Assembly: GCF_027627575.1 (NCBI RefSeq)
Contig: NZ_CP114065.1
Location: 5,952,001 to 6,016,000 of the forward strand
Reading direction: 5' to 3'
From: Kribbella sp. CA-293567
GTDB lineage: Bacteria; Actinomycetota; Actinomycetes; Propionibacteriales; Kribbellaceae
Length of the DNA: 64,000 bases
Positions 1-64,000 of this stretch are shown here, in pieces. A program made the position numbers and the translations under genes. Position 1 is the stretch's first letter. Every line of letters begins with the position of its first letter. Under the pieces are notes generated by a model. That model saw only the letters and a program-made list of their open reading frames with translations. It was not told the DNA's origin and did no database searches.

Positions 1-491
1 AGTTCACCAGCCGTGATGACGAAAGGCCGGCCGGCAGGATCCGGCTTGCGGCGTCCCGCCAAGATCGCTTTGCCGGCCGCGCCCTGGTCGAGCGCATGCC
101 GGGAGCCCATCCGGTACGAGACGTGGAAGTCGGTCCAGCTCGGTTCGATCACCGCGATGGCCAGCGCCTCGTCACCGTCGGCCACGGTGAGGTGCGCCGT
201 GGCGCCGGTGTCTTCGGCGAGCGAGCGCAGTACGGGGAGGGCGGCGTCACGCAGAGTCGGCTGCACGCGGCGGGAGTAGTGCAGCACCGCGAGGCCGAGT
301 CGCGCCCGGCCTTCGCTGTCGCGGCGGACCAGCCGGTGGAGTTCGAGGGTGTTGACCAGTCGGTAGACGACGGTCCGGCTGACGCTCAGCGACGCGGCCA
401 GTTCGGTGATCGACAGGCCGTCCGGGGCGTCCGCGAGCAACTCGAGGACGGTGAGTCCCCGATCGAGAGTCTGGGACGTCTCAGCGGGCAC
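1..491 (-). CDS. IclR-family transcriptional regulator (C-terminus cut by window edge)
   Basis: The reverse strand reads from a GTG at 491 off the left edge (about 163 residues visible). The N-terminus starts MPAETSQTLDRGLTVLELLA, followed by a winged helix-turn-helix (LSITELAASLSVSRTVVYRLVNTL) and a basic wing. After it comes the start of an IclR effector domain (LPVLRSLAEDTGATAHLTV, then a conserved HALDQGAAGKAIL stretch). IclR proteins control catabolic or efflux genes in response to small aromatic or organic acids. The ligand cannot be read here. The GTG is chosen because a TACGCT -10 box lies 6 bases upstream, giving a leaderless transcript divergent from the next gene. Confidence 0.85.
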   Translation of the reverse strand, partial: MPAETSQTLDRGLTVLELLADAPDGLSITELAASLSVSRTVVYRLVNTLELHRLVRRDSEGRARLGLAVLHYSRRVQPTLRDAALPVLRSLAEDTGATAHLTVADGDEALAIAVIEPSWTDFHVSYRMGSRHALDQGAAGKAILAGRRKPDPAGRPFVITAGE

Positions 492-497
492 AGTCGA

Positions 498-540
498 AGC
501 GTAACCTTTTTCGGCCCGCGGCCCGATGTCCCCGTATCTT
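498..540. promoter_or_regulatory. Divergent leaderless promoter pair
   Basis: Leftward, TACGCT (498-503 on the reverse strand) sits 6 bases before the IclR GTG at 491. Rightward, TATCTT (535-540) sits 6 bases before the GTG at 547. Both fit the actinobacterial TAnnnT -10 with transcription starting on the start codon. Neither gene has a Shine-Dalgarno sequence. No clear -35 is visible. The IclR product is a natural candidate to bind this 55-base gap. Confidence 0.5.
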
Positions 541-546
541 GCTGCC

Positions 547-1281
547 GTGCGAAATTACTGGGCGCTCCTCCCCGCGATCGCCATCTGCGTCGGTCTGATC
601 CTGCTGTACGCCGTCCCGACGCTGGTCAATCCGCAGTGGACGAGCAGCGTCCTCGGCCTGTTCAAGCAGCTTCCCGGCGGCGCCCAGACCGAGGAGCCGG
701 CTGCCCTCGGCCCCCGCCAACTCCGGTCCCGCCGGATGCTCGCCGGTGTGCTGGTGATCGGTGCGCTCGCGCTGGTCGGCTTCAACGTCTCGCTCAACCG
801 GGAGGCGAACGGCTGCTACCTGGCCGCGAAGGCCTGGGGCGCCACCGACTCGCCGGACAAGGACGCCGACCCGTGCGTCGACAAGATCTTCGGCGCGTTC
901 ATCAGCAGCGGCAAAGGCGTGACGACCGAGAAGACCCAGCAGCCGGTGCCGAGCTACCAGCTGATCAGGGGCAACCGGCCGAAGTACCTGAACTGGGTCC
1001 AGAACCCGCCGAAGCACGACGAGGCGAACCTGCTGTTCGGCCTCGGCTTCAACTGCACCATCGACCTGAAGGTGACCGAAGAGGAAACCAAGATCACCGC
1101 CGTGATCGACACCACCGAGCCGTGCCCGCCGGACGACCAGATCGAGCTGATCCCGATCAAGCTCAAGAAGCCGCTCGGCGACCGTCCGGTGGTCACCGTC
1201 GGCGACCAGCAGATCAACCGGATCGACCCGGAGATGCCGTCCTGGGGCAAGGTGCTGAAAGAGCTCGCCACCGGCGGCTGA
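547..1281 (+). CDS. Conserved hypothetical membrane protein
   Basis: Not recognised as a named family. From GTG 547 it is 244 residues. One hydrophobic helix lies at the N-terminus (residues about 4-24, LLPAIAICVGLILLYAVPTLV), a short cytoplasmic-looking stretch follows, then a second helix (MLAGVLVIGALALVGFNVSL). The remaining ~160 residues form a soluble domain, probably outside, with four cysteines (NGCYLA, DPCVDK, NCTID, PCPPD) that could make disulfides. An ATG in frame at 526 is possible, but GTG 547 fits the TATCTT -10 box as a leaderless start. It is divergent from the IclR gene. Confidence 0.7.
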   Translation: MRNYWALLPAIAICVGLILLYAVPTLVNPQWTSSVLGLFKQLPGGAQTEEPAALGPRQLRSRRMLAGVLVIGALALVGFNVSLNREANGCYLAAKAWGATDSPDKDADPCVDKIFGAFISSGKGVTTEKTQQPVPSYQLIRGNRPKYLNWVQNPPKHDEANLLFGLGFNCTIDLKVTEEETKITAVIDTTEPCPPDDQIELIPIKLKKPLGDRPVVTVGDQQINRIDPEMPSWGKVLKELATGG

Positions 1282-1314
1282 CCCCGGCACAAGGCAGGCG
1301 CAGCCTCGGTCAGC

Positions 1315-2550
1315 TCATCGCAGTGCCCGGACCTCCGAGTCGTAGCGGCGAAACGGCTTGTTCCACGCGAGCAGCACCAGCAGCCCGACGATGCACACGC
1401 TGGCTCCGCCGAGCAGCGCGATCGTCGGAGTACTGATCGAAGCCGTCGTACCGGCCACGAAGTCGCCGAGCCGCGGCCCACCGGCCACCACCACGATGAA
1501 GACACCCTGCAGCCGCCCGCGCATCGCGTCCGGGGCGGCCGACTGCAAGACCGTGTTCCGGTACGCCGAACTGACCATGTCCGCGGCCCCCGACAAGGCC
1601 AGCAGCGCGACGCCGAGCCAGATCGTGCGCGACAACCCGAACAAACCGACCGCGGCCGCGTAGACGCTGATCGCGACCACGATCGCCACCCCCTGCCGCC
1701 GCACCCGGCCCACCCAGCCGGAGAAGAGCACGCCCACGAGCGCCCCGATCGCCGGCGCGGCCTGCAGCAACCCGACCGTCTTCACGCCCCCGGCGAAGAA
1801 CGAACCGGCCACGGCGGGAAACAACGCCCGCGGCTGCGCGAACACCATCGCGAGGATGTCCGCGACGAAGGTCGCCAGCAACGCCGGAGCGGCCCGGAGG
1901 AAGCTGAAACCCTCCAGGACCGAACGCAGGCCGGCCCGGCGTACGAGACCTGTCGGCGGCACCGGAGGCAACCGGAACAGCGCGTAGAGCGCGGCGGTGA
2001 AGGTCAAGACGTCCACCAGGTACGCCGCGCCGAACCCCTGCCAGGCGATCACCACCGCGCCCAGCAGCGGCCCGGCCGTGAAGCCCAGGTTGAAGGCGGC
2101 CTGGCTGAGCGTGTTGGCGGCCGGCAGAAGCTCGGGCCGGACGAGGCGCGGGATGATCGCGGACCGCGCCGGATTGTTGACCGCGAAACAGGCCGACTGG
2201 GCCGCGACGACGGCGTACAGGACCCAGACCTGGTTCCAGTGCAGGACGGACTGGGCGACCAGCACCATCGACAGCAACCACAGGCCGCCGGACGAGACGA
2301 GCGCGAGCGTACGGCGGTCGACGGCGTCGGCCATCGCGCCGCCGTACAGGCCGAAGACGATCAGTGGGACCAGCGAGCTGAGGCCGACCAGCCCCACCGA
2401 GAAGGTCGAGTGGGTCATCGCGTAGACCTGGATCGAGACGGTCACCGCGGTCATCTGCTGGCCGAGCTGGGAGACCGACGACCCGATCCACAGCCGGCGG
2501 AAGTCGGCCGACTCCCGGAGTGGGCGGATGTCGGTCAGCAAGCGGGCCAC
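1315..2550 (-). CDS. MFS exporter (EntS-like)
   Basis: 411-residue major facilitator protein with about 12 membrane helices. It begins with the cytoplasmic signature of this branch (LRESADFRRLWIGSSVSQLGQQMTAV) and carries the loop motif GLYGGAMADAVDRRTL after helix 2 (the G-x-x-x-D-R-x-G-R-R type A motif) and NPARSAIIPRLVRPELLPAANTL after helix 4. This is the EntS/MFS_3 type, usually a drug or siderophore exporter by proton antiport. The substrate is not readable. GTG 2550 is leaderless (TAAGTT box 7 bases upstream). It is convergent with the preceding membrane protein. Confidence 0.85.
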   Translation of the reverse strand: MARLLTDIRPLRESADFRRLWIGSSVSQLGQQMTAVTVSIQVYAMTHSTFSVGLVGLSSLVPLIVFGLYGGAMADAVDRRTLALVSSGGLWLLSMVLVAQSVLHWNQVWVLYAVVAAQSACFAVNNPARSAIIPRLVRPELLPAANTLSQAAFNLGFTAGPLLGAVVIAWQGFGAAYLVDVLTFTAALYALFRLPPVPPTGLVRRAGLRSVLEGFSFLRAAPALLATFVADILAMVFAQPRALFPAVAGSFFAGGVKTVGLLQAAPAIGALVGVLFSGWVGRVRRQGVAIVVAISVYAAAVGLFGLSRTIWLGVALLALSGAADMVSSAYRNTVLQSAAPDAMRGRLQGVFIVVVAGGPRLGDFVAGTTASISTPTIALLGGASVCIVGLLVLLAWNKPFRRYDSEVRALR

Positions 2551-2557
2551 ACGGCTG

Positions 2558-2563
2558 AACTTA
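2558..2563 (-). promoter_or_regulatory. -10 box of the MFS gene (leaderless)
   Basis: TAAGTT on the reverse strand, 7 bases before GTG 2550. No Shine-Dalgarno sequence lies between. Confidence 0.45.
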
Positions 2564-2625
2564 TGTCACGACTTGGCCGCCCCGACACCAGGGCCGGTCA
2601 GCTGTCATCAGTGTGGTCGCTGATG

Positions 2626-3348
2626 TCACCAGGGCAGCCGCCCCGACTCCGCGTGGACCTCGCCGGTGTGCCCGTCTGGGCCAAGGGTCGCCAGCCGTAC
2701 GGCGACGGCCGCGCCCTGTGCCGGCGTACGGTCCGCGTCCTCGCCGCCCATGTCGGTCGCGCAGTGACCCGGGTCGGCGGCGTTGACCAGGATCCCGGTG
2801 CCGCGCAGCTCGTTGGCCAGCATCACCGTGACCATGTTGACGGCCGCCTTGGACGAGTTGTAACCGAGCGTCCGGACGGTCGACATCGGCGAGGCGACGT
2901 CACCGACCTGGGTGAACGACGCGAGGGAGGTGGACAGGTTGACGATCCGGGCGGCGCCGGCCTTCCGCAGGAGCGGGAGCAGCGCGGTGGTGACCTCGAC
3001 CAGGCCGATCACGTTGGTCTCGTACGCCGCGCGCAGAGTCGCCGCGGCGACCTCGGTCACGCCCGCGTCGCCGGTGGGGATGATCGCGGCGTTGTTCACC
3101 AGGACGTCGAGCTTGCCGTGCTCGGCCGCGATCCGCGCCGTGGCGGCCCGGATCGAAGCGGGGTCGGTCACCTCGAGCTGGACCGCCCGGGCTTCGATGC
3201 CCTCAGCAACCAGTTTCTTCGCGGCGGCTTCACCGCGCGCCAGATCTCGCGCGCCGATCAGGACCAGCTGGCCCGCCGCGCCGAGTTGCCGGGCGATCTC
3301 CTTGCCGATTCCCTTGTTGGCACCTGTGATGAATGCGACTTTGTTCAT
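2626..3348 (-). CDS. Short-chain dehydrogenase/reductase (SDR)
   Basis: 240-residue classical SDR. The NAD(P) site is TGANKGIG (residues 8-15), then NNAAI, the catalytic serine in STSLAS, and YNSSKAA supplying Tyr and Lys. The closest general type is carbonyl reductase-like SDRs acting on small carbonyl substrates. The exact substrate is unknown. ATG 3348 is chosen because the fold begins right there (MNKVAFITGANKGIG); the open frame further upstream is just high-G+C read-through. It is divergent from an MmyB-type regulator, a very common actinobacterial pairing in which the regulator controls the SDR. Confidence 0.85.
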   Translation of the reverse strand: MNKVAFITGANKGIGKEIARQLGAAGQLVLIGARDLARGEAAAKKLVAEGIEARAVQLEVTDPASIRAATARIAAEHGKLDVLVNNAAIIPTGDAGVTEVAAATLRAAYETNVIGLVEVTTALLPLLRKAGAARIVNLSTSLASFTQVGDVASPMSTVRTLGYNSSKAAVNMVTVMLANELRGTGILVNAADPGHCATDMGGEDADRTPAQGAAVAVRLATLGPDGHTGEVHAESGRLPW

Positions 3349-3448
3349 GGCCAGAGCTTTGGCTTGTTTCACGGTCGGCGGCAGAGCGGGCCGAGCCTGG
3401 GATCGGCGGTCCCTGGCTGGCCGTCGCACGGCTTGAGATGCTGGCCTC

Positions 3449-4294
3449 ATGGACAGGGCACAGCTGGCGGAGTTCCTCCGCATCCGGCGGGAGCGGTTGC
3501 GCCCTGACGACGTCGGGCTGCCGGCCGGCCTGCGACGCCGTACGCCGGGCCTGCGGCGCGAGGAGGTCGCCGGGCTGGCCACGATGTCGACCGACTACTA
3601 CACCCGCCTCGAACAGGGACGTGGCCCGCGACCGTCCCGCCCGGTACTGAGCGGCTTGGCGCGAGCGCTGCGGCTCTCCGAGGACGAGCGAGGTCACCTG
3701 TTCCGGCTGGCCGGCGAGCAACCTGCGCCTCAGCCGGGACCGCCGGCGGACGTGCGCACCGGCGTACTGCGGATGCTGGCGCGACTCGACGTACCTGGGC
3801 TGGTGCTGGACGCGAAGTACGACGTACTGGCGTGGAACCCGCTGGCCGCGGCCCTGATCACCGACTTCTCCGCCGTACCGCCGCGCGAGCGAAACCTGCT
3901 CCGCCTGCGCTTCCTTTCGGGTTCACGCCAGGTGGACCGCTTCGGAGAGCGCCAGACCGCCCAGTTCGCCCGCGAGTCGGCGGCCGACCTGCGAGCCGCC
4001 ACCGGCCGCTACCCCGACGACTCGTCGATCGCCGCGCTGGTGACGGACCTGGTCGAGGGCAGCGAGGAGTTCGCCCGCATCTGGACCCTTCACGAGGTCG
4101 CGACCCAGCAGAGCATGTGCCAGACGATCCTGCACCCGGCCGTCGGCCGCATCGACGTCGTCTGCGAGGTGCTGCTCATCCCCGACCGCGACCAGCGCGT
4201 CATCCTCTACACCGCCGACCCCGGTTCGCCGTCCGACCAGGCGATCCGGCTGCTGGAGGTCGTCGGCACCCAGTCCCTCACCACGCCCTCCTAG
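3449..4294 (+). CDS. XRE-type regulator with MmyB-like ligand-binding domain
   Basis: 281 residues. Residues 1-75 form the helix-turn-helix with the family hallmark RRTPGLRREEVAGLATMSTDYYTRLEQGRGPRPS. The remaining part is the PAS-like MmyB (MLTR) ligand-binding domain, recognised by LVLDAKYDVLAWNPLAAALI and the later LWTLHEV-type segment. Such proteins typically repress an adjacent oxidoreductase and respond to an unknown hydrophobic ligand. It is divergent from the SDR at 2626-3348 with a 100-base gap holding both promoters. I see no clear dyad in that gap. Confidence 0.88.
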   Translation: MDRAQLAEFLRIRRERLRPDDVGLPAGLRRRTPGLRREEVAGLATMSTDYYTRLEQGRGPRPSRPVLSGLARALRLSEDERGHLFRLAGEQPAPQPGPPADVRTGVLRMLARLDVPGLVLDAKYDVLAWNPLAAALITDFSAVPPRERNLLRLRFLSGSRQVDRFGERQTAQFARESAADLRAATGRYPDDSSIAALVTDLVEGSEEFARIWTLHEVATQQSMCQTILHPAVGRIDVVCEVLLIPDRDQRVILYTADPGSPSDQAIRLLEVVGTQSLTTPS

Positions 4295-4318
4295 CCGGGC
4301 CCTCAACGGCGTCCGTGC

Positions 4319-6121
4319 TCAGGCTCGGCGTTGGGTCGCCCAGTCCCTGATCAGTTCGATCCGCTCGCGGAGTTGGTTGGAAGACGCGTGCGCCGCCGCC
4401 GGGCCACCGAGTTTGCGGCGCAGATCGTTGTGGATGACGCCGTGCGGCTGCCCGGTCCGGTGGTGCCAGGCGGCGACCAGGCCGTTGAGCTCGCGGCGCA
4501 GCAGAGCGACCTGCTCGTGCGTCGCCAGCTCGACCGGGGTCGGGTCCTCGCGGTCGGCCGAGGTGTCGCGCTGAGACTTCTTCTGCTGGGCCAGCGACTT
4601 CGCCTGCCGCTTGCGGAGCAGTTCGCGCACCTGATCGGGCTCGAGCAGACCCGGGAGACCGAGGAAGTCGAGTTCCTCGTCCGAGCCGAGGTCGCCACCG
4701 GTGCCGTAGTCGCCACCGTCGAAGACCACCCGGTCGAAGCTGGCGTCCGAACCGAGCGCCTCGAACTTCGCCTCCAGGTCGTCGCTCGCGCCCTCGGCCT
4801 CGTTCGCCTTCTTCAGCAGATCGTCCTCGAGGGCGAAGAGATCGCCGTCCTCGGCGGAGTTCTTCCGGCCGAGCACGTGGTCCCGCTCGACCTCCATCTC
4901 GGCCGCGAAGCTGAGCAGCCGGGTCACCGACGGTACGAACACCGACGCCGTCTCACCCCGCTTGCGGGCCCGCACGAACCGCCCGACGGCCTGGGCGAAG
5001 AACAGCGGCGTCGAGGTCGGCGTCGCGTAGACCCCGACCGCCAGCCGCGGTACGTCGACGCCTTCGCTCACCATCCGCACCGCGACCATCCAGCGCTGCT
5101 CCCCGTCGGAGAACTTCTGGATCTTCTTGCTCGCCGCCTTCTCGTCGGACAGCACGACGGTCGGCGCCTCGCCGGTCAGCTCGCGCAGCACCTTCGCATA
5201 CGCCCGGGCCGTGTTCTGGTCGCCCGAGATCACCAGCCCACCCGCGTCGGGCATGTGCCGCCGTACTTCGGTCAGCCGCTTGTCGGCGGCCGACAGCACA
5301 GCGGGCATCCACTCGCCTTCCGGCGAGAGCGCGGTCCGCAACGCCTGAGCGGTCAGGTCCTTCGTCAGCGGCTCGCCGAGCCGGGCCGCGACCTCGTCAC
5401 CGGCCTTGGTGCGCCAGCGCATCTCACCGGAGTACGACATGAAGATGACCGGCCGGACGACGTGGTCGCGCAGCGCGTGACCGTAGCCGTAGGTGTAGTC
5501 GGCACGGCTGCGCTGAGAGCCGTCGTTGCCGTACTCGTAGGTGACGAACGGGATCGGGTTGTCGTCGCTGCGGAACGGCGTACCGGTCAGGGCGAGCCGG
5601 CGGGTCGCGGGGTCGAACGCCTCCCGCACACCTTCACCCCATGACAGCGCGTCGCCACCGTGGTGCACCTCGTCGAGGATCACCAGCGTGCGGAACCGCT
5701 CGGTCCGGACCCGGAAGGCCAGTGGGTTCACCGCGACGCCGGCATAGGTGACCGCGACGCCCTGGAAGTCCTTGTTGGTCCGTCCCTTGCCACCGGCGAA
5801 GGTCGGGTCGATCGCGATCCCGGCCCGGTCGGCGGCGTCGGCCCACTGGACCTTCAGGTGCTCGGTCGGGGTCACCACCGTGATCCGCTCGATCATCCGG
5901 CGGTGCAGCAGCTCGGCGGCGACGGTCAGCGCGAACGTGGTCTTGCCCGCGCCCGGCGTCGCGACCGCCAGGAAGTCCTTCTGCTGCTTCTCGAAGTAGA
6001 GCTGGAGTGCTTCCGCCTGCCAGGCCCGCAGCTTGCTCGCAGTTCCCCACGCGGCGCGGTCCGGATAGGCCGGAGGAAGCACGGCTGGTGCTGCTGGCAC
6101 GTGCGAATCCACGGACGGCAT
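4319..6121 (-). CDS. DEAD/DEAH-box superfamily 2 helicase
   Basis: 600 residues. Ordered motifs: Walker A ATPGAGKTT (54-62), DEVH (150-153, motif II), LTGTPFRSD (motif III region, about 175), and QAVGRFVRARK near residue 380 (motif VI). A charged C-terminal tail holds a KRQAKSLAQQKKSQRD segment. This resembles the RAD25/XPB-like helicases widespread in Actinobacteria. They use ATP to remodel DNA or RNA; no specific role is established from sequence. ATG 6121 has a GGGGGAG ribosome site. It is divergent from the DUF3039 gene. Confidence 0.88.
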   Translation of the reverse strand: MPSVDSHVPAAPAVLPPAYPDRAAWGTASKLRAWQAEALQLYFEKQQKDFLAVATPGAGKTTFALTVAAELLHRRMIERITVVTPTEHLKVQWADAADRAGIAIDPTFAGGKGRTNKDFQGVAVTYAGVAVNPLAFRVRTERFRTLVILDEVHHGGDALSWGEGVREAFDPATRRLALTGTPFRSDDNPIPFVTYEYGNDGSQRSRADYTYGYGHALRDHVVRPVIFMSYSGEMRWRTKAGDEVAARLGEPLTKDLTAQALRTALSPEGEWMPAVLSAADKRLTEVRRHMPDAGGLVISGDQNTARAYAKVLRELTGEAPTVVLSDEKAASKKIQKFSDGEQRWMVAVRMVSEGVDVPRLAVGVYATPTSTPLFFAQAVGRFVRARKRGETASVFVPSVTRLLSFAAEMEVERDHVLGRKNSAEDGDLFALEDDLLKKANEAEGASDDLEAKFEALGSDASFDRVVFDGGDYGTGGDLGSDEELDFLGLPGLLEPDQVRELLRKRQAKSLAQQKKSQRDTSADREDPTPVELATHEQVALLRRELNGLVAAWHHRTGQPHGVIHNDLRRKLGGPAAAHASSNQLRERIELIRDWATQRRA

Positions 6122-6340
6122 ACTCCCCCGTTAAGTCGACTGTCGGCCGTGCAGGAACGTTACCCGACATCCCCGGCAAGGTCAGATCGGCGGCCTCGAC
6201 ACTCCCGCCGTACGCCTCCGGGGACCCGCCGCCACCTTCGCGACCTGCGCATATGCCCCGCGCCGCATCTCTCCGGCATCCGGACGGCGGCGTGTCGGGT
6301 GGCTGTGGAGAAGGGGTGGGAGTTCGAGGGGGTGGCGACC

Positions 6341-6346
6341 TACACT
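6341..6346 (+). promoter_or_regulatory. -10 box for the DUF3039 gene (leaderless)
   Basis: TACACT lies 7 bases before ATG 6354. The GTG at 6348 is only one base from the box, so it cannot be the start. The rest of the 232-base divergent gap (6122-6353) shows no gene. A TTAAC-like element near 6130 may serve the helicase. Confidence 0.55.
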
Positions 6347-6353
6347 CGTGGCT

Positions 6354-6620
6354 ATGAGTACTCAGCTGAGCCCGGGCGCAGAGACGGTCATCGACGAGCG
6401 GACCATGCCGTCGCTGGACGAGGGCGATCACGAGCGGTTCTCGCACTACGTGCCGAAGGACAAGCTCACCGAGGCGATGGTGATGGGCACCCCGGTGGTG
6501 GCGTTGTGCGGGAAGGTGTGGGTGCCGAGTCGCGACCCGCAGAAGTTCCCGGTCTGCCCGGAGTGCAAGGAGATCTGGGAGTCGCTCAACCCCGGTGACG
6601 ACGACAACGACAAGGAGTAG
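6354..6620 (+). CDS. DUF3039 family protein
   Basis: 88-residue cytosolic protein of the actinobacterial DUF3039 family. Conserved core: DEGDHERFSHYVPKDKLTEA, then VVALCGKVW and FPVCPECKEIW. The single Cys of ALCGK plus the CPEC pair could bind a metal such as zinc. The tail is acidic (GDDDNDKE). The function is unknown in the family. The start is set by the leaderless TACACT box. It is convergent with the AlgH-like gene, only 2 bases away. Confidence 0.85.
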   Translation: MSTQLSPGAETVIDERTMPSLDEGDHERFSHYVPKDKLTEAMVMGTPVVALCGKVWVPSRDPQKFPVCPECKEIWESLNPGDDDNDKE

Positions 6621-6622
6621 CC

Positions 6623-7180
6623 CTAGTTCTGGGTCGGGTCGTCCGGATAGGTCGCCAGGTAGGCCAGCTCGTCGTGCTGGCGCCGCAACACGCGGCGCCA
6701 CAGACCCTCCGGCCGGAGGCTGAACACGTCGTCGGGCTCGGACGGTACGACGTACCAGGCGCCTTCGGTGATCTCGCCTTCCAGCTGACCGCTCGACCAG
6801 CCCGCGTAGCCGGCGAAGATGCGCATCCGCTGGATGGCGCCCTCCAGCAGCGCCGGCGGTACGTCGAGATCGATCAGCCCGATCCGGCCGAAGCACTCGC
6901 GCCAGCCCGGCGGGTCGGCCGACTCGATCACCTCGGCGACCGCGAGGGCGCTGTCGGTGCCCACCGGGCCGCCCATGAACAGCACGCCGGGCTCGCTGAC
7001 GGTGTCGGTCCAGTCGGACAGCACCCGGTCGACCTCGAGGTCGGCGGCGCGGTTCACGACGACCCCCAGCGCACCGTCCTCGTCGTGATCCAGCAGCAGG
7101 ATCACCGACCGCCGGAACGGCGGCTCGTCGAGCAACGGGGTTGCCACCAGCAGTGAGCCGGTCAAGGTGCGGGCCGTCAT
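6623..7180 (-). CDS. UPF0301/AlgH family protein
   Basis: 185 residues of the AlgH/UPF0301 fold. It starts LTGSLLVATPLLDEPPFRRSVILLLDHDEDGALGVVVNR, the family signature, with FMGGPV and FAGYAGWSSGQLEGEI later on. AlgH proteins are small cytosolic alpha/beta proteins proposed in regulation. The biochemical role is unclear. ATG 7180 follows a GGGGA ribosome site and overlaps the stop of the VanZ-like gene by 4 bases (ATGA), so the two are translationally coupled. Confidence 0.88.
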   Translation of the reverse strand: MTARTLTGSLLVATPLLDEPPFRRSVILLLDHDEDGALGVVVNRAADLEVDRVLSDWTDTVSEPGVLFMGGPVGTDSALAVAEVIESADPPGWRECFGRIGLIDLDVPPALLEGAIQRMRIFAGYAGWSSGQLEGEITEGAWYVVPSEPDDVFSLRPEGLWRRVLRRQHDELAYLATYPDDPTQN

Positions 7181-7575
7181 GTCCCCATCATGTCGTGCCC
7201 AGCGTCTTTTTGGGTCCGGGGCTGCGCGTGGAGTGCGCGAAACCCGAGCCAGGCGCCGAGTGTCAGCCCGCACAGGTCGGCGAGCGTGTCGAAGACGTCC
7301 CCGCTGCGGGACGGCAGCCAGTAGTGCTGGACGACCTCGCTGACCACCGCGTTCGCGGCGACGATCGGCAGCAACCACCGCGCCGGTACGCCGCTGCGCA
7401 GGCCGAGATACGCGACGGAGCCGAACAGGAGCAGGTGCGCCAGCTTGTCGGCGTACGGGAACTGGACGCCGGACCCGGCCTGCTGCGGCGCGTACACGCC
7501 GTACAGGTGGATCAGGCAGGCCGCCACGAAGGCGGCCCGCCAGAACCAGGCTGTACGGGAGTCGGTCCCGGTCAA
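7177..7575 (-). CDS. VanZ-like membrane protein
   Basis: 132 residues with four predicted membrane helices. The FPYADKLAHLLLFGSVAYLGL and VVSEVVQHYWLPSRSGDVFDTLADLCGLTLGAWLG segments match the VanZ-like family (conserved DK.aH and D...D.n..G positions). VanZ gives low teicoplanin resistance in enterococci, but most family members are uncharacterised. The start is a TTG at 7575; no better upstream codon is in frame. It is first in a two-gene unit with the AlgH-like protein. Confidence 0.75.
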   Translation of the reverse strand: MTGTDSRTAWFWRAAFVAACLIHLYGVYAPQQAGSGVQFPYADKLAHLLLFGSVAYLGLRSGVPARWLLPIVAANAVVSEVVQHYWLPSRSGDVFDTLADLCGLTLGAWLGFRALHAQPRTQKDAGHDMMGT

Positions 7576-7599
7576 GATTCGTCCATCAGAGCAGACGAC

Positions 7600-9036
7600 T
7601 CAAACGAGCGCGCCTGGTGAGTCGTCCGGGAACATCTCCGCGGCCGGGGCCTTGCCACCGGCGGCGTCGCGAACGGCGTGCGCCACCCGCGTGTGCACCT
7701 CCGGGTGGAAGACGCTGGGCACGATGTAGTCGGCGTTCAGCTCGTCGTCGGTGACGACGCCGGCCAGTGCCTTCGCGGCCGCCAGCTCCGTCTGGATCGA
7801 CACCGTCGAGGACTGCGCGTCGAGCAGACCACGGAAGACGCCGGGGAAGACCAGCACGTTGTTGATCTGGTTCGGGAAGTCGCTGCGGCCGGTGGCGACG
7901 ACCGCCGCGTGCTCGTGCGCCGCCGCCGGGTCGACCTCGGGGTCGGGGTTGGCCAGCGCGAAGACGATCGCGTCGTCGTTCATGGTGGCGATGTCGTCGC
8001 CGTTCAGGATGTTCGGCGCCGAGACGCCGATGAACACGTCGGCCCCGGCCAGCGCGCCCTTCAGGTCCCCGCTGTACTGCGCGGCGTTGGTGTTCTCCGC
8101 GATCCAGCGCAGCTCCGGGGACAGCCCCTCGCGCTCGGTGTGGATGACCCCGGCGATGTCGGCGACGCAGGTGTCCTTCACCCCGGCCTCGATCAGCAGC
8201 TTGAGGATCGCCGTACCGGCCGCGCCCGCGCCCGACAGCACGACGCGCACCTGGCTGATGTCCTTGTTGACCACTCGCAGCGCGTTGAACAGCGCGGCCA
8301 GGACGACCACCGCCGTCCCGTGCTGGTCGTCGTGGAAGACCGGAATGTCGAGCTCCTCGCGCAGCCGGGCCTCGATCTCGAAGCAGCGCGGCGCGGAGAT
8401 GTCCTCCAGGTTGATCCCGGCGAAGCCCGGCGCGATCGCCTTGACCACGGCGATGATCTCCTCGGTGTCCTGGGTGTCCAGGCACAGCGGCCAGGCGTCG
8501 ATCCCGGCGAAACGCTTGAACAGCGCGGCCTTGCCCTCCATCACCGGCAGCGCGGCCTCCGGGCCGATGTTGCCCAGGCCCAGCACCGCGGAGCCGTCGG
8601 TGACGACCGCGACCGTGTTGCGCTTGATCGTCAGCCGGCGGGCGTCCTCGGGGTTCGCGGCGATCGCCAGGCAGACCCGCGCGACTCCCGGGGTGTAGAT
8701 CATCGAGAGGTCGTCACGGTTGCGGATCGGGTGCTTGGCCTCCATCGAGATCTTGCCACCGAGGTGCATCAGGAAGGTCCGGTCGGAGACCCGGCCGATC
8801 TCCACGCCCGGTACGGCGCGCATCGCCTCGACCAGCCGGCCGGCGTGCTCGGTGTCGGCGGCGGCACAGGTCACGTCGATCCGCAGCCGCTCGTGACCGG
8901 AGGCGGTCACGTCGAGTGCGGTGACCAGGCCACCGGCCTGCTCGACCGCGGTCGTCAGTTTGCTCACCGTGGAGCCACCGGCGGGCACCTCGAGGCGGAC
9001 GGTGATGGAGTAGGAAACGCTCGGCAAGGCAGTCAC
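7600..9036 (-). CDS. NAD(P)-dependent malic enzyme with N-terminal ACT domain
   Basis: 478 residues. Residues 1-80 look like an ACT domain (ITVRLEVPAGGSTVSKLTTAVEQAGGLVTALDV), which would bind a regulatory amino acid or metabolite. The catalytic part has YTPGVARVC (Tyr), VTDGSAVLGLGNIGP, the Lys in MEGKAALFK, metal ligands in INLEDISAPRCFEIE and FHDDQHGTA, and the nucleotide-binding SGAGAAGTA (about 267). It decarboxylates malate to pyruvate, linking the TCA cycle to gluconeogenesis and NAD(P)H supply. GTG 9036 follows a GAGAGGA ribosome site. Length is normal for ACT-containing bacterial malic enzymes. Confidence 0.93.
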   Translation of the reverse strand: MTALPSVSYSITVRLEVPAGGSTVSKLTTAVEQAGGLVTALDVTASGHERLRIDVTCAAADTEHAGRLVEAMRAVPGVEIGRVSDRTFLMHLGGKISMEAKHPIRNRDDLSMIYTPGVARVCLAIAANPEDARRLTIKRNTVAVVTDGSAVLGLGNIGPEAALPVMEGKAALFKRFAGIDAWPLCLDTQDTEEIIAVVKAIAPGFAGINLEDISAPRCFEIEARLREELDIPVFHDDQHGTAVVVLAALFNALRVVNKDISQVRVVLSGAGAAGTAILKLLIEAGVKDTCVADIAGVIHTEREGLSPELRWIAENTNAAQYSGDLKGALAGADVFIGVSAPNILNGDDIATMNDDAIVFALANPDPEVDPAAAHEHAAVVATGRSDFPNQINNVLVFPGVFRGLLDAQSSTVSIQTELAAAKALAGVVTDDELNADYIVPSVFHPEVHTRVAHAVRDAAGGKAPAAEMFPDDSPGALV

Positions 9037-9174
9037 GCGGGTGATCCTCTCACGTCACTGGTAGGGCCCGGAGGTTCTGTTCGTAAAGTGCACTGCGGAC
9101 GGGGTCGAGCCGCCCACGCGGCTCCTTCGCCGCCCTCGCTGCCTTTGTAGGAATGAGTAGTGCGGTGCGGGCAG

Positions 9175-10320
9175 TTACTCCTCCAGCCAAGCCCGCACCG
9201 ACTCATCGTGCTCACCAAGCCGCGGTGGCGGCAGGTTCGTCTCGCGCGCGCCGGCGTACGGCTGGTCGTCGAAGCGGAGTGGCGGGCCGGGCAACTGGAT
9301 CCGGCCGAGGGTCGGGTGGTCGACGTCGATCAGCAGGCCCTGCGACCGCGTCTGCTCCCACTCGTACACCTGCTGGAAATCACGCACCTTCCCGGACGGG
9401 ATGCCGGCCGCGGCGAGGCGGCGCAGCCACTCGTCGGCGGGTTGCGTGCTGAAGGCGCTCTCGATCGCCGCGGTCAGTTCGTCTCGATGCGCCACCCGGT
9501 CGGCGTTCCCGGCGAACCGCTCGTCAGCGGCATTCAGCCCGACCAGCGGTGCGAACGTCCGCCATTGACCTTCGCTGCCGACCGCGACCTGCACGATGTC
9601 GTCCTGCGTCCGGTACATCCCGTACGGCGCGATCTGTGCGTGATGGTTGCCCACGCGCTCGGGCAACTCTCCCGCCACCGTCCACTTCGTGCCGTGGAAC
9701 GCGTGCACCCCGACCACCGACGCGAGCAGACTCGTCCGGACCACTCGCCCGCGTCCCGTGATGCTGCGCTCGTGCAACGCGGCCAGTACGCCGTACGCGC
9801 CGTACATTCCGGCCAGCAGATCAGCGATCGGTACGCCGGTCTTGGTCGGCTCGACCGCGCCCGTGATGCTCATCAGCCCGCCCTCGCCCTGCGCGATCTG
9901 GTCGTACCCGGCGCGCTGCCCTTCCGGACCGTCGTGCCCGAACCCGGTGATCGACAGGATCACCAGCCGGGGGTTGAGCTCGTGCAACTGCTCGGCCGAG
10001 AAGCCCAGCCGATCCAGTACCCCGGGCCGGAAGTTCTCCAGCAGCACGTCGGCCTTGCGCACCAGCCGGGTCAGGAAGTCCTTGCCCTCGGGGGACTTGA
10101 GGTCCGCGGTCACGGACTCCTTGTTCCGGTTGGCCGACAGGAAGTAGGTCGACTCCCCCTCGACGAACGGCGGCCCCCAGCCGCGACTGTCGTCACCACC
10201 CGCGGGCGTCTCCACCTTGATCACCCGCGCGCCGAGATCCCCCAGCATCATCGCCGCGTGAGGACCCGACAACGCCCGGGTCAGATCGACTACCACCAGG
10301 TCCGACAAAAGGTTCTGCAC
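9175..10320 (-). CDS. CaiB/BaiF-type (class III) CoA-transferase
   Basis: 381 residues. It opens LSDLVVVDLTRALSGPHAAMMLGDLGARVIKVE, the family N-terminus. NRNKESVTADLKSPEGK and AGYDQIAQGEGGLMSITG follow; the Asp of GYDQ corresponds to the residue that carries the CoA thioester intermediate. GVPIADLLAGMYG and AAAGIPSGKV complete the profile. It moves CoA between organic acids; the acids are not identifiable. GTG 10320 is leaderless behind TAGGGT. It stands alone, upstream of the malic enzyme on the same strand, with a 138-base gap. Confidence 0.9.
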   Translation of the reverse strand: MQNLLSDLVVVDLTRALSGPHAAMMLGDLGARVIKVETPAGGDDSRGWGPPFVEGESTYFLSANRNKESVTADLKSPEGKDFLTRLVRKADVLLENFRPGVLDRLGFSAEQLHELNPRLVILSITGFGHDGPEGQRAGYDQIAQGEGGLMSITGAVEPTKTGVPIADLLAGMYGAYGVLAALHERSITGRGRVVRTSLLASVVGVHAFHGTKWTVAGELPERVGNHHAQIAPYGMYRTQDDIVQVAVGSEGQWRTFAPLVGLNAADERFAGNADRVAHRDELTAAIESAFSTQPADEWLRRLAAAGIPSGKVRDFQQVYEWEQTRSQGLLIDVDHPTLGRIQLPGPPLRFDDQPYAGARETNLPPPRLGEHDESVRAWLEE

Positions 10321-10326
10321 CCGGCC

Positions 10327-10332
10327 ACCCTA
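10327..10332 (-). promoter_or_regulatory. -10 box of the CoA-transferase gene (leaderless)
   Basis: TAGGGT on the reverse strand, 6 bases before GTG 10320, with no ribosome-binding site between. Confidence 0.45.
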
Positions 10333-10397
10333 GGCACTGCGGCCGGCGGAAGGCGGGGGTTGTGATGGCGTTCACCGCACCAGCACCACCGCTGAAC

Positions 10398-11366
10398 TCA
10401 GGCGCGGACCTTGCGCACCAGCGAGGCCAGCCGCTGCGTCACGTCCCGCGGCCGCTCCTGCATCAGCATGTGCCCGGCCCCCGGATACATCCACAGCCGG
10501 GCAGACGGTACGAGTTGCGCCATCCGGTTGCCGTGCCGCGGCGGGATCAGCCGATCCCGGGTGCCGTGCATGATCTCGACCGGGATCCCGTCCAGCACCG
10601 CCAGCGCGTGCGCCAGGTCGTGCCGCGTGATCGCCTCGAAGAAGCCACCGAAGGACCGTCCGGGCAACCGCTGCAGATCCGCCATCAGGATGTCCACCTC
10701 GGCCGGATCCGCGTTCTTGCCGAACACCAACTGCCGTAGGGCCGGTCGCCGTACCCAAGCAGCCGGTACTGCGGCCGCCGCGCGCAGTCCTGCCGCTCGG
10801 CCGACCGGCGCCGCTTCCTCGGCCAAGCGAGCCGCTCGGCGCTCCATTCGCTGCCCTGCGAGGTTGATCGCGCGCGGCGCGAGCACCGCCGCGGTCCCGT
10901 CCAGCCGGGCCGGCAGACCGAAGGCGCGCGAGGTGAGCTGCCCCGACGACGTCGCGACCAGCGCCGCGGCCTTGATCCGCGACCCGATCAGGTCCGGCCG
11001 CTGGTCGGCCAGCGCCATCAGCGTCATCCCGCCCATGGAGTGCCCGGCGTAGACCACCGGCCCTTCTCCGACCACCTCGTCGAGCACGAACGCCAGATCG
11101 TCCGCCAGTTGCTCGATCCGCGTAGATCCTTCCGGCGCCGCCGCCGAACGACCATGCCCACGATGGTCGTACGCCACCACTCGCACCGAATCGGCGCCCA
11201 GTACCCGCGGCAGGCCAGCCAACTGGTGATGCCAACTGCGCGTCGAGCAGGTCCAGCCGTGCGCGAGCACCACTGTGACCGGCGCGTCGGGCGAACCTGT
11301 CGTCTCGACCTCGAGCCGCACTCCGTCCGGGGTGACCACACCGGATCGTTCAGCCTGCATCGTCAT
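10398..11366 (-). CDS. Alpha/beta hydrolase
   Basis: 322 residues. The oxyanion-hole strand VVLAHGWTCSTRSW comes first, then DHRGHGRS, the nucleophile elbow GHSMGG (Ser), a late Asp in MHGTRDRLIPP and the His in GAGHMLMQE. A helical cap lies between about 150 and 235. It looks like a lipase/esterase or haloperoxidase-type hydrolase; the substrate is unknown. ATG 11366 overlaps the SDR stop by 4 bases (ATGA). It is the last gene of the three-gene operon controlled from the MerR dyad at 14025-14043. Confidence 0.88.
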   Translation of the reverse strand: MTMQAERSGVVTPDGVRLEVETTGSPDAPVTVVLAHGWTCSTRSWHHQLAGLPRVLGADSVRVVAYDHRGHGRSAAAPEGSTRIEQLADDLAFVLDEVVGEGPVVYAGHSMGGMTLMALADQRPDLIGSRIKAAALVATSSGQLTSRAFGLPARLDGTAAVLAPRAINLAGQRMERRAARLAEEAAPVGRAAGLRAAAAVPAAWVRRPALRQLVFGKNADPAEVDILMADLQRLPGRSFGGFFEAITRHDLAHALAVLDGIPVEIMHGTRDRLIPPRHGNRMAQLVPSARLWMYPGAGHMLMQERPRDVTQRLASLVRKVRA

Positions 11367-12184
11367 AACTTCCCCAGTCTGTCCGTCCACTCGCCCAAAC
11401 CACCCTGACGGCGCTGCTGGTTCGTCCGCAACCTGACCAGCCTGTCGGCCACCGACGGCAGGTGCCGCGCGACCGCGACGGCCACGCCGGTCGAACGGGT
11501 GGAGGCCCGGTTCCGCGGCGGCCGCTTGGCACCGGCTACCTCGACGATCGTCCCAACAACCTGCGCCACCGTTTCGGCCGGCACCAACAGTCCCAGGTCG
11601 ACGCCACGGGCCAGCGAAGCGTCGTGGATCGGTGTGGGCACGTAGCCGGGGTAGATCACGCTCACGTCGATCGCCCGGCCGTTCTCGATCCGCAACGCGT
11701 CGGCATAGGTGTCGATCGCGCGCTTGGAGACCAGGTACGACGCCGCCAGCGGCAGCGTGACGTACGCGAGCCCGGAGGACACGAAGATCACCCGCCCGCG
11801 GGCGGCCCGCAGTACAGGGAGGGCCGCGGCCGTGACTCCCCAGCCGGCGAAGAGGTTCACCTCGATCACCTTGCGAGCCACGGCATCCGGCGCCTCCCCA
11901 GCCGGTGCCGGTACGCCGATGCCTGCGTTGTTGATCAGCAGGTCCAGCCCGCCGAGCCGCGCGATCGCCTCGTCGACAGCTCCGGGGATCTGGTCGGCCT
12001 GGCTCAGGTCGCATTCGATGACGTCATCTGCCTTCTGCAGATCGAGCCCGACCACGTCGGCACCCCGGGCCCGCAGTTGCTCGGCAGCCGCCGTACCGAA
12101 AGCGCCGGCGGCTCCCGTGATCAGCGCCTTCTTGCCTCGCAGGTCCCAGTCGCGCCGCTTCCGCAGCCCGGCCCGGCCGGTCAT
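11363..12184 (-). CDS. SDR-family oxidoreductase
   Basis: 273 residues. The cofactor site is TGAAGAFGT, then DLDLQ-type acid loop, NNAGIG, catalytic serine in FVSSGLAYV, and YLVSKRAID giving Tyr and Lys. The C-terminal extension (PPRNRASTRSTGVAVAVARHLPSVADRLVRLRTN) resembles SDRs that act on lipids or steroids. ATG 12184 overlaps the stop of the membrane-protein gene by 4 bases, and its own stop overlaps the hydrolase start. It is the middle gene of a tightly coupled operon. Confidence 0.87.
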   Translation of the reverse strand: MTGRAGLRKRRDWDLRGKKALITGAAGAFGTAAAEQLRARGADVVGLDLQKADDVIECDLSQADQIPGAVDEAIARLGGLDLLINNAGIGVPAPAGEAPDAVARKVIEVNLFAGWGVTAAALPVLRAARGRVIFVSSGLAYVTLPLAASYLVSKRAIDTYADALRIENGRAIDVSVIYPGYVPTPIHDASLARGVDLGLLVPAETVAQVVGTIVEVAGAKRPPRNRASTRSTGVAVAVARHLPSVADRLVRLRTNQQRRQGGLGEWTDRLGKL

Positions 12185-13986
12185 GCCGTCTCCCTTTCAC
12201 GCTCGGACTGCTCGAGATGCGCGGCCCGCAGCCGGCCACCGCGAGCGCCACGGCCGACCAGCCAGGCGATACCGACCAGCTCCAGCGACCCGACCACCGC
12301 GAGCAGGGCATAGCCACCGTTCCACATCCACCGCGGTACGTCGGTCCGCTCCTCGCGCCGCAGCGTCTGCTGCTCACCGACGAAGTCGACCGTCTGGCCG
12401 TTGGAGACCTGCTCGGCCGGCTTCTCGATCGCCACGTCCTCCGGTGCGTAGACCCACATCGCGACCAGATCCCGCGAGCCCTGGTGCAGCCGGATCATCG
12501 ACTTCCACCTGCCGTACATCGGCAGCGGCTCGGCCGACCGATAGATGCCATCTGCAACCTTCTCCATCGGATGGGTCAGCTGCCCGCCACCCTGCCAGGC
12601 CAGCGCCTCGAACCAGCGCGCGTCCTCGGCCGCGTCGGCCGGTTGCAGCTTGACCGTCACGTACGCCGTCGGCTGCGACCCGGTGGCCACCGGCTCCAGC
12701 GACACGGTCGCCGTCACGCCCGGGTCGGCGGACCGCGGTACGGAGAAGAAGAGCGTGGCCAGTACCGCGGTCAACCCGATCGCGCCGAGCTGGTGGGTCA
12801 AGCGGACCGGCGGGGTGTCGCGGACCTCGCCCGCGACCTCGGCGTACCGGGTGGCAAGCCAGGCACCGACGAGGCCCGCGCCCAGACCGGTCACCAACCC
12901 GAAGCCCAGCGCCGACGGCAGCATCGAGGCCGGCCAGTGGATCGGCATCCAGACCTGCGACCAGCCGTACTCCGCGAGTACGCCGACCGTGCCGATCAGC
13001 GCGCCGGCGACCAGGCCCAGCCGGAAGCGGTTTTTGTTGCCCAGGACAAGTGCTGTCAGCTCGACCAGGACCGCCTCGACGATCAGCAGCGGGAAGTGGC
13101 CGAGGATCTCGCCGAGCGGCTGGTCGACCGCCCAGGCGATCCCGCCGCGAATCACCAGGTAGACGGCGAGCGCGCCGAACGTCGTACCGGGACCGCGGCG
13201 CGAGCGCAGCAGGGTGAAGGCGAGCGTCGACCCGAAGACGATCAGGATCGGCTGCAGGATCAGCGGGAACTGCGGCACGCCGTAGTTGAACTCGGTGCTG
13301 AACAGGTCCCAGGCGATCAGCAGCGCACCGACGGCGATGATCTCCTGGGCCCGCCGGCGCAGGTTGAGGCCGACCAGTTGCTCGACCTCCGCCGAGGCGA
13401 GCAGCCGGGCGAAGATCGAGAAGACGACGCCGCCGATCATCAGCAGGTGGGTCGGCCCCCAGAGCGTGACGTCCTCACCGAACAGCCGGTGCCAGACGTC
13501 GTCGAGCGGGAAGCCGACCAGCGCGAAGGTGCCGCAGACCGTCACCAGTGCCGCGCTGCACGGGATCCGCCAGCCCTTGGTCAGCTTGATCGTCCGGGCC
13601 GGCAGCGGTTTGCGGGCCAGCGCGATCGGCAGCACGCCGGAGACGATCACGCCGAGGATGCCGAAGAAGATCGGGTAGTGCGCCGGCGTACCGAAAGGGC
13701 CGGTGTCGCGACCCTGGTCGATGTGCACGGCGATGTCCCACCAGACCCCGAAGGCGCAGGACAGCAGTGAGACCGCATGCAGGTACGGCGTCAACGCGGC
13801 CCATCGGGGGACTCCGTCCAGTCTCCCGATGGTGTCCGCGAGGCGCCCTACCAGCGTCACCCGCCCGGTCCGTTCCCGCCACAGCAGCACGGCGAGTGCG
13901 AGGTACAGCAGTGCGACCAGCCCGGTGACGATCGCGATCTGGCCGAACGTCGCGGTTCCGGTCGAGGCCGCCAAGGGGACGGTCAT
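12181..13986 (-). CDS. Polytopic membrane protein with C-terminal YtkA/FixH-like domain
   Basis: 601 residues, not matched to a named transporter. About 11-12 hydrophobic helices fill residues 10-405, with buried charged or polar residues in WWDIAVHIDQGRDTGPFGTPAHYPIFF and WGPTHLLMIGGVVF (several His and Asp, possible metal or heme ligands). Residues about 430-550 form an exported beta domain whose DGIYRSAEPLPMYGRWKSMIRLHQG segment resembles YtkA/FixH domains. A last helix (ALLAVVGSLELVGIAWLVG) anchors the C-terminus. ATG 13986 has a perfect AAGGAG site. It heads the operon divergent from the MerR regulator. Confidence 0.75.
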   Translation of the reverse strand: MTVPLAASTGTATFGQIAIVTGLVALLYLALAVLLWRERTGRVTLVGRLADTIGRLDGVPRWAALTPYLHAVSLLSCAFGVWWDIAVHIDQGRDTGPFGTPAHYPIFFGILGVIVSGVLPIALARKPLPARTIKLTKGWRIPCSAALVTVCGTFALVGFPLDDVWHRLFGEDVTLWGPTHLLMIGGVVFSIFARLLASAEVEQLVGLNLRRRAQEIIAVGALLIAWDLFSTEFNYGVPQFPLILQPILIVFGSTLAFTLLRSRRGPGTTFGALAVYLVIRGGIAWAVDQPLGEILGHFPLLIVEAVLVELTALVLGNKNRFRLGLVAGALIGTVGVLAEYGWSQVWMPIHWPASMLPSALGFGLVTGLGAGLVGAWLATRYAEVAGEVRDTPPVRLTHQLGAIGLTAVLATLFFSVPRSADPGVTATVSLEPVATGSQPTAYVTVKLQPADAAEDARWFEALAWQGGGQLTHPMEKVADGIYRSAEPLPMYGRWKSMIRLHQGSRDLVAMWVYAPEDVAIEKPAEQVSNGQTVDFVGEQQTLRREERTDVPRWMWNGGYALLAVVGSLELVGIAWLVGRGARGGRLRAAHLEQSERERETA

Positions 13987-14024
13987 TCGGCACTCCTTCG
14001 GTCGCACCATATGCCACGGGTGAT

Positions 14025-14043
14025 GTTACATAAGATATGTAAC
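14025..14043. promoter_or_regulatory. MerR-type dyad operator overlapping divergent -10 boxes
   Basis: GTTACAT-AAGAT-ATGTAAC is a perfect inverted repeat with 7-base arms and a 5-base spacer. On the forward strand it contains TAAGAT (14031-14036), 7 bases before the regulator's GTG 14044. On the reverse strand the same dyad contains TATCTT, a -10 for the leftward operon with a 45-base leader. Binding here would control both directions at once. Confidence 0.7.
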
Positions 14044-14838
14044 GTGCAGTCTGGAAGACTGTCAAGGGTGGGAGGACAGACACCGGCCGAGTCGGGCCCA
14101 GAAGCGGAGTTCACCGTCGACCAGCTGGCCGCGAAGGTCGGCATGACGGTGCGGAACGTGCGCGCGTACGCCGGCCGCGGCCTGATCCCGCCACCCCGGC
14201 TGGCCGGCCGCACCGGGTACTACGGCGCCGACCACGTCGCGCGTCTGACCCTGGTCCGCGAACTGCTCGACAAGGGCTACACGCTGGCGGCGGTCGAGCG
14301 GATGATGAGCGAACTGCCCGACGGCGCACTGGCCCTGGGCGTGTTCGAGACGCTGGTCAGCCCCTGGACGCCGACCGAGCCCGAGGTCATCACCGAGCAG
14401 CAGCTGGCCGACCGCGCGGGCATCCCGCACAACGCCGAGACGATCGCCAAACTGGTCGAGCTGGGTATCGCCGAGCGCCAGGACGACGGCCGGCTGCGGA
14501 TCCCGAACCCCGACCTGCTCCGCACCGGCCTCGAGGTGATCAAGCTCGGCGTCCCGCTGGAGGCGATCTTCGAGATGCTGCCCAAGCTGTTCAGCCACGC
14601 CGACGCGGTCGCCAAGGTCTACGTCGAGCTGTTCCGCGGCACCGTCTGGCGCGAGTTCGCCGACGCCGGCCTCCCCGCCGACGGCTGGCCCGAGATCCAG
14701 CGCACCCTGGAGAACATCATCCCGCTCGCCGGCCAGGCCCTGGTCGCCGCCTTCCGCGAGGCCATGGGCCGCGAGATCGAGGTAGTCGCCTACGAGGAAC
14801 TGGGCCTCGCCCCCGACTCCCTCCCCTCCACCGGCTGA
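14044..14838 (+). CDS. MerR-family transcriptional regulator
   Basis: 264 residues. The DNA-binding domain begins at about residue 21 (FTVDQLAAKVGMTVRNVRAYAGRGLIPPP) with the wing AGRTGYYGADHVARLTLVRELLDKGYTLAAVERMM. The C-terminal ~170 residues are helical and lack the cysteines of metal-sensing MerR proteins, so an organic ligand is likelier. The leaderless GTG 14044 is favoured by the TAAGAT box. The dyad at 14025-14043 abuts it, suggesting autoregulation plus control of the membrane protein/SDR/hydrolase operon. Confidence 0.87.
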   Translation: MQSGRLSRVGGQTPAESGPEAEFTVDQLAAKVGMTVRNVRAYAGRGLIPPPRLAGRTGYYGADHVARLTLVRELLDKGYTLAAVERMMSELPDGALALGVFETLVSPWTPTEPEVITEQQLADRAGIPHNAETIAKLVELGIAERQDDGRLRIPNPDLLRTGLEVIKLGVPLEAIFEMLPKLFSHADAVAKVYVELFRGTVWREFADAGLPADGWPEIQRTLENIIPLAGQALVAAFREAMGREIEVVAYEELGLAPDSLPSTG

Positions 14839-14944
14839 CCTTCGTCGCGTCCGGTTTCCCGAACCGCCGTAACTTCTGCAGCACCTGACAGTTATCGTTC
14901 GGTAGCAGAATGTCACGAGCGCGGCTCAGTCCTGGGGGACGGTC

Positions 14945-16480
14945 ATGAAGAAGGCAGTACTGGTACTCGTCACCGCCGCGGCCGTGGCCGGCGCGGCGCT
15001 GATCCCATCGAGCCGTCCAGTGGTGGCCTCGACCTCAGCCTCGACCACGCCTCCGGGCTTCGGCTCGGCGCTGTCCGCGGTCAAACAGCCGGCCTGGCAG
15101 ACCAATGCCAGCGTCAACGCGCTCGCGGTGGCGGGCAACACCGTGTACGCCGGCGGCCTCTTCAGCAGGATCCGCCAGCCGGGCAAGCCCGCCGGGCAGG
15201 GTGACGCGGCGCGCAGCTATGTCGCCGCCTTCAACCGCTCCACCGGCGCGCCGACGCGGTTCGCGCCGAAGCTCAACGGGGCCGTCTGGTCGATCGCGAC
15301 CAGCCCTGACGGCAAGTGGGTCGTGATCGGCGGTGACTTCACCATGGTCGACGGGATCAAGCGCAACCGCCTCGCCATGTTCAGCGTGGCCACCGGCAAG
15401 CTGGTGGCCGGCTGGGACCCCTCGGTCGCGACCCGGGTCAAGGCGGTCGCCATCTCCGGCAACAGTGTCTACTTCGGCGGCTCCTTCGGCCGGGTGGACA
15501 ACAAGGAACGCAACTATCTGGCCGCCGTCGCGCTGACCACCGGTGTCCTGCTGCCGTGGAACCCGAACGCGGACGCCGAGGTGTACGCCATCGACCTGAA
15601 CGACCAGGGCACCCGGGTCTTCGTCGGCGGCGCCTTCAGCGAGCTCGGGAACACCGACCACTACGCACTCGCGATGGTGAACACCACGGACGGCACCGCG
15701 CTCGCGATGCCCGCCGCCGCGGCGATCCCGCAGCCGTCGTTCGACTGCACCAGCCAGGTCAGGGACATCGACACCCTGGGCGGCAAGGTCTTCGTCGCCA
15801 ACGCGGGCGACGGCCTCGGCTGCTACGACGGCGTACTGGCTGCCGACTCGACCACCGGCAAGCTGCTCTGGCAGAACAAGTGCCTCGGCGCGACCGAGGC
15901 GATCCAGGCCATCGGCAACTGGCTCTACAAGGGTTCGCACGCGCACGACTGCAGCAAGGACGGCGGCTTCAAGGACGGCAGCGGAACCCACCACCTGCTG
16001 GTCGAGAGCGCGATCAACGGCCGCCTCGGCCCGTGGCACCCGAACACGGACTCGGGCGGTACGACGGAGGTCGGCCCGCTGGCGTTCGCGTCGGGCGGCA
16101 ACGACCTGTGGGTCGGTGGCGACTTCCTCCGGGTCAACGGCGCGATCCAGCAGGGCCTCGGCCGCTTCACCAACACCCCGGGCGGCGCCCAGCCGGCCCT
16201 CCCGGCCGCGCCGAAGGCGTCCAGCACCCGGGTCGGCATGGCCGCGATCAGCTTCCCGACCGTGGTCGACGCGGACAACATCGCCCTGACCTACACCCTG
16301 TTCCGCGGCACCACCAAGCTCGCGAGCTGGAAGCTCAGCTCCTACTCCTGGGTGAAGCCGACCGTCACCACCTTCACCGACAGCGCGGTGCAGAGCGGCA
16401 AGACCTTCAGCTACCGCGTCCAGGTCAGCGACGGCCGCAACGTCAAGAGCGGTGCCGCGACCCCGGTGAAGATTCGCTGA
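14945..16480 (+). CDS. Secreted beta-propeller protein with C-terminal fibronectin-like domain
   Basis: 511 residues. A Sec signal peptide (MKKAVLVLVTAAAVAGAALI) ends near residue 30. Residues 50-400 hold repeated propeller blades: NTVYAGGLFSRI, KWVVIGGDFTMVDG, NSVYFGGSFGRVDN, TRVFVGGAFSELGN and NDLWVGGDFLRVNG all share the V-GG-F pattern. Two Cys pairs could form disulfides. Residues about 425-511 resemble a fibronectin type III fold (IALTYTLFRGTTKL, FSYRVQVSDG). No catalytic motif is visible; surface binding or a structural role is a guess. A 106-base gap precedes it. Its 3' end overlaps the next, convergent gene. Confidence 0.82.
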   Translation: MKKAVLVLVTAAAVAGAALIPSSRPVVASTSASTTPPGFGSALSAVKQPAWQTNASVNALAVAGNTVYAGGLFSRIRQPGKPAGQGDAARSYVAAFNRSTGAPTRFAPKLNGAVWSIATSPDGKWVVIGGDFTMVDGIKRNRLAMFSVATGKLVAGWDPSVATRVKAVAISGNSVYFGGSFGRVDNKERNYLAAVALTTGVLLPWNPNADAEVYAIDLNDQGTRVFVGGAFSELGNTDHYALAMVNTTDGTALAMPAAAAIPQPSFDCTSQVRDIDTLGGKVFVANAGDGLGCYDGVLAADSTTGKLLWQNKCLGATEAIQAIGNWLYKGSHAHDCSKDGGFKDGSGTHHLLVESAINGRLGPWHPNTDSGGTTEVGPLAFASGGNDLWVGGDFLRVNGAIQQGLGRFTNTPGGAQPALPAAPKASSTRVGMAAISFPTVVDADNIALTYTLFRGTTKLASWKLSSYSWVKPTVTTFTDSAVQSGKTFSYRVQVSDGRNVKSGAATPVKIR

Positions 16481-16661
16481 TCTGCCGGCCGGTGGTCGGC
16501 AGGTCACCGAGGTCGGCGTCCCAGTCGTCCTCGTCGTCGGCCGCGGCCTCGTCGTTGCGGCGGGCGATCCGGACGAAGGCGACGATCAGCAGGATCGGAC
16601 CGAGGAACATCGCGACCTCCGGGACGCCGCCCAGGTGCAGCGCGATCAACTGGGCGGTCAC
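16443..16661 (-). CDS. Small single-helix membrane protein
   Basis: 72 residues: one membrane helix (VPEVAMFLGPILLIVAFVRIA) and an acidic cytoplasmic tail (NDEAAADDEDDWDADLGDLP). Function unknown. GTG 16661 overlaps the stop of the upstream 437-residue membrane gene by 4 bases, which supports it being real. Its last 38 bases are antisense to the 3' end of the beta-propeller gene. Confidence 0.6.
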   Translation of the reverse strand: MTAQLIALHLGGVPEVAMFLGPILLIVAFVRIARRNDEAAADDEDDWDADLGDLPTTGRQISESSPGSRHRS

Positions 16662-17971
16662 GAGGCTGTCACCAGCGCGATCCCACCGGCGGTGAAGGCG
16701 ATCATCGCCGCCAGCATCGGGTACTGCGCCCGCCGGAGCTGACGCCGTCTGAACAGCTGCGTGGCGCGATCGTGCGCCGACACCACCCCGACTACATGCC
16801 CGAGCACGATCGCGCTGAGCTGGACCGCCGCGATCAGTCCGGTGCCCAGGAACCCGTAGTCGACACGAGCGGCCCCGACGCCGAACAGGTCCCAGCCACG
16901 GCCGAACGGATCCGTTGCCAGCAGCAACCCTTCCTGGCCTTGGAACATCGCGAACGAGAAGTAGTGCGCGACGGCGTACCCGATGGCGATCGGTACCAGC
17001 GAGTGCACGAAGGCTCCCGGCAGACCAGCCCGGCCGAGCGCCCCCGGCCGGATCCTCGCTGATCCGGTCGCCCGCGCGGCGATCAGGAACAGGGCGGTGA
17101 CAACAGCAACCGCGGCCAGCAGACCGAGAGTGCTGACCAGGATCTGCGCGGCCGAATCCAACTCAGCGGTGAGGCCGGTCCAGAACGACCAGCGGCTGAT
17201 GCCGTCGAAAGCCGTCGAGCCGAGCAACAGGCAGAGCAGACCGACCACACCCGGCTCCTGCGGGACCGTCGCCAGGCCCGCGAGCGGGTTGCGGAGCACG
17301 AGACGGCGCTGGTCGTCACGGCCGAGCGGGCTGAGCTTGGTGAGCACCTCGGCGTACACCTCGAAGCTGTCACCGATCGCGAACCAGCGCGGTCCGTAGA
17401 TGATGCCTGCAGCAACATTCACCAGCGCGTACGCCGTGACGAAGACCGCGACGACAACCGGCCGCGAGCCTTCGGGGTAGGCCAGCTCGAGCCACAGGAA
17501 GCCGAACAGTCCCGCCACCGCCGGCCAGTAGGCGATCCCGTCCGGCAACGCCCGGTGCGACGTACGCGGCACCCAGCCGGCGAGGGTGCGGAGCGGATTG
17601 GCGAGCCGCCAGATCGGCCCGAAGAGCAGGGAGAGCGGAATGATGCCGACCCAGATCCAGACGTAGAGCCAGGTCGGGGCGGGATTGAGGCTTGGCGAAC
17701 TGCTGCCGAACCAGGAGGCGCCCAGCAGCAGCGCGAGGGCGAGCAGCCCGGTTGCCTTGAGCAACCACCGTGTCGGCCGGGCGTCGGTGACCCGCCGCAG
17801 CCGGCGCAGCGGCGTACCGGCGGGGATCTCGAATCGCGGCTTCGACCAGAAGGCGGCCAGCGCGAAGAACGAGACGGCCACCGCGGCAGCGGCCGAGTAG
17901 ATCGCGAGCCACAGCGGAACCGGCAGGTCGCCCCGGCCACCGATGCCGTGCAGCGGAAGCAGCAGGACCAC
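16658..17971 (-). CDS. Polytopic membrane protein of unknown function
   Basis: 437 residues with about 10-11 hydrophobic helices. It begins MVLLLPLHGIGGRGDLPVPLWLAIY; a buried His (LPLHGIG) and the motifs PIWRLANPLRTL, YGPRWFAIGDSFEVYAEVL and GYAVAHYFSFAMFQGQEGLL stand out. I recall related actinobacterial proteins carrying the name fenitrothion hydrolase, but nothing in the sequence shows hydrolase chemistry, so I do not assign it. GTG 17971 follows a GGAGGG ribosome site. It is coupled to the 72-residue gene downstream. Confidence 0.7.
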   Translation of the reverse strand: MVLLLPLHGIGGRGDLPVPLWLAIYSAAAAVAVSFFALAAFWSKPRFEIPAGTPLRRLRRVTDARPTRWLLKATGLLALALLLGASWFGSSSPSLNPAPTWLYVWIWVGIIPLSLLFGPIWRLANPLRTLAGWVPRTSHRALPDGIAYWPAVAGLFGFLWLELAYPEGSRPVVVAVFVTAYALVNVAAGIIYGPRWFAIGDSFEVYAEVLTKLSPLGRDDQRRLVLRNPLAGLATVPQEPGVVGLLCLLLGSTAFDGISRWSFWTGLTAELDSAAQILVSTLGLLAAVAVVTALFLIAARATGSARIRPGALGRAGLPGAFVHSLVPIAIGYAVAHYFSFAMFQGQEGLLLATDPFGRGWDLFGVGAARVDYGFLGTGLIAAVQLSAIVLGHVVGVVSAHDRATQLFRRRQLRRAQYPMLAAMIAFTAGGIALVTAS

Positions 17972-18006
17972 GGCGCCCTCCGATCAGCTCGCTATCTGAC
18001 CGATCG

Positions 18007-18012
18007 AATGTA
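18007..18012 (-). promoter_or_regulatory. Candidate -10 box for the membrane-protein pair
   Basis: TACATT on the reverse strand, about 35 bases before GTG 17971; the leader contains the GGAGGG ribosome site. Confidence 0.35.
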
Positions 18013-18042
18013 ACACGCTCGATGTCACGTAGCGAGAGTTCG

Positions 18043-19509
18043 TCAACGGGTGCGGTACTGCGCGGCGTCGAAGCGTTTGGTCAACTGCCGGAAGCGGAAG
18101 GTGAACGAGGGCCAGAGCGTGGTGTTGCGACCCTTGGCGTCCAGGTACCAACTGCTGCAGCCGCCGCGGGTCCAGATCGTGTTGCGCATCGACGACCGGA
18201 CCCGGTCGACGAACTCGCGCTGCACCTCCGGCCGGACCTCCACCTCTCGTACCCCGGTCGCGTCCATCGTCTTGAGCGCGTCCAGGATGTAGGCGATCTG
18301 GGACTCGATCATGAACACCATCGAGCTGTGGCCGAGGCCGGTGTTCGGCCCGATCAGCAGGAAGAAGTTGGGGAAGCCGGCGACCGCCGTGCCCAGGTGC
18401 GCTTCCATCCCGTCGGCCCACGCCTCCCGCAGCGTCCGGCCGTCGCGACCGTGCAGCATGTCCATCACCGGCAGGTCGGTGACCCGGAAGCCGGTGCCGT
18501 AGATGATCGTGTCGACCTCGTGCTTCACCCCGTCATCGGTGACGATCCCGGTCGGGGTGACCTCGTGGATCGAGTCGGTGACGACCTCGACGTTCGGCTG
18601 GGCAAGGGCCGGGTAGTAGTCGGCGGAGAGCAGCACCCGCTTGCAGCCGAGAGTGAAGTCCGGCGTCAGCTTGGCGCGCAGTTCAGGATCCCGGACCTGC
18701 TCCTGCAGGTGCCGCTCGGCGACCCGCTGGCCGAGTTTCATCAGGGCCGGAATCTTGGCGAAGGCGAGCACGGTCGACTCACGGGTCCAGTAGACGCCGG
18801 CTCGCGCGGCCTTCTGCGCCAGGGGAAACGCTCGGTAGATCCGTCGCTCCGCCGCACTGATCCTGCGGTCCGGTCGCGGCATGACCCACGGCGGCGTCCG
18901 CTGGAAGAGATGCAACTCCTCGACGTCGGGCTGGATCGCCGGGACGAACTGGATCGCCGACGCGCCGGTGCCGATGACGGCGACCTTGCGGCCACTCAGA
19001 TCCAGATCATGGTTCCACTGCGCGGAGTGGAAGACCTCTCCCTCGAACGACTCGATCCCGGGCAGCTTCGGCACCGCCGGCTCGGCCAGCGGTCCCATCC
19101 CGGACAGCACCACCTCGGCGGTGAAATCACCCTGACTGGTGTGCACGAGCCAGTGATCGCCCTGCCAGTGCGCCGACTCGACCGCGTGCCCGAACCGGAT
19201 GTGCGGCCGGACCCGGAAGCCGTCGGTCACCTTCTGCAGGTACGCCTCGATCTCCGGCTGCGGCGAGAAGGTCCTCGACCACTCCGGGTTGGGCGCGAAG
19301 GAGAACGAGTACAGGTGCGACGGGACGTCACAGCGGCACCCCGGATAGGTGTTGTCCCGCCAGGTCCCGCCGACGTCCTCCGCCCGCTCCAGAACGACGA
19401 AGTCGTGGTAGCCGGCCTGCTTCAGCCGGACCGCCATCCCGATCCCGGCGAACCCGGTGCCGATCACCACGATCCGGTGCCGCTGAGCGGTCGCGGACTG
19501 AGCAGTCAA
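18043..19509 (-). CDS. Flavin-containing (Baeyer-Villiger-type) monooxygenase
   Basis: 488 residues. The FAD site GTGFAGIG is at residues 17-24, DVGGTWRDNTYPGCRCDVPSHLYSFSF is typical of the family, the Baeyer-Villiger fingerprint FEGEVFHSAQW (FxGxxxHxxxW) is complete at 155-165, and the NADPH site GTGASAIQ starts at 180. It would insert oxygen next to a ketone or oxidise a soft nucleophile using NADPH and O2. The substrate is unknown. The TTG start at 19509 follows a GGAGG ribosome site. It is divergent from a TetR regulator across a strong operator. Confidence 0.9.
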   Translation of the reverse strand: MTAQSATAQRHRIVVIGTGFAGIGMAVRLKQAGYHDFVVLERAEDVGGTWRDNTYPGCRCDVPSHLYSFSFAPNPEWSRTFSPQPEIEAYLQKVTDGFRVRPHIRFGHAVESAHWQGDHWLVHTSQGDFTAEVVLSGMGPLAEPAVPKLPGIESFEGEVFHSAQWNHDLDLSGRKVAVIGTGASAIQFVPAIQPDVEELHLFQRTPPWVMPRPDRRISAAERRIYRAFPLAQKAARAGVYWTRESTVLAFAKIPALMKLGQRVAERHLQEQVRDPELRAKLTPDFTLGCKRVLLSADYYPALAQPNVEVVTDSIHEVTPTGIVTDDGVKHEVDTIIYGTGFRVTDLPVMDMLHGRDGRTLREAWADGMEAHLGTAVAGFPNFFLLIGPNTGLGHSSMVFMIESQIAYILDALKTMDATGVREVEVRPEVQREFVDRVRSSMRNTIWTRGGCSSWYLDAKGRNTTLWPSFTFRFRQLTKRFDAAQYRTR

Positions 19510-19536
19510 TGGGTGCCTCCGGAGGGATCGGGAGAG

Positions 19537-19569
19537 AACTTACTCCGAGTAAGTTACTCCGGGTCAGTT
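19537..19569. promoter_or_regulatory. Two overlapping TetR-type operators
   Basis: Site 1 (19537-19555) is a perfect palindrome: AACTTACTC-C-GAGTAAGTT. Site 2 (19551-19569), AAGTTACTCCGGGTCAGTT, matches site 1 at 16 of 19 bases, is offset by 14 bases and shares 5 bases with it. Site 2 runs into the TAGAGT -10 box (19569-19574) of the TetR gene. The array fits autorepression plus control of the divergent monooxygenase. Confidence 0.72.
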
Positions 19570-19580
19570 AGAGTGTGCAA

Positions 19581-20210
19581 GTGACCTCGACCACGGACGG
19601 CGCAGTACCGGTGAAGCGCCGACGGGACCGCGCGGCACGGGAACTGGAGATCCTGGACGCCGCCGAGCGGATCTTCGGCGAACGGGGCTACCAGGGCACC
19701 TCGATGGACGACGTCGCAGCAGAGGTGGGCGTCTCCAAACCGCTGATCTACCAGTACTACGGCTCGAAGGACGGCCTGTTCCTCGCCTGCCTGTCCCGGC
19801 TCCGCGCGCAACTCCTGGACGCGGTGTCCGACGCGGTCCTCGGCGCCGCCGACCCCGAGCAGGCCATGTACGCCGGTTTCCTTGCCTGGTTCACCTTCCT
19901 GGACGATCACCCCCGTGCCTGGGCAGTGCTGGTCGACGAAGGCATGCTGGCAGCCGGCCCGGCCGCACAGGCAGCCGACGAAGTCCGGGCGGAGTTCGTC
20001 GCCCTGATCGCCACCATGGTCCGGCTCAACCTGCCCGCCGGCCGCCCGGCGGATGAGGAAGAGATCCAGATCGTGGCCCAGACCGTCTCCGGCGCCACCG
20101 AACGGCTGGCCGTCTGGCGCACCCGTAACGGCGGCACCCCGTCCGCCGAGAAGGTCGCCACCACGCTCCAGCAACTCCTCTGGCAAGGCCTGGACTCACT
20201 CCGCCGCTGA
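19581..20210 (+). CDS. TetR-family transcriptional regulator
   Basis: 209 residues. The DNA-binding domain reads ILDAAERIFGERGYQGTSMDDVAAEVGVSKPLIYQYYGSKDGLFLACL (about residues 25-75), followed by a helical ligand domain. GTG 19581 is chosen over GTG 19575 because TAGAGT (19569-19574) lies 6 bases upstream, giving a leaderless start. It is divergent from the monooxygenase and probably represses it and itself through the tandem sites at 19537-19569. The inducer is likely the oxygenase substrate or a relative. Confidence 0.88.
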   Translation: MTSTTDGAVPVKRRRDRAARELEILDAAERIFGERGYQGTSMDDVAAEVGVSKPLIYQYYGSKDGLFLACLSRLRAQLLDAVSDAVLGAADPEQAMYAGFLAWFTFLDDHPRAWAVLVDEGMLAAGPAAQAADEVRAEFVALIATMVRLNLPAGRPADEEEIQIVAQTVSGATERLAVWRTRNGGTPSAEKVATTLQQLLWQGLDSLRR

Positions 20211-20231
20211 GGCCGTGATCTCATTCAGTTC

Positions 20232-21086
20232 GTGCGTACAGTGCGGATGCCGCCGACGGCGATGGTGCTGGGCGGCGTGGTTTCCGTGCAGTTCGGTGGA
20301 GCTCTGGCCGCCCGGCTGATCGAGGACCTGGGGGCCGCGGGCACCGTTGCGCTGCGACTCGCTCTTGCGGTCCCGATTCTGTTGCTGGTCGCCCGCCCCA
20401 ACCTGCGCAACCGCAGCAAAGGCGACCTCCTGGCGGTAGTTGCCTTCGGCACCGTGCTCGGCCTGATGAACCTCTCCTTCTACCTCTCTCTGGAGAGACT
20501 GCCGCTCGGCGTAGCGGTCACCATCGAGTTCATCGGCCCGCTCGGCCTGGCCGCGGCACTGTCACGCAAGCGGCGGGACCTGATCGCCGTGGCCGGCGCT
20601 GCCCTCGGCGTCGTCCTGGTGAACGGTCACGAGTTGTCGAAGGTCGACTGGCTCGGCGTCGGCTTCGCCGCGTTCGCCGGTCTGCTCTGGGCCTGCTACA
20701 TCCTGCTCAGCGCGGAAACCGGCCGCCGCTTCGCCCAGCTCGACGGTCTCGCACTCGCGATGGTGGTCAGCACCTTCATCACCGCTCCCCTGGGACTCGT
20801 CACCGCGGGCGGCGAACTGCTCCACTGGCACTCACTCGCGATCGGCCTGGCGATCGCGATTCTCTCGTCGGTCCTGCCCTACTCGCTCGAGACACTGGCG
20901 CTGCGCCGGATGAAGCCGGTGGTCTTCGGGATCCTGATGAGCATCGAGCCCGCGGTGGGCGCGACGGCCGGCTATCTGGTCCTCGGTCAGCGCCTCGCGG
21001 CCGTCCAGTTCGCCGGTATGGCCTGCGTGGTCGCCGCCTCGATCACCATCACCCGCACCGCGCGAACCGAGGCCCCGGAGATCTGA
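20232..21086 (+). CDS. EamA-family (RhtA-like) transporter
   Basis: 284 residues, ten hydrophobic helices in two EamA repeats. The second-helix region RPNLRNRSKGDLLAVVAFGTVLGLMNLSFYLSLERLPLGVAVTIEFIGPLGLA is close to the RhtA threonine/homoserine exporter pattern, and VLPYSLETLALRRMKPVVFGILMSIEPAVGATAGYLVLGQ repeats it. It probably exports a small polar metabolite. GTG 20232 starts 21 bases after the TetR stop; it could be cotranscribed with that gene. Confidence 0.83.
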   Translation: MRTVRMPPTAMVLGGVVSVQFGGALAARLIEDLGAAGTVALRLALAVPILLLVARPNLRNRSKGDLLAVVAFGTVLGLMNLSFYLSLERLPLGVAVTIEFIGPLGLAAALSRKRRDLIAVAGAALGVVLVNGHELSKVDWLGVGFAAFAGLLWACYILLSAETGRRFAQLDGLALAMVVSTFITAPLGLVTAGGELLHWHSLAIGLAIAILSSVLPYSLETLALRRMKPVVFGILMSIEPAVGATAGYLVLGQRLAAVQFAGMACVVAASITITRTARTEAPEI

Positions 21087-21180
21087 CTCACCGGAAGTCA
21101 TCGGATCTCCGCGCTGAGAATGCGCATTCTTATCGCTGCCCACGTCTTGACGCGGGTGAGACATCCCAGCAAACTTGCCA

Positions 21181-21207
21181 TGACTTCGGTCAGATCTCTT
21201 CTATATT
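21181..21207 (+). promoter_or_regulatory. Candidate promoter of the chitinase gene
   Basis: TATATT (21202-21207) is a good -10; the best -35 candidates are TGACTT (21181-21186, 15-base spacer) or TTGCCA (21175-21180, 21-base spacer), both off the ideal 17. The leader would be about 140 bases and G+C rich. I see no DasR-type site. The 263-base gap 21087-21349 holds no gene. Confidence 0.35.
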
Positions 21208-21349
21208 CACCTTCGCAACAGCCGCCCCCGGAAGGTGTTCGAGAAGACGTACCGTCCGTTCGCCGCCCCCTGCGACCGGTCGGGGTTCGTCGATCGTCCC
21301 GAGCTGGACGGGTGCGGTGCGAAGGTCCCTCCGAAAGGACACCGCCCCC

Positions 21350-22774
21350 ATGAAGTCGTCAAGGATGAAGCTCCGAAGTCGAGTGGCCGTCGCGGCCCTC
21401 GCATTGGCCACCGGCGCCACCGGCCTGATCGCGACCTTCGCGCCTGCGCCGCCCGCCGACGCGGCCCCGACCGCCGCAGCCGCCCCCGCGGCGGCCAATG
21501 CCGCCGCCGCGCTGCCCGCGGGCTTCAAGAGCGTCGGCTACATGCCGTCGTGGTCCGGCAGCGTCAACTCGATCCAATACAGCAAGCTGACGCACATCAA
21601 CTACTCCTTCGCGCTGCCGAACGCGAACGGCAGCCTGCAGGGCATCCCGGACCCGGGCAAGCTGAGCCAGCTGGTCAGCCTCGGCCACCAGAACGGCGTC
21701 AAGGTCTCGCTGGCCATCGGTGGCTGGAACGACGGCAACGACTCGAACTTCGAGGCGCTCGCCGCCAACGCCGGCTCCCGGACCACCTTCGTGAACGCCG
21801 TGATGGGCGCGATCAACCAGTACAACCTGGACGGCGTCGACATCGACTGGGAGTACCCGGACCCGGGCACCTCCGGCAACAACTACACCGCGCTGATGCA
21901 GCAGCTGAGCAACACGCTGCGAGCCAACGGCAAGCTGCTCACCGCCGCGGTGGTCTCCGAGGGTGGCACCGCGAACGGCGTCCAGCCGGCCGTCTTCGGC
22001 TACGTCGACTGGCTGAACATCATGGCGTACGACGGCGGCAGCCCGCACGCCAACTACGACTGGTCCATCGCGGCGGCGAACTTCTGGAAGAACCGCGGTC
22101 TGCCGAAGGCCAAGACCGTCCTCGGTGTCCCGTTCTACAGCCGTCCGGGCTACCTGACCTACGCGCAGATCGTCGCGATGAACCCGAACAACGCGAACGT
22201 CGACTGCATCAACAGCGGCGGTCAGCAGTGCTACAACGGCATCCCGACCATCAAGCGCAAGACCCAGTGGGCCGTGGCCAACGCGGGCGGCATCATGAAC
22301 TGGGAGCTGTCCCAGGACACCACCGGCAGCACCTCGCTGGTGAGCGCGATCTTCGACGCGGCGGGTGGCACCACCGTCCCGCCGACCGGTAGGACCGGAG
22401 CGATCAAGGGCATCGGCGGCAAGTGCGTCGACGTGGCCGGCGGCAACAGCGCCAACGGCACCGCGGTCCAGCTGTGGACCTGCAACAGCAGCACCGCGCA
22501 GACCTGGACGGTCGGCAGCGACGGTACCGTGCGGGCGTTGGGCAAGTGCCTCGACGTCAACGCCGCCGGTACGGCGAACGGCTCGCTCGTCCAGCTCTAC
22601 GACTGCAACGGCACCGGCGCCCAGTCGTGGCAGCCGCAGTCGAACGGCAACCTGCGCAACCCGGCGTCCGGCAAGTGCCTGGATGCCACCGGCCAGAGCT
22701 CGGCCGACGGCACCCGGCTGCAGATCTGGACCTGTGGCACCAGCGCCAACCAGCTCTGGACCCTGCCGGCCTGA
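21350..22774 (+). CDS. Secreted GH18 chitinase with C-terminal CBM13 (ricin-B-type) domain
   Basis: 474 residues. A signal peptide (basic start MKSSRMKLRSR, hydrophobic core, cut near PPADAAP) is followed by an Ala/Pro linker. The GH18 barrel spans about 58-335, with SLAIGGW and the catalytic DGVDIDWE at 161-168 (Glu168 is the acid). The C-terminus (about 345-474) holds three ricin-B repeats with GKCVDVAGG, GKCLDVNAAG and GKCLDATGQ, each followed by a Q-x-W. It would hydrolyse chitin outside the cell. ATG 21350 has a GAAAGGAC ribosome site. Confidence 0.94.
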   Translation: MKSSRMKLRSRVAVAALALATGATGLIATFAPAPPADAAPTAAAAPAAANAAAALPAGFKSVGYMPSWSGSVNSIQYSKLTHINYSFALPNANGSLQGIPDPGKLSQLVSLGHQNGVKVSLAIGGWNDGNDSNFEALAANAGSRTTFVNAVMGAINQYNLDGVDIDWEYPDPGTSGNNYTALMQQLSNTLRANGKLLTAAVVSEGGTANGVQPAVFGYVDWLNIMAYDGGSPHANYDWSIAAANFWKNRGLPKAKTVLGVPFYSRPGYLTYAQIVAMNPNNANVDCINSGGQQCYNGIPTIKRKTQWAVANAGGIMNWELSQDTTGSTSLVSAIFDAAGGTTVPPTGRTGAIKGIGGKCVDVAGGNSANGTAVQLWTCNSSTAQTWTVGSDGTVRALGKCLDVNAAGTANGSLVQLYDCNGTGAQSWQPQSNGNLRNPASGKCLDATGQSSADGTRLQIWTCGTSANQLWTLPA

Positions 22775-22830
22775 ACCAGCCGTCCGTCCTGAGCTGCTCG
22801 ACCCGAAGTGCTCGGCCTCGAGCTGAGCCG

Positions 22831-22868
22831 GCCCGGGAGGTCTCCATCCATCACGGAGCCTCCCGGGC
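22831..22868 (+). terminator. Intrinsic-terminator-like hairpin after the chitinase gene
   Basis: GCCCGGGAGG (22831-22840) pairs with CCTCCCGGGC (22859-22868), extended by CTCC/GGAG after one bulged T; the loop is 9 bases. No long U-tract follows, as is common in actinobacteria. Confidence 0.65.
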
Positions 22869-22924
22869 TGTTCGGTACCGTCCGTAGTCAGTCCTTCGCC
22901 GTGCTCGGCAGGCAGCCGCCTCTG

Positions 22925-22953
22925 GTGACTCGTCCGGGCCGGTGATTTAGGCT
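22925..22953 (+). promoter_or_regulatory. Candidate promoter of the molybdoenzyme gene
   Basis: GTGACT (22925-22930), a 17-base spacer, then TAGGCT (22948-22953). The leader is about 22 bases and includes a GGAAAGG ribosome site before ATG 22982. Confidence 0.4.
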
Positions 22954-22981
22954 GGCGGTTCGGGGGGAAAGGGGTCGGCAC

Positions 22982-24076
22982 ATGTCGGTTGAGCAGTTCA
23001 GCGTCAAGGCGAGGTTGGCGGACACAGGCGAGGGAATCACCGGGGACGAGCTGCAGCTGGCGGCTCGCAACCACGGGATTCCGCTGGAGGCGCTGCGGTA
23101 CGAGCTGACGCCGCCCGGACTGCACTACGTGCTGGTGCACTACGACATCCCGGCGACCAACGCCGCGACCTGGCGACTGACCGTCGATGGTTGCGTCGAG
23201 CAACCGTTGTCGTTCGGGCTGACCGAGCTGCGGGCGATGGCCCGGCGGACGATCCGGGTCACCCTGGAGTGCGCGGGCAACGGCCGGGCCGCACTGCAGC
23301 CGCGGCCGATCAGTCAGCCGTGGTTGATGGAGGCGGTCGGCACCGCGGAGTGGACCGGCGTACCGCTGGCGGAGCTGCTCCGGTCGGCCGGGATCGGCAA
23401 GGACGCGATCGACGTGGTCTTCACCGGCGCGGACCACGGGTTCGAGCGAGGTGTCGAGCAGGACTTCCAGCGTGGGCTCTCGCTCGCCGACGCCCTCGAC
23501 TCCGGGGCGATCGTGGCCTGGGAGATGAACGGCGCTCCGCTCCCGCCGCAGCACGGCTATCCGCTGCGGCTGATCGTGCCGGGGTGGTACGGGATGGCCA
23601 GCGTGAAGTGGCTGCGCTCGATCGAGCTGATCGACCACGAGTTCACCGGCTACCAGAACGCCGTCGCGTACCGGCTCCGCCACCAGGCCGACGAGGTCGG
23701 CGTCGCGGTCACCCGGATCGAGCCGCGCGCCCTGCTGATCCCGCCCGGGCACCCCGACTTCCAGAGCCGGCACCGGTTCGTGGACGCCGGGCCGGTCGTC
23801 CTGCAGGGCCGGGCCTGGTCCGGCTGGGCACCGATCGAGCGGGTCGAGGTCAGCGTCGACGCCGGAGTCAGCTGGCACGACGCCAAACTGGAGGCCGACA
23901 GCAATGACCTGGCCTGGCGCGGATTCTCGTTCGACTGGGACGCCGTACCGGGCGAGCACGTGCTGACCGTCCGCGCCCACGACCGCAGCGGCCGGGTGCA
24001 GCCCGTCGAGGCCCCCTGGAACCGCGGCGGCTTCGCCAACAACTCGGCGCAGCGGATCACCGTTCTGGTCCGCTGA
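22982..24076 (+). CDS. Sulfite-oxidase-like molybdopterin oxidoreductase
   Basis: 364 residues. The molybdopterin domain includes HYDIPATNAATWRLTVDGCVEQP, the Mo-ligand cysteine in VTLECAGNGR (about residue 98), and GYPLRLIVPGWYGMASVKWLRSIEL. The last ~110 residues form the Ig-like dimerisation domain (RAWSGWAPIERVEVSVDAGVSWHDAKLE). There is no Tat or Sec signal and no heme domain, so this is a cytosolic sulfite-oxidase-type enzyme. Substrate and electron acceptor are unknown. Confidence 0.9.
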   Translation: MSVEQFSVKARLADTGEGITGDELQLAARNHGIPLEALRYELTPPGLHYVLVHYDIPATNAATWRLTVDGCVEQPLSFGLTELRAMARRTIRVTLECAGNGRAALQPRPISQPWLMEAVGTAEWTGVPLAELLRSAGIGKDAIDVVFTGADHGFERGVEQDFQRGLSLADALDSGAIVAWEMNGAPLPPQHGYPLRLIVPGWYGMASVKWLRSIELIDHEFTGYQNAVAYRLRHQADEVGVAVTRIEPRALLIPPGHPDFQSRHRFVDAGPVVLQGRAWSGWAPIERVEVSVDAGVSWHDAKLEADSNDLAWRGFSFDWDAVPGEHVLTVRAHDRSGRVQPVEAPWNRGGFANNSAQRITVLVR

Positions 24077-24300
24077 TGCCACCGCGGCCGCCAGCTGTTG
24101 CTAAGAGCAACCAACTCGGCCTGAGCGCTCCCATTGGTCAGTTGCCCGAACGAGACGGCCGGATCGCGGCGGTCCCGGTCGGAGTACTGACCGGCACCGC
24201 CGCTGCCCTCTCCACAGGTCTCCTGCTGCTGACGGCCGGCTTCGTGCTCACCGTCCTGCACTGGCAACTCGCCAGCCGCCGCTACAGCAGCGCTGGTTAG
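24076..24300 (+). CDS. Possible small single-helix membrane protein
   Basis: 74 residues. The start overlaps the molybdoenzyme stop by one base (TGATG), suggesting coupling. One helix (VLTGTAAALSTGLLLLTAGFVLTVLHW) is predicted. No family recognised; a membrane anchor or electron-transfer partner is speculation. It fills an otherwise empty gap, and its stop overlaps the convergent binding-protein gene by 4 bases. It could still be a chance frame. Confidence 0.42.
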   Translation: MPPRPPAVAKSNQLGLSAPIGQLPERDGRIAAVPVGVLTGTAAALSTGLLLLTAGFVLTVLHWQLASRRYSSAG

Positions 24301-25652
24301 GAGTTCGCGGACAGGATCTGGTTGACGTCCTCATTGGCCTGGACCAGCGAGCTGGGATCGGACTCGAAGCCGAGCACCGACTCCATCGCCGGCGTCATCA
24401 CCGCGGTGACGTCGGCCGCGTTCGGATTGGCCGGATACGGGAAGACGTCGCCCGCCGTGACCGGTTCGAGGAAGGGCGCGATGTCCCAGCCCGCCTTGGC
24501 GAAGGCAGCCGTCGCCGCCGGCATGCTGGCACTGACCGCGGGGAAGACGACTCCGGCCTCGGCGACGACGTCCTGAGCCTGTTGCGAGCCGAGGAACTTC
24601 ACCCACGCCCAGGACGCCTCCTTGCGGCTGGTGCCCGCCCAGATGCTGTCGGCCAGTCCGTTCATCATCGACATCCGCTTGCCGTTCGGTCCCTGCGGCA
24701 GCCGCGCCAGCTTCGTCTTCACCTGCTTGAGCTGACCGTAGGTGCCGAGCATCCACGAGCCGTTCGGGGTGATCCCGTACTTGCCCGCGCCGAAGGTGGC
24801 GGTGATGTCGATTCCCGACTTCGCCTGCGCGAGCGTCGGCATGTAGCCCTTGGTGATCAGTCCACGCCACCAGCTGATCGTCTCGGTGAACTTCGGATCG
24901 CCGTAGAAGAACTTGGTGCCCCACGGTTCGCCCTCGGAGTACTTCCAGCCGTTGGACGCGGCGTACCAGCTCCAGCTGGTCTGCCCGTCCGCACCACCCG
25001 CGTCGCCGAAGCCGAGGCCGTAGACCTTGATGTCGTCCTTGTCGAAGCCGGGCTGATCACCACGACGGCCCTTGCCGTCCACGGTGAGCCGGGCGACGAT
25101 CTGCTCGAACGTGCCGCCGTCGTTGGGGTTCCAGGTCATCGAGTTCAGCTGCTCGGTGCTGATCCCGGCCGCTTCGGTCAGCGCGGAGTTGTAGAAGTAG
25201 ACCTCGGTGTCGAAGTCCTTCGGCAATCCGTACCGCTTGCCGTCGGCACCGACCCAGCGGTCCGCCAGACCCTGCTGGTAGATGCCCAGATCGACGTTGT
25301 CCTTGGCGACGTAGTCGTCGATCGCGAGCACCTGGTCCTTGGCCGCGAACAGCGGGTACTTCGCCGAGTGCGACGTGAACACGTCGGGCGCCGTACCGGA
25401 GATGAAGCCGGTGACCAGCTTGTTCCAGTAGTCGTTCCAGCCGTTCTGCTCGATCTTGACCGAGTACTGCGGGTGCTGCCGCTCGAACAACTTGGCGCAC
25501 TCCAGGTACATCGGCAGCTGGGCGGCGTCCCAGAGCCAGTAGGAGATCTCCCCGTCGGGCCGGTCGGCCGCGCCGTTGTTGCAGCCGGCCACCGCCGAGG
25601 CGGCCAGGCCCGCGAGTCCGGCCTTCAGCAAGGTCCGTCGTGACAGGTTCAT
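24297..25652 (-). CDS. ABC sugar transporter, substrate-binding lipoprotein
   Basis: 451 residues of the family-1 extracellular binding protein fold. The N-terminus has a twin-arginine motif (SRRTLLKAG) and a lipobox (AVAGC), so it is probably exported by Tat and lipid-anchored. Core segments include SYWLWDAAQLPMYLECAKLF, GWNDYWNKLVTGFISGTAPDVF and LPKDFDTEVYFYNSALTEAAG. It would bind an oligosaccharide, plausibly an alpha-galactoside given the GH36 in the operon. ATG 25652 is preferred to GTG 25661 because GAGGTGG sits at the right distance. It is the last gene of the operon. Confidence 0.9.
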   Translation of the reverse strand: MNLSRRTLLKAGLAGLAASAVAGCNNGAADRPDGEISYWLWDAAQLPMYLECAKLFERQHPQYSVKIEQNGWNDYWNKLVTGFISGTAPDVFTSHSAKYPLFAAKDQVLAIDDYVAKDNVDLGIYQQGLADRWVGADGKRYGLPKDFDTEVYFYNSALTEAAGISTEQLNSMTWNPNDGGTFEQIVARLTVDGKGRRGDQPGFDKDDIKVYGLGFGDAGGADGQTSWSWYAASNGWKYSEGEPWGTKFFYGDPKFTETISWWRGLITKGYMPTLAQAKSGIDITATFGAGKYGITPNGSWMLGTYGQLKQVKTKLARLPQGPNGKRMSMMNGLADSIWAGTSRKEASWAWVKFLGSQQAQDVVAEAGVVFPAVSASMPAATAAFAKAGWDIAPFLEPVTAGDVFPYPANPNAADVTAVMTPAMESVLGFESDPSSLVQANEDVNQILSANS

Positions 25653-25662
25653 CGAAGCCACC

Positions 25663-26544
25663 TCACTTGATCCCGGAGAAACCGATGGAGTTGGTGATCC
25701 GCCTGGCGAACGCCAGGAAGAGCAGGATCATCGGCAGCGCGGCGATCAGCGTCGCGGCCATCAGGCCGGCCCAGTCCGGACTGCCTTGCGGGGTCTGCGA
25801 TCGGAAGATGCCCAGGGCAACCGTGAGTACCCGGACCTGCTCCTGCTGACCGACCAGCAACGGCCAGAAGTAGTCGTTCCAGGAGTTGATGTAGGTCAGG
25901 ATCGCGAGCGTCGTGATCGGCGCCGCGCTCATCGGGATGATCATCCCGAAGAAGATCCGCCGGTGGCCGGCACCGTCGATCATCGCCGCCTCCTCCAGCT
26001 CCCGGCTGATGCCGAGGAAGAACTGGCGCAGGAAGAAGATCGCGAACGGGGTCATGAACGCGCTCGGCAGGATGATGCCGGCGAAGCTGTTCAGCAGCCC
26101 GAGGTTCTTGATCAGAACGAAGTTCGGCAGCGTGGTGAAGATCGGCGGCACCATCAGCGCGGCCAGGAACAGCGCGAACACCTTGTCCCGGCCGGGCCAG
26201 CGCAGCCGGGCGAACGCGTAGGCCGCCATGGCGCTGAAAAACACCTGGCAGACCGTCGTGACGGTTGCCACCACCAACGAGTTGCGCAGGTACAGCCAGA
26301 AGTTGACCGAGGCACCGGAGCCGCCCTGCGCCTGCGCCTCGGCGACGGTGGACAGGCCGAGCACCCGCTTGAAGGCGCCGAGCGTCGTCTCGACCGGGAG
26401 CAACGAGCCGGGGTGCCCGGCGAGCTGGGTGTTGTTCGACAGCGCCGTACGGATCATCCAGTAGAACGGGAAGAGGGTGAGAAGCATCAACACGATCAGG
26501 CAGGCCCAGGCGACCACGCGGCCCGGATTCACACGGGTCCTCAT
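25663..26544 (-). CDS. ABC sugar transporter permease (MalG type)
   Basis: 293 residues, six helices. The cytoplasmic EAA loop reads ELEEAAMIDGAGHRRIFFGMIIP (about 190-213), the contact for an ATPase. The C-terminus ends RRITNSIGFSGIK, typical of MalG-type proteins. A periplasmic insert after helix 1 carries a Gly/Ala/Gln-rich stretch (VAEAQAQGGSGAS). It overlaps the upstream permease by 4 bases. Confidence 0.93.
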   Translation of the reverse strand: MRTRVNPGRVVAWACLIVLMLLTLFPFYWMIRTALSNNTQLAGHPGSLLPVETTLGAFKRVLGLSTVAEAQAQGGSGASVNFWLYLRNSLVVATVTTVCQVFFSAMAAYAFARLRWPGRDKVFALFLAALMVPPIFTTLPNFVLIKNLGLLNSFAGIILPSAFMTPFAIFFLRQFFLGISRELEEAAMIDGAGHRRIFFGMIIPMSAAPITTLAILTYINSWNDYFWPLLVGQQEQVRVLTVALGIFRSQTPQGSPDWAGLMAATLIAALPMILLFLAFARRITNSIGFSGIK

Positions 26545-27455
26545 GACAGGTCACTCTCCTTGGCTCGCAGCAGCCGCAACTGCAGCAGCGACACGATCGC
26601 GAGGATGGCGAACAGCACCATCGCCATCGCGGAGGCGTAGCCGAAGTCGAACCGGGTGAACGCGCGCTCGTAGATGTAGTAGTAGATCACCCGGGTCGCG
26701 TTGACCGGACCGCCCTGCGTGGTCACCGCGACGGTGTCGAAGATCTGGAACGAGCCGATCATGGTGACCACCAGGACCATCACCATCACCGGCCGCAGCA
26801 ACGGCAACGTGATCCGCCAGAACGTCTTCATCTCCGACGCGCCGTCCACCTCGGCGGCTTCGTAGACGTACTTCGGGATCGTCTGCAGGCCGGCGAAGAC
26901 GAGCAGCGCGGTGTACCCCATGTGCCGCCAGACGTTGATCCCGGCAACGGTCGGGATGGCCCAGTGCGAGTCGCCGAAGAAGGCCACCGGGTCGATCCCG
27001 ATCCAGGTCAGGCCCTGGTTCACGATGCCGATCTGGAAGTCGAGCATCCAGTACCAGACCAGCGCGACCACGACGTTCGCCACCAGGTACGGCGCCAGGA
27101 TCACCGCCCGGACCGTGATCGACTGGGTCAGCCGGTACATCAGCATCGCGATGCCGACCGCCAGCACGGTCTGCAGCCCGATGTTGATCACCACGTACTC
27201 GACGGTGACCAGCAGCGCGTTCCAGAAGAAGCTGTCGTGCAGCATCCGGTCGTAGTTGTCCAGCCCGTTGAACTCGGGCGCGGACAGCAGGCTGTACTCG
27301 GTGAAGCTGAGGTAGGCACCCCGCAACGTGGGCCAGATGTAGAACACCACGAAACCCAGCGTCGCGGGGGCGAGGAAGATCATCGCGACCTTCAGATCCC
27401 CGTACCTTCGTCGTTTCGGTCGTACGCCGTCCGGCGTACTCGTCGTCGTGGTCAC
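26541..27455 (-). CDS. ABC sugar transporter permease (MalF type)
   Basis: 304 residues, six helices. The EAA loop is YVYEAAEVDGASEMKTFWRITLP (about 207-229). GTG 27455 has a GAGGAGATC ribosome site. It lies 40 bases after the alpha-galactosidase stop. No ATP-binding subunit is encoded nearby, so the transporter presumably uses a shared ATPase of the MsiK kind elsewhere in the genome. Confidence 0.93.
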   Translation of the reverse strand: MTTTTSTPDGVRPKRRRYGDLKVAMIFLAPATLGFVVFYIWPTLRGAYLSFTEYSLLSAPEFNGLDNYDRMLHDSFFWNALLVTVEYVVINIGLQTVLAVGIAMLMYRLTQSITVRAVILAPYLVANVVVALVWYWMLDFQIGIVNQGLTWIGIDPVAFFGDSHWAIPTVAGINVWRHMGYTALLVFAGLQTIPKYVYEAAEVDGASEMKTFWRITLPLLRPVMVMVLVVTMIGSFQIFDTVAVTTQGGPVNATRVIYYYIYERAFTRFDFGYASAMAMVLFAILAIVSLLQLRLLRAKESDLS

Positions 27456-27495
27456 GGGGACGATCTCCTCCTTCGGTGCCGTCCGGCAGACGGCT

Positions 27496-29622
27496 TCAGT
27501 CGATCGCTTGCACGTCCAGCAGGATCGCGGTCTCGGGCCACTGCGCCGGTACCTGGACGCCGACCGCCGCCAGCGCGGCGCCGTTCAGCTCGACCGTGCC
27601 GCCGTCGGCCCACCACTTCGCCGAGTGGCGCGGCTCCGGGCCGGGCGCGGCGACCTTGCTGATCCGGTAGACCCGGTCCTTGGTGAGACCCGGCAGGCGG
27701 ACCCGGCCCGTGTCGGAGGTGATCGACTGAGCCAGCTGCACCGCGGCGTACACCGCGCGGGAACCGTCCTGAGCGACCACACCGTGCAGCAGGAAGTCGT
27801 CCGAGCCGCGATCGGCGCGAACCACCCGTCCGGTGTGCAGCAGCGGCCGCAGCGTCTTGTGCAACGCGACCCACCCTGCCAGCTCCTCGCGCTCCTCGGC
27901 GGACGCCGCGCTGATGTCCCATTCGATGCCGAAGTGGCCGAACAGGGCGGTGGTGGCGCGGAAGGCGAGGGTCTGCGTCCGGCCGGTGGTGTGCGCCTTC
28001 GGCGGGCCGACGTGGCAGCCGATCAGCTCCGGCGGCAGCAGCAGCTGGGTGTAGCGCTGGATCTTCTGCCGCTCGAGCGCGTCGTTGCTGTCGCTGCCCC
28101 AGACCCGGTCGGTCCGCTCCAGGATGCCGAGGTCGACCCGGGCACCACCGGACGAGCAGGACTCGATCTCCAGGCCGGGGTGGCGGCGCTTCAGCTCGTC
28201 GAGCAGCCGGTAGACGGCCAGGGTCTGCGCGTGAATGCCCGCGGTACCGGTCTGCTGGTTGCCGCCGTCAACGAAGTCACGGTTGTGGTCCCATTTGAGG
28301 TAGCTGATGTCGTACTCGCTGAGCAGCGAGTCGAGGCGCTCCAGCAGGTAGTCGTACGCCGCCGGAACGCCCAGGTTGAGGCCGTGCTGGTGCCGCGCGG
28401 TCGGGGGCAGCCGGTTGCCGGTGGCAAGAATCCAGTTCGGGTGCTCGCGGGCCAGATCGGAGTCGGGGTTGACCATCTCCGGCTCGACCCAGAGACCGAA
28501 CTGCAGGCCCAGCCCGGTGACGTGGTCGACCAGCGGATGCAGGCCCTTCGGCCAGATGCCCTCGTCGACGTACCAGTCGCCCAGACCCGCGTGGTCGTCG
28601 CGGCGGCCGCGGAACCAGCCGTCGTCGAGCACGAACCGCTCGGCGCCGACCTCGGCGGCCGCGTCGGCGAGCGCCTTCAGCTTGTCGAGATCCAGGTCGA
28701 AGTACACGGCTTCCCAGGTGTTCAGCACCACCGGGCGGTCCGTCTTCGGGTGCGTCTCGCGCGCTCGCAGGTACTCGTGGAAGCGCGTCGACAGCTGGTC
28801 GAGACCGACACCGTAGGACCCGTAGATCCACGGGGTGCTGTAGGAGCCTGACGGCTGCAAACGTACTTCGCCGGACAGCAACAGCTCGCCGCCGCCGATC
28901 ACGGCGTACCCGCTCATGCCGCGCTCGGCGTACGAACGGTGGTTGCCGCTCCAGGCGGTGTGGACGCCCCAGACCTCGCCGGTGCCGAAGTCGAAACCGC
29001 GGGTGCCCGCGACCAGCAGCAGAGTGGCGTCGGCGCCGGTGCGGCCGCGACGGTTGTCGCGGAGGTGCGCGCCCTGCGTGAAAGCGTGCCGCTGCGGGTG
29101 CCGCTCGCCGATGTGCCGGCCGGTCAGGTCCAGCAGCTCGGTCGCCTCGGTCGGAACCGGCAGCGCGAGCACCAACCCGTCGACCGTGTACGCCGAAGCG
29201 CCCGTGTTCGTCAGCTCCGCCTTGGCCCGGACCAGACCTGAGTCGGTCAGCTCGATCACCAGGGCGAGCCCGAGGCCGGCTTGCGCGTCGGCCGCGGTGA
29301 CCTGCACCGTGTTGCCGGTCCGCGCCACCTCGGTGAGCTGGAACGACGCGGAGAAGTCCTGACCATCGCGATGCCCGTTGAGTCCCGGCAGGCCGAACCA
29401 GCCGGCGGAGTACTCCGGCACGATCGCGACCGGCAGGTTGTCGTCGAGCCCGTTGCCCTCCTGGACCGAGCCGGCACCTCGTCTGAGCCCAACCAGAGCC
29501 GCCTCGTCCAGCGGCCCGAGATCAGCGCCCCAGTGCAGGACGGACGGGAGAGCCGGACCGGAACAATCCAGCACGAGGCTGACACCCGCCGAGCGGAGCT
29601 GCAGCACCTTGATGTTCGACAC
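27496..29622 (-). CDS. GH36 alpha-galactosidase
   Basis: 708 residues, normal for bacterial GH36. The N-terminal beta-sandwich (1-280) leads to the barrel: RFVLDDGWFRGRRDD, WVEPEMVNPDSDL, the nucleophile Asp in YLKWDHNRDF (about 446), CSSGGARVDLGIL and the acid/base Asp in WGSDSND (about 509-512). It removes terminal alpha-galactose from melibiose or raffinose-type sugars. There is no signal peptide, so it works on sugars imported by the downstream ABC system. GTG 29622 is first in the operon; the ribosome site is weak. Confidence 0.94.
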   Translation of the reverse strand: MSNIKVLQLRSAGVSLVLDCSGPALPSVLHWGADLGPLDEAALVGLRRGAGSVQEGNGLDDNLPVAIVPEYSAGWFGLPGLNGHRDGQDFSASFQLTEVARTGNTVQVTAADAQAGLGLALVIELTDSGLVRAKAELTNTGASAYTVDGLVLALPVPTEATELLDLTGRHIGERHPQRHAFTQGAHLRDNRRGRTGADATLLLVAGTRGFDFGTGEVWGVHTAWSGNHRSYAERGMSGYAVIGGGELLLSGEVRLQPSGSYSTPWIYGSYGVGLDQLSTRFHEYLRARETHPKTDRPVVLNTWEAVYFDLDLDKLKALADAAAEVGAERFVLDDGWFRGRRDDHAGLGDWYVDEGIWPKGLHPLVDHVTGLGLQFGLWVEPEMVNPDSDLAREHPNWILATGNRLPPTARHQHGLNLGVPAAYDYLLERLDSLLSEYDISYLKWDHNRDFVDGGNQQTGTAGIHAQTLAVYRLLDELKRRHPGLEIESCSSGGARVDLGILERTDRVWGSDSNDALERQKIQRYTQLLLPPELIGCHVGPPKAHTTGRTQTLAFRATTALFGHFGIEWDISAASAEEREELAGWVALHKTLRPLLHTGRVVRADRGSDDFLLHGVVAQDGSRAVYAAVQLAQSITSDTGRVRLPGLTKDRVYRISKVAAPGPEPRHSAKWWADGGTVELNGAALAAVGVQVPAQWPETAILLDVQAID

Positions 29623-29661
29623 TGTTGATTCACTCTGCTTTCTGATTGTTTTCAGGACGAA

Positions 29662-29715
29662 ACTATTTACCCAATCCGAGCGGGTGTCAATAGCTTCACT
29701 TCGTTAAGTAAATAG
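29662..29715 (-). promoter_or_regulatory. Promoter of the alpha-galactoside operon with flanking inverted elements
   Basis: On the reverse strand TTGACA (29690-29685), a 17-base spacer and AATAGT (29667-29662) form a strong promoter. An 8-base element CTATTTAC (29663-29670) overlaps the -10, and its inverted copy GTAAATAG (29708-29715) lies upstream of the -35. Inside, ACTT-CGTT-AAGT (29698-29709) is another small dyad. A sugar-responsive repressor could bind here; none is encoded next to it unless it is the divergent ArsR-type protein. Confidence 0.55.
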
Positions 29716-29742
29716 CACCAGCAGAAGTGGGTCCGTGCTAGG

Positions 29743-29775
29743 CGTATTGACAAATGAAACTGTCAATACGACAGT
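29743..29775 (+). promoter_or_regulatory. Palindromic operator overlapping the ArsR-gene promoter
   Basis: CGTATTGACA (29743-29752) and TGTCAATACG (29761-29770) are perfect 10-base inverted arms around an 8-base spacer. The left arm contains TTGACA (29747-29752), a consensus -35. Seventeen bases later GACAGT (29770-29775) may be the -10, which would place the start at ATG 29783. Binding would block the -35 and spacer. Confidence 0.62.
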
Positions 29776-29782
29776 GGACGTC

Positions 29783-30370
29783 ATGAAGCTGCTGGAAGAG
29801 CCCGAGAAGGTGCGTGCGGCGCTGTCTCCGTTGCGGCGGCAGTTGCTCGATCTGCTGCAGGAGCCTGCCTCCGGGACTCAGCTGGCAGCCGCGCTGGAGC
29901 TGCCGCGGCAGCGGGTCAACTACCACCTGCGCGAGCTCGAGAAGGCCGGCCTGGTCGAGTTGGTCGAGGAGCGTCAGCGACGTGGCTGCGTCGAGCGGAT
30001 CCTGCGGGCGACCTCCGGCTCCTTCGTCGTCGACCCGTCCGTGATGGGGCGGGCCTTCAGCGCGCTCGGTGACCAGTACGCGGCCGAGCATCTGGTGGAA
30101 GTTGCCGCCGGCACCGTTCGCGACGTGGCCCGGATGCAGAACAAGGCCGATGCCGATGGCAAGCGCCTGCTGACCTTCACGCTCGAGACCGAGGTGCGGT
30201 TCGATCAGCCGGGCGACGTGCATCGCTTCACCGACGCGCTCACCGAGGCCGTTCGCCAGGTGGTCGAGGCGTTCGACAGCTCCGGTGGCCGGCCCTATCG
30301 CGTGATCGCCGGCGGGCACCCCGCGCCGCGTCGTACGGAATCCACTGACACAGAAGGAGAGAAGTCATGA
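29783..30370 (+). CDS. ArsR-type winged-helix regulator
   Basis: 195 residues. The helix-turn-helix covers about 5-75: ALSPLRRQLLDLLQEPASGTQLAAALELPRQRVNYHLRELEKAGLVELVEERQRRG. No metal-binding CxC pattern is present, so it is not a metal sensor. The C-terminal half resembles the ligand-like part of regulators that pair with SRPBCC proteins. ATG 29783 is chosen from the promoter geometry; in-frame GTGs at 29735 and 29774 lie inside or before the operator. Its stop overlaps the SRPBCC gene by 4 bases. Confidence 0.83.
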   Translation: MKLLEEPEKVRAALSPLRRQLLDLLQEPASGTQLAAALELPRQRVNYHLRELEKAGLVELVEERQRRGCVERILRATSGSFVVDPSVMGRAFSALGDQYAAEHLVEVAAGTVRDVARMQNKADADGKRLLTFTLETEVRFDQPGDVHRFTDALTEAVRQVVEAFDSSGGRPYRVIAGGHPAPRRTESTDTEGEKS

Positions 30371-31083
30371 GCGAGGAGACGCCGCGGATCGTGGTGACCG
30401 TGGCCGCGCCGGTCGAGGCGGTCTGGGACGCCCTGCGGAACAAGGAGAAGATCCAGCACTGGCACGGCTGGGAGTACGAGGGGCTGGACGCCGAGATCGA
30501 CCTGATCTTCTTCACCGCGTTCACCGAGGACAGCGAGACGCACACGCTGGTGATCCAGGGTCACGACCAGTTCACGGTCGAGCCGCACGAAGGCGGGTCG
30601 AAGGTCACCCTGACTCGCGCGCCACACGGTGACGATCCCGAGTGGGACGCGTACTACGACGACATCACCGAGGGCTGGATCACGTTCGTTCAGCAACTGC
30701 GCTTCGCGTTGGAGCGGCACCCGGATGATGCGCGCCGGACACTGTTCTACGCAGGCGCGGGCGATCGCAGTACGGGGCCGGCTGTGCAGTTGGGGCTCGA
30801 CGCGGCGGTCGGTACGGCGTACGAGGCCGAAGTGGTCGGTGAGGTGCTGACCGGGCAGGTGTGGTTCCGGTCCGAGCACCAGGTCGGGCTGACCGTCGAC
30901 CAGTGGGGCGACGGGCTGCTGGTGCTCAGCTACGTCGGACCGTCGGACCAGAAACCGACTGGCGCCGCGATGGCCGTGCTGACCCTCTACGGCGTCAGCG
31001 ACGCCGATCGGGAGGCGATCGACAAGCGCTGGCAGGACTGGTGGGCACCTCGCTATCCCGAGCAGAAGTCACCTGAAGCCTGA
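30367..31083 (+). CDS. SRPBCC (AHSA1-like) domain protein
   Basis: 238 residues. The first ~115 form the START-like fold that begins with IVVTVAAPVEAVWDALRNKEKIQHWHGWEYEGL and ends with EGWITFVQQLRFALERH. The second half (VWFRSEHQVGLTVDQWGDGLLVLSYVGP) looks like a degenerate second copy. Such domains bind hydrophobic ligands; the function here is unknown. ATG follows an AGGAGAGAAG ribosome site and overlaps the ArsR stop. The ArsR-SRPBCC pairing recurs in actinomycetes. Confidence 0.8.
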   Translation: MSEETPRIVVTVAAPVEAVWDALRNKEKIQHWHGWEYEGLDAEIDLIFFTAFTEDSETHTLVIQGHDQFTVEPHEGGSKVTLTRAPHGDDPEWDAYYDDITEGWITFVQQLRFALERHPDDARRTLFYAGAGDRSTGPAVQLGLDAAVGTAYEAEVVGEVLTGQVWFRSEHQVGLTVDQWGDGLLVLSYVGPSDQKPTGAAMAVLTLYGVSDADREAIDKRWQDWWAPRYPEQKSPEA

Positions 31084-31147
31084 CCGGATGGTGACAGGGC
31101 GCAAACGTGCCAGCACTCTCGGTCTATCAATGGCTGTTACCCGGGAG

Positions 31148-31193
31148 TACATTCTCGCTGCACGGTGACCACCACGGGGTCCTACGGTCACCG
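31148..31193 (+). promoter_or_regulatory. Candidate -10 and leader hairpin of the SGNH gene
   Basis: TACATT (31148-31153) is a likely -10. The leader contains CGGTGACC (31163-31170) and GGTCACCG (31186-31193), perfect 8-base inverted arms with a 15-base loop. This could be an operator or an mRNA hairpin about 20 bases upstream of the TTG start. Confidence 0.35.
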
Positions 31194-31216
31194 CCCTTCG
31201 GCGAGGAGGCCCTCGG

Positions 31217-32440
31217 TTGCCCGGTCCGCGCTCGGCAAAAGTCAACTGGCGTCGTTTGTCCCTGACCATCACCGCTCTCACCCTGACGGCCGGCAGTCTC
31301 GTCGTCACCACCTCGGCCGCCCAGGCGGACGGCCCCGGCTCCGGTACGCCGTACGTGGTGACCGTCGGCGACTCCTACATCTCCGGTGAGGCGGGTCGCT
31401 GGGCCGGCAGCTCCAACAACTCGGAGGTGCCGGCCGACGCGCTCGGCGCCCACGCCTACCACGACAACGCGGCCGGGACCGCGGAGACGATCCCGAAGTG
31501 CCACCGCAGCAAGTCGGCAGAGGCCTACATCGGTGGCGGTGTCGGCGGCCTCAATCTGGCCTGTTCCGGCGCCCGCACCGCCACCTCCGCCGGTGACGAC
31601 TTCAAGCCCGGCCTGGACTTCTACGACAACGGCGCCGGCAAGCTCGGCCAGGCCAAGCTCCTGCAGCAGTTCGCGACCACCCACAACGTCAAGCAGGTGG
31701 TCGTCTCGATCGGCGGCAACGACTTCAACTTCGCCTCGGTGGTGCAGTCCTGCGTCACCAACTTCCTGCTGTCACCGTCGTGGAACCCGGACTACTGCCG
31801 CGACGACTCGTCCGTGGTCGCCAACTTCACCGCTGCCAACGTCACCGCCGTTCGCGGACGAGTCTCCACCGCCTTCCAGAACGTCCGGACGGCAATGCGC
31901 AACGCTGGGTACGGCGACAACGCGTGGACGCTGCTCGTACAGACCTACCCCTCCCCCATCCCGGCTGCCAGCGGCTTCCGCTACGGCCAAAGCGGCTTCA
32001 CCCGCCAGAGCGTAGGCGGCTGCGGCTTCTGGAACGGCGACGCAGACTGGGCCAACGCGACCGCACTGCCGACCATCAACAGCACGGTTCGCGCCGCCAT
32101 CGGCCAGTCCGGTCTCACCAACACCCGCCTGCTCGAACTCCAGTCCACCTTCAACGGCCGCCGCCTCTGCGAGAAGACCGTCGGCCTGTACGAAGAAGTC
32201 GGCCTCTCCTCCTGGACCCAGCCCACCGCCGTCGACAAGACCGAGTGGATCAACCAGATCCGCACCGTCACCACCGTCGGCTCGAACTACTTCCTCCAGG
32301 AATCCATCCACCCCAACTACTGGGGCCAACTCGCCGTCCGCTCCTGCGTCCGCCAGAGCTACACCCAGAACCGAGGCGGTACCTGCGCGATCGCCGGAAC
32401 CGGCCTGCTCAACGGCGAACCCCGCATGACCCTCAACTAG
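31217..32440 (+). CDS. Secreted SGNH-type lipase/esterase
   Basis: 407 residues. A signal peptide (RRLSLTITALTLTAGSLVVTTSAAQA) ends near residue 37. Block I is VTVGDSYISGEAGRW (nucleophile Ser), then LACSGARTAT (Gly), IGGNDFNF (Asn) and QESIHPNYWGQ (His). The usual Asp three residues before that His is Glu here. At least eight Cys suggest disulfides. It would hydrolyse esters outside the cell; the substrate is unknown. TTG 31217 has an AGGAGG ribosome site. It is convergent with the TetR gene, 10 bases away. Confidence 0.87.
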   Translation: MPGPRSAKVNWRRLSLTITALTLTAGSLVVTTSAAQADGPGSGTPYVVTVGDSYISGEAGRWAGSSNNSEVPADALGAHAYHDNAAGTAETIPKCHRSKSAEAYIGGGVGGLNLACSGARTATSAGDDFKPGLDFYDNGAGKLGQAKLLQQFATTHNVKQVVVSIGGNDFNFASVVQSCVTNFLLSPSWNPDYCRDDSSVVANFTAANVTAVRGRVSTAFQNVRTAMRNAGYGDNAWTLLVQTYPSPIPAASGFRYGQSGFTRQSVGGCGFWNGDADWANATALPTINSTVRAAIGQSGLTNTRLLELQSTFNGRRLCEKTVGLYEEVGLSSWTQPTAVDKTEWINQIRTVTTVGSNYFLQESIHPNYWGQLAVRSCVRQSYTQNRGGTCAIAGTGLLNGEPRMTLN

Positions 32441-32450
32441 TCCCCCGCGC

Positions 32451-33068
32451 TCACTCCGCCGACTGCTCCTCCGTCGCACCCGCGAGGCTGGAGTGGTCGG
32501 CGCAGGCTGCTGGCCCGATGCCGGTGATGGTCAGGCCGAGTAGGCGCTCGGCGTCCAGGTCGACGGGCCCAGGTTGCTCGGCCAGGAGGGCGATCGCGTT
32601 GACGAGGGAGAGTACGTCGGACGTGGTGATGTCGGCACGGATGTCGCCGGTTTCGCGGGCCGACTCGAGCAGGCGGTCGGCGGCTTCGGTCAGCCTGGCG
32701 TGGCAGCTGGAATCGGTGGCGGCGCCGTCGGGAACCGGCAGCAGCGCCACCGCCAGACCGCGGTTGTCGACGATGACGCGGAGCACCGATCGCAGCCAGT
32801 AGAAGAGAGCCGGTCCTGGCGGGTTGGTGGTGGCGAGTTCGGTCGCTTCGGCGATGACTGCTTCGGTGCGCTCGGCGAAGACCGCTTCGACCAGTTGGCG
32901 CCGGGAGCGGAAGTGCCGGTGCAGCGTCGCGGAGCCGACGCCGGCGTCCTTGGCGATCGCTTCGAGGGACGCCTCGATCCCGTCCCGCGCGAACGCGACC
33001 TCGGCGGCCACCAGGATCTGCTCGCGGCTGCGCCGGGCGTCCGCGCGCAGTGGTCTGGCCGGCGCCAT
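32451..33068 (-). CDS. TetR-family transcriptional regulator
   Basis: 205 residues. The DNA-binding domain reads ILVAAEVAFARDGIEASLEAIAKDAGVGSATLHRHFRSRRQLVEAVF. The C-terminal SLVNAIALLAEQPGPVDLDAERLLGLTITGI matches regulators that sit beside NmrA or SDR genes. ATG 33068 lies 5 bases after a GGGAG site; GTG 33071 just upstream is an alternative. It is divergent from the NmrA-like gene, with two related operators between. Confidence 0.85.
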   Translation of the reverse strand: MAPARPLRADARRSREQILVAAEVAFARDGIEASLEAIAKDAGVGSATLHRHFRSRRQLVEAVFAERTEAVIAEATELATTNPPGPALFYWLRSVLRVIVDNRGLAVALLPVPDGAATDSSCHARLTEAADRLLESARETGDIRADITTSDVLSLVNAIALLAEQPGPVDLDAERLLGLTITGIGPAACADHSSLAGATEEQSAE

Positions 33069-33087
33069 CACGTCTCCCGATTGCTAT

Positions 33088-33143
33088 CTGGGGTGGTCCC
33101 CCATATCGTAGCAACAGATAACTGGGGGCATCCCCCGTTTAAT
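33088..33143. promoter_or_regulatory. Two related operators in the TetR/NmrA divergent promoter
   Basis: Copy 1 (33088-33104) CTGGGGTGGTCCCCCAT and copy 2 (33122-33138) CTGGGGGCATCCCCCGT agree at 13 of 17 bases; both are GGGG/CCCC inverted repeats with a 3-4-base centre. Copy 1 lies just beyond a reverse-strand -10 TACGAT (33110-33105), and copy 2 runs into the forward -10 TTTAAT (33138-33143). They are 34 bases apart. Confidence 0.6.
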
Positions 33144-33160
33144 CGGGTACAGGAGAGCTG

Positions 33161-34066
33161 ATGAGTGACGTAGTGGTGGTGACCGGCGCGACCGGGCAGC
33201 AGGGCGGAGCGGTGGCACGACGGTTGCTGGCGGCCGGCGTACCGGTGCGGGCGTTGGTACGCCGCCCGGAAAGCGAAGCAGCAAAGGCGATCGCGGCCGC
33301 GGGGGCCGAGCTGGTCACGGCGGATCTGACGGACCCCGCCTCATTGGGACCAGCATTGCGCGGCGCCCGAGCCGTCTTCTCGGTGCAGACGCCGGACCTC
33401 GCCGACCTCAGCTCGGACACGGAGTGGATCCAGGGCGAGAACCTGGTCGCGGCCGCGCGAGAGGCGGGCGTCGCGCAGTACGTGCACTCCTCGGTGGCGG
33501 GTGTCGGCGACTACGTCCGGCAGGCGGCCATGGGTCGCGCGGCAGAGTGGAGCACGCACTACTGGGGCAGCAAGTCGCGGGTCGGGCAGCTTCTCCCGGA
33601 GAGTGGCTTCGAGTCCTGGACCGAACTGCGTCCGGCGTTCTTCATGGAGAACCTGGTCCGGCCGTCGATCTGGTTCGAAGGGATGACGGGCGAGTCGATC
33701 GTGACGGTCGTCAGCGCACAGAGCCGATTGCCTCTGATCGCTGTCCAGGACGTCGGTACGGCGGCGGCCGCGGCGTTCGCCGACCCGGTTCGCTTCAACG
33801 GGATCGCGCTCGACCTGGCCGGCGACATCCGTACCCTGCCGGAACTGGCGGCGATACTGACTGCGGCCGGAGCACCCGCGCGAGTGGAGGTCGTCGCGGC
33901 GGACGAGGCGAAGACGCGCGGCATGATGCCGGAACTGATCGACAACCAGGAGCGGTTGAACACCTATCAGAATCCCGCGCATCCGGCGCTAGCCGCGGCG
34001 TTGGGCATCCCGACCACGACGTTCGAGACCTGGGCATCCAAGAGATTCGCCGCGCGGAGTAGGTAA
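33161..34066 (+). CDS. NmrA-like NAD(P)-binding protein
   Basis: 301 residues. The dinucleotide site TGATGQQGGAVARRLLAAG opens the protein, VRALVRRPES follows for NADP preference, then AREAGVAQYVHSSVAGVG. The NmrA/HSCARG subgroup includes redox sensors and some atypical SDRs that lack the Tyr-Lys pair, as here. It may sense NADP(H) or reduce a quinone or azo substrate. ATG 33161 has an AGGAGAG ribosome site. Confidence 0.87.
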   Translation: MSDVVVVTGATGQQGGAVARRLLAAGVPVRALVRRPESEAAKAIAAAGAELVTADLTDPASLGPALRGARAVFSVQTPDLADLSSDTEWIQGENLVAAAREAGVAQYVHSSVAGVGDYVRQAAMGRAAEWSTHYWGSKSRVGQLLPESGFESWTELRPAFFMENLVRPSIWFEGMTGESIVTVVSAQSRLPLIAVQDVGTAAAAAFADPVRFNGIALDLAGDIRTLPELAAILTAAGAPARVEVVAADEAKTRGMMPELIDNQERLNTYQNPAHPALAAALGIPTTTFETWASKRFAARSR

Positions 34067-34104
34067 GACGCGGCTGCGCGGACTGCTTTCCACCCCGCTG
34101 AGCC

Positions 34105-34135
34105 CGGGCGGCCCGTCCCACCGACAGGCCGCCCG
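34105..34135. terminator. Bidirectional terminator-like hairpin
   Basis: CGGGCGGCC (34105-34113) and GGCCGCCCG (34127-34135) form a perfect 9-base stem with a 13-base loop between the convergent NmrA-like and ABC permease genes. Confidence 0.6.
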
Positions 34136-34149
34136 AAGCGTGGTACCGG

Positions 34150-36402
34150 CTACTCGACGGCGAGCGCGGCTTCCGCCGGCCGGCCCCGCGTCGCACGCCA
34201 TGCAGGCAAGAGCATCGCCAGCAAAGTCAGCAACATGGTCAGGCCGACCGTCGTCACGTAGATCCACGGCGATCCGACAGGGAGAAGAGTGTCGAGCCGC
34301 TTGAGACTGACGGGCACCAAGATCGCTACAGCCGCAGCAGTGCCCAGGACCACGCCGCTGAGAGCCACGATCACGCCCTCCAGCCCCACCATCTGCATCA
34401 CCTGGCGACGGGTGGAGCCCGCGAGCCGCTGCAGGCCGAACTCCCGCCGTCGGGCTGTCATGCTCGACGCCAGGGTGTTGATCACCGTGATGGCCGAGTA
34501 CCCGGCGATCATCACCACCATGATGTAGATCGCGAAGTTCGCGGTCCTCTTCTGCTCGTCGAACTCGCCGAGCAGAACGTCGCGGTCGCTGACAGCAAAG
34601 CCGTCCCGGGCAGAAGCCCAGTCGGTCAGCTCGGTCTTCACCCGCGCCGGGTCGGTGTCCTCGTCGAACGAGACGAGCATTCGGGTCGCGGCGCCCGCAG
34701 TGGTGTGGGCAGCGAGGGTGTCCGCGGGCAGCAACAGCGTGTCGTAGCCGTCGGGAGCGGAGAACAACGCCGCCACCTGGACGTCGAGAGCCGTGTTGTC
34801 TCCCATCCTGAGGGTGATCGCGTCGCCGAGGCCGACGCCCAGCTTCCGGGCATGCTGTTCGTCGATCGCGATGGTGTCGTCCCGCAGGTCCGCGAACGAG
34901 CCCGCCGTGATCTTCACGGGTGTGGTGGCCTCAGCGCCTACGGGCGACACGCCCTGCAGGTTCCACCCTTCGTTCAACGGCGAGCTGTCTTTCGGATTCT
35001 CGATGAACCCCAAGCTGTCGAGGTACTCCGAGGCGCCGGCGACACCGGGCAGGTTGTTGACCTGTTCGACCACGCCTGGGTCGAATCCCGCCTCGGTGGT
35101 CAGCACGGCGTCCGCCACCAGGTTCTCCGCGAAAGTCCGTCGGTCCGCCTCGTCACTGGTCGTCTGCAAGTACAGCAACCCGGTCGACACCGCGGTCAGC
35201 AGGATGACCGGGCCCATCACGGCTGCCAGGCGGCCGCTTCGGCCCCTGGCGTTGAGGACGGCGAGCTGGCCGGTCACCCCGCCGATCGCACGGACAGGCC
35301 ACTGCCAGACGAAGGTGGTGATCTTGGTCAGGACCGGAGCCAGCAGGGCTGCTCCGATGGCGAGCAGAATCACGGCCGGCGCGCCAGTCGCGGGAGTGAG
35401 CGGCCCGCTCATCACGGCGATGGTGACGATGGTCAGTGCGAGGCCGCCGCCGAGCACGACGAGCGCGAGCAGTAGGCGTCCGCCACCGATCAGTCTGCCG
35501 TCAACGGAGACCTCCGCCAGCGCTTGCGTCGGCTTGATGCGAGATACCCGCCGCCCCGCGGCCAACGCTCCGGCCAGAGCGGCGACGACCGCTACCGCTA
35601 TGGCGGCCGCTGTGGGAACCCACCCCTGGTGGAAGACGACACCCTCAGCGGCGATACCGCGATCGACCAGCAGATCGAACATGAACCGGCCGAGGAGCTG
35701 ACCGGGCAGGACTGCCAGTGCGGTGGCGATCAGCGAGAGCATCAGTGTTTCGCGGAAGATGAGCCGGCGCAGCTGGCGAGACGTCGCGCCGATAGCCCGT
35801 AGCAGGGCCAGGTCCCGGTGCCGTTGGGTGATCGACAGGGCCAGCATGGACGACACCCCGAAGATCGAGACCAGGAGCGCGAAGGCGGTGAAGAGCCCGG
35901 CAAGGGCCATCACGGTGACCGCGCTCGACTTGGCCTCGCGCAGCTCCGCCTGCCCCCGTTGATCTCCGACGAGGGTCACCGTCCGGTCGTCCAGTGCAGC
36001 GGCGATCCGCTTCCGCAGCTCGTCCACGTCTGTTCCCGGCGCGGCCACTACCCCGATCGCATCGACCGTCCCGGTCGGCGCCTCGCCCTCGAAGACGTAG
36101 CTCGTGGTGTCTCGCACTCCCGCCAGCGCCGAGAGCCTGGCTTCCAGGCCGGCGTCGACGCGGACGCGCTCGGGGAGGATGGGTGGTTCGTCCGGATCGC
36201 CACCGGAGTCGTGGTACTCCTGGTCACCGGCGACGACGACGTCTGCTGACGCCAGCTCCCGCGGGGCCACCGCCGAGCGGGTCCCGGTCTCGACGAGGCC
36301 ACCAGTGGCCATCATCATGGCCGCCGCGAAGAACATGGCCAGGAAGGCGGCAGCGAACATCCCCGCCCGGAAGCGCAGGGTGCGGAGCGCGAGCTGCATC
36401 AT
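34150..36402 (-). CDS. ABC transporter permease with two FtsX-like domains (MacB/LolC-type)
   Basis: 750 residues. An N-terminal helix (FRAGMFAAAFLAMFFAAAMMMATGG) leads to an exported region, then an FtsX domain with SITQRHRDLALLRAIGATSRQLRRLIFRETLMLSLIA (about 270-310). The middle helices are followed by a second exported region and a second FtsX domain with SSMTARRREFGLQRLAGSTRRQVMQMVGLEG near the C-terminus. This duplicated form is typical of actinobacterial exporters that respond to antimicrobial peptides or extrude lipids. ATG 36402 overlaps the ATPase stop. Confidence 0.9.
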   Translation of the reverse strand: MMQLALRTLRFRAGMFAAAFLAMFFAAAMMMATGGLVETGTRSAVAPRELASADVVVAGDQEYHDSGGDPDEPPILPERVRVDAGLEARLSALAGVRDTTSYVFEGEAPTGTVDAIGVVAAPGTDVDELRKRIAAALDDRTVTLVGDQRGQAELREAKSSAVTVMALAGLFTAFALLVSIFGVSSMLALSITQRHRDLALLRAIGATSRQLRRLIFRETLMLSLIATALAVLPGQLLGRFMFDLLVDRGIAAEGVVFHQGWVPTAAAIAVAVVAALAGALAAGRRVSRIKPTQALAEVSVDGRLIGGGRLLLALVVLGGGLALTIVTIAVMSGPLTPATGAPAVILLAIGAALLAPVLTKITTFVWQWPVRAIGGVTGQLAVLNARGRSGRLAAVMGPVILLTAVSTGLLYLQTTSDEADRRTFAENLVADAVLTTEAGFDPGVVEQVNNLPGVAGASEYLDSLGFIENPKDSSPLNEGWNLQGVSPVGAEATTPVKITAGSFADLRDDTIAIDEQHARKLGVGLGDAITLRMGDNTALDVQVAALFSAPDGYDTLLLPADTLAAHTTAGAATRMLVSFDEDTDPARVKTELTDWASARDGFAVSDRDVLLGEFDEQKRTANFAIYIMVVMIAGYSAITVINTLASSMTARRREFGLQRLAGSTRRQVMQMVGLEGVIVALSGVVLGTAAAVAILVPVSLKRLDTLLPVGSPWIYVTTVGLTMLLTLLAMLLPAWRATRGRPAEAALAVE

Positions 36403-37202
36403 CGACGCTCCCCTCCCCGGGTCTTTTCCAGGCGCGGCAGCGGCAGCGGCCGCTCGTCGGCGAAGGCGCCCAGGTGGGTCATGCGCTCGGCGACGGACTC
36501 GGCGGTCGGCGAGTCGAGTGCCCCCGCCAGCCGGCCATCGGCGAGGAACAGGACGCGATCGGCGTACGACGCCGCGACCGGGTCGTGAGTCACCATCACG
36601 ATCGTCTGGTGGGCCGTCTGCGCCGAGTGCCGCAGCAGAGAAAGGATGTCCTGCGCCGTTCTGGTGTCCAGCGCCCCGGTCGGTTCGTCGGCGAAGAGGA
36701 CGGCGGGTTCGCTGATCAGCGCTCGAGCGATCGCGACCCGCTGCTGCTGACCGCCGGACAGTTCCGACGGACGGTGGTGGCTGCGCTGAGCCAGACCGAC
36801 CTGATCCAGCACGGCCGACACCCTGCTCCGGGACGGCGGTCGCCCGGCGAGCCGGAGCGGCAGGGTGACGTTCTGACGGACCGTCAGCACCGGCAGCAGG
36901 TTGAACGACTGGAAGACGAACCCGATCCGGTCGCGCCGCAGCTTCGTCAGCTCGGTCTCGTCCAGCTCGCTGATCTCCTGCCCCTCCAGCAGGACCGACC
37001 CTGACGTCGGCTGATCGAGTCCTGCCGCGCACTGCATCAAAGTGCTCTTGCCGGACCCCGACGGGCCCATGATCGCGGTGAAGGTGCCCCGCCGGAACTG
37101 CGTCGTCACACCATCGAGGGCGACCACCTCGTTGTCCCGTTTGCCGTAGACCTTGCGCACGTTCGTCAGCCCGACCGCATCCATGGCGTCGCCTGTGTTC
37201 AT
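36399..37202 (-). CDS. ABC transporter ATP-binding protein (LolD/MacB type)
   Basis: 267 residues. Walker A GPSGSGKST (46-54), the Q-loop FVFQSFNLLP, signature LSGGQQQR, Walker B VLFADEPTGALD and the switch His in VMVTHDP are complete. It powers the FtsX-type permease downstream (4-base overlap). Divergent from a two-component system, so export is probably induced by a cell-surface signal sensed by the kinase. ATG 37202 is preceded by AAGGAC. Confidence 0.93.
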   Translation of the reverse strand: MNTGDAMDAVGLTNVRKVYGKRDNEVVALDGVTTQFRRGTFTAIMGPSGSGKSTLMQCAAGLDQPTSGSVLLEGQEISELDETELTKLRRDRIGFVFQSFNLLPVLTVRQNVTLPLRLAGRPPSRSRVSAVLDQVGLAQRSHHRPSELSGGQQQRVAIARALISEPAVLFADEPTGALDTRTAQDILSLLRHSAQTAHQTIVMVTHDPVAASYADRVLFLADGRLAGALDSPTAESVAERMTHLGAFADERPLPLPRLEKTRGGERR

Positions 37203-37224
37203 CAGAGATGTCCTTGCGATTGCT

Positions 37225-37242
37225 GTCCGGCCCGTGCCGGAC
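37225..37242 (-). repeat. Inverted repeat in the ABC-operon leader
   Basis: GTCCGGC (37225-37231) and GCCGGAC (37236-37242) are perfect 7-base arms around CCGT, about 23 bases upstream of the ATPase start. It may be an mRNA hairpin or a protein-binding site. Confidence 0.4.
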
Positions 37243-37360
37243 GGTTCTCACCAACCCTGTCGCCGAAACGCTTCGTACACATCGTTCGTCGACACCAACC
37301 TCGTGCTGGTGCCATCGGACCAGCGCCGGCCGCAGCTGGTGCAGATGCACTACGCACTAC

Positions 37361-37392
37361 GCCCTCGGCCGAGGGCTGCTATGCCCTACCCT
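37361..37392 (+). promoter_or_regulatory. Kinase-gene promoter with 16-base palindrome
   Basis: GCCCTCGG-CCGAGGGC (37361-37376) is a perfect palindrome, preceded by two tandem copies of ACTACGC near 37349-37362. TACCCT (37387-37392) is the -10, 6 bases before ATG 37399. The palindrome covers the -35 position. It is a candidate binding site for the response regulator encoded downstream. Confidence 0.5.
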
Positions 37393-37398
37393 GAAGAG

Positions 37399-38601
37399 AT
37401 GCTGCCGTGGCTGAACATCAAGGGCGGCGCCATCGTCACCGCGGCATTTGTGCTGTGCCTGCTGGGCAGCGTGCTGCAGGTCGACGACACGTTGGCACCG
37501 CCGTCCGCAGCGGCTTACTTGCTGGCGGCAACGTCGTCGGCGGTGACGCTCGCGCGCAACCGGGCGCCGGTCGCCACCCTGGCGGCCACGACCGCGTTCG
37601 GCATGCTCGTCGCGCCGCTCGGACTGCTGCCGACTCCACTCACCATGGCCCCCGCGGTCATCAGCGCCTACACGCTGGCGATGCGCACCGAGCGGCGTAC
37701 CGCCGTCGTGGCCCTCTTCACGTCGTCGGCGCTGCTCGTCGTCTCGACACTGTTCTTCGAGGACGACCTCTCCTTGAAGGACACGAGCAGGTTGGTGACC
37801 GTGGCTGCCGCGCCACTCGTGGCGGCCATGCTCGGGCGTTTGGCGAAGCACCGGCAGGCCCATCTGGCGTACGTCGAGGAGCGGGCACTGCGAGCCGAGA
37901 TCAGCCGGGACAGCGAAGCACGCCGCAAGGTCGCCGAGGAACGAATTCGCATCGCGCGCGAACTGCACGATCTGGTCGCCCACCAGATCACACTGGCGAA
38001 CGCCCAGGCGAACGTGGCAGCGCGCCTCTTCACCACGAAGCCGGACAAGGCCCGTACCAGCCTGGACGAAGTAGTCGAGACCACGCGCCACGCCCTCGGC
38101 GAACTGCGAGCCACCGTCGGGCTCCTGCGTCAGCACGACGACTCGTCTGCGCCACGTGAGCCGGCGCCCGGGCTCGCATTCGTACCGACGCTCCTGGAGT
38201 CCTTCCGCCTGGCGGGGCTGGAAGTGTCGGTGCACCACGACGGCACTGCCACACCGCTGCCGCCGGCAGTGGATCTCACCGCCTACCGCGTCATCCAAGA
38301 GGCTCTCACCAACGTGACGAAGCACGCGAAAGCTCGTAGCGCCGACGTCCGCCTCACTTGGGACAATGAGTGGGTCGGCATCGACATCATCGACGACGGC
38401 GCCAGTTCTCACCCGCCGCTGGAGCACTCGCCCGGCTACGGTCTGATCGGGTTGCGCGAACGCACCACCGCCGTCGGCGGCACCCTCACAGCGGGCCCTC
38501 GACCCGAAGGGGGCTTCATCGTCACCGCCCAACTACCTCTGCCCGTCACCGAGTCCACAGCACGAACGACCGGCGGCGCACCTGACCGGGAGGACCGATG
38601 A
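37399..38601 (+). CDS. Sensor histidine kinase (HisKA_3 / NarX-LiaS type)
   Basis: 400 residues. Six or so helices fill residues 5-140 with very short loops, so it may sense a signal in the membrane. The dimerisation and phosphoacceptor motif is ERIRIARELHDLVAHQITLANAQANVAARLF (His about 189). The ATPase part has VIQEALTNVTKHAKA (N box), DIIDDGASS (degenerate G1 box) and GYGLIGLRERTTAVGGTL (G2). The leaderless ATG 37399 is favoured over ATG 37381 because TACCCT sits between them. Its stop overlaps the regulator gene by 4 bases. Confidence 0.9.
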   Translation: MLPWLNIKGGAIVTAAFVLCLLGSVLQVDDTLAPPSAAAYLLAATSSAVTLARNRAPVATLAATTAFGMLVAPLGLLPTPLTMAPAVISAYTLAMRTERRTAVVALFTSSALLVVSTLFFEDDLSLKDTSRLVTVAAAPLVAAMLGRLAKHRQAHLAYVEERALRAEISRDSEARRKVAEERIRIARELHDLVAHQITLANAQANVAARLFTTKPDKARTSLDEVVETTRHALGELRATVGLLRQHDDSSAPREPAPGLAFVPTLLESFRLAGLEVSVHHDGTATPLPPAVDLTAYRVIQEALTNVTKHAKARSADVRLTWDNEWVGIDIIDDGASSHPPLEHSPGYGLIGLRERTTAVGGTLTAGPRPEGGFIVTAQLPLPVTESTARTTGGAPDREDR

Positions 38602-39335
38602 CCCGAGACGTGGCCGACCACGGACAGCACGACGACCGAGAGGCCGAACGCCCGCTGCGAGTGGTCCTCGCCGACGACCAGGCCTTGCTGCGGGATGCCT
38701 TCCGTACTCTGCTGGACAGCACCGACGACATCACCGTCGTCGGTGAGGCAGGCGATGGCGAAGAGGCCGTGGAGCTGACCCGCCGCACGCACCCGGACGT
38801 GGTTGTCATGGACATCCAGATGCCCGGCATGGACGGACTCACCGCCACCTCGCAGATCTGCGCCGACCCGGACCTGCGCGCCAGCCGCGTGCTGATCCTC
38901 ACCACCTACGAGACCGACGAGTACGTCGCACAAGCTCTGCGGGCGGGGGCGAGCGGATTCATCGGCAAGGGAATCGACGCTGACGGACTGATCGACGCGG
39001 TCCGCACGATCGCCGACGGCGACGCCCTCCTGTCCCCGGCCGCCACCCGATCGCTGGTCACCCGTTTCCTCGCCACCCCCGTCGACACCGCGCCGCGCGA
39101 CGTCGAGCGGCTAGTCGCGCTCACCCCCCGCGAACGCGAGATGGTCGCTCTCGTAGCGACGGGACTGTCGAACCTCGAGATCGCCGACCGGATGTACGTC
39201 AGCCCTTTCACCGTCCGCGCCCACGTGCAGCGTGCCATGACGAAACTGGAGGCACGGGACCGCGCGCAACTCGTCGCCATCGCCTACCAAACCGGCCTGG
39301 CGCGCGGCCTCGCCGGAGACCCGGACCCCGGATAG
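38598..39335 (+). CDS. LuxR/NarL-type response regulator
   Basis: 245 residues. The receiver domain has the acidic pair in VLADDQALLRDA, the phosphoacceptor Asp72 in VVMDIQMPGMDG, the Thr in ILTTYE and Lys in GFIGKG. The C-terminal LuxR helix-turn-helix is LTPREREMVALVATGLSNLEIADRMYVSPFTVRAHVQRAMTKLEARDR. It pairs with the kinase (4-base overlap) and likely controls the divergent FtsX-type ABC exporter. Confidence 0.92.
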   Translation: MTRDVADHGQHDDREAERPLRVVLADDQALLRDAFRTLLDSTDDITVVGEAGDGEEAVELTRRTHPDVVVMDIQMPGMDGLTATSQICADPDLRASRVLILTTYETDEYVAQALRAGASGFIGKGIDADGLIDAVRTIADGDALLSPAATRSLVTRFLATPVDTAPRDVERLVALTPREREMVALVATGLSNLEIADRMYVSPFTVRAHVQRAMTKLEARDRAQLVAIAYQTGLARGLAGDPDPG

Positions 39336-39355
39336 GTCTTCGATCCAACGTGACA

Positions 39356-39390
39356 AGGCCTCCTGGCCACCGAACTGGTGGCCAGGAGGC
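39356..39390. terminator. Strong bidirectional terminator hairpin
   Basis: GGCCTCCTGGCCACC (39356-39370) and GGTGGCCAGGAGGCC (39376-39390) are a perfect 15-base stem with a 5-base loop. It separates the convergent response regulator and M4 protease genes. Confidence 0.8.
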
Positions 39391-39403
39391 CCTGGTCAGA
39401 GAC

Positions 39404-41710
39404 TCAGCTCAGGTTCAGCCCTGTGTCGTCGATGACGAACGAGGTCTGCAGCGAGCTGTCCTCAGTGCCGGTGAAGGTGATGGTGGACGTCGTGCCCGCG
39501 AGGGACGAGACGTTGAGGGACCGCAGCTGGTAGCCGGCGGCCTTGTTCAGGTTCGAGTACGTCGCCAGCGTGGTCGCGCCTGCCTTGACCGTCAGCTTGT
39601 CGTACTGGACCGTGGCGGTGGTTTCGGCCGAGTCGATGTGCAGCCAGAACGACAGGGTCGCGGTGCACCCGGCCGGGATGGTGATGGTCTGGCTCAGGTT
39701 GTCGGTGTGGGTCGAGCCGTAGCCGGCCAGCCAGGCCTTCCAGGTGCCGGTGCGGGGTACCTGGCCGGACTGGTTGGTGACGACTCCGGAGCTGGCCGTC
39801 CAGGGAGTCGCCGTACCGGACTCGAAGCCCGGGTTGCCGAACAGTTGCCCCGAGCAACCTCCGCCACCACCGGTCACGGTGATGGTGAAGGACGTGCTGC
39901 CCGAGCCGCCGGCGGTCGCAGTGGCCGTAGCGGTGACGTTGAAGGTGCCCGCGGCGGTCGGCGTACCGGAGACGGTGCCGGTGGAGGCGCCGATCGTGAC
40001 GCCGCCCGGCAGGCCCGAGGCCGACCAGGTGTACGGCGCGGTGCCGCCCGAGGCGCTCAGCGTGAACGAGGCAATCGCCGTACCGACGACGCCGGTCTTG
40101 TTGCCCGGGTTGCCGACGGTGACGCTGCCGCCCGCCGTACAGGTCGGGTCAGCTGCTTGGGCCGGAACGCTGACCGCGTCCCACGCGGCCTTGACGGTGT
40201 TGAACTCGGCGCAGCTACCCGGGTAGAGGTTCTTGGCCGCGGTCAGGGTCCAGGTGCGGTACTTCAGGTACGAGCTGGTGCTCGTCTTCATCAGCATCGC
40301 GTTGTACATGATCTTCATGGCCTTCTGGATGCCGATACCGGTCACCGTCGAACTGTTGCAGGTCGGGCTCGCCGGCGAACCGTTGCTGCCCTGGGACAGC
40401 AGGTAGAACCAGTGGTTACCGGGTCCGGCCGCCGCGTGCACACCCATGCCGGGGATCGCGCTCGAGTAGCAGTTCGGGTGGCCGACCGCCGACGGGTTGT
40501 ACATGTTCCGGATCGGGCCGCTACCGACCAGGTTCACCTCTTCACCGATCAGGAAGTCCGGCGGGTCGTACGCCGACGCCTGGTTGCTGTAGTACTCCGT
40601 GGCCGTGCCGAGCGTGTCCGCGACGAACTCCTGCGTGCCGGCCTTGGAGATGCCACCCGGCGTACGGTCGTCGATGCCGTGACCCATCTCGTGGCCCACC
40701 ACATCGAGCGAGCTGATCCAGGCACCGGCCGTGTTCTTGCCGATCTGCACCTGGGTGCCGTCGTAGTACGCGTTCTGGTCGTTCAGGCCGACCCGGATCG
40801 GCCAGGCGCCGCCGTTGCCGTCCATACCGTTGCGGCCGAGCCACTCGGCCAGCATCTTCTTCTGGGTCTGCGCCGCGAAGAGCGCGTCGACGCAGCCGGT
40901 CTCCCGGCTGGTCCCGTTGCCGTTGCCCCAGTTGTCGTCCGGCCCGGTGAACGTCTGGTTGTTCGCCGAGTCCTGGCAGGACAGGTTGGTGGTGACCGGG
41001 TCTTTCATCGAGAAGGTGCTACCTGACTGAGTGGTGGCCAGGGTGAGAGGGCTGGGACCGCTGAAGTACGCCGTACCGCTGCCGGCCAGCACGTGCTCCT
41101 GGGTACCGAGCACCTTGCCGGTGGACGCATCGACGTACACGGACAGGCTCGACGGCTTCTTGCCGTCCGTGCCGCTGACACGGGACTGCCACGCCAGCCG
41201 TGGGATGCTGCCGAGCGCGTACACGGCGAGCGTCGGCTGGGTGCTGGAGGTGACGTTCTTGACCTGTTTGGTGGCGACTGCCTTGGCGGCCGCGGCAGTG
41301 ACGCCGGCCTTCATGGCCAGCTCGGGGATCGCCGCGGTCTGCGCGACCGAGGTGGCCTTCACTGCGCCGGTCGCATCGGTGACGACGACGAAGTCGCCGC
41401 CGATGACCGGCAGGCCCTTGAAGGTCCGCTCGTACGGCACGTACTGCAAGCCGGACGGTTCGGAGATGACGGGCTTGGCGACGAAGCTGTCGCCCTTGCC
41501 TGCATGGAGGGCAGCCGGACGGGCGTCGACCAGCGACGACGCCGACCGGGCCGCGAACGTCTTGGCCTCAGCCGGCGTGGGCCGCGGCGGTGGTGCCGCA
41601 CTCGGTCCGGCGCTGGAGGCCGTGGTTCCCAGCCCGGCAGCGGCGGCTACCGTGAGGCTGGCGATCGCGAGAACGGTGACGGACTTACGGGGACGCTGAA
41701 ACAAGACCAT
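39404..41710 (-). CDS. Secreted M4 (thermolysin-type) metalloprotease with Ig-like and C-terminal binding domains
   Basis: 768 residues. A signal peptide (KSVTVLAIASLTVAAAAGLGTTASSA) precedes a FTP-type propeptide (YERTFKGLPVIGGDFVVVTD). The catalytic zinc site is VVGHEMGHGID (about 340), with the third ligand Glu in GTQEFVADTLG about 20 residues on. After the protease come a cadherin-like/He_PIG Ig repeat (FTLSASGGTAPYTWSASGLPGGVTI, about 540-620) and a C-terminal beta-sandwich (NPGFESGTATPWTASSG to the end) like those binding surfaces or carbohydrate. ATG 41710 follows GAAGGGA. Confidence 0.93.
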   Translation of the reverse strand: MVLFQRPRKSVTVLAIASLTVAAAAGLGTTASSAGPSAAPPPRPTPAEAKTFAARSASSLVDARPAALHAGKGDSFVAKPVISEPSGLQYVPYERTFKGLPVIGGDFVVVTDATGAVKATSVAQTAAIPELAMKAGVTAAAAKAVATKQVKNVTSSTQPTLAVYALGSIPRLAWQSRVSGTDGKKPSSLSVYVDASTGKVLGTQEHVLAGSGTAYFSGPSPLTLATTQSGSTFSMKDPVTTNLSCQDSANNQTFTGPDDNWGNGNGTSRETGCVDALFAAQTQKKMLAEWLGRNGMDGNGGAWPIRVGLNDQNAYYDGTQVQIGKNTAGAWISSLDVVGHEMGHGIDDRTPGGISKAGTQEFVADTLGTATEYYSNQASAYDPPDFLIGEEVNLVGSGPIRNMYNPSAVGHPNCYSSAIPGMGVHAAAGPGNHWFYLLSQGSNGSPASPTCNSSTVTGIGIQKAMKIMYNAMLMKTSTSSYLKYRTWTLTAAKNLYPGSCAEFNTVKAAWDAVSVPAQAADPTCTAGGSVTVGNPGNKTGVVGTAIASFTLSASGGTAPYTWSASGLPGGVTIGASTGTVSGTPTAAGTFNVTATATATAGGSGSTSFTITVTGGGGGCSGQLFGNPGFESGTATPWTASSGVVTNQSGQVPRTGTWKAWLAGYGSTHTDNLSQTITIPAGCTATLSFWLHIDSAETTATVQYDKLTVKAGATTLATYSNLNKAAGYQLRSLNVSSLAGTTSTITFTGTEDSSLQTSFVIDDTGLNLS

Positions 41711-41834
41711 CGGTATGGTCCCTTCGCGAAGTGGTGCTGGGCGGGTCGCGCAAACGCCAGGCCTGCAGACGGCAGCACCAACTCCGCCTGGAACGCTCCG
41801 GCTCCCCACCTGACGCCCTGCGATCCTCCCCTCG

Positions 41835-41892
41835 TCCACCCGCCGGGTGGAGCGCGCGGACGGACACTATGCCCACCGAATTTCCCCGGCAA
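41835..41892 (-). promoter_or_regulatory. Promoter and leader hairpin of the M4 protease gene
   Basis: On the reverse strand TTGCCG (41892-41887), a 17-base spacer and TAGTGT (41869-41864) form a good promoter. The leader is about 147 bases and begins with a 7-base hairpin, TCCACCC/GGGTGGA (41835-41851) with a 3-base loop. The rest of the 316-base gap before the tmRNA gene holds no gene. Confidence 0.5.
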
Positions 41893-41980
41893 GACGCGGA
41901 AATGCCGCTGGCACCAACACGCCAAGTGACTGCGTTGTCACCCTCCGGACACCGCTTTCCCCGAGGGTTGCTCCGGACAT

Positions 41981-42014
41981 GACGAAGCCCCGGCCAGCAG
42001 GCCGGGGCTTCGTC
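41981..42014 (-). terminator. Terminator of ssrA
   Basis: GACGAAGCCCCGGCC (41981-41995) and GGCCGGGGCTTCGTC (42000-42014) are a perfect 15-base stem with a 4-base loop, 12 bases past the tmRNA 3' end. Confidence 0.82.
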
Positions 42015-42026
42015 CAACTTTTCAGG

Positions 42027-42402
42027 GGTGGAGGTGGCGGGAATCGAACCCGCGTCCTTCAGTGCCGACTCGAGACTTCTCCGGGCGCAGTCTGTTAGTC
42101 GCTTTTCTCAGCTCCAGCACTCCCACAGACAAGGTTGCTGACGAGCTCAGTCACTGTGAATGTCCCGCGTCAACCCCGTGACCGAGTTGACGAAGCAAGC
42201 TTCCTAGCTGAGGCCAGGAACCGGGTCGGAAGCAACCCCGGGCTGACCGCTTCTTTTAGCTCAGGCCGTCAGGCGGCGAGAGCGAAGCTACTGCGCGGTG
42301 AATTGGCAGTTATTGTTTTCCAGAGATCGTTTACGAGATAACCCTGGATCCTCGGCCCGCTTCCCTCGAAACGTACAGCCAAAGTCGAAACCGTTCACCC
42401 CC
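42027..42402 (-). ncRNA. ssrA: tmRNA (transfer-messenger RNA)
   Basis: The 5' end reads GGGGGTGAACGGTTTCGACT, typical of tmRNA, and pairs through its first 7 bases with CACCTCC at the 3' end. The T-arm is GGGTTCGATTCCC. The tag frame (42307-42269) runs from a GCC resume codon and encodes ANSPRSSFALAA followed by TGA; the ALAA end is the protease signal. After the discriminator A (42029) the genome has CCC, so the final A of CCA is not encoded and must be added. It rescues stalled ribosomes with SmpB, whose gene is nearby. Confidence 0.95.
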
Positions 42403-42459
42403 TGTTGAGTTGTCAAACACCCGCGGCCCGGTAGCACTCTGACTGACCGCAGGTCTCTC

Positions 42460-42465
42460 ACACTA
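42460..42465 (-). promoter_or_regulatory. Candidate -10 box of ssrA
   Basis: TAGTGT on the reverse strand, about 58 bases before the mature 5' end, leaving a ~50-base precursor for RNase P. A TTGACA nine bases before the 5' end is too close to act as a -35. Confidence 0.35.
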
Positions 42466-42501
42466 CCAAGTACAACCAGCCACCCGCACCTCTGATTCCC
42501 G

Positions 42502-43056
42502 CTACTTGATCAGCCGCAGCGTGAACGGGTACCTGAACTCCGAGCCGACCAGCGCCGCCAGGCCGCCGATGCCGGTCAGGACGAACCAGACCAGGCCGAC
42601 CAGCGGGAACAGGAAGCCGGTGAAGCCGTCGGTCACGGCGGCCATCACTCCCAGCAGCCCGAAGAGGCCGAAGGCGCTCAGCTGGAAGTTCAGCGCCTCG
42701 ATCGCGTGCTTGCGGACGACCGGGTTCTGCTTGCCCGCGCCCGCCGCGACCAGCGCCGGGCCGACGAAGAACGTCGGGACGCCGAGCCAGTGCGTGACCA
42801 GGCCCATCCCGCGTCCCTGGGACTGCCGGGCCGGCAGTGGCCGGGTGAAGGCGGCCGGGGCGAAGGTCGGGACCGGGCGCGCGACCAGGCCGTCGAAGGT
42901 GCCGTTGAGCTCGGCGCGGGTCCGGGCCTTCAGCGCCAGTTCCAGCCTGGTGTCGAACTCCAGGCGGTCCAGGCGGCCGTCGGCGTACATTTCTTGGATG
43001 ATCTCGACGGCACGGTCCCGTTGGGCCGGCGTCACCAGCAGGTCTGAAGTGGACAT
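42502..43056 (-). CDS. DUF1707 / 2TM-domain membrane protein
   Basis: 184 residues. Residues 5-58 are the SHOCT-like DUF1707 module (LLVTPAQRDRAVEIIQEMYADGRLDRLEFDTRLELALKARTRAEL). The rest is a four-helix DUF4870-type membrane domain starting NPVVRKHAIEALNFQLSAFGLFGLLG. The function is unknown; such proteins are common in actinomycete envelopes. ATG 43056 begins MSTSDLL; no strong ribosome site is seen. It lies between smpB and ssrA on the same strand. Confidence 0.83.
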   Translation of the reverse strand: MSTSDLLVTPAQRDRAVEIIQEMYADGRLDRLEFDTRLELALKARTRAELNGTFDGLVARPVPTFAPAAFTRPLPARQSQGRGMGLVTHWLGVPTFFVGPALVAAGAGKQNPVVRKHAIEALNFQLSAFGLFGLLGVMAAVTDGFTGFLFPLVGLVWFVLTGIGGLAALVGSEFRYPFTLRLIK

Positions 43057-43185
43057 GCACCCAGCGTGCCCGCCGAAACCCGCTCGCCCCATGGGGTGAG
43101 CCCCGGACCGTCCCCTGACCCGACCCCCGCCGCGACCTCAGCCCCTGCTCGTCCGACCCCAGCCAGGCAGCACCCAGTACGCCGC

Positions 43186-43653
43186 CTACCGCCGCCGGTC
43201 GCTCAGCGCCCGCTGCGCCTCGCGGTCAGCCTGGCGCTCAGCCAGCGCGTGCCGCTTGTCGTAGTCCTTCTTACCGCGTCCGGTGGCCAGCTCGACCTTG
43301 GCGTAGCCGTCCTTGAAGTACAGCGACAGCGGGATCAGCGACACCCCCTGCTGCTCCACGGCCTTGATCAGCTTCTGCATCTCGTCCTTGTGCAGCAGCA
43401 GCTTGCGGGTCCGCCGGGGCTCGTGATTGGTCCACGTGCCGTGCGTGTACTCCGGGATGTGCATGTTCTGCAGCCAGAGCTCGTTGCCCCGCACGGACGC
43501 GAAGGCGTCGACGAGCGAGGCCCGACCCAGCCGCAGGGACTTCACCTCGGTCCCGGTCAGCACGAGTCCGGCCTCCACCACGTCGTCGATGTGGTAGTCG
43601 TGTCGCGCCTTGCGATTCTGCGCGATCGGTTTGTGACCGGTCTGTTTCACCAT
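43186..43653 (-). CDS. smpB: SsrA-binding protein SmpB
   Basis: 155 residues, the family's normal length. It contains [40 protein letters not shown], the [26 protein letters not shown] core and a basic C-terminal tail ([28 protein letters not shown]) that enters the mRNA channel. It binds tmRNA and delivers it to stalled ribosomes. ATG 43653 starts 21 bases after the M23 peptidase stop; ssrA is ~0.8 kb downstream. Confidence 0.97.
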
Positions 43654-43674
43654 CCGACCAGTATCCCAGACAGG

Positions 43675-45135
43675 TCAGAGCCACTTCATCGGATTAACCA
43701 CCCGGCCGTCCTGGTACACCATGAAGTGCAGGTGGCAGCCGGTCGAGTAGCCCGTCGTTCCGACGTACCCGATCACCTGGCCCTTGCGGACCCGCTGACC
43801 GCTGCTCACGTTGTACTTCGACAGGTGGTTGTAGACCGTCGTGACCGACGACCCGTCGATCACGCCGTGTGACACGAACAGGCGGTTGCCGTAGCCACCG
43901 TTGTAGTACTTGTCGGTCACCCGCCCGCCGGCCGCCGCGCGGATCGGCGTACCGCAGCCGGCGCCGAAGTCGGTGCCGTCGTGCAGCTTCCAGTAGTGCA
44001 GGACCGGGTGGAACCGCATCCCGAACGGTGAGGTGATGTAGGTCTTGATCGGGTAGCTCAGCCCGGACGAGTTGCTCGGCGGCGGGTCGTCCGGGACGTC
44101 CCGCGGTGGCCGGTTCTCCTTCTTGGCGCGCTCCCGCTCAGCCTTCTCCCGCGCGGCCTTGCGCTTGGCGGCCGCCGCTGCTGCCGCGGCCTTCTCGGCC
44201 TTGGCCCGGGCGATCAGGATCTGCTCGACCCTGCCTCGCTCTGCCAGCAGCGCGTTGTACTGCGCCTGCTCGGAGTTCCTGTCCCGCTCAGCGGCCTTCA
44301 GCGTCGTCTGCTTGGCCGCGGCCAACGTGGCCGCCTCAGCCTTGTCGGCGGCGACCTGCCGGGTCAGCGCGGCGACCTCCTTGACCGTGCGAGCAGCCTC
44401 GGCGCGCTGGGCCGAGACGATCTTCTCCGCGGCGGCGACCTTGACCCGCTTGTTCGCGAGCTGCGCCTGGGAGTTGTTCAGCCGGGTGATCGTGTTGCTC
44501 TGGATCCCGAACACGTTCCGCTGCACCTGGATGCCGTTGGCGACATCGGCCGGGGAGGCGCCGTTGAGCACGATCGAGAGCCCGACCAGACTGTTCTGCT
44601 GCTGGTACGCCGACTGCGCGGCGCGGCCGGCCAGCTGCTTCTGCTTCAGGATCACCCGCTCGCCCTCGGCGACGTCCGAGACCGCCTCCCGCAGCGCCTT
44701 CTCGGCCCGCCTGAGCTTGCCGGCGGCAACGGCATCGGCCGCCTTCGCGGCAGCGAGCTTGCCCTGCGCAACGGCGTACCGGACCGAGACGGCCTTGTAC
44801 CGCGTCTCCGCCTGGGTGTAGGCGGCGACGGACTTGGCGACCTGGTCGTAGGACTGCTGCAGCTCGGTCTTCTGCTCGGTGATCTGCGAGTCGAGCTGCT
44901 TCTTCTTCGCGGCCGGATCCGGTGGGTCCGCCTGGGCAGGCGCAACCACCGCCAGTGCTCCGGCGGCCATGGACAGGACAACGCAGCAAGCGGCGATGAC
45001 CGTCTGCCGATGCGGCGAACCGCGCAGGCGTTGCCTGGCGGAGCGTGCACTCGGTCCGGCGGCGGCGCCGATGCTGTCGTCTCGCTTGATGCTCCCCCGC
45101 TTGCGCGGGTTCGCACCGGGGAAGTGCGGGACCAC
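43675..45135 (-). CDS. Coiled-coil M23 peptidase (EnvC/RipC-like)
   Basis: 486 residues. A basic N-terminal stretch leads to a signal helix (TVIAACCVVLSMAAGALAVVAPAQA). Residues 75-325 form long Ala/Lys/Glu-rich coiled coils. The M23 LytM domain (about 355-486) has the zinc ligands in LHDGTDFGAG (about 383) and in GCHLHF (about 467), so it should be active on peptidoglycan cross-bridges. Position straight after ftsX suggests that FtsEX regulates it, as for EnvC and mycobacterial RipC. The GTG start has an AAGGGG site. Confidence 0.9.
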   Translation of the reverse strand: MVPHFPGANPRKRGSIKRDDSIGAAAGPSARSARQRLRGSPHRQTVIAACCVVLSMAAGALAVVAPAQADPPDPAAKKKQLDSQITEQKTELQQSYDQVAKSVAAYTQAETRYKAVSVRYAVAQGKLAAAKAADAVAAGKLRRAEKALREAVSDVAEGERVILKQKQLAGRAAQSAYQQQNSLVGLSIVLNGASPADVANGIQVQRNVFGIQSNTITRLNNSQAQLANKRVKVAAAEKIVSAQRAEAARTVKEVAALTRQVAADKAEAATLAAAKQTTLKAAERDRNSEQAQYNALLAERGRVEQILIARAKAEKAAAAAAAAKRKAAREKAERERAKKENRPPRDVPDDPPPSNSSGLSYPIKTYITSPFGMRFHPVLHYWKLHDGTDFGAGCGTPIRAAAGGRVTDKYYNGGYGNRLFVSHGVIDGSSVTTVYNHLSKYNVSSGQRVRKGQVIGYVGTTGYSTGCHLHFMVYQDGRVVNPMKWL

Positions 45136-45192
45136 AGTCGACCCCTTGCTATGGGTGAAAGTGACGTGCTACTGCACGATAGGTCACCCAGG

Positions 45193-46104
45193 TCAGACTT
45201 TGAGGTATTTCCGGGTTGTCAGGAATGTCGGGACGACCGCCAGCACCAGTCCGACCACCACCATGATCAGGGTGGCCCGGAAGGTTTCGGTGGCGCCGAC
45301 CCACTGCCAGACCCGGAACGTCTCCTCGGCCTGCTTCTTGACCAGGAAGTAGACCCCCAGCCACAAGGTGCCGCAGGCAAGGACCGCCCCGATCAGGGCC
45401 GCCAGGATCGCCTCCAGCAGGAACGGCAGCTGGATGTAGAAGTTCGAGGCGCCCACCAGACGCATGATCCCGATCTCCCTTCTCCGGGCGTACGCCGCCA
45501 GCCGGATCGTGTTGGAGATCTGCATCAGCGCCGCCACCAGCAGCAGACCGGCCGCCAGTAGCGCACCCCATCTCAGCTTGTTCAGCGCGTTGAAGAGTGG
45601 ATCCAGATACTGTCTGAGGTCCTGCACGGTGTCGACGCCGGGCAGACCCGACACGGCACTGATCAGGTTCTGGTAGCGCTGTGGATCCTTCAGCTTGACC
45701 CGGAAGGACTCCTGCATCTGGTCCTCGGTCACCGTGCTGACGATCGGCGAGTCCTTGTAGAGCTTCTTGAACTGCTCGAACGCTTCCTTCTTGGACTCCC
45801 CGTAAACACCCTCGGGCGCGGTGTCGGGGTTGGTCTCGATCGCCTGCTTGATCCGGTTCTTCTGCTCGGTGGTCACCTCGGTGCCCGCGCAGCCGCGGCC
45901 GCCGGAGTCCTTGGTGCAGAGGAAGATCGAGATCTGGATCTTGTCGTACCAGTTCCCCTTCATCAGGTCGACCTGCTCGCGGGCGAGCAGCGCGCTGCCG
46001 AACAGCGACAGCGAGACCCAGATGGTGACGACGACGGCGATCGTCATCGAGAGGTTCCGGCGCAGGCCGATGCCCAGGTCGGAGAGGATGTAGTTCAAGC
46101 GCAT
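45193..46104 (-). CDS. ftsX: Cell division protein FtsX
   Basis: 303 residues. A first helix (LSMTIAVVVTIWVSLSLFGSALL) is followed by a periplasmic loop of about 125 residues with two Cys (IFLCTKDSGGRGCAGTE), which may form a disulfide. Three further helices and the cytoplasmic RLAAYARRREIGIMRLVGASNFYIQLPFLLE complete the FtsX fold. With FtsE it transmits ATP-driven changes to a peptidoglycan hydrolase, here probably the M23 protein just downstream. Confidence 0.96.
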   Translation of the reverse strand: MRLNYILSDLGIGLRRNLSMTIAVVVTIWVSLSLFGSALLAREQVDLMKGNWYDKIQISIFLCTKDSGGRGCAGTEVTTEQKNRIKQAIETNPDTAPEGVYGESKKEAFEQFKKLYKDSPIVSTVTEDQMQESFRVKLKDPQRYQNLISAVSGLPGVDTVQDLRQYLDPLFNALNKLRWGALLAAGLLLVAALMQISNTIRLAAYARRREIGIMRLVGASNFYIQLPFLLEAILAALIGAVLACGTLWLGVYFLVKKQAEETFRVWQWVGATETFRATLIMVVVGLVLAVVPTFLTTRKYLKV

Positions 46105-46157
46105 CAGTCAGTCAGTCCCTGTATCAGCCCGGATGAAAGGCAGCGGTCAGGCGGCGG

Positions 46158-46847
46158 TCAGTGCTGGTAGCCGTAGACGCCCCGCGACTCGTCGCGGACG
46201 ACATGGCCGTTCTCCAGCTCGATCACGCGCTTGCGCATCTGGTCGACGATCGAGACGTCGTGGGTGGCCATCACCACGGTCGTCCCGGTCCGGTTGATCC
46301 GGTCCAGCAGCTTCATGATGCCGACCGAGGTACCGGGGTCCAGGTTTCCGGTCGGCTCGTCGGCGATCAGGATCATCGGCCGGTTGACGAACGCGCGGGC
46401 GATCGCGACCCGCTGCTGCTCACCACCGGACAGCTCGTCCGGCAGCCGGTCCTCCTTGCCGTCCAGACCGACCAGCTCGAGCACCTCGGGCACCGTCTTG
46501 CGGATGTGCGAGCGCGGCTTGCCGATCACCTGCAGGGCGAACGCGACGTTCTCGGAGACCGTCTTGTTCGGCAGCAGCCGGAAGTCCTGGAAGACGGTGC
46601 CGATCTGCCGGCGCATCTGCGGGATCCGCCAGCTGGCCAGCCGGTTCAGGTCCTTGCCGGCCACCATGATGTGTCCCTTGGTGGTCCGGTGCTCGCGCAG
46701 GACGAGGCGCAGGAACGTCGACTTGCCGGAACCGGAGGTGCCGACCAGGAAGACGAACTCGCCTTTTTCGATCTCGACGTCGACGTTGAGGAGGGCAGCC
46801 TTGGACTGACCCTCGTACGTCTTGGAAACATTCTCGAAGCGGATCAC
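46158..46847 (-). CDS. ftsE: Cell division ATPase FtsE
   Basis: 229 residues. Walker [10 protein letters not shown] (36-44), Q-loop [12 protein letters not shown], signature LSGGEQQR, Walker [13 protein letters not shown] and switch VMATHD are all intact. It is the cytosolic ATPase of the FtsEX divisome complex. GTG 46847 begins [11 protein letters not shown]. The ftsX gene follows after 53 bases. Confidence 0.96.
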
Positions 46848-46933
46848 GTGAGATTCCGGCCGTGGTCGGGAACAGGGAGCAGCGCACAGGTCACCACAAG
46901 GGCACCGTACGCCACCGGTTGCGGCCGTCGATC

Positions 46934-46939
46934 AGTGTA
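46934..46939 (-). promoter_or_regulatory. Candidate -10 box of ftsE
   Basis: TACACT on the reverse strand, giving a leader of about 80 bases. The gap 46848-47046 holds no gene that I can support. The usual neighbour prfB is not seen in this window. Confidence 0.35.
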
Positions 46940-47046
46940 GGTGCTGCGGCAGGCTGCTCCGACTAGGCGTGCCGCCTCGTCCGATACCCGGCGTACGCGG
47001 TACGGGCAGGGCGCGGTACGGCCGGCACAGTGCCGCGCAGTACGGG

Positions 47047-47208
47047 TCAGGCCGGTGCCGGCGCTCCGGGACCGTGCTCGGGCCGGGCGGTCGCGATGCG
47101 GGCCAGTCCGGGCTCGGGTTTACGCCCGGCCTTGCGCGCGGCCTCCACGTGCAGGCGGGCCAGCTCCACTGCCTGGCGGGAGACCCTGACGGTCTTCTTC
47201 TCACCCAT
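47047..47208 (-). CDS. Small basic protein, unknown
   Basis: 53 residues: MGEKKTVRVSRQAVELARLH, then an Arg/Lys-rich and Pro-rich tail. ATG 47208 has a GGAGAC site and overlaps the upstream gene's stop by 8 bases, which supports coupling. The helix VSRQAVELARLHVEAARKAGRK could be amphipathic or bind nucleic acid. No family recognised. Confidence 0.5.
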   Translation of the reverse strand: MGEKKTVRVSRQAVELARLHVEAARKAGRKPEPGLARIATARPEHGPGAPAPA

Positions 47209-47581
47209 CGGCACTGTCTCCCTCGACCACGTCGGCGCCCTGTTCGGCAATATCAGCGTACGCGGCGGAGCCGACCCGGTCGATGGCTACGGCGGCCGTC
47301 AGCGCGGCGACCAGGTCGTAGTCCTCGGCCTGTAACAGCTCCGAGCGCATCAGTGAGCGCAGCGTCACCACCCCGGCGTCCGTGCCGGCCTCGTCGCCGT
47401 CCAGGATCTGCTCGACCGCCCAGCGGACCATCCGCATGGTCTCCTCGCGATGCCGCCAGACGTCCAGCTCGCGATCGGACTTGCGGGTCAGGTAGGCCCC
47501 GAGCGCGACACCGCCGAGCGCGATGAACGGGCTCAGCACGGTGGCGATCACGCCGATCACCCCGATCCAGGTCGGGATCAC
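47201..47581 (-). CDS. Small membrane-anchored protein, unknown
   Basis: 126 residues from GTG 47581: one N-terminal helix (VIPTWIGVIGVIATVLSPFIALGGVALGAYL) then a soluble, acidic domain (KSDRELDVWRHREETMRMVRWAVEQILDGDEAGTDAGVVTLRSLMRSELL). No family assigned. No better start codon lies in frame upstream. A seven-codon frame with a strong ribosome site precedes it and overlaps its GTG. It is divergent from the PfkB kinase and coupled to the 53-residue gene downstream. Confidence 0.6.
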   Translation of the reverse strand: MIPTWIGVIGVIATVLSPFIALGGVALGAYLTRKSDRELDVWRHREETMRMVRWAVEQILDGDEAGTDAGVVTLRSLMRSELLQAEDYDLVAALTAAVAIDRVGSAAYADIAEQGADVVEGDSADG

Positions 47582-47601
47582 GAAGACACCGCGGAACTCA
47601 T
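47578..47601 (-). other. Seven-codon leader frame coupled to the 126-residue gene
   Basis: ATG 47601 follows GGGAGGAA at good spacing and encodes MSSAVSS before TGA; that TGA overlaps the GTG start of the next gene as GTGA. Ribosomes finishing this mini-frame could re-initiate on the GTG, which has no ribosome site of its own. A TAGCAT box (47645-47640, reverse) would start transcription about 30 bases earlier. Confidence 0.4.
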
Positions 47602-47687
47602 CGTGTTCCTCCCAAATCCATGGTGATGGCCGGTCGATGATGCTACGAAGGACAGCACACCAGCTGCCACCGACAATCTGGTACGAC

Positions 47688-47719
47688 GCAGTGTCACCGA
47701 CCGAAGGAGCAGTGTCACC
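47688..47719 (+). repeat. Direct repeat before the PfkB gene
   Basis: GCAGTGTCACC occurs at 47688-47698 and again at 47709-47719, exactly 21 bases (two helical turns) apart, ending 3 bases before ATG 47723. It may be a tandem operator, but no adjacent regulator gene is present. Confidence 0.4.
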
Positions 47720-47722
47720 TTG

Positions 47723-48769
47723 ATGGACGAGCCGGACTGCTACGACGTGTTCGTGCAGGGGACCGTGTTCCTCGACATCGTGCTGACCGGTCTCGAGACC
47801 GCCCCCACCACCGGGACCGAGATCTTCGCCGAGGGGATGGGCTCCTGCCCAGGCGGCGTCGCCAACTTCGCCATCGCCGCCAGCCGGCTCGGGCTGAACA
47901 GCGGCCTGGCCGCCGTCTTCGGCGACGACGTGTACGCCGACTTCTGCTGGCGCACGCTCGCCGACCAGGAGGGCGTCGACCTGTCCCACTCGCGCCGGAT
48001 CGGCCACTGGCACTCCCCCGTGACGGTCTCGATGTCGATCGACCGGGACCGGGCGATGGTCACCCATGCGCACGAGGCGCCCGGCGACCCGAGCAAACTG
48101 GTCGGCCCGGGTCTGCGGACCCGTTCCGCGATCGTGCCGGTCGCCGAGGAACTCCCCAGCTGGACGGCCGAGGCGCGCGAGTCCGGCGCACTGCTGTTCG
48201 GTGACGTGGGCTGGGATCCGACCGACGTCTGGTCCCCCGCGGTCCTCGACGTACTGGACGGCTTCCACGCCTTCACCCCCAACGCGGGTGAGGCAATGGC
48301 CTACACACGGACCGACAGCCCCAAGGCCGCGCTGCACAAACTGGCCGACCGGGTCCCGCTCGCCGTGGTGACGAACGGCTCGGGCGGCGTACTCGCGATC
48401 GACTCACTGACCGGCGAAGAGGAACACATTCCCGCCCTGCCGGTCCGCTCCTACGACCCCACCGGCGCCGGCGACGTCTTCCTCGCCTCCCTGGTCCTGG
48501 GCACGCTCCGCGGCTGGCCCCTCGCCCACCGCCTCGCCTTCGGCAACCTCTGCGCCGGCCTCTCCGTCCAGCACTTCGGCGGCTCCCTCGCCGCCCCCGG
48601 CTGGGGCGACATCATCGACTGGGTCCGCGACCACAGCCGCAGCCACCCCGGCGACGTCGACCCCGCCATCCTGCGCCACTACACCTTCGTCGGCGACGTC
48701 CTCCCAGCCGGCCCGGTCCCGATCGTCCGCCGGGCCGGCGCCACCATCGCCCGACTCTCCGACGCCTGA
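47723..48769 (+). CDS. PfkB-family carbohydrate kinase
   Basis: 348 residues. The N-terminal signature is GSCPGGVANFAIAASRLGLNSGLAAVFGDDVYADF and the C-terminal signature DPTGAGDVFLASLVLGTL (catalytic Asp about 253). The lid strand starts YDVFVQGTVFLDIVL. It phosphorylates a sugar or nucleoside with ATP; the closest kinds are ribokinase or fructokinase-like. The ABC sugar operon 97 bases downstream suggests it acts on the imported sugar. ATG 47723 follows a GAAGGAG at slightly long spacing. Confidence 0.88.
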   Translation: MDEPDCYDVFVQGTVFLDIVLTGLETAPTTGTEIFAEGMGSCPGGVANFAIAASRLGLNSGLAAVFGDDVYADFCWRTLADQEGVDLSHSRRIGHWHSPVTVSMSIDRDRAMVTHAHEAPGDPSKLVGPGLRTRSAIVPVAEELPSWTAEARESGALLFGDVGWDPTDVWSPAVLDVLDGFHAFTPNAGEAMAYTRTDSPKAALHKLADRVPLAVVTNGSGGVLAIDSLTGEEEHIPALPVRSYDPTGAGDVFLASLVLGTLRGWPLAHRLAFGNLCAGLSVQHFGGSLAAPGWGDIIDWVRDHSRSHPGDVDPAILRHYTFVGDVLPAGPVPIVRRAGATIARLSDA

Positions 48770-48803
48770 CGAGAAAAGGCGCGACGGCGGGGCTTGGCGG
48801 TCG

Positions 48804-48809
48804 TAGGGT
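48804..48809 (+). promoter_or_regulatory. Candidate -10 box of the second sugar ABC operon
   Basis: TAGGGT, about 56 bases before ATG 48866; no clear -35. The leader holds the GGAGG ribosome site at 48852-48856. Confidence 0.3.
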
Positions 48810-48865
48810 CGGGGGATCGGTGCGCGGTGTGTGGGACCGCGCCGGGACTGCGGAGGTACGTCGAG

Positions 48866-50155
48866 ATGTCGGGTGCTGGCAACGGATTCAACCGGCGGAG
48901 GTTTCTGGCCGTGGGCGGCGGGCTGGCGGCGCTGGCGGTCACGGGCTGTGGGTCCAACACCGGCCGGGCGCCCGAGGGCGGCTCGGGGTCTTCGGGTGGC
49001 AGACCGGCGTTGTCGCAGTGGTACCACCAGTACGGCGAGCCCGGCACGCAGCAGGCGGTCGAGAAGTACGCCAAGGAGTACGCCGACGCCACCGTGACCG
49101 TGCAGTGGTCGCCGGGTGACTACGACAAGAAGACCGCCTCGGCGCTGCTCACCGACGGCGGACCGGACGTCTTCGAGTACGGCAACGGCCCGAGCATCGA
49201 CATGATCAAGGGCGGCCAGGTCGTCGATCTCACCGAGTTGCTCGGCGACACCAAGTCCGACTTCACCCCGTCGCTGATCGCCCGCAACACCTATCAGGGC
49301 AAGCTGTACGCGATTCCGCAGGTGACGGACATGCAACTGCTCGTCTACCGCAAGAGCCTGCTGTCGGCCGCGGGTGTGCAGCCGCCGACGACCGTGGACG
49401 AGTTGATCGCGGCGGCCAAGAAGCTGACCACCGACAAGGTGAAGGGTCTGTTCGTCGGCAACGACGGAGGCGTCGGCATCCTCGGCGGCCCGGCGCTCTG
49501 GTCGGCCGGCGTCGACTACCTCAAGGAGGACAACACCTTCGGCTTCGACGACCCGGCCGCGGTCGAGTCGCTGCGCAAGCTGCGCGAGTTGTTCACCTCG
49601 AAGGCTTTGTTGCTCGGAGCCCCGACCGACTGGTCCGACCCGTCCGCGTTCACCCAGGGGCTGACCGCGATGCAGTTCACCGGCCTGTGGACGTTCCCGC
49701 AGATCCAGAAGGCGTTCGGCGACGACTTCGGGGTCCTCCCCTGGCCCAAGCTGGACAGTTCGACCGGCGCGCCGAGCGTGACCGTCGGCGCCTACGGCTC
49801 GGCGGTCAGTGCCAAGTCGAAGAACGTCGACGCGGCCAAGAAGTTCGTCAAGTGGCTGTGGGTCGACCAGACCGACAAGCAGCTCGACTGGGCCCAGTCC
49901 TACGGCTTCCACATCCCGGCCCGCAAGAGCCTGGCCGAGAAGGCGGAGAAGCTGAAGTCGGGGCCGGCCGCCGACGCGGTACGGTTCGTGAACGAGAACG
50001 GGCACGCCCAGACGCCGTTGCTGTGGACGCCGAAGTCCGGTACGGCGTACTCGGACGCGCTCAACCGGATCATCAAGAGCGGCTCCGATCCGGCCACCGA
50101 GATCAAGGCGGTCAAGGCGGTCGTGGAGGCAGAGCTCAAGCGCGTCGCCGGCTGA
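48866..50155 (+). CDS. ABC sugar transporter, substrate-binding lipoprotein
   Basis: 429 residues. A twin-arginine signal (NRRRFLAVGGGLAALAVTGC) with a lipobox Cys marks export and lipid anchoring. The family-1 binding fold begins LSQWYHQYGEPGTQQAVEKYAKEY and includes GGPDVFEYGNGPSIDMIKGGQVVDLTEL and YAIPQVTDMQLLVYRKSLL. The sugar is unknown. ATG 48866 is 9 bases after GGAGG. It is the first gene of a four-gene unit. Confidence 0.9.
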   Translation: MSGAGNGFNRRRFLAVGGGLAALAVTGCGSNTGRAPEGGSGSSGGRPALSQWYHQYGEPGTQQAVEKYAKEYADATVTVQWSPGDYDKKTASALLTDGGPDVFEYGNGPSIDMIKGGQVVDLTELLGDTKSDFTPSLIARNTYQGKLYAIPQVTDMQLLVYRKSLLSAAGVQPPTTVDELIAAAKKLTTDKVKGLFVGNDGGVGILGGPALWSAGVDYLKEDNTFGFDDPAAVESLRKLRELFTSKALLLGAPTDWSDPSAFTQGLTAMQFTGLWTFPQIQKAFGDDFGVLPWPKLDSSTGAPSVTVGAYGSAVSAKSKNVDAAKKFVKWLWVDQTDKQLDWAQSYGFHIPARKSLAEKAEKLKSGPAADAVRFVNENGHAQTPLLWTPKSGTAYSDALNRIIKSGSDPATEIKAVKAVVEAELKRVAG

Positions 50156-51075
50156 TGTCGACGATCTCCACCAGGCTTCGCGGCCGCCACGACCGCAACC
50201 TCTGGTTCCTGATCTTCGTCGGCCCGTTCGTGCTCGGGCTGGTGGTGTTCGTCTACGTCCCGATCCTGTGGTCGATCTGGCTGAGCTTCTTCGACGCGTA
50301 CAACACGGTGACGCCGACGAACTTCGTTGGCCTGAGCAACTACCTGGACATGCTGAGGGACTCCTCGTTCCGCTCCAGCCTGCTCACCTTCGTCGTCTTC
50401 GCGCTGTTCATCGTGCCGACCACGTTCGTCGCGTCCCTCGGCCTGGCCCTGCTGGTCAACCGGGCCCGTTTCGCGAAGACCTTCTTCCGCTCGGTCTTCT
50501 TCCTGCCGACGGCCTGCTCGTACGTCGTGGCCTCGCTGATCTGGAAACTCTCGATCTTCTCCGGCGTGCGTTTCGGCCTGATGAACACGGTGCTCGGCTG
50601 GTTCGGGATCGAGCCGGTCGCCTGGCTCTCGGTGACGCAGCCACCGTGGTACTGGCTGGTGATCGTGACCGCGCGGATGTGGCTGCAGGCAGGCTTCTAC
50701 ATGATCCTGTTCCTGGCCGGGCTGCAGCGGATCGCGCCGTCGCTCTACGAGGCGGCCGCGATCGACGGCGCGACGGGGTGGAAGGTGCTGCGCTTCATCT
50801 CGCTGCCACAGCTGCGCGCGACCTCGACCGCCGTACTGCTGCTGCTTCTGATCAACGCGTTCCAGGCGTTCGACGAGTTCTACAACCTGCTGTCCAGCTC
50901 CGGGCAGTACCCGCCGTACGCGAGACCACCGCTGGTCTACCTGTACTACGCGGCGCTCGGCCAGGGCCAGGACTTCGGCCACGGCAGCGCGGGCGCCGTC
51001 ATCCTCACGCTGCTGATCGCGCTGGTCGCCCTCGGCCAGGGACGATTCCTCGGCCTCGGCCGGAAGGAGGACTGA
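50155..51075 (+). CDS. ABC sugar transporter permease (MalF type)
   Basis: 306 residues, six helices, with the EAA loop SLYEAAAIDGATGWKVLRFISLP (about 200-222). The start overlaps the binding-protein stop by one base (TGATG). Confidence 0.93.
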   Translation: MSTISTRLRGRHDRNLWFLIFVGPFVLGLVVFVYVPILWSIWLSFFDAYNTVTPTNFVGLSNYLDMLRDSSFRSSLLTFVVFALFIVPTTFVASLGLALLVNRARFAKTFFRSVFFLPTACSYVVASLIWKLSIFSGVRFGLMNTVLGWFGIEPVAWLSVTQPPWYWLVIVTARMWLQAGFYMILFLAGLQRIAPSLYEAAAIDGATGWKVLRFISLPQLRATSTAVLLLLLINAFQAFDEFYNLLSSSGQYPPYARPPLVYLYYAALGQGQDFGHGSAGAVILTLLIALVALGQGRFLGLGRKED

Positions 51076-51076
51076 G

Positions 51077-51925
51077 ATGGCAGTGGTCCAGCGATCCCGC
51101 GCCGACAAGACCGGCAGCGTGCTCCGGTACGTCGTACTGGGGATCGGCGCGCTCTTCTTCCTGCTGCCGTTCTACCTGCTGGTGCGCAACGGGTTGTCGA
51201 CCGAACAGGACATCACCTCACCGACCTGGAAGCTGTTCCCCACGTCGCTGCAGTGGAGCAACATCACCGACCTGTTCAGCGACCCGGCGGTCCCGATGCT
51301 CCGCTCGCTGGTCAACTCACTGGTGATCGCCGTCGTGCAGACCATCGGCGTCCTGATCATCTCCGGGCTGGCCGGCTACGGCTTGGCCCGGATCCCGTTC
51401 CGCTACGCCGACGCGGTGTTCTACTTCATCGTCGCCACCCTGCTGATCCCGGCGGCGGTGACCTTCGTGCCCAGTTTCGTCCTGGTCTCGTCACTCGGCT
51501 GGGTCAGCACGTTGCGCGGCCTGATCATTCCAGGGCTCTTCCAGGCCTTCGCGACCTTCCTGTTCCGGCAGTACTTCCTCAACTTCCCCCGGGAACTGGA
51601 AGAGGCCGCGGCGCTCGACGGTACGGCGTACTGGGGGACCTTCTGGCGGATCGTCGTCCCGAACTCCAAGGGCTTCATCGCCGCCATCGCCACGATCACC
51701 TTCATCGGCTCCTGGAACGCGTTCCTGTGGCCGCTGGTGATCGCTCCCGACCAGTCCGCGTGGACGGTACAGATCGCGCTCTCCACCTTCCTCACCGCGC
51801 AGACCATCGATCTTCCGCAACTGTTCATCGCCGCCACCATCGCGATCCTGCCGCTGGTGGTGATGTTCGTCTTCCTGCAGCGCTGGATCGTCGAAGGTGT
51901 CGAGCGCTCCGGAATCAGCGAATGA
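51077..51925 (+). CDS. ABC sugar transporter permease (MalG type)
   Basis: 282 residues, six helices, with the EAA loop ELEEAAALDGTAYWGTFWRIVVP and the typical MalG C-terminus (LQRWIVEGVERSGISE). It starts one base after the MalF-type stop. As with the first ABC operon, no ATPase gene is present. Confidence 0.93.
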   Translation: MAVVQRSRADKTGSVLRYVVLGIGALFFLLPFYLLVRNGLSTEQDITSPTWKLFPTSLQWSNITDLFSDPAVPMLRSLVNSLVIAVVQTIGVLIISGLAGYGLARIPFRYADAVFYFIVATLLIPAAVTFVPSFVLVSSLGWVSTLRGLIIPGLFQAFATFLFRQYFLNFPRELEEAAALDGTAYWGTFWRIVVPNSKGFIAAIATITFIGSWNAFLWPLVIAPDQSAWTVQIALSTFLTAQTIDLPQLFIAATIAILPLVVMFVFLQRWIVEGVERSGISE

Positions 51926-51950
51926 AATCCCCTGCACAGAAAGAGAACTC

Positions 51951-53306
51951 ATGACCCTGATCGACCAACTCCGAGCGTCCGTCGCGGGCCCCGTGCTCGG
52001 TCCTGCCGACGGCGACTTCGCCGCGGAGGTCGCCGCCTGGAACCTCGCGACCCAGCACACTCCCGAGGTCGCTGTCGGCCTCACCTCCGAGGAAGACGCG
52101 GCGGCCGTCGTCCGGATCGCGGCCGCCACCGGTACGCCGGTCCGCGTGCTCGCCAGCGGCCACGGCTCTGCGATCGCGGTCACCGACGGCATCCTCGCCA
52201 CCACGTCCCGGCTCACCGGCGTCACCGTCGATCCCGAGACGCGGATCGCGCACATCAACGCGGGTTGCCGCTGGGCCGACGTGATCGCGGCCGCCGCCGA
52301 GCACGGCCTGGCACCGGTGGCCGGCGCTTCGGACAACGTCGGCTGTATCGGCTACACGCTCGGAGGCGGTCTGGGCCCGCTCGCCCGGACCTACGGCTTC
52401 TCCTCCGACTGGGCCCGCGGCTTCCGCGTCGTCACGGCCGCGGGCGAGGTCGTCACTGCGAGCGCGACCGAGAATCCGGACCTGTTCTGGGCCCTCCGCG
52501 GCGGCAAGGGCGGCTTCGGCATCATCACCTCGATGGACTTCGAACTGGTCGAGCTCTCCACCCTGTACGGCGGATCGGTGTTCTTCGACGCTCCGCACTT
52601 CGCCGAAGCGCTGTCCACCTGGGTCGAGTGGACCCACACGCTGCCCGAGACAGCGACCTCGTCAGTGGCCATGCTGCGGCTGCCCCCACTGGAGTTCATC
52701 CCGGAGCCGCTGCGAGGCAAGACCGTGCTGACCGTGCGGTTCGCCTTCGTCGGTGACCCGGCTGAGGGCGAGCGCCTCTTCCAGCCGATCCGCGACGTCG
52801 GGCCGACCATCATCGACGCGGTCGCCCCGATGCCGGCAGCCGCGATCGCGACGATCCACAACGACCCTCGGGATCCGGGCCCGTCCTGGGATCGCGGTGG
52901 TCTGCTCACCGATCTCGACGCCGAGTTCGTCCAGACCTTCCTCGAGGTCGCCGGTCCTGACCAGCAGGTCCCGTTCATCGCGATGGAGATCCGCCATCTC
53001 GGCGGCGCGACCCAGCGCGACGTACCGGAGGGCAGTGCTGTCGGTGGCCGCGGCGGCGTCTACACGTACTTCATGGCGGGCGTTCCCGACCCGAGCCTCT
53101 TCGCCACCGTCCTTCCCGCGGCGGCCGACGCAGTGCTGACCCCGATCCGCCCGTGGATCTCACCCGAGACCACCATCAACTACGCCGGCGGTCTGACCGT
53201 CCCGGGTGCCTACGAATCAGCCTGGCCGGCCGAGACCTTCGCTCGCCTCGCCGAAGTACGCGCGGCGTACGACCCGAAGACTCTGTTCCCGTACGGACCG
53301 GCGTGA
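51951..53306 (+). CDS. FAD-linked oxidase with BBE domain
   Basis: 451 residues. The PCMH FAD domain contains AVGLTSEEDAAAVVRIAAATGTPVRVLASGHGSAIAV (His in the usual covalent-flavin position) and NVGCIGYTLGGGLGPLARTYGFSSD (a nearby Cys that could give a second bond). The C-terminal BBE segment is EVRAAYDPKTLFPYGPA. Family members oxidise sugars, alkaloids or other alcohols with O2. Following the sugar permeases after 25 bases, it may oxidise an imported oligosaccharide, but that is inference. Confidence 0.88.
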   Translation: MTLIDQLRASVAGPVLGPADGDFAAEVAAWNLATQHTPEVAVGLTSEEDAAAVVRIAAATGTPVRVLASGHGSAIAVTDGILATTSRLTGVTVDPETRIAHINAGCRWADVIAAAAEHGLAPVAGASDNVGCIGYTLGGGLGPLARTYGFSSDWARGFRVVTAAGEVVTASATENPDLFWALRGGKGGFGIITSMDFELVELSTLYGGSVFFDAPHFAEALSTWVEWTHTLPETATSSVAMLRLPPLEFIPEPLRGKTVLTVRFAFVGDPAEGERLFQPIRDVGPTIIDAVAPMPAAAIATIHNDPRDPGPSWDRGGLLTDLDAEFVQTFLEVAGPDQQVPFIAMEIRHLGGATQRDVPEGSAVGGRGGVYTYFMAGVPDPSLFATVLPAAADAVLTPIRPWISPETTINYAGGLTVPGAYESAWPAETFARLAEVRAAYDPKTLFPYGPA

Positions 53307-53334
53307 CGGTTCGTACGCCGGCCCGGGTCACCCG

Positions 53335-54333
53335 TCAGCCGTTGACGACAGGAATGATGCTCTTGCCGTAGGCACCCAATGTCTCCTCCTTGGCGTCGTG
53401 CTGGAGGTACAGGGCGAACTGGTCGACACCGATCGCCCTGAGTTCCTCCAGCCGGGCCAGGTGGTTCTCGACCGGACCGAGGATGCAGAACCGGTCGACC
53501 ACCTCGTCAGGCACGAACGCGGTGTGGCTGTTTCCGGCCCGTCCGTGCTCAGCGTAGTCGTAGCCCTGGCGCCCGGCGATGTAGTCGGTCAAGGCCTTCG
53601 GCACGCCACCGTCGGCGCCGTAGCGCGCGACGATGTCCGCCACGTGGTTGCCGACCATCCCGCCGAACCACCGGGTCTGGTCGCGTTGGTGCGCGAGATC
53701 GTCCCCGACGTACGCGGGCGCCGCCACGCAGAAGGTGATCCGCTCCGGATCGCGACCGGCCTCCTCGGCGGACCGGCGTACGACGGAGATCATCCAGGCG
53801 GCGATGTCGGGATCGGCGAGCTGCAGGATGTAGCCGTCGCCGACCTCACCCGTCGCCTGCAGAGCCTTGGGCCCGTACGCCGCCACCCAGACCTCGAGCT
53901 TGCCGTCCTCCACCCAGTTGAACTTGAGCTGCTGCCCGCGGTACTCGACCACGCGCCCGGCGGCGAGTTCGCGCACCACCTCGACGCACTGCTTCAGCTC
54001 GCCGATCGTTCCAGGTTTGGACCCGAGGGTGCGCAGCGCCGAGTCCCCGCGCCCGATCCCGCAGACCGTGCGGTTGCCGAACATCTCGTTCAGGGTGGCG
54101 AACTGGGACGCGATCACGGTCCAGTCGCGGGTGCCCGGGTTGGTCACCATCGGCCCGACGACGACGCGGTCGGTCGCGGCCAGGATCTGGCTGTACACCA
54201 CGAACGGCTCCTGCCACAGCAGGTGCGAGTCGAACGTCCAGACGTAGTCGAACCCGGCCTCCTCCGCCCTGCGCGCGAGCTCCACCACCGCGGACGCGGG
54301 CGGATCCAGCTGGAACACGACTCCGAAGTCCAT
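53335..54333 (-). CDS. LLM-class flavin-dependent oxidoreductase
   Basis: 332 residues with the luciferase-like barrel: MDFGVVFQLDPPASAVVELARRAEEAGFDYVWTFDSHLLWQEPFVVYSQILAATDRVVVGPMVTNPGTRD, the CGIGRGDSALRTLG phosphate loop and VWVAAYGPKALQATGEVGDGYILQ. Such enzymes use FMN or F420. The spacing to dihydropyrimidinase is only 8 bases, so it probably acts in the same pyrimidine pathway. The precise step is unknown. ATG 54333 follows GGGGGAG. Confidence 0.9.
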   Translation of the reverse strand: MDFGVVFQLDPPASAVVELARRAEEAGFDYVWTFDSHLLWQEPFVVYSQILAATDRVVVGPMVTNPGTRDWTVIASQFATLNEMFGNRTVCGIGRGDSALRTLGSKPGTIGELKQCVEVVRELAAGRVVEYRGQQLKFNWVEDGKLEVWVAAYGPKALQATGEVGDGYILQLADPDIAAWMISVVRRSAEEAGRDPERITFCVAAPAYVGDDLAHQRDQTRWFGGMVGNHVADIVARYGADGGVPKALTDYIAGRQGYDYAEHGRAGNSHTAFVPDEVVDRFCILGPVENHLARLEELRAIGVDQFALYLQHDAKEETLGAYGKSIIPVVNG

Positions 54334-54341
54334 AGCTCCCC

Positions 54342-55748
54342 CTAGACCAGGTACGACGACAGGCCGCGCTTGAGGTACCGGCCACGGCCCTTGCGGCCAT
54401 GGTAGTTGCCACCGGCCACGATCACCTCGCCGCGCGAGATCACCGTGCCGACCCGGCCCGCGATCTCGACCCCTTCGTAGGCCGAGTAGTCCATGTTCAT
54501 GTGGTGCGTCCCGACCCCGAGCCGGGTGGTCCCGTTCGGGTCGTAGATCACGAGGTCGGCGTCCGAGCCGGGCGCGACGATCCCCTTCCGCGGGTACAGC
54601 CCGAACATCCGCGCCGGCGTCGTCGCGATCGTCTCGACCCAGCGCTCCAGACTCAGCTGACCGTCGACGACCCCTTGGTACAGCAGGTCGACACGGTGCT
54701 CGACGCCGCCGATACCGTTCGGGATCTTCGAGAAGTCGCCGACGCCGAGCTCCTTCTGGTCCTTGAAGCAGAACGGGCAGTGGTCGGTGGAGACGACCGC
54801 GAGATCGTTGCTCCGCAGACCTTTCCACAGATCCTTGGCGTGGTTCTCGTGCTTGCTCCGCAGCGGCGTCGAGCAGACGTACTTCGCGCCCTCGAAACCG
54901 GGTGCGCCGAGCTGGTCCTCCAACGTCAGGTACAGGTACTGCGGGCAGGTCTCCGCGAACACGTTGCGGCCGTCGTTGCGGGCCGCCGCGACCGCTTCCA
55001 GCGCACCGCTCGCGGACAGGTGCACGATGTACAGCGGGCAGTCCTGCGCGACCTCGGCCAGGGTGATCGCCCGGCTGGTCGCCTCGGTCTCCAGCGCGGC
55101 CGGCCGGGTGATGCCGTGGTAGATCGGATCGGTCTCGCCTCGCGCCAGCGCCTGCTGCACGAGAACGTCGATGGCGATCCCGTTCTCCGCGTGCATCATG
55201 ATCATCGCGCCGTTCTCGCGCGCGGTCTGCATCGCCCGGAGGATCTGCCCGTCGTCGGAGTAGAAGACCCCCGGGTACGCCATGAACAGCTTGAAGCTGG
55301 AGATCCCCTCGGCGTCGACCAGCTGATCCATCGCCTTCAGCGCGTCACCGTCGACCCCACCGAGAATCATGTGGAACGCGTAGTCGATGTGGCAGTTGCC
55401 CTCGGCCTTCGCATGCCAGGCGGCGAGCCCTTCCTGCACCACCTCGCCGGTGCGCTGGACGGCGAAGTCGATGATGGTGGTCGTGCCACCCCAGGCCGCG
55501 GCCCTCGTACCGGTGTCGAAGGTGTCACTGGCCGCGGTACCGCCGAACGGCAGCTCCATGTGCGTGTGCGCGTCGATCCCGCCCGGGATCACGTACTTGC
55601 CAGCGGCATCGATCACCTCGTCGGCCTGCACCGGTTGCCGGTACGCCGGATCGAACAGGGCGACGATCTTCTCCCCGTCCACCAGCACGTCGGCCACCTG
55701 GGCCCCGGTCGGCCCGACGACGGTTCCACCTTTGACCAGCAACGACAT
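54342..55748 (-). CDS. hydA: Dihydropyrimidinase
   Basis: 468 residues, normal for the family. Metal ligands: His61 and His63 (HTHMELP), carboxylated Lys153 (SFKLFMAYPG), His186 (MMHAENG), His243 (YIVHLSA) and Asp322 (STDHCPF). It opens dihydrouracil, dihydrothymine or hydantoins to N-carbamoyl amino acids, the second step of reductive pyrimidine breakdown. The product feeds the nitrilase-family amidohydrolase upstream in the same unit. Confidence 0.95.
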   Translation of the reverse strand: MSLLVKGGTVVGPTGAQVADVLVDGEKIVALFDPAYRQPVQADEVIDAAGKYVIPGGIDAHTHMELPFGGTAASDTFDTGTRAAAWGGTTTIIDFAVQRTGEVVQEGLAAWHAKAEGNCHIDYAFHMILGGVDGDALKAMDQLVDAEGISSFKLFMAYPGVFYSDDGQILRAMQTARENGAMIMMHAENGIAIDVLVQQALARGETDPIYHGITRPAALETEATSRAITLAEVAQDCPLYIVHLSASGALEAVAAARNDGRNVFAETCPQYLYLTLEDQLGAPGFEGAKYVCSTPLRSKHENHAKDLWKGLRSNDLAVVSTDHCPFCFKDQKELGVGDFSKIPNGIGGVEHRVDLLYQGVVDGQLSLERWVETIATTPARMFGLYPRKGIVAPGSDADLVIYDPNGTTRLGVGTHHMNMDYSAYEGVEIAGRVGTVISRGEVIVAGGNYHGRKGRGRYLKRGLSSYLV

Positions 55749-55766
55749 CTTCGGCGCTCCTTCGGG

Positions 55767-56609
55767 TTACGGCTTGGTCAGATCGCCGTACGCGTCCGGC
55801 CGCCGGTCCCGATAGAACTGCCACCTGTCGCGCACCGTGTCGAGCAGGCCGAGATCCAGGTCCCTGACGATCAGCTCGGGGTCGTGGTCGTGCCCGACCT
55901 CCCCCACGAACTTTCCCTCGGGGTCCACGAAGTACGACGTACCGTAGAAGTCGTTGTCGCCGTACTCGGACTCGACCCCGACCCGGTTGATCGCCCCGAT
56001 GAAGTACTCGTTGGCCACCGCGCTGGCCGGCTGCTCCAGCTTCCACAGGTACGACGACAACCCGCGGCTGGTGGCCGACGGGTTGAACACGATCTTGGCG
56101 CCGGCCAGCCCGAGCGCCCGCCAGCCCTCCGGGAAGTGCCGGTCGTAGCAGATGTAGACCCCGATCCGCCCGACCGCGGTGTCGAACACGGGGTACCCCA
56201 GGTTGCCCGGGCGGAAGTAGAACTTCTCCCAGAACCCGTTCACCTGCGGGATGTGGTTCTTCCGGTACTTCCCCAGGTACTTGCCGTCAGCATCGATCAC
56301 GGCCGCGGTGTTGTACAGCACCCCCGGCTGCTCCTGCTCGTACATCGGCAGCACCATCACCATGCCGAGCTCCGCGGCGAGCGCCTGAAACCGCTCGGTC
56401 GTAGGCCCAGGCACCGACTCGGCGTACTCGTAGAACTTGGGATCCTGCAACTGGCAGAAGTAGGGCCCGTAGAACAGCTCCTGGAAGCAGATCACCTTCG
56501 CCCCCGCGGCCGCCGCCTGGCGCGCATACTCCTCGTGCGCCTTCGTCATGGACTCCTGATCCCCGGTCCACGCCGCCTGCACCAACGCCGCCCTGACTAC
56601 GTCCGCCAT
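55767..56609 (-). CDS. Nitrilase-family amidohydrolase, likely beta-ureidopropionase
   Basis: 280 residues. The Glu44-Lys117-Cys154 triad is in CFQELFYG, KYRKNHIP and YICYDRHFP. PSATSRGLSSYLWKLEQPASAVANEYFIGAINR fits N-carbamoyl-beta-alanine amidohydrolases. It would release beta-alanine, ammonia and CO2. ATG 56609 follows GGGAGG. It is the first gene of the unit with dihydropyrimidinase and the LLM enzyme. Confidence 0.92.
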   Translation of the reverse strand: MADVVRAALVQAAWTGDQESMTKAHEEYARQAAAAGAKVICFQELFYGPYFCQLQDPKFYEYAESVPGPTTERFQALAAELGMVMVLPMYEQEQPGVLYNTAAVIDADGKYLGKYRKNHIPQVNGFWEKFYFRPGNLGYPVFDTAVGRIGVYICYDRHFPEGWRALGLAGAKIVFNPSATSRGLSSYLWKLEQPASAVANEYFIGAINRVGVESEYGDNDFYGTSYFVDPEGKFVGEVGHDHDPELIVRDLDLGLLDTVRDRWQFYRDRRPDAYGDLTKP

Positions 56610-56761
56610 CCCAGACCTCCCTAGCCGAGACCCCATGCTCCATCCGCCGACCGCAGGAGTCAACGATCCTGGGGAATCAGCGGCGGCAGGGCAAGTCAGC
56701 AGGGGTCGGCCGGGAACCGTGCGACGGCGAGGTCGACGGCTACCACCCGGCTCGGGTCAGC

Positions 56762-56947
56762 TCAGAGGACGAGGATCGCGGCGACGATGGCGAGCACCAC
56801 GACGACCGCGCCGGCGATCGCCAGGGTGCGGCCGTTGACCTTCGGCTCCACCGTCGGCTCGGCCTGGGCCTCGTTCACGAAGGCGCGGAACATCTGCGTG
56901 CTCGCGCCCGGGTCCTGCTCGTTGTCCGGGACGTTGTGGTCAGCCAT
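56762..56947 (-). CDS. Small single-helix membrane protein
   Basis: 61 residues: an acidic N-terminus (MADHNVPDNEQDPGASTQMF) then a C-terminal helix (LAIAGAVVVVLAIVAAILVL). Function unknown. The start is supported by a leaderless -10 box. It ends about 150 bases before the nitrilase gene; that gap (56610-56761) shows no gene. Confidence 0.6.
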   Translation of the reverse strand: MADHNVPDNEQDPGASTQMFRAFVNEAQAEPTVEPKVNGRTLAIAGAVVVVLAIVAAILVL

Positions 56948-56954
56948 GCGGCAG

Positions 56955-56960
56955 ACCCTA
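56955..56960 (-). promoter_or_regulatory. -10 box of the small membrane protein (leaderless)
   Basis: TAGGGT on the reverse strand, 7 bases before ATG 56947. Confidence 0.5.
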
Positions 56961-57071
56961 CCCGGCCGCCGGACCGCCAGCACTGACCAACCGGCGTTCT
57001 GATCCGCTTCTTACGCTCGACCGGCGGCCGGAAGCCGGTCGGCCGGGACGTTGGTCTGCGACCCAGCTCCG

Positions 57072-57087
57072 TGTACCATTTGGTACA
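57072..57087 (+). promoter_or_regulatory. Operator of the SRPBCC-TetR unit, embedded in a leaderless promoter
   Basis: TGTACC-ATTT-GGTACA is a perfect 16-base inverted repeat. It contains TACCAT (57074-57079), the -10, 7 bases before ATG 57087, and its last A is the first base of that ATG. The TetR protein encoded downstream is the obvious ligand. Confidence 0.7.
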
Positions 57088-57503
57088 TGCGCTTCGATCA
57101 CTCCGTCACCGTCCAGGCTCCGACCGACCGCGTCTGGGCGATCTTCAGCGACGTCGCCCGCTGGCCCGAGTGGACGCCGACCGTCACCGAGGTCGAGCGG
57201 CTCGACGCGGGACCCCTCCACGTCGGCGCGAGGACGAGGGTTCGTCAGCCCAGGCTTCCGGTCGCCGTCTGGGAGGTCACCGAACTGGTCGAGGGCGAGT
57301 ACTTCGAATGGGTCTCGCGGGCGCCCGGCATCAGGACCACTGGCGGCCACCGGGTCACCAGCACTCCCGAGGGGACCGTCGCGACGGCGACGATCATCCA
57401 GCAGGGGCCGCTCGGCTGGTTGTTCGGCAGGTTGTTCGCGAAGCTCACCCGGGAGTACATCGCGCTCGAAGGCGAGAGCCTGAAGAAGGTCAGCGAGGCG
57501 TGA
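57087..57503 (+). CDS. SRPBCC-family (polyketide cyclase-like) protein
   Basis: 138 residues, a single START-like domain: MRFDHSVTVQAPTDRVWAIF, then DVARWPEWTPTVTEVERLD and VWEVTELVEGEYFEWVSRAPGIRTTGGHRVT. Such domains bind hydrophobic ligands or act as cyclases. The leaderless ATG 57087 is set by the TACCAT box. Its stop overlaps the TetR start by 4 bases (GTGA). Confidence 0.85.
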   Translation: MRFDHSVTVQAPTDRVWAIFSDVARWPEWTPTVTEVERLDAGPLHVGARTRVRQPRLPVAVWEVTELVEGEYFEWVSRAPGIRTTGGHRVTSTPEGTVATATIIQQGPLGWLFGRLFAKLTREYIALEGESLKKVSEA

Positions 57504-58039
57504 GCCGCGAGACCCTGCTCGCCGGCGCCGTCGACCACTTCGCGAAGCACGGCATCGGCGACGCCAGCCTGCGCTCGATCGCGACCAGCCTCAGGACCAG
57601 CCACCGGATGCTGATCTATCACTTCGGTTCTCGCGAAGGCCTGCTCGCCGAGGTGGTGCGTACGGTTGAAGCCCAGCAGCGCGACCTGCTCACCACGCTG
57701 AGCCAAGCAGACCTGTCGATGGCGGAGCAGTCCGAGCAGTTCTGGCGCAGAGTGACCGAGGCCGCGCTGATCTACGGCCCGCTGTTCTTCGAGCTGTCCG
57801 CCCACGCGATGCAGGGTCAGCCGCACACCGAAGCCCTCAGGGCAGACCTGATCAACGTCTGGCTCCCGCCGCTGACCGACCTCTGCATCCGGGCCGGCAT
57901 CCCCGCCGACCAGGCGCCGGCGTACGCGCGACTGGGCCTGGCGGCCGCCCGCGGCCTGCTCTTCGACCTCCTGCTGACCGGAGACCGCGAGAAGGTCGAC
58001 GAGGCCTCGGCTCTGCTCAACAGACTGTTCGCGCCCTAG
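57500..58039 (+). CDS. TetR-family transcriptional regulator
   Basis: 179 residues. The DNA-binding domain is LLAGAVDHFAKHGIGDASLRSIATSLRTSHRMLIYHFGSREGLLAEVV, then a helical ligand-binding part. It is the second gene of the SRPBCC unit and likely represses that unit through the palindrome at 57072-57087. Its stop TAG shares CTAG with the stop of the convergent serpin gene. Confidence 0.86.
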   Translation: MSRETLLAGAVDHFAKHGIGDASLRSIATSLRTSHRMLIYHFGSREGLLAEVVRTVEAQQRDLLTTLSQADLSMAEQSEQFWRRVTEAALIYGPLFFELSAHAMQGQPHTEALRADLINVWLPPLTDLCIRAGIPADQAPAYARLGLAAARGLLFDLLLTGDREKVDEASALLNRLFAP

Positions 58040-59211
58040 ACAGCCGGCTCGGTCGGTTCGGCGATCCACCCCGCCACCACGGGCAGCCGGGACGAACGGT
58101 GAACGGCGACGAACCCGAACGGCCGGTTCAGCGACACCTCGAGCCGCCGCGCCTGCTGGGTCGGCATCGAGGTCCGCATCAGTCCCATCGCGGTGACGGC
58201 GGCCGCCTCGAACCCGGTCGCGAAGAACCGCGCCAGCACCGTCTGCTTCGCCTGGCCGACCACCAGCGGATCAGGACTGATCGCGCTGAAGTGCCCGCCA
58301 CTGCGCGGCGGCGGCGAAGTCACCGCCGCCAGCCCGAAGACTCCGCGAAGCTCCAGCAGATCGTGCTCGACCTCCACACTGAACGACGGCAGTGAGAGCT
58401 TCACATCAGGCGCCGGCGAGGTCGTCTGACCGATTCGCACCCCCGGCGCCACGTCGTCACCTGGTTCGCCCAGCTCGACCAGTTCCGCGCCGCTCATGCC
58501 CTCAGCGGCACTCGATGCAGCCAGCAATCCAGTCAGTACGTCGGCCTGCCGCGCATCAGCCGCCCCGATCCCCAGCAGCACATCCACGTCGGCGTCGCCC
58601 TGCACGGTCACGACCGTGAGCCCCTCGCACCGGCGTACGGTGCCGAGATCACGATCGGTCCGCTCCAACCAATGCCACGCGCGACCCGCCCACGGCCCCT
58701 CGTGAAGCTGCCTGACCTGCTCCGTGAACTCCTGCTCCCAGGTAGTCCGCAGCGACAACGCCGACGCCAGCACCACGGCCAGATCCGCCGTCACCTCCAG
58801 CGGCATCTCGCGAATCAGGTTGTCGGTGTGCTCCGCGGCCCAGGCGTCGAGCTTCGCCTTGTCACCAGCCAGGTCTCCCGTGAGCGTCCCGGTCAACGCA
58901 GCCGGTACGACGGAGTCGAACGACTCGCTCAGCTTCAACTGCTCGTGCACCCAGACCCCGAGCGCCGCGTGCAGGTCATCCGATCGGTCCACGGACTCCA
59001 TCAACTCGACCGCCTTGGCCGCTCCGAGACCGGCCTCCACCCCCGCCGCCTCCGCCAGCTCGCCGCGTCCAGGCTCGTCAGCCGCGGTCGCCAGGAGCGC
59101 CAGCAGTGGCCAGAGCCCGAGGCCGGACACGACGGTGTTACCGCCGGACGGGAGCTCCCGGGCCCAGCGCGAGGTGAGGTTGTTGACGGCCTGTACGACG
59201 TCGGCATCCAT
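58036..59211 (-). CDS. Bacterial serpin (serine protease inhibitor), cytoplasmic
   Basis: 391 residues with the whole serpin fold. The shutter-region segment is GGNTVVSGLGLWPLLALLATAA (about 22-43). The reactive-loop hinge reads GFEAAAVTAMGLMRTSMPTQQ (close to the inhibitory GTEAAAATA pattern), and the C-terminal signature is LNRPFGFVAVHRSSRLPVVAGWIAEPTEP. The scissile bond likely lies near MRTS. No signal peptide is present, so it acts inside the cell. ATG 59211 is used; ATG 59232 in frame is possible, as GGAGG lies only one base before ATG 59211. It is divergent from the DUF318 gene. Confidence 0.87.
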   Translation of the reverse strand: MDADVVQAVNNLTSRWARELPSGGNTVVSGLGLWPLLALLATAADEPGRGELAEAAGVEAGLGAAKAVELMESVDRSDDLHAALGVWVHEQLKLSESFDSVVPAALTGTLTGDLAGDKAKLDAWAAEHTDNLIREMPLEVTADLAVVLASALSLRTTWEQEFTEQVRQLHEGPWAGRAWHWLERTDRDLGTVRRCEGLTVVTVQGDADVDVLLGIGAADARQADVLTGLLAASSAAEGMSGAELVELGEPGDDVAPGVRIGQTTSPAPDVKLSLPSFSVEVEHDLLELRGVFGLAAVTSPPPRSGGHFSAISPDPLVVGQAKQTVLARFFATGFEAAAVTAMGLMRTSMPTQQARRLEVSLNRPFGFVAVHRSSRLPVVAGWIAEPTEPAV

Positions 59212-59291
59212 ACCTCCCACCCTGCCACGCATCCGGGCATCCGGCCTGTCGAGCAGCGGTCGCGCGAGCGCGTCACGACTATTCGGCGGAA

Positions 59292-59306
59292 TGACGCTGA
59301 TTTTCA
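59292..59306. promoter_or_regulatory. Zur-box-like element
   Basis: TGACGCTGATTTTCA matches the actinobacterial zinc-repressor palindrome TGAAAATGATTTTCA at 12 of 15 bases, with the right half perfect. It lies 59 bases before the DUF318 permease start and 80 bases before the serpin start, in their shared divergent gap (59212-59364). Confidence 0.45.
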
Positions 59307-59364
59307 TTTCAGTAGCGCAGCGAGTGCTCGTCCAGATGCGTTCCGCTGTGTCAGGATGCCGCCC

Positions 59365-60456
59365 ATGAGCACGCCCGAGGCCACCGAAGAGCGGGATTCC
59401 GCCGCGACGACGGCAGATCCCGTCGCGCCGGCCGGACCTCCCCCACCGTCCTCCGCCGACCCAGCCCCGCCGGCGCCGGACCCCGAGGAGAAGGATCCCG
59501 CCAGTTCCTCGATCGCGTTCACCGTGACGCTGGTCGTGCTGGTCGCCCTCGCGCTCTTCGGCCGGAAGATCTTCGCCGGCTTGTTCACCGACGACGGCGT
59601 CCGCACCTGGGCCACCATGTTCGTCGGTGTCACCGTTCAGGCGATGCCCTTCCTGGTCCTCGGCGTACTGCTGTCGGCCGCGCTCACCGCCTTCATCCCC
59701 GCGACCTTCTTCGCCAAGGCGCTGCCCAAGCACCCGGCGCTCGCGGTACCGGTCGCCAGCATGTCCGGTGTCGTCCTGCCGGGCTGCGAATGCGCCTCGG
59801 TGCCGGTCTCGGCAGCGCTGATGAACCGTGGCGTCACACCGGCCGCGGCGATCGCGTTCCTGCTCTCCGCACCCGCGATCAACCCGGTCGTGCTCGCCTC
59901 CACCGCGGTCGCCTTCCCCGGGCAGCCCAAGGTGGTGGTCGCGCGGCTGATCTGCTCGCTCGGCGTCTCGATGATCCTCGGCTGGCTGTGGCTGCTGACC
60001 GGCAAGGGCAGCTCCTGGCTGAAGATTCCGAAGAACCGTCACGCCGAAGGCACTGCCAAGCTCGAGGTGTTCCGCTCGTCGATGCTGCACGACTTCCTGC
60101 ACGCCGGTGGGTTCCTGGTCGTCGGCGCCGCCGCGGCGGCCACCCTCAACGTCGTCGTACCGCGGGAGTGGCTCGACCACGTCGCCAGCAACCTGCTGCT
60201 GTCGGTCCTGGTGCTCGGTCTGCTCGCCGTCCTGCTGGCGATCTGCTCGGAGGCCGACGCGTTCGTCGCGGCCAGCCTGACGCAGTTCTCGCTCACCGCG
60301 CGGCTCGCGTTCATGGTGGTCGGTCCGGTCGTCGACGTGAAGCTGATCGCGCTGCAGGCCGGTACGTTCGGGCCGAAGTTCGCCCTCAGATTCGCACCGG
60401 CCACCTTCGTGGTCGCGATCCTGTCCAGTCTTCTCGTCGGGTGGTGGCTGCTGTGA
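59365..60456 (+). CDS. DUF318 (ArsP_1-type) permease
   Basis: 363 residues. A disordered Pro/Ala/Glu-rich N-terminus (about 1-48) precedes eight or so helices. Family motifs: AMPFLVLGVLLSAALTAFIP, VLPGCECASVPVSAALMNRG with conserved cysteines, SAPAINPVVLASTAVAFPG and CSEADAFVAASL. Related proteins export methylarsenite or sit in zinc-responsive operons. ATG 59365 has an AGGAT site. Its stop overlaps the next gene by 4 bases. Confidence 0.9.
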   Translation: MSTPEATEERDSAATTADPVAPAGPPPPSSADPAPPAPDPEEKDPASSSIAFTVTLVVLVALALFGRKIFAGLFTDDGVRTWATMFVGVTVQAMPFLVLGVLLSAALTAFIPATFFAKALPKHPALAVPVASMSGVVLPGCECASVPVSAALMNRGVTPAAAIAFLLSAPAINPVVLASTAVAFPGQPKVVVARLICSLGVSMILGWLWLLTGKGSSWLKIPKNRHAEGTAKLEVFRSSMLHDFLHAGGFLVVGAAAAATLNVVVPREWLDHVASNLLLSVLVLGLLAVLLAICSEADAFVAASLTQFSLTARLAFMVVGPVVDVKLIALQAGTFGPKFALRFAPATFVVAILSSLLVGWWLL

Positions 60457-61178
60457 GGCGCAATGTCGCGGGTCTTGTCGTCGTCTTCGTCGGTGCCGCG
60501 GTGGTGCAGCTCGCCACCTCCAACACCTATCTGCGCTATGTGAAGCCCGGCATGCGCTGGATGCTGCTGGCGGCCGGCATCATCCTGATCGTGCTAGCGG
60601 TCGCCGACGTACTGGCGGACACCCGCAAGAAGCCCGCCGGGGAAGAACACCAGCACGCCGACGACGGCCACGGTCACGGCCATCTGCTGCCCCGCGCCGC
60701 CTGGCTGCTCGTCGTCCCGATCTTCGCGCTGCTCGTCGTCGACCCGCCCGCCCTCGGTGCCGACGCTGCCCAGCGCCAGTCGCCCGTGGCCTCCAAACCG
60801 CTCGCACCGAAGGGCAACTCCTTCCTCTCCGCGAGCGCCGGCAGCACAGCCCCGGTACCGCTGGCAGTGCGTGACTACGCCGTCTGGGCGGTCTGGGAGA
60901 AGGAGAGCATGAAGGGCCGGAACTTCAGCCTCACCGGCTTCGTCACGCCGGGCAAGAACGGCACCTGGTACGTCTCCCGCATCGGCCTGACCTGCTGTGT
61001 CGCCGACGGCACCGCGTTCATGGTCGAAGCCCGCGGCCAGGCCGCACCACCGAAGAACCAGTGGGTCACCGTGACCGGCGAATGGGCCGAGCCGACCAAA
61101 CGCTCCGACGGCGACGTCGCCGCGCTGACCGTGACCGGCGTACAGAACGTCACCCCACCAGCGAACCAGTACGAGTAG
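60453..61178 (+). CDS. TIGR03943-family membrane protein (YcgQ-like)
   Basis: 241 residues. Two helices at the N-terminus (GLVVVFVGAAVVQLAT and MRWMLLAAGIILIVLAVADVL), a His/Asp-rich stretch HQHADDGHGHGH that may bind zinc or another metal, a third helix (AAWLLVVPIFALLVV), then an exported domain with SLTGFVTPGKNGTWYVSRIGLTCCVADGTAFMVEA (conserved Cys pair). This family always pairs with DUF318 permeases. GTG 60453 overlaps the permease stop. Confidence 0.88.
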   Translation: MRRNVAGLVVVFVGAAVVQLATSNTYLRYVKPGMRWMLLAAGIILIVLAVADVLADTRKKPAGEEHQHADDGHGHGHLLPRAAWLLVVPIFALLVVDPPALGADAAQRQSPVASKPLAPKGNSFLSASAGSTAPVPLAVRDYAVWAVWEKESMKGRNFSLTGFVTPGKNGTWYVSRIGLTCCVADGTAFMVEARGQAAPPKNQWVTVTGEWAEPTKRSDGDVAALTVTGVQNVTPPANQYE

Positions 61179-62061
61179 CCTCCGGTACGCCGGCCCGCTC
61201 GGCCACCGCGCGCCGGCGGATGAAGGTGCAAGCCATGCCGCCGATGATCAGGGTGGCTGCGATGCCCTGTTGCAGGCCGACGTGTTCGCCGCGGAGCAGC
61301 CAGGCTGCGGCCATTCCGACGACCGGCACGAGCAGGGAGAACGGGGCGACCGTGCTGGCGTCGTACTGGCGGAGCAGGAAGCCCCAGATTCCGAAGCCGA
61401 AGAGAGTCGCCACCAGGGAGAGGAAGGCGATCGCAGCCGCTCCGGTGAGGTCGATGGCGCGCAGGGCTTCGAGGTCCCTGGTCACGCCCTCGGTAAGTAG
61501 AGACAGCGACAGCAGCGGCAGTACTGCGACAGCGCTCACCCACACCATGAAGCGCAAGGTGTCCTGCGGCTTCGCATGCCGGGTGATGACGTTGGAGACA
61601 CCCCAGCTCGCACCGGCCACGATCACCAGTGCGAGCGCGCCCACCGGCGCCGCGAGTCCCCGGTCGACCATGATGAGTCCCATCCCGGCGCAGGCGATCG
61701 CGATGCCGAGCAACTGCGTCCACCGCGGCCGCTCACGCAGTACCAGAATGGCGAACAGCAGCGTGAAGATCACCTGGCACTGCAGCACCAGGGATGCCAG
61801 GCCGGCGGGCACGCCGCGGTCCATCCCGACGAACAGCAGGCCGAACTTGGCCACTCCGAGCGCCAGCCCGACACCGATCACGTAGCGCCAGGCCACCCGT
61901 GGCCCACCCAGGATGAACAAGGCCGGTACGGCGGCGAAGAAGAAGCGCAACGCGGAGAACAGCAACGGCGGAAAGCCTTCCAGACCGACCTCGATGACGA
62001 CGAAGTTCACGCCCCAGACGGTCACGACGGCAAGCGCGAGCAGGACGTGGCGAGGGTTCAT
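61150..62061 (-). CDS. EamA-family transporter
   Basis: 303 residues, ten helices in two EamA repeats (LALAVVTVWGVNFVVIEVGLEGFPPLLFSALRFFFAAVPALFIL and LVIVAGASWGVSNVITRHAK). It is an O-acetylserine/cysteine exporter (YdeD)-like member; the cargo is unknown. ATG 62061. It is divergent from a LysR regulator, the usual arrangement for an exporter controlled by its own regulator. Its last 29 bases are antisense to the TIGR03943 gene. Confidence 0.87.
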   Translation of the reverse strand: MNPRHVLLALAVVTVWGVNFVVIEVGLEGFPPLLFSALRFFFAAVPALFILGGPRVAWRYVIGVGLALGVAKFGLLFVGMDRGVPAGLASLVLQCQVIFTLLFAILVLRERPRWTQLLGIAIACAGMGLIMVDRGLAAPVGALALVIVAGASWGVSNVITRHAKPQDTLRFMVWVSAVAVLPLLSLSLLTEGVTRDLEALRAIDLTGAAAIAFLSLVATLFGFGIWGFLLRQYDASTVAPFSLLVPVVGMAAAWLLRGEHVGLQQGIAATLIIGGMACTFIRRRAVAERAGVPEATRTGSLVG

Positions 62062-62134
62062 GGGCTTCAGTCTGGGCGCGGATACAGTTAAGAACCAGCA
62101 CGGATCACTACCGCTGACACTGTAGGAGTGCTAC

Positions 62135-63043
62135 ATGATCGATCTTGGCCGCCTGCGCGCCCTGCACGCCGTCGCGACGTACGGATCGGTCGGTGGCGCG
62201 GCGGAAGCCCTCGGCTACACCCCGTCGGCCGTCTCGCAGCAGCTCGCCAAGCTGGAGCGCGAGACGCGGACGGTACTGATCGAGAAGCGCGGCCGGGGCA
62301 TCGTGCTCACCGATGCCGCCCAGCAGCTCGCGGCCACTGCGTCCCAGGTCCTGGAACTCGTCGAGAACGCCGAGGTGACCCTGGAACACCAACGTGGCCA
62401 GGCGATCGGCTCACTGGCCATCGCCGCGTTCCCGACCGCGGCGCGTGGCCTCATCCCCGCGATGCTTCCCCAACTCCTGGCCGACCACCCCGCACTCGAC
62501 GTGAGCGTGACCGAAGCGGACCCGTTCGACGCCGTCGTCGCCGTCGCCCGCGGCGAGATCCAGATCGCCATCGTGCACGACTGGCACAACACCCCACTGG
62601 CGATCCCTGAGGAGCTGTCCCGGGTGAAGCTCGGCACCGATCCCGCCGACGTACTGGTGCCCGCCTCGCACCGCCTGGCCGGCAAGGAGGTCGTGCGCGC
62701 CGAAGACCTGGTCGGCGAGCGCTGGATCTGCCAGCCGGCCGGGTCGCTGTGCTACGAGTGGCTGATCCGCACGATGCGCAAGGCCGAGGTCGAACCAGAG
62801 GTCGCCTACTCGATCGCGGAGTACCAGACCCATCTCGCACTACTTGCCCAAGGCATCGGAATCGGCCTGCTGCCCCGCCTCGGCCGCGGCCCGCTGCCCG
62901 ACGGCGTGATCGCGATCCCGCTCCACCCCGCCCCCAGCCGCCGCCTGTACGCCGTCTGGCGCACCGCCAGCTCCCGTCGCCCTGCCATCGCGGTCACTCT
63001 CAGCGCCATCAAAGCCGCTTGGCCCTCCCGCGACACGGCTTGA
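62135..63043 (+). CDS. LysR-family transcriptional regulator
   Basis: 302 residues. The winged helix-turn-helix is LGRLRALHAVATYGSVGGAAEALGYTPSAVSQQLAKLERETRTVLIEKRGRGIVLTDAA, followed by a LysR substrate-binding domain. ATG 62135 has TAGGAG at good distance. In the 73-base gap to the divergent EamA gene, TACAGT (62083-62088) and ACTGTA (62119-62124) are an inverted pair that could be part of its binding site. It likely controls the EamA exporter. Confidence 0.88.
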   Translation: MIDLGRLRALHAVATYGSVGGAAEALGYTPSAVSQQLAKLERETRTVLIEKRGRGIVLTDAAQQLAATASQVLELVENAEVTLEHQRGQAIGSLAIAAFPTAARGLIPAMLPQLLADHPALDVSVTEADPFDAVVAVARGEIQIAIVHDWHNTPLAIPEELSRVKLGTDPADVLVPASHRLAGKEVVRAEDLVGERWICQPAGSLCYEWLIRTMRKAEVEPEVAYSIAEYQTHLALLAQGIGIGLLPRLGRGPLPDGVIAIPLHPAPSRRLYAVWRTASSRRPAIAVTLSAIKAAWPSRDTA

Positions 63044-63097
63044 GACTGCAACGCGTTCCACCCCACGGGACTTATCCCGGTCACCCTTGGCGACCGA

Positions 63098-63159
63098 TTG
63101 ACAGCGTCCTGCATCGAGGCTAAATTCCCCGGAACTCTATTAGGAAACTTTCCTAATAG
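63098..63159 (+). promoter_or_regulatory. Strong promoter with palindromic operator for the cellulase gene
   Basis: TTGACA (63098-63103), a 17-base spacer and TAAATT (63121-63126) make the best promoter in the window. From 63137 to 63159, CTATTAGGAAA and TTTCCTAATAG are perfect 11-base inverted arms around a single C. The palindrome begins only a few bases past the expected start site, so a bound repressor would block elongation or clearance. No regulator gene is adjacent. Confidence 0.75.
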
Positions 63160-63201
63160 GACCCCTTCTCGTCCCGCCCCTGACGCAGTAGGAGGCTTCG
63201 C

Positions 63202-64000
63202 ATGATCCGCCCCCGTTGGTTCGCCCTGGTTCCGGGCGTCGCGCTCGCCGCGACCGCCCTGGTCACCACCAGCGCCAGTACCAGTACCGCCGCCCCGGTT
63301 CGCTACGAGTCCGAATCGGCCGCCATCTCCCAAGGACTCGTCGAGTCGAACCACGCCGGCTTCACCGGCTCCGGGTTCGTCAACTTCGACAACGTCGCCG
63401 GCAGTTCGGTGGAGTACACCGTGACCGCCCCGGCCGCCGGTCAGTACGCACTGACCTTCCGCTACGCCAACGGAACGACGGTCAACCGCCCGGTCGACGT
63501 CACCGTGAACAACGCTCTCGCCGCCGACGACCTGGGCTTCCAGGGCACCGGCGCGTGGACGGCGTACCAGACCGTCACCACCACCGCGACCCTCGTGGCC
63601 GGCACCAACAAGATCAAGACCACCGCGGTCACCGCGAACGGCGGCCCGAACGCCGACTCGCTGACCGTGGACGCCGTCCAGGGCCCCGGCCCCGGCGCCA
63701 CCCCGGTCTCGATCAACGGCCAACTGAAGGTCTGCGGCGTCAAGCTGTGCAACCAGTACAACAAGCCGATCCAGCTGCGCGGGATGAGCACGCACGGCAT
63801 CCAGTGGTACGCCAACTGCGTCAAGACCGCTTCGCTGGACGCGCTCGCCACCGACTGGAACGCCGACATCCTGCGGATCGCGATGTACATCCAGGAGGGT
63901 GGCTACGAGACCAACCCGCGCAAGTTCACCGACCTGGTGCACGGCTACATCGAGGAGGCCACCAAGCGCGGGATGTACGCGCTGGTCGACTGGCACCAGC
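63202..64000 (+). CDS. Secreted CBM-GH5 cellulase (C-terminus cut by window edge)
   Basis: The reading frame runs from ATG 63202 off the right edge (266 complete codons). A signal peptide (MIRPRWFALVPGVALAATALVTTSASTSTAA) is followed by a CBM6/35-type module (VRYESESAAISQGLVESNHAGFTGSGFVNFDNVAGSSVEYTVTAPAAG, about 32-150). A short linker leads to a GH5 domain starting near 170: CGVKLCNQYNKPIQLRGMSTHGIQWYANC and DILRIAMYIQEGGYETNP. The catalytic glutamates lie outside the window. It would cut beta-1,4-glucan outside the cell. The ribosome site is AGGAGG. Confidence 0.9.
   Translation, partial: MIRPRWFALVPGVALAATALVTTSASTSTAAPVRYESESAAISQGLVESNHAGFTGSGFVNFDNVAGSSVEYTVTAPAAGQYALTFRYANGTTVNRPVDVTVNNALAADDLGFQGTGAWTAYQTVTTTATLVAGTNKIKTTAVTANGGPNADSLTVDAVQGPGPGATPVSINGQLKVCGVKLCNQYNKPIQLRGMSTHGIQWYANCVKTASLDALATDWNADILRIAMYIQEGGYETNPRKFTDLVHGYIEEATKRGMYALVDWHQ

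Follow-up and report, generated by a model that had tools for sequence, protein, structure and literature searches.

A perfect inverted repeat in the genome of Kribbella sp. CA-293567, GTTACAT-N5-ATGTAAC, in all likelihood serves as operator for the MerR-family regulator encoded beside it. It lies in a 64,000-nucleotide stretch of DNA (the window; all coordinates without a contig label refer to it). In textbooks, MerR proteins stand for activation through distortion of DNA. Here, the explanation that we favour, with slightly more than even confidence, is that the regulator would bind over the -10 element and start point of a divergent operon, repress it by occlusion and be released by a ligand. 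The repeat (dyad) and the genes concerned are as follows:

14025..14043, unstranded: dyad GTTACAT-N5-ATGTAAC, core of the putative operator, exact in 36/37 genus genomes
14068..14838, + strand: MerR-family regulator, 256 aa from GTG 14068, Pfam MerR_1 at E 3.3e-20, start in 37/37
12181..13986, - strand: first gene of the operon, 601-aa protein, a membrane protein by sequence inspection
11363..12184, - strand: next operon gene, short-chain dehydrogenase, Pfam adh_short at E 1.7e-32
10398..11330, - strand: next operon gene, alpha/beta hydrolase, Pfam Abhydrolase_1 at E 2.6e-27

The sequence at 14025-14043, GTTACATAAGATATGTAAC, has two perfect 7-bp arms, just as an earlier sequence-only reading of this DNA had described. 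It is the single exact copy in the whole 7.6-Mb genome. When up to three mismatches are allowed, there are two matches within the window (0.13 expected) and 18 sites per strand genome-wide, against seven for a reversed control. That reading had suggested looking for the dyad in relatives. We searched 58 related genomes, 37 of which belong to the window's genus, and all 37 carry a close MerR homologue with the dyad upstream of its gene; the only inexact copy, in locus L019 (genome G020), has a single mismatch. With up to one mismatch, five genus genomes (G005, G009, G027, G028, and G035) have one further copy elsewhere, and G051, the only one of 21 non-genus genomes with any, has two; the reversed control matches once, in G026.

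In ungapped alignment columns from the 37 genomes, the arms are invariant except for one T to A in L019, while the core positions 14032-14035 vary and T14036 is retained in 35/37. The conserved block runs from 14009 to approximately 14071, and its invariant positions beyond the dyad include AT at 14023-14024, TCTG at 14050-14053, and ACTGTCAA at 14058-14065; the operon side below approximately 14000 is not conserved. Its conservation marks the dyad as functional. One genome, G027, has an intact dyad next to a MerR gene that is broken, either in reality or in its sequence: the homologue (G027:C1:6028683-6029469) appears as two overlapping matches, to residues 2-130 and 121-264.

The regulator belongs to the MerR family by its N-terminal winged-helix domain, which scores above the Pfam MerR_1 cut-off, but it falls outside the named subfamilies (SoxR, HspR, MerR, CueR, CadR-PbrR): none of the ten NCBIfam models that match comes near its cut-off (SoxR, for example, reaches 32.6 of the 116.9 bits needed). 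At E 0.001, Pfam finds only MerR models in the protein, so its C-terminal part has no family and no B12-binding domain at that threshold. A sequence-profile search gives SCO5550 (2dg6, E 1.5e-6) as the best relative of known structure. The predicted structure is weak (mean pLDDT 70.5, pTM 0.37), and a Foldseek search with it gave no matches at E 0.001 or better; we therefore assign no ligand to the protein. The top match, itself weak (E 3.0e-3), is CvkR. Neither Pfam nor NCBIfam assigns the 601-aa membrane protein to a family at E 0.001.

Reading the promoters requires a rule for this genome, which we derived from 405 upstream regions (800 kb of the Kribbella genome plus the window). At 6-7 bp before start codons, TANNNT is found 47 times where 3.8 would be expected, a strong signal of leaderless promoters. 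Their -10 box requires A at base 2 and T at base 6, but tolerates C or G at base 1 (20 each, against 7.7 and 10.0 expected); T at base 2 is seen five times where 5.0 are expected. There is no -35 signal in the aligned set of 47 TANNNT regions. A general rule for pairing -35 and -10 elements was sought from TTGAC in the genome's own upstream regions, and it had to be dropped, as no spacing was clearly favoured.

The sequence-only reading had placed two opposed -10 boxes within the dyad's core, one for the operon and one for a MerR gene translated without a leader from GTG 14044:

14031..14036, + strand: TAAGAT, proposed there as the MerR -10, fits TANNNT in 15/37
14032..14037, - strand: TATCTT, proposed there as the operon -10, fits TANNNT in 15/37

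In its favour, TAAGAT stands 7 bp before GTG 14044, and the genome's leaderless spacing of 6-7 bp makes this a real promoter distance. However, both boxes lie in the variable core and are probably not conserved promoter elements, and TATCTT is 22 bp from the TTGACA listed below. The start codon fares no better. Position 14044 has GTG in 30 genomes, GTC in four, GTT in two, and GAG in one, and in three of the 30 with GTG the next codon is a stop, so we rejected it as the conserved start. An in-frame GTG at 14068 is instead present in 37/37 (in L004 and L025 only after a one-base deletion just upstream) and is the start picked by a codon-usage gene caller. Minority bases in 14047-14067 number 7, 16, and 13 at codon positions 1, 2, and 3, and the lack of a third-position excess gives supporting evidence, from few sites, that this segment is non-coding. 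A leaderless start at 14044 is possible in this genome alone, but the earlier arrangement as a whole now looks quite improbable.

Candidates that follow the conserved positions are found nearer the dyad's edges:

14060..14065, - strand: TTGACA, proposed operon -35, 37/37
14037..14042, - strand: TTACAT, proposed operon -10, 17 bp from TTGACA, predicted start at approximately 14030, 37/37
14023..14028, - strand: TAACAT edge box, rival operon -10, 36/37, confounded with an operator unit
14040..14045, + strand: TAACGT edge box, candidate MerR -10, 36/37, confounded with an operator unit

On the minus strand, TTGACA-N17-TTACAT is invariant in 37/37, and it is the better-supported reading of the operon promoter, with its -10 in the right arm of the dyad. 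The earlier claim that the dyad covers the operon's -10 thus survives in part: judged from the sequence, it appears to lie over the -10 and the start point, but the boxes are not those first named. Two findings count against TTACAT as the -10. It lacks the A at position 2 that leaderless promoters require, and in one relative (L126) the best -35 before TTACAT matches at only three of six positions. The conservation of TTGACA might, in principle, have some other cause.

That relative comes from a scan of TNACAT hexamers upstream of the gene homologous to the operon's first gene, for which the best -35 at spacers of 16-19 was taken (29 class-wide loci plus L080). Seven of the hexamers are TTACAT. 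Four are preceded at N18 by a -35 matching at 5/6 positions (TGGACA in L119; TTGCCA in L121, L122, and L080), while L118 has TTGCGA at N17 (4/6) and a second TTACAT in L119 has a 4/6 match at N16. An in-frame start codon follows TTACAT by 6 bp in L118, L119, L121, and L122, which may only reflect the next operator unit (see below) beginning there. In further relatives, -10-like sequences whose distance from the dyad differs were read by eye: L138 has TTGACA-N17-CACACT, and L127, L128, and L130 have CATNNT 11 bp beyond the dyad and 6 bp before an ATG.

If the proposed promoter is right, the regulator encoded at 14068-14838, bound to the dyad as its operator, would cover about -13 to +6 of the operon promoter, blocking RNA polymerase there. 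The dyad would span the operon's -10 and start point as well as an overlapping MerR promoter, so that the bound regulator would probably repress its own gene too, until a ligand released it. Repression by occlusion is the likeliest mechanism, on the grounds of geometry: a dyad over the -10 and start, not neatly between -35 and -10, fits occlusion better than untwisting, and a promoter with a perfect -35 and a 17-bp spacer should not need help.

The main competitor is a near-classical activator, in which the operon's -10 is TAACAT (14028-14023) with a weak -35, CAGACT (14053-14048), 19 bp upstream, and the regulator occupies chiefly the long spacer, which it untwists once its ligand is present. 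TTGACA-N17-TTACAT does not give the classical layout, whereas CAGACT-N19-TAACAT would supply the 19-bp spacer. TAACAT obeys the genome's -10 rule in 36/37, CAGACT is retained in 30/37, and a paralogous MerR locus provides a precedent. The recognition segments of the two proteins are almost the same (GMTVRTLRFY against GMTVRNVRAY), and GTGACA-N7-TGTCAC precedes the paralogue's gene at up to two mismatches in 37/37 same-genus regions. On the minus strand, that dyad is followed by AAT in 37/37 and preceded, at 3 bases, by TTGAC (34 to 37 of 37 by column), so the locus reads TTGACC-N19-CACAAT around a related dyad. This is a near-classical MerR layout with the dyad in a 19-bp spacer, and it bears out the contrast with the classical arrangement that the sequence-only reading had drawn. 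The fit is not complete: in the available text of PMC5045206, CueR and MerR sites are centred 7-8 bp from the -35, while the paralogue's centre is nearer the -10.

The near-classical competitor is nevertheless unlikely in our judgement. CAGACT matches TTGACA at just three of six positions, and the invariant TTGACA is left unexplained. Moreover, the outer AT of TAACAT is part of the 9-bp operator unit found in relatives, so the box may be retained for that reason. The paralogue also retains a T at the matching place on the other side of its dyad (37/37), where a separate box, of the TATGAT type, belongs to the MerR gene. These points also weakened a candidate arrangement in which the edge boxes TAACAT and TAACGT are both -10s: the flanking AT and GT belong to the relatives' unit (the last two bases of TAACGT are shared with it), and the paralogue has the T on both sides.

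Two other candidates near the dyad were rejected. The palindrome AGTCT-GGA-AGACT (14048-14060), considered as a second operator, is exact in only 23/37 genomes; it falls between the proposed operon -35 and -10. The other, ATGGCGCAT (14017-14009, minus strand), was considered as the origin of a conserved leader peptide or of a leaderless operon; the reading frames concerned differ in length and frame among the 37 genomes, so we prefer to interpret this box as an operator unit.

Such units are the second part of our finding. We propose, as a new description drawn from sequence comparison, that the operator is built from 9-bp near-palindromic units, ATGTNACAT, spaced 14 or 15 bp apart. The candidates around the dyad, scored over eight positions and averaged, are:

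14023..14031: left unit, ATGTTACAT, 8/8, invariant except for the centre base in one genome
14037..14045: right unit, ATGTAACGT, 14 bp from the left unit, 6.97 of 8
14009..14017: possible third, degenerate unit in the 14-bp register, consensus ATGCGCCAT, here ATATGCCAC, 5.73 of 8
14051..14059: weak candidate fourth unit, in register, 4.14 of 8

Among 100 offsets outside the core, the third unit ranks first and the fourth ranks third; 13995-14003 fits more poorly (3.84 of 8, rank 5). For both flanking positions together, ATGTNACAT is third of 256 self-mirrored units, i.e., a good fit but not a unique one.

Class-wide searches of 394 genomes show how far the code extends. A MerR match at E 1e-25 was found in 118 genomes and a homologue of the 601-aa protein at E 1e-10 in 58, and from each search 30 loci, including the window's own, were examined. 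Before MerR homologues (29 plus L080), GTKACA-N7-TGTMAC is exact in 3/30 (L080, L082, and L085), has one mismatch in two, and has two mismatches in one. Before homologues of the operon's first gene, it is exact in 3/29 (L126, L128, and L138, the first of which is L085 found again) and has two mismatches in two. At up to two mismatches, it is absent from 24/30 MerR-homologue and 24/29 neighbour-gene regions. Seven of these code-less regions contain 9-bp units instead of the dyad: copies of ATGTNACAT occur in the neighbour-gene regions L118, L119, L121, and L122 and in the MerR regions L088, L090, and L094.

Across 59 regions, pairs of units each matching at least 6/8 positions occur seven times at 14 bp and ten times at 15 bp, against 0.02 each in shuffles, and hardly at any other distance. 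One 14-bp pair is counted twice, as L085 and L126 are one locus, and the unit was noticed in some of the counted regions, so the count is not fully independent, although the spacing was not imposed. Three clear units stand in a row in L118, L121, and L082. Action in trans is suggested by two genomes (G318 with L128 and G358 with L138), where the neighbour gene has the exact site but the best MerR homologue is encoded on a different contig. Read by eye, L109 and L110 have before their MerR homologues a second overlapping dyad, GTAACA-N7-TGTCAC, that has one arm in common with the first.

The recurrence of the code at MerR homologues in other families, and the dyad's position directly before this MerR gene in 37/37, also bear on whether a different protein might bind it, e.g., the paralogous MerR or the TetR regulator at 19575-20210. 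Each half-site of the paralogue's dyad is one base away from ours, which makes cross-binding possible, but we consider a different regulator very improbable.

A more ambitious reading of the units is that they form a phased array: a chain of MerR proteins on ATGTNACAT units every 14-15 bp would seal both promoters, with the dyad as the strong middle of perhaps four or five units here (starting at 13995, 14009, 14023, 14037, and 14051), while the paralogue, with a single dyad of almost the same half-sites placed in a 19-bp spacer, would activate. We offer this tentatively, as something that may well not hold. If true, it would mean that sister regulators share one DNA code and differ in mechanism through promoter geometry.

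A near-copy of the code lies elsewhere in the window:

18010..18028, - strand: second operator-like site, GTGACATCGAGCGTGTTAC, before the gene for a 437-aa protein
16658..17971, - strand: gene for the 437-aa protein behind this site, without a family in Pfam or NCBIfam at E 0.001

Matches came from 37 same-genus genomes, 30 of these loci were examined, and the site is retained in all 30: 29 have one mismatch to GTKACA-N7-TGTMAC and L225 has two. After the site comes ATTC, which completes a TANNNT box, TACATT. The same MerR regulator probably controls both operons, acting on the neighbouring one through 18010-18028, though the paralogous MerR could conceivably be the regulator there. The 601-aa and 437-aa proteins seem to form a pair beyond the genus as well, since G038 and G054 encode their homologues less than 1 kb apart on one strand.

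Genome-wide, the family pattern is exact three times (the dyad here, 4256840, and 6360472) and at up to one mismatch has 15 sites per strand, against seven for the reversed control. The site at 4256840 (L213), exact to the pattern, is a second one for the paralogue: it lies directly upstream of a CoA-transferase-like reading frame, approximately 5 kb from the site that precedes the paralogue's gene (G000:C1:4251918, L219). The one at 6360472 (L214, G000:C1:6360472) is approximately 50 bp before a frame that looks by inspection like a biotin carboxylase.

Among the papers listed in our searches of open PMC text, none concerns this regulator or operator; in a text search for both arm sequences, the top paper among the matches listed concerns the UmuDAb SOS box of Acinetobacter. 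Repression by MerR-type proteins whose sites overlap the -10 is already known, to judge from the available parts of PMC9938897. There, the CvkR site at PtnsB overlaps both the start site and, partly, the -10 of a promoter with a 17-nt spacer, and HnoC and McdR are cited for palindromes overlapping the start site and -10 (McdR is also described in the accessible portion of PMC9040748). The proposed promoter, with its predicted start, would have the same arrangement here. CvkR, from a cyanobacterial type V-K CAST, has a motif, AnnACATnATGTnnT, that shares the ACAT/ATGT half-sites with our dyad; however, the same partial source places them 1 base apart, compared with 5 here. The Kribbella protein, at 256 aa, is longer than CvkR and has a different C-terminal part, and its repressor role is a proposal.

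The classical systems differ from the one proposed here, as far as the excerpts go. Like MerR and CueR (PMC9909328, PMC5045206), the protein here has a MerR winged-helix domain and a palindromic operator at a core promoter, but their spacers are 19-20 bp and the proposed one is 17 bp; the operator's centre (14034) is approximately 25 bp from the end of TTGACA, compared with the 7-8 bp of CueR and MerR sites (PMC5045206). The merR/merT region, in the part of PMC11049809 available, also combines a divergent regulator and operon with partly overlapping promoters in one intergenic region, but its operator lies in a 19-bp spacer, unlike the layout proposed here. Repression through MerR-type domains by promoter blocking or by multimers on repeats is described in extracts for CarA/CarH (PMC8156234) and BldC (via PMC9938897). 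CarH uses 11-bp direct repeats and B12 (PMC8156234, same extract), while the units proposed here are near-palindromes of 9 bp spaced by 14-15 bp. Repeated units at 14 or 15 bp are found in relatives; the flanking units at the window's locus are degenerate, and multimer binding is putative.

The novelty lies in the MerR subfamily itself, in the code and period of its operator, and in how it contrasts with the paralogue. Within the same genomes, two related regulators rely on nearly the same half-site, one within a 19-bp spacer and the other apparently over a -10 and start with 17-bp spacing, which makes them a natural comparison for how a MerR protein could become a repressor through the position of its operator. 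The work also provides a testable operator code, ATGTNACAT with a 14-15 bp period, for an actinobacterial MerR subfamily.
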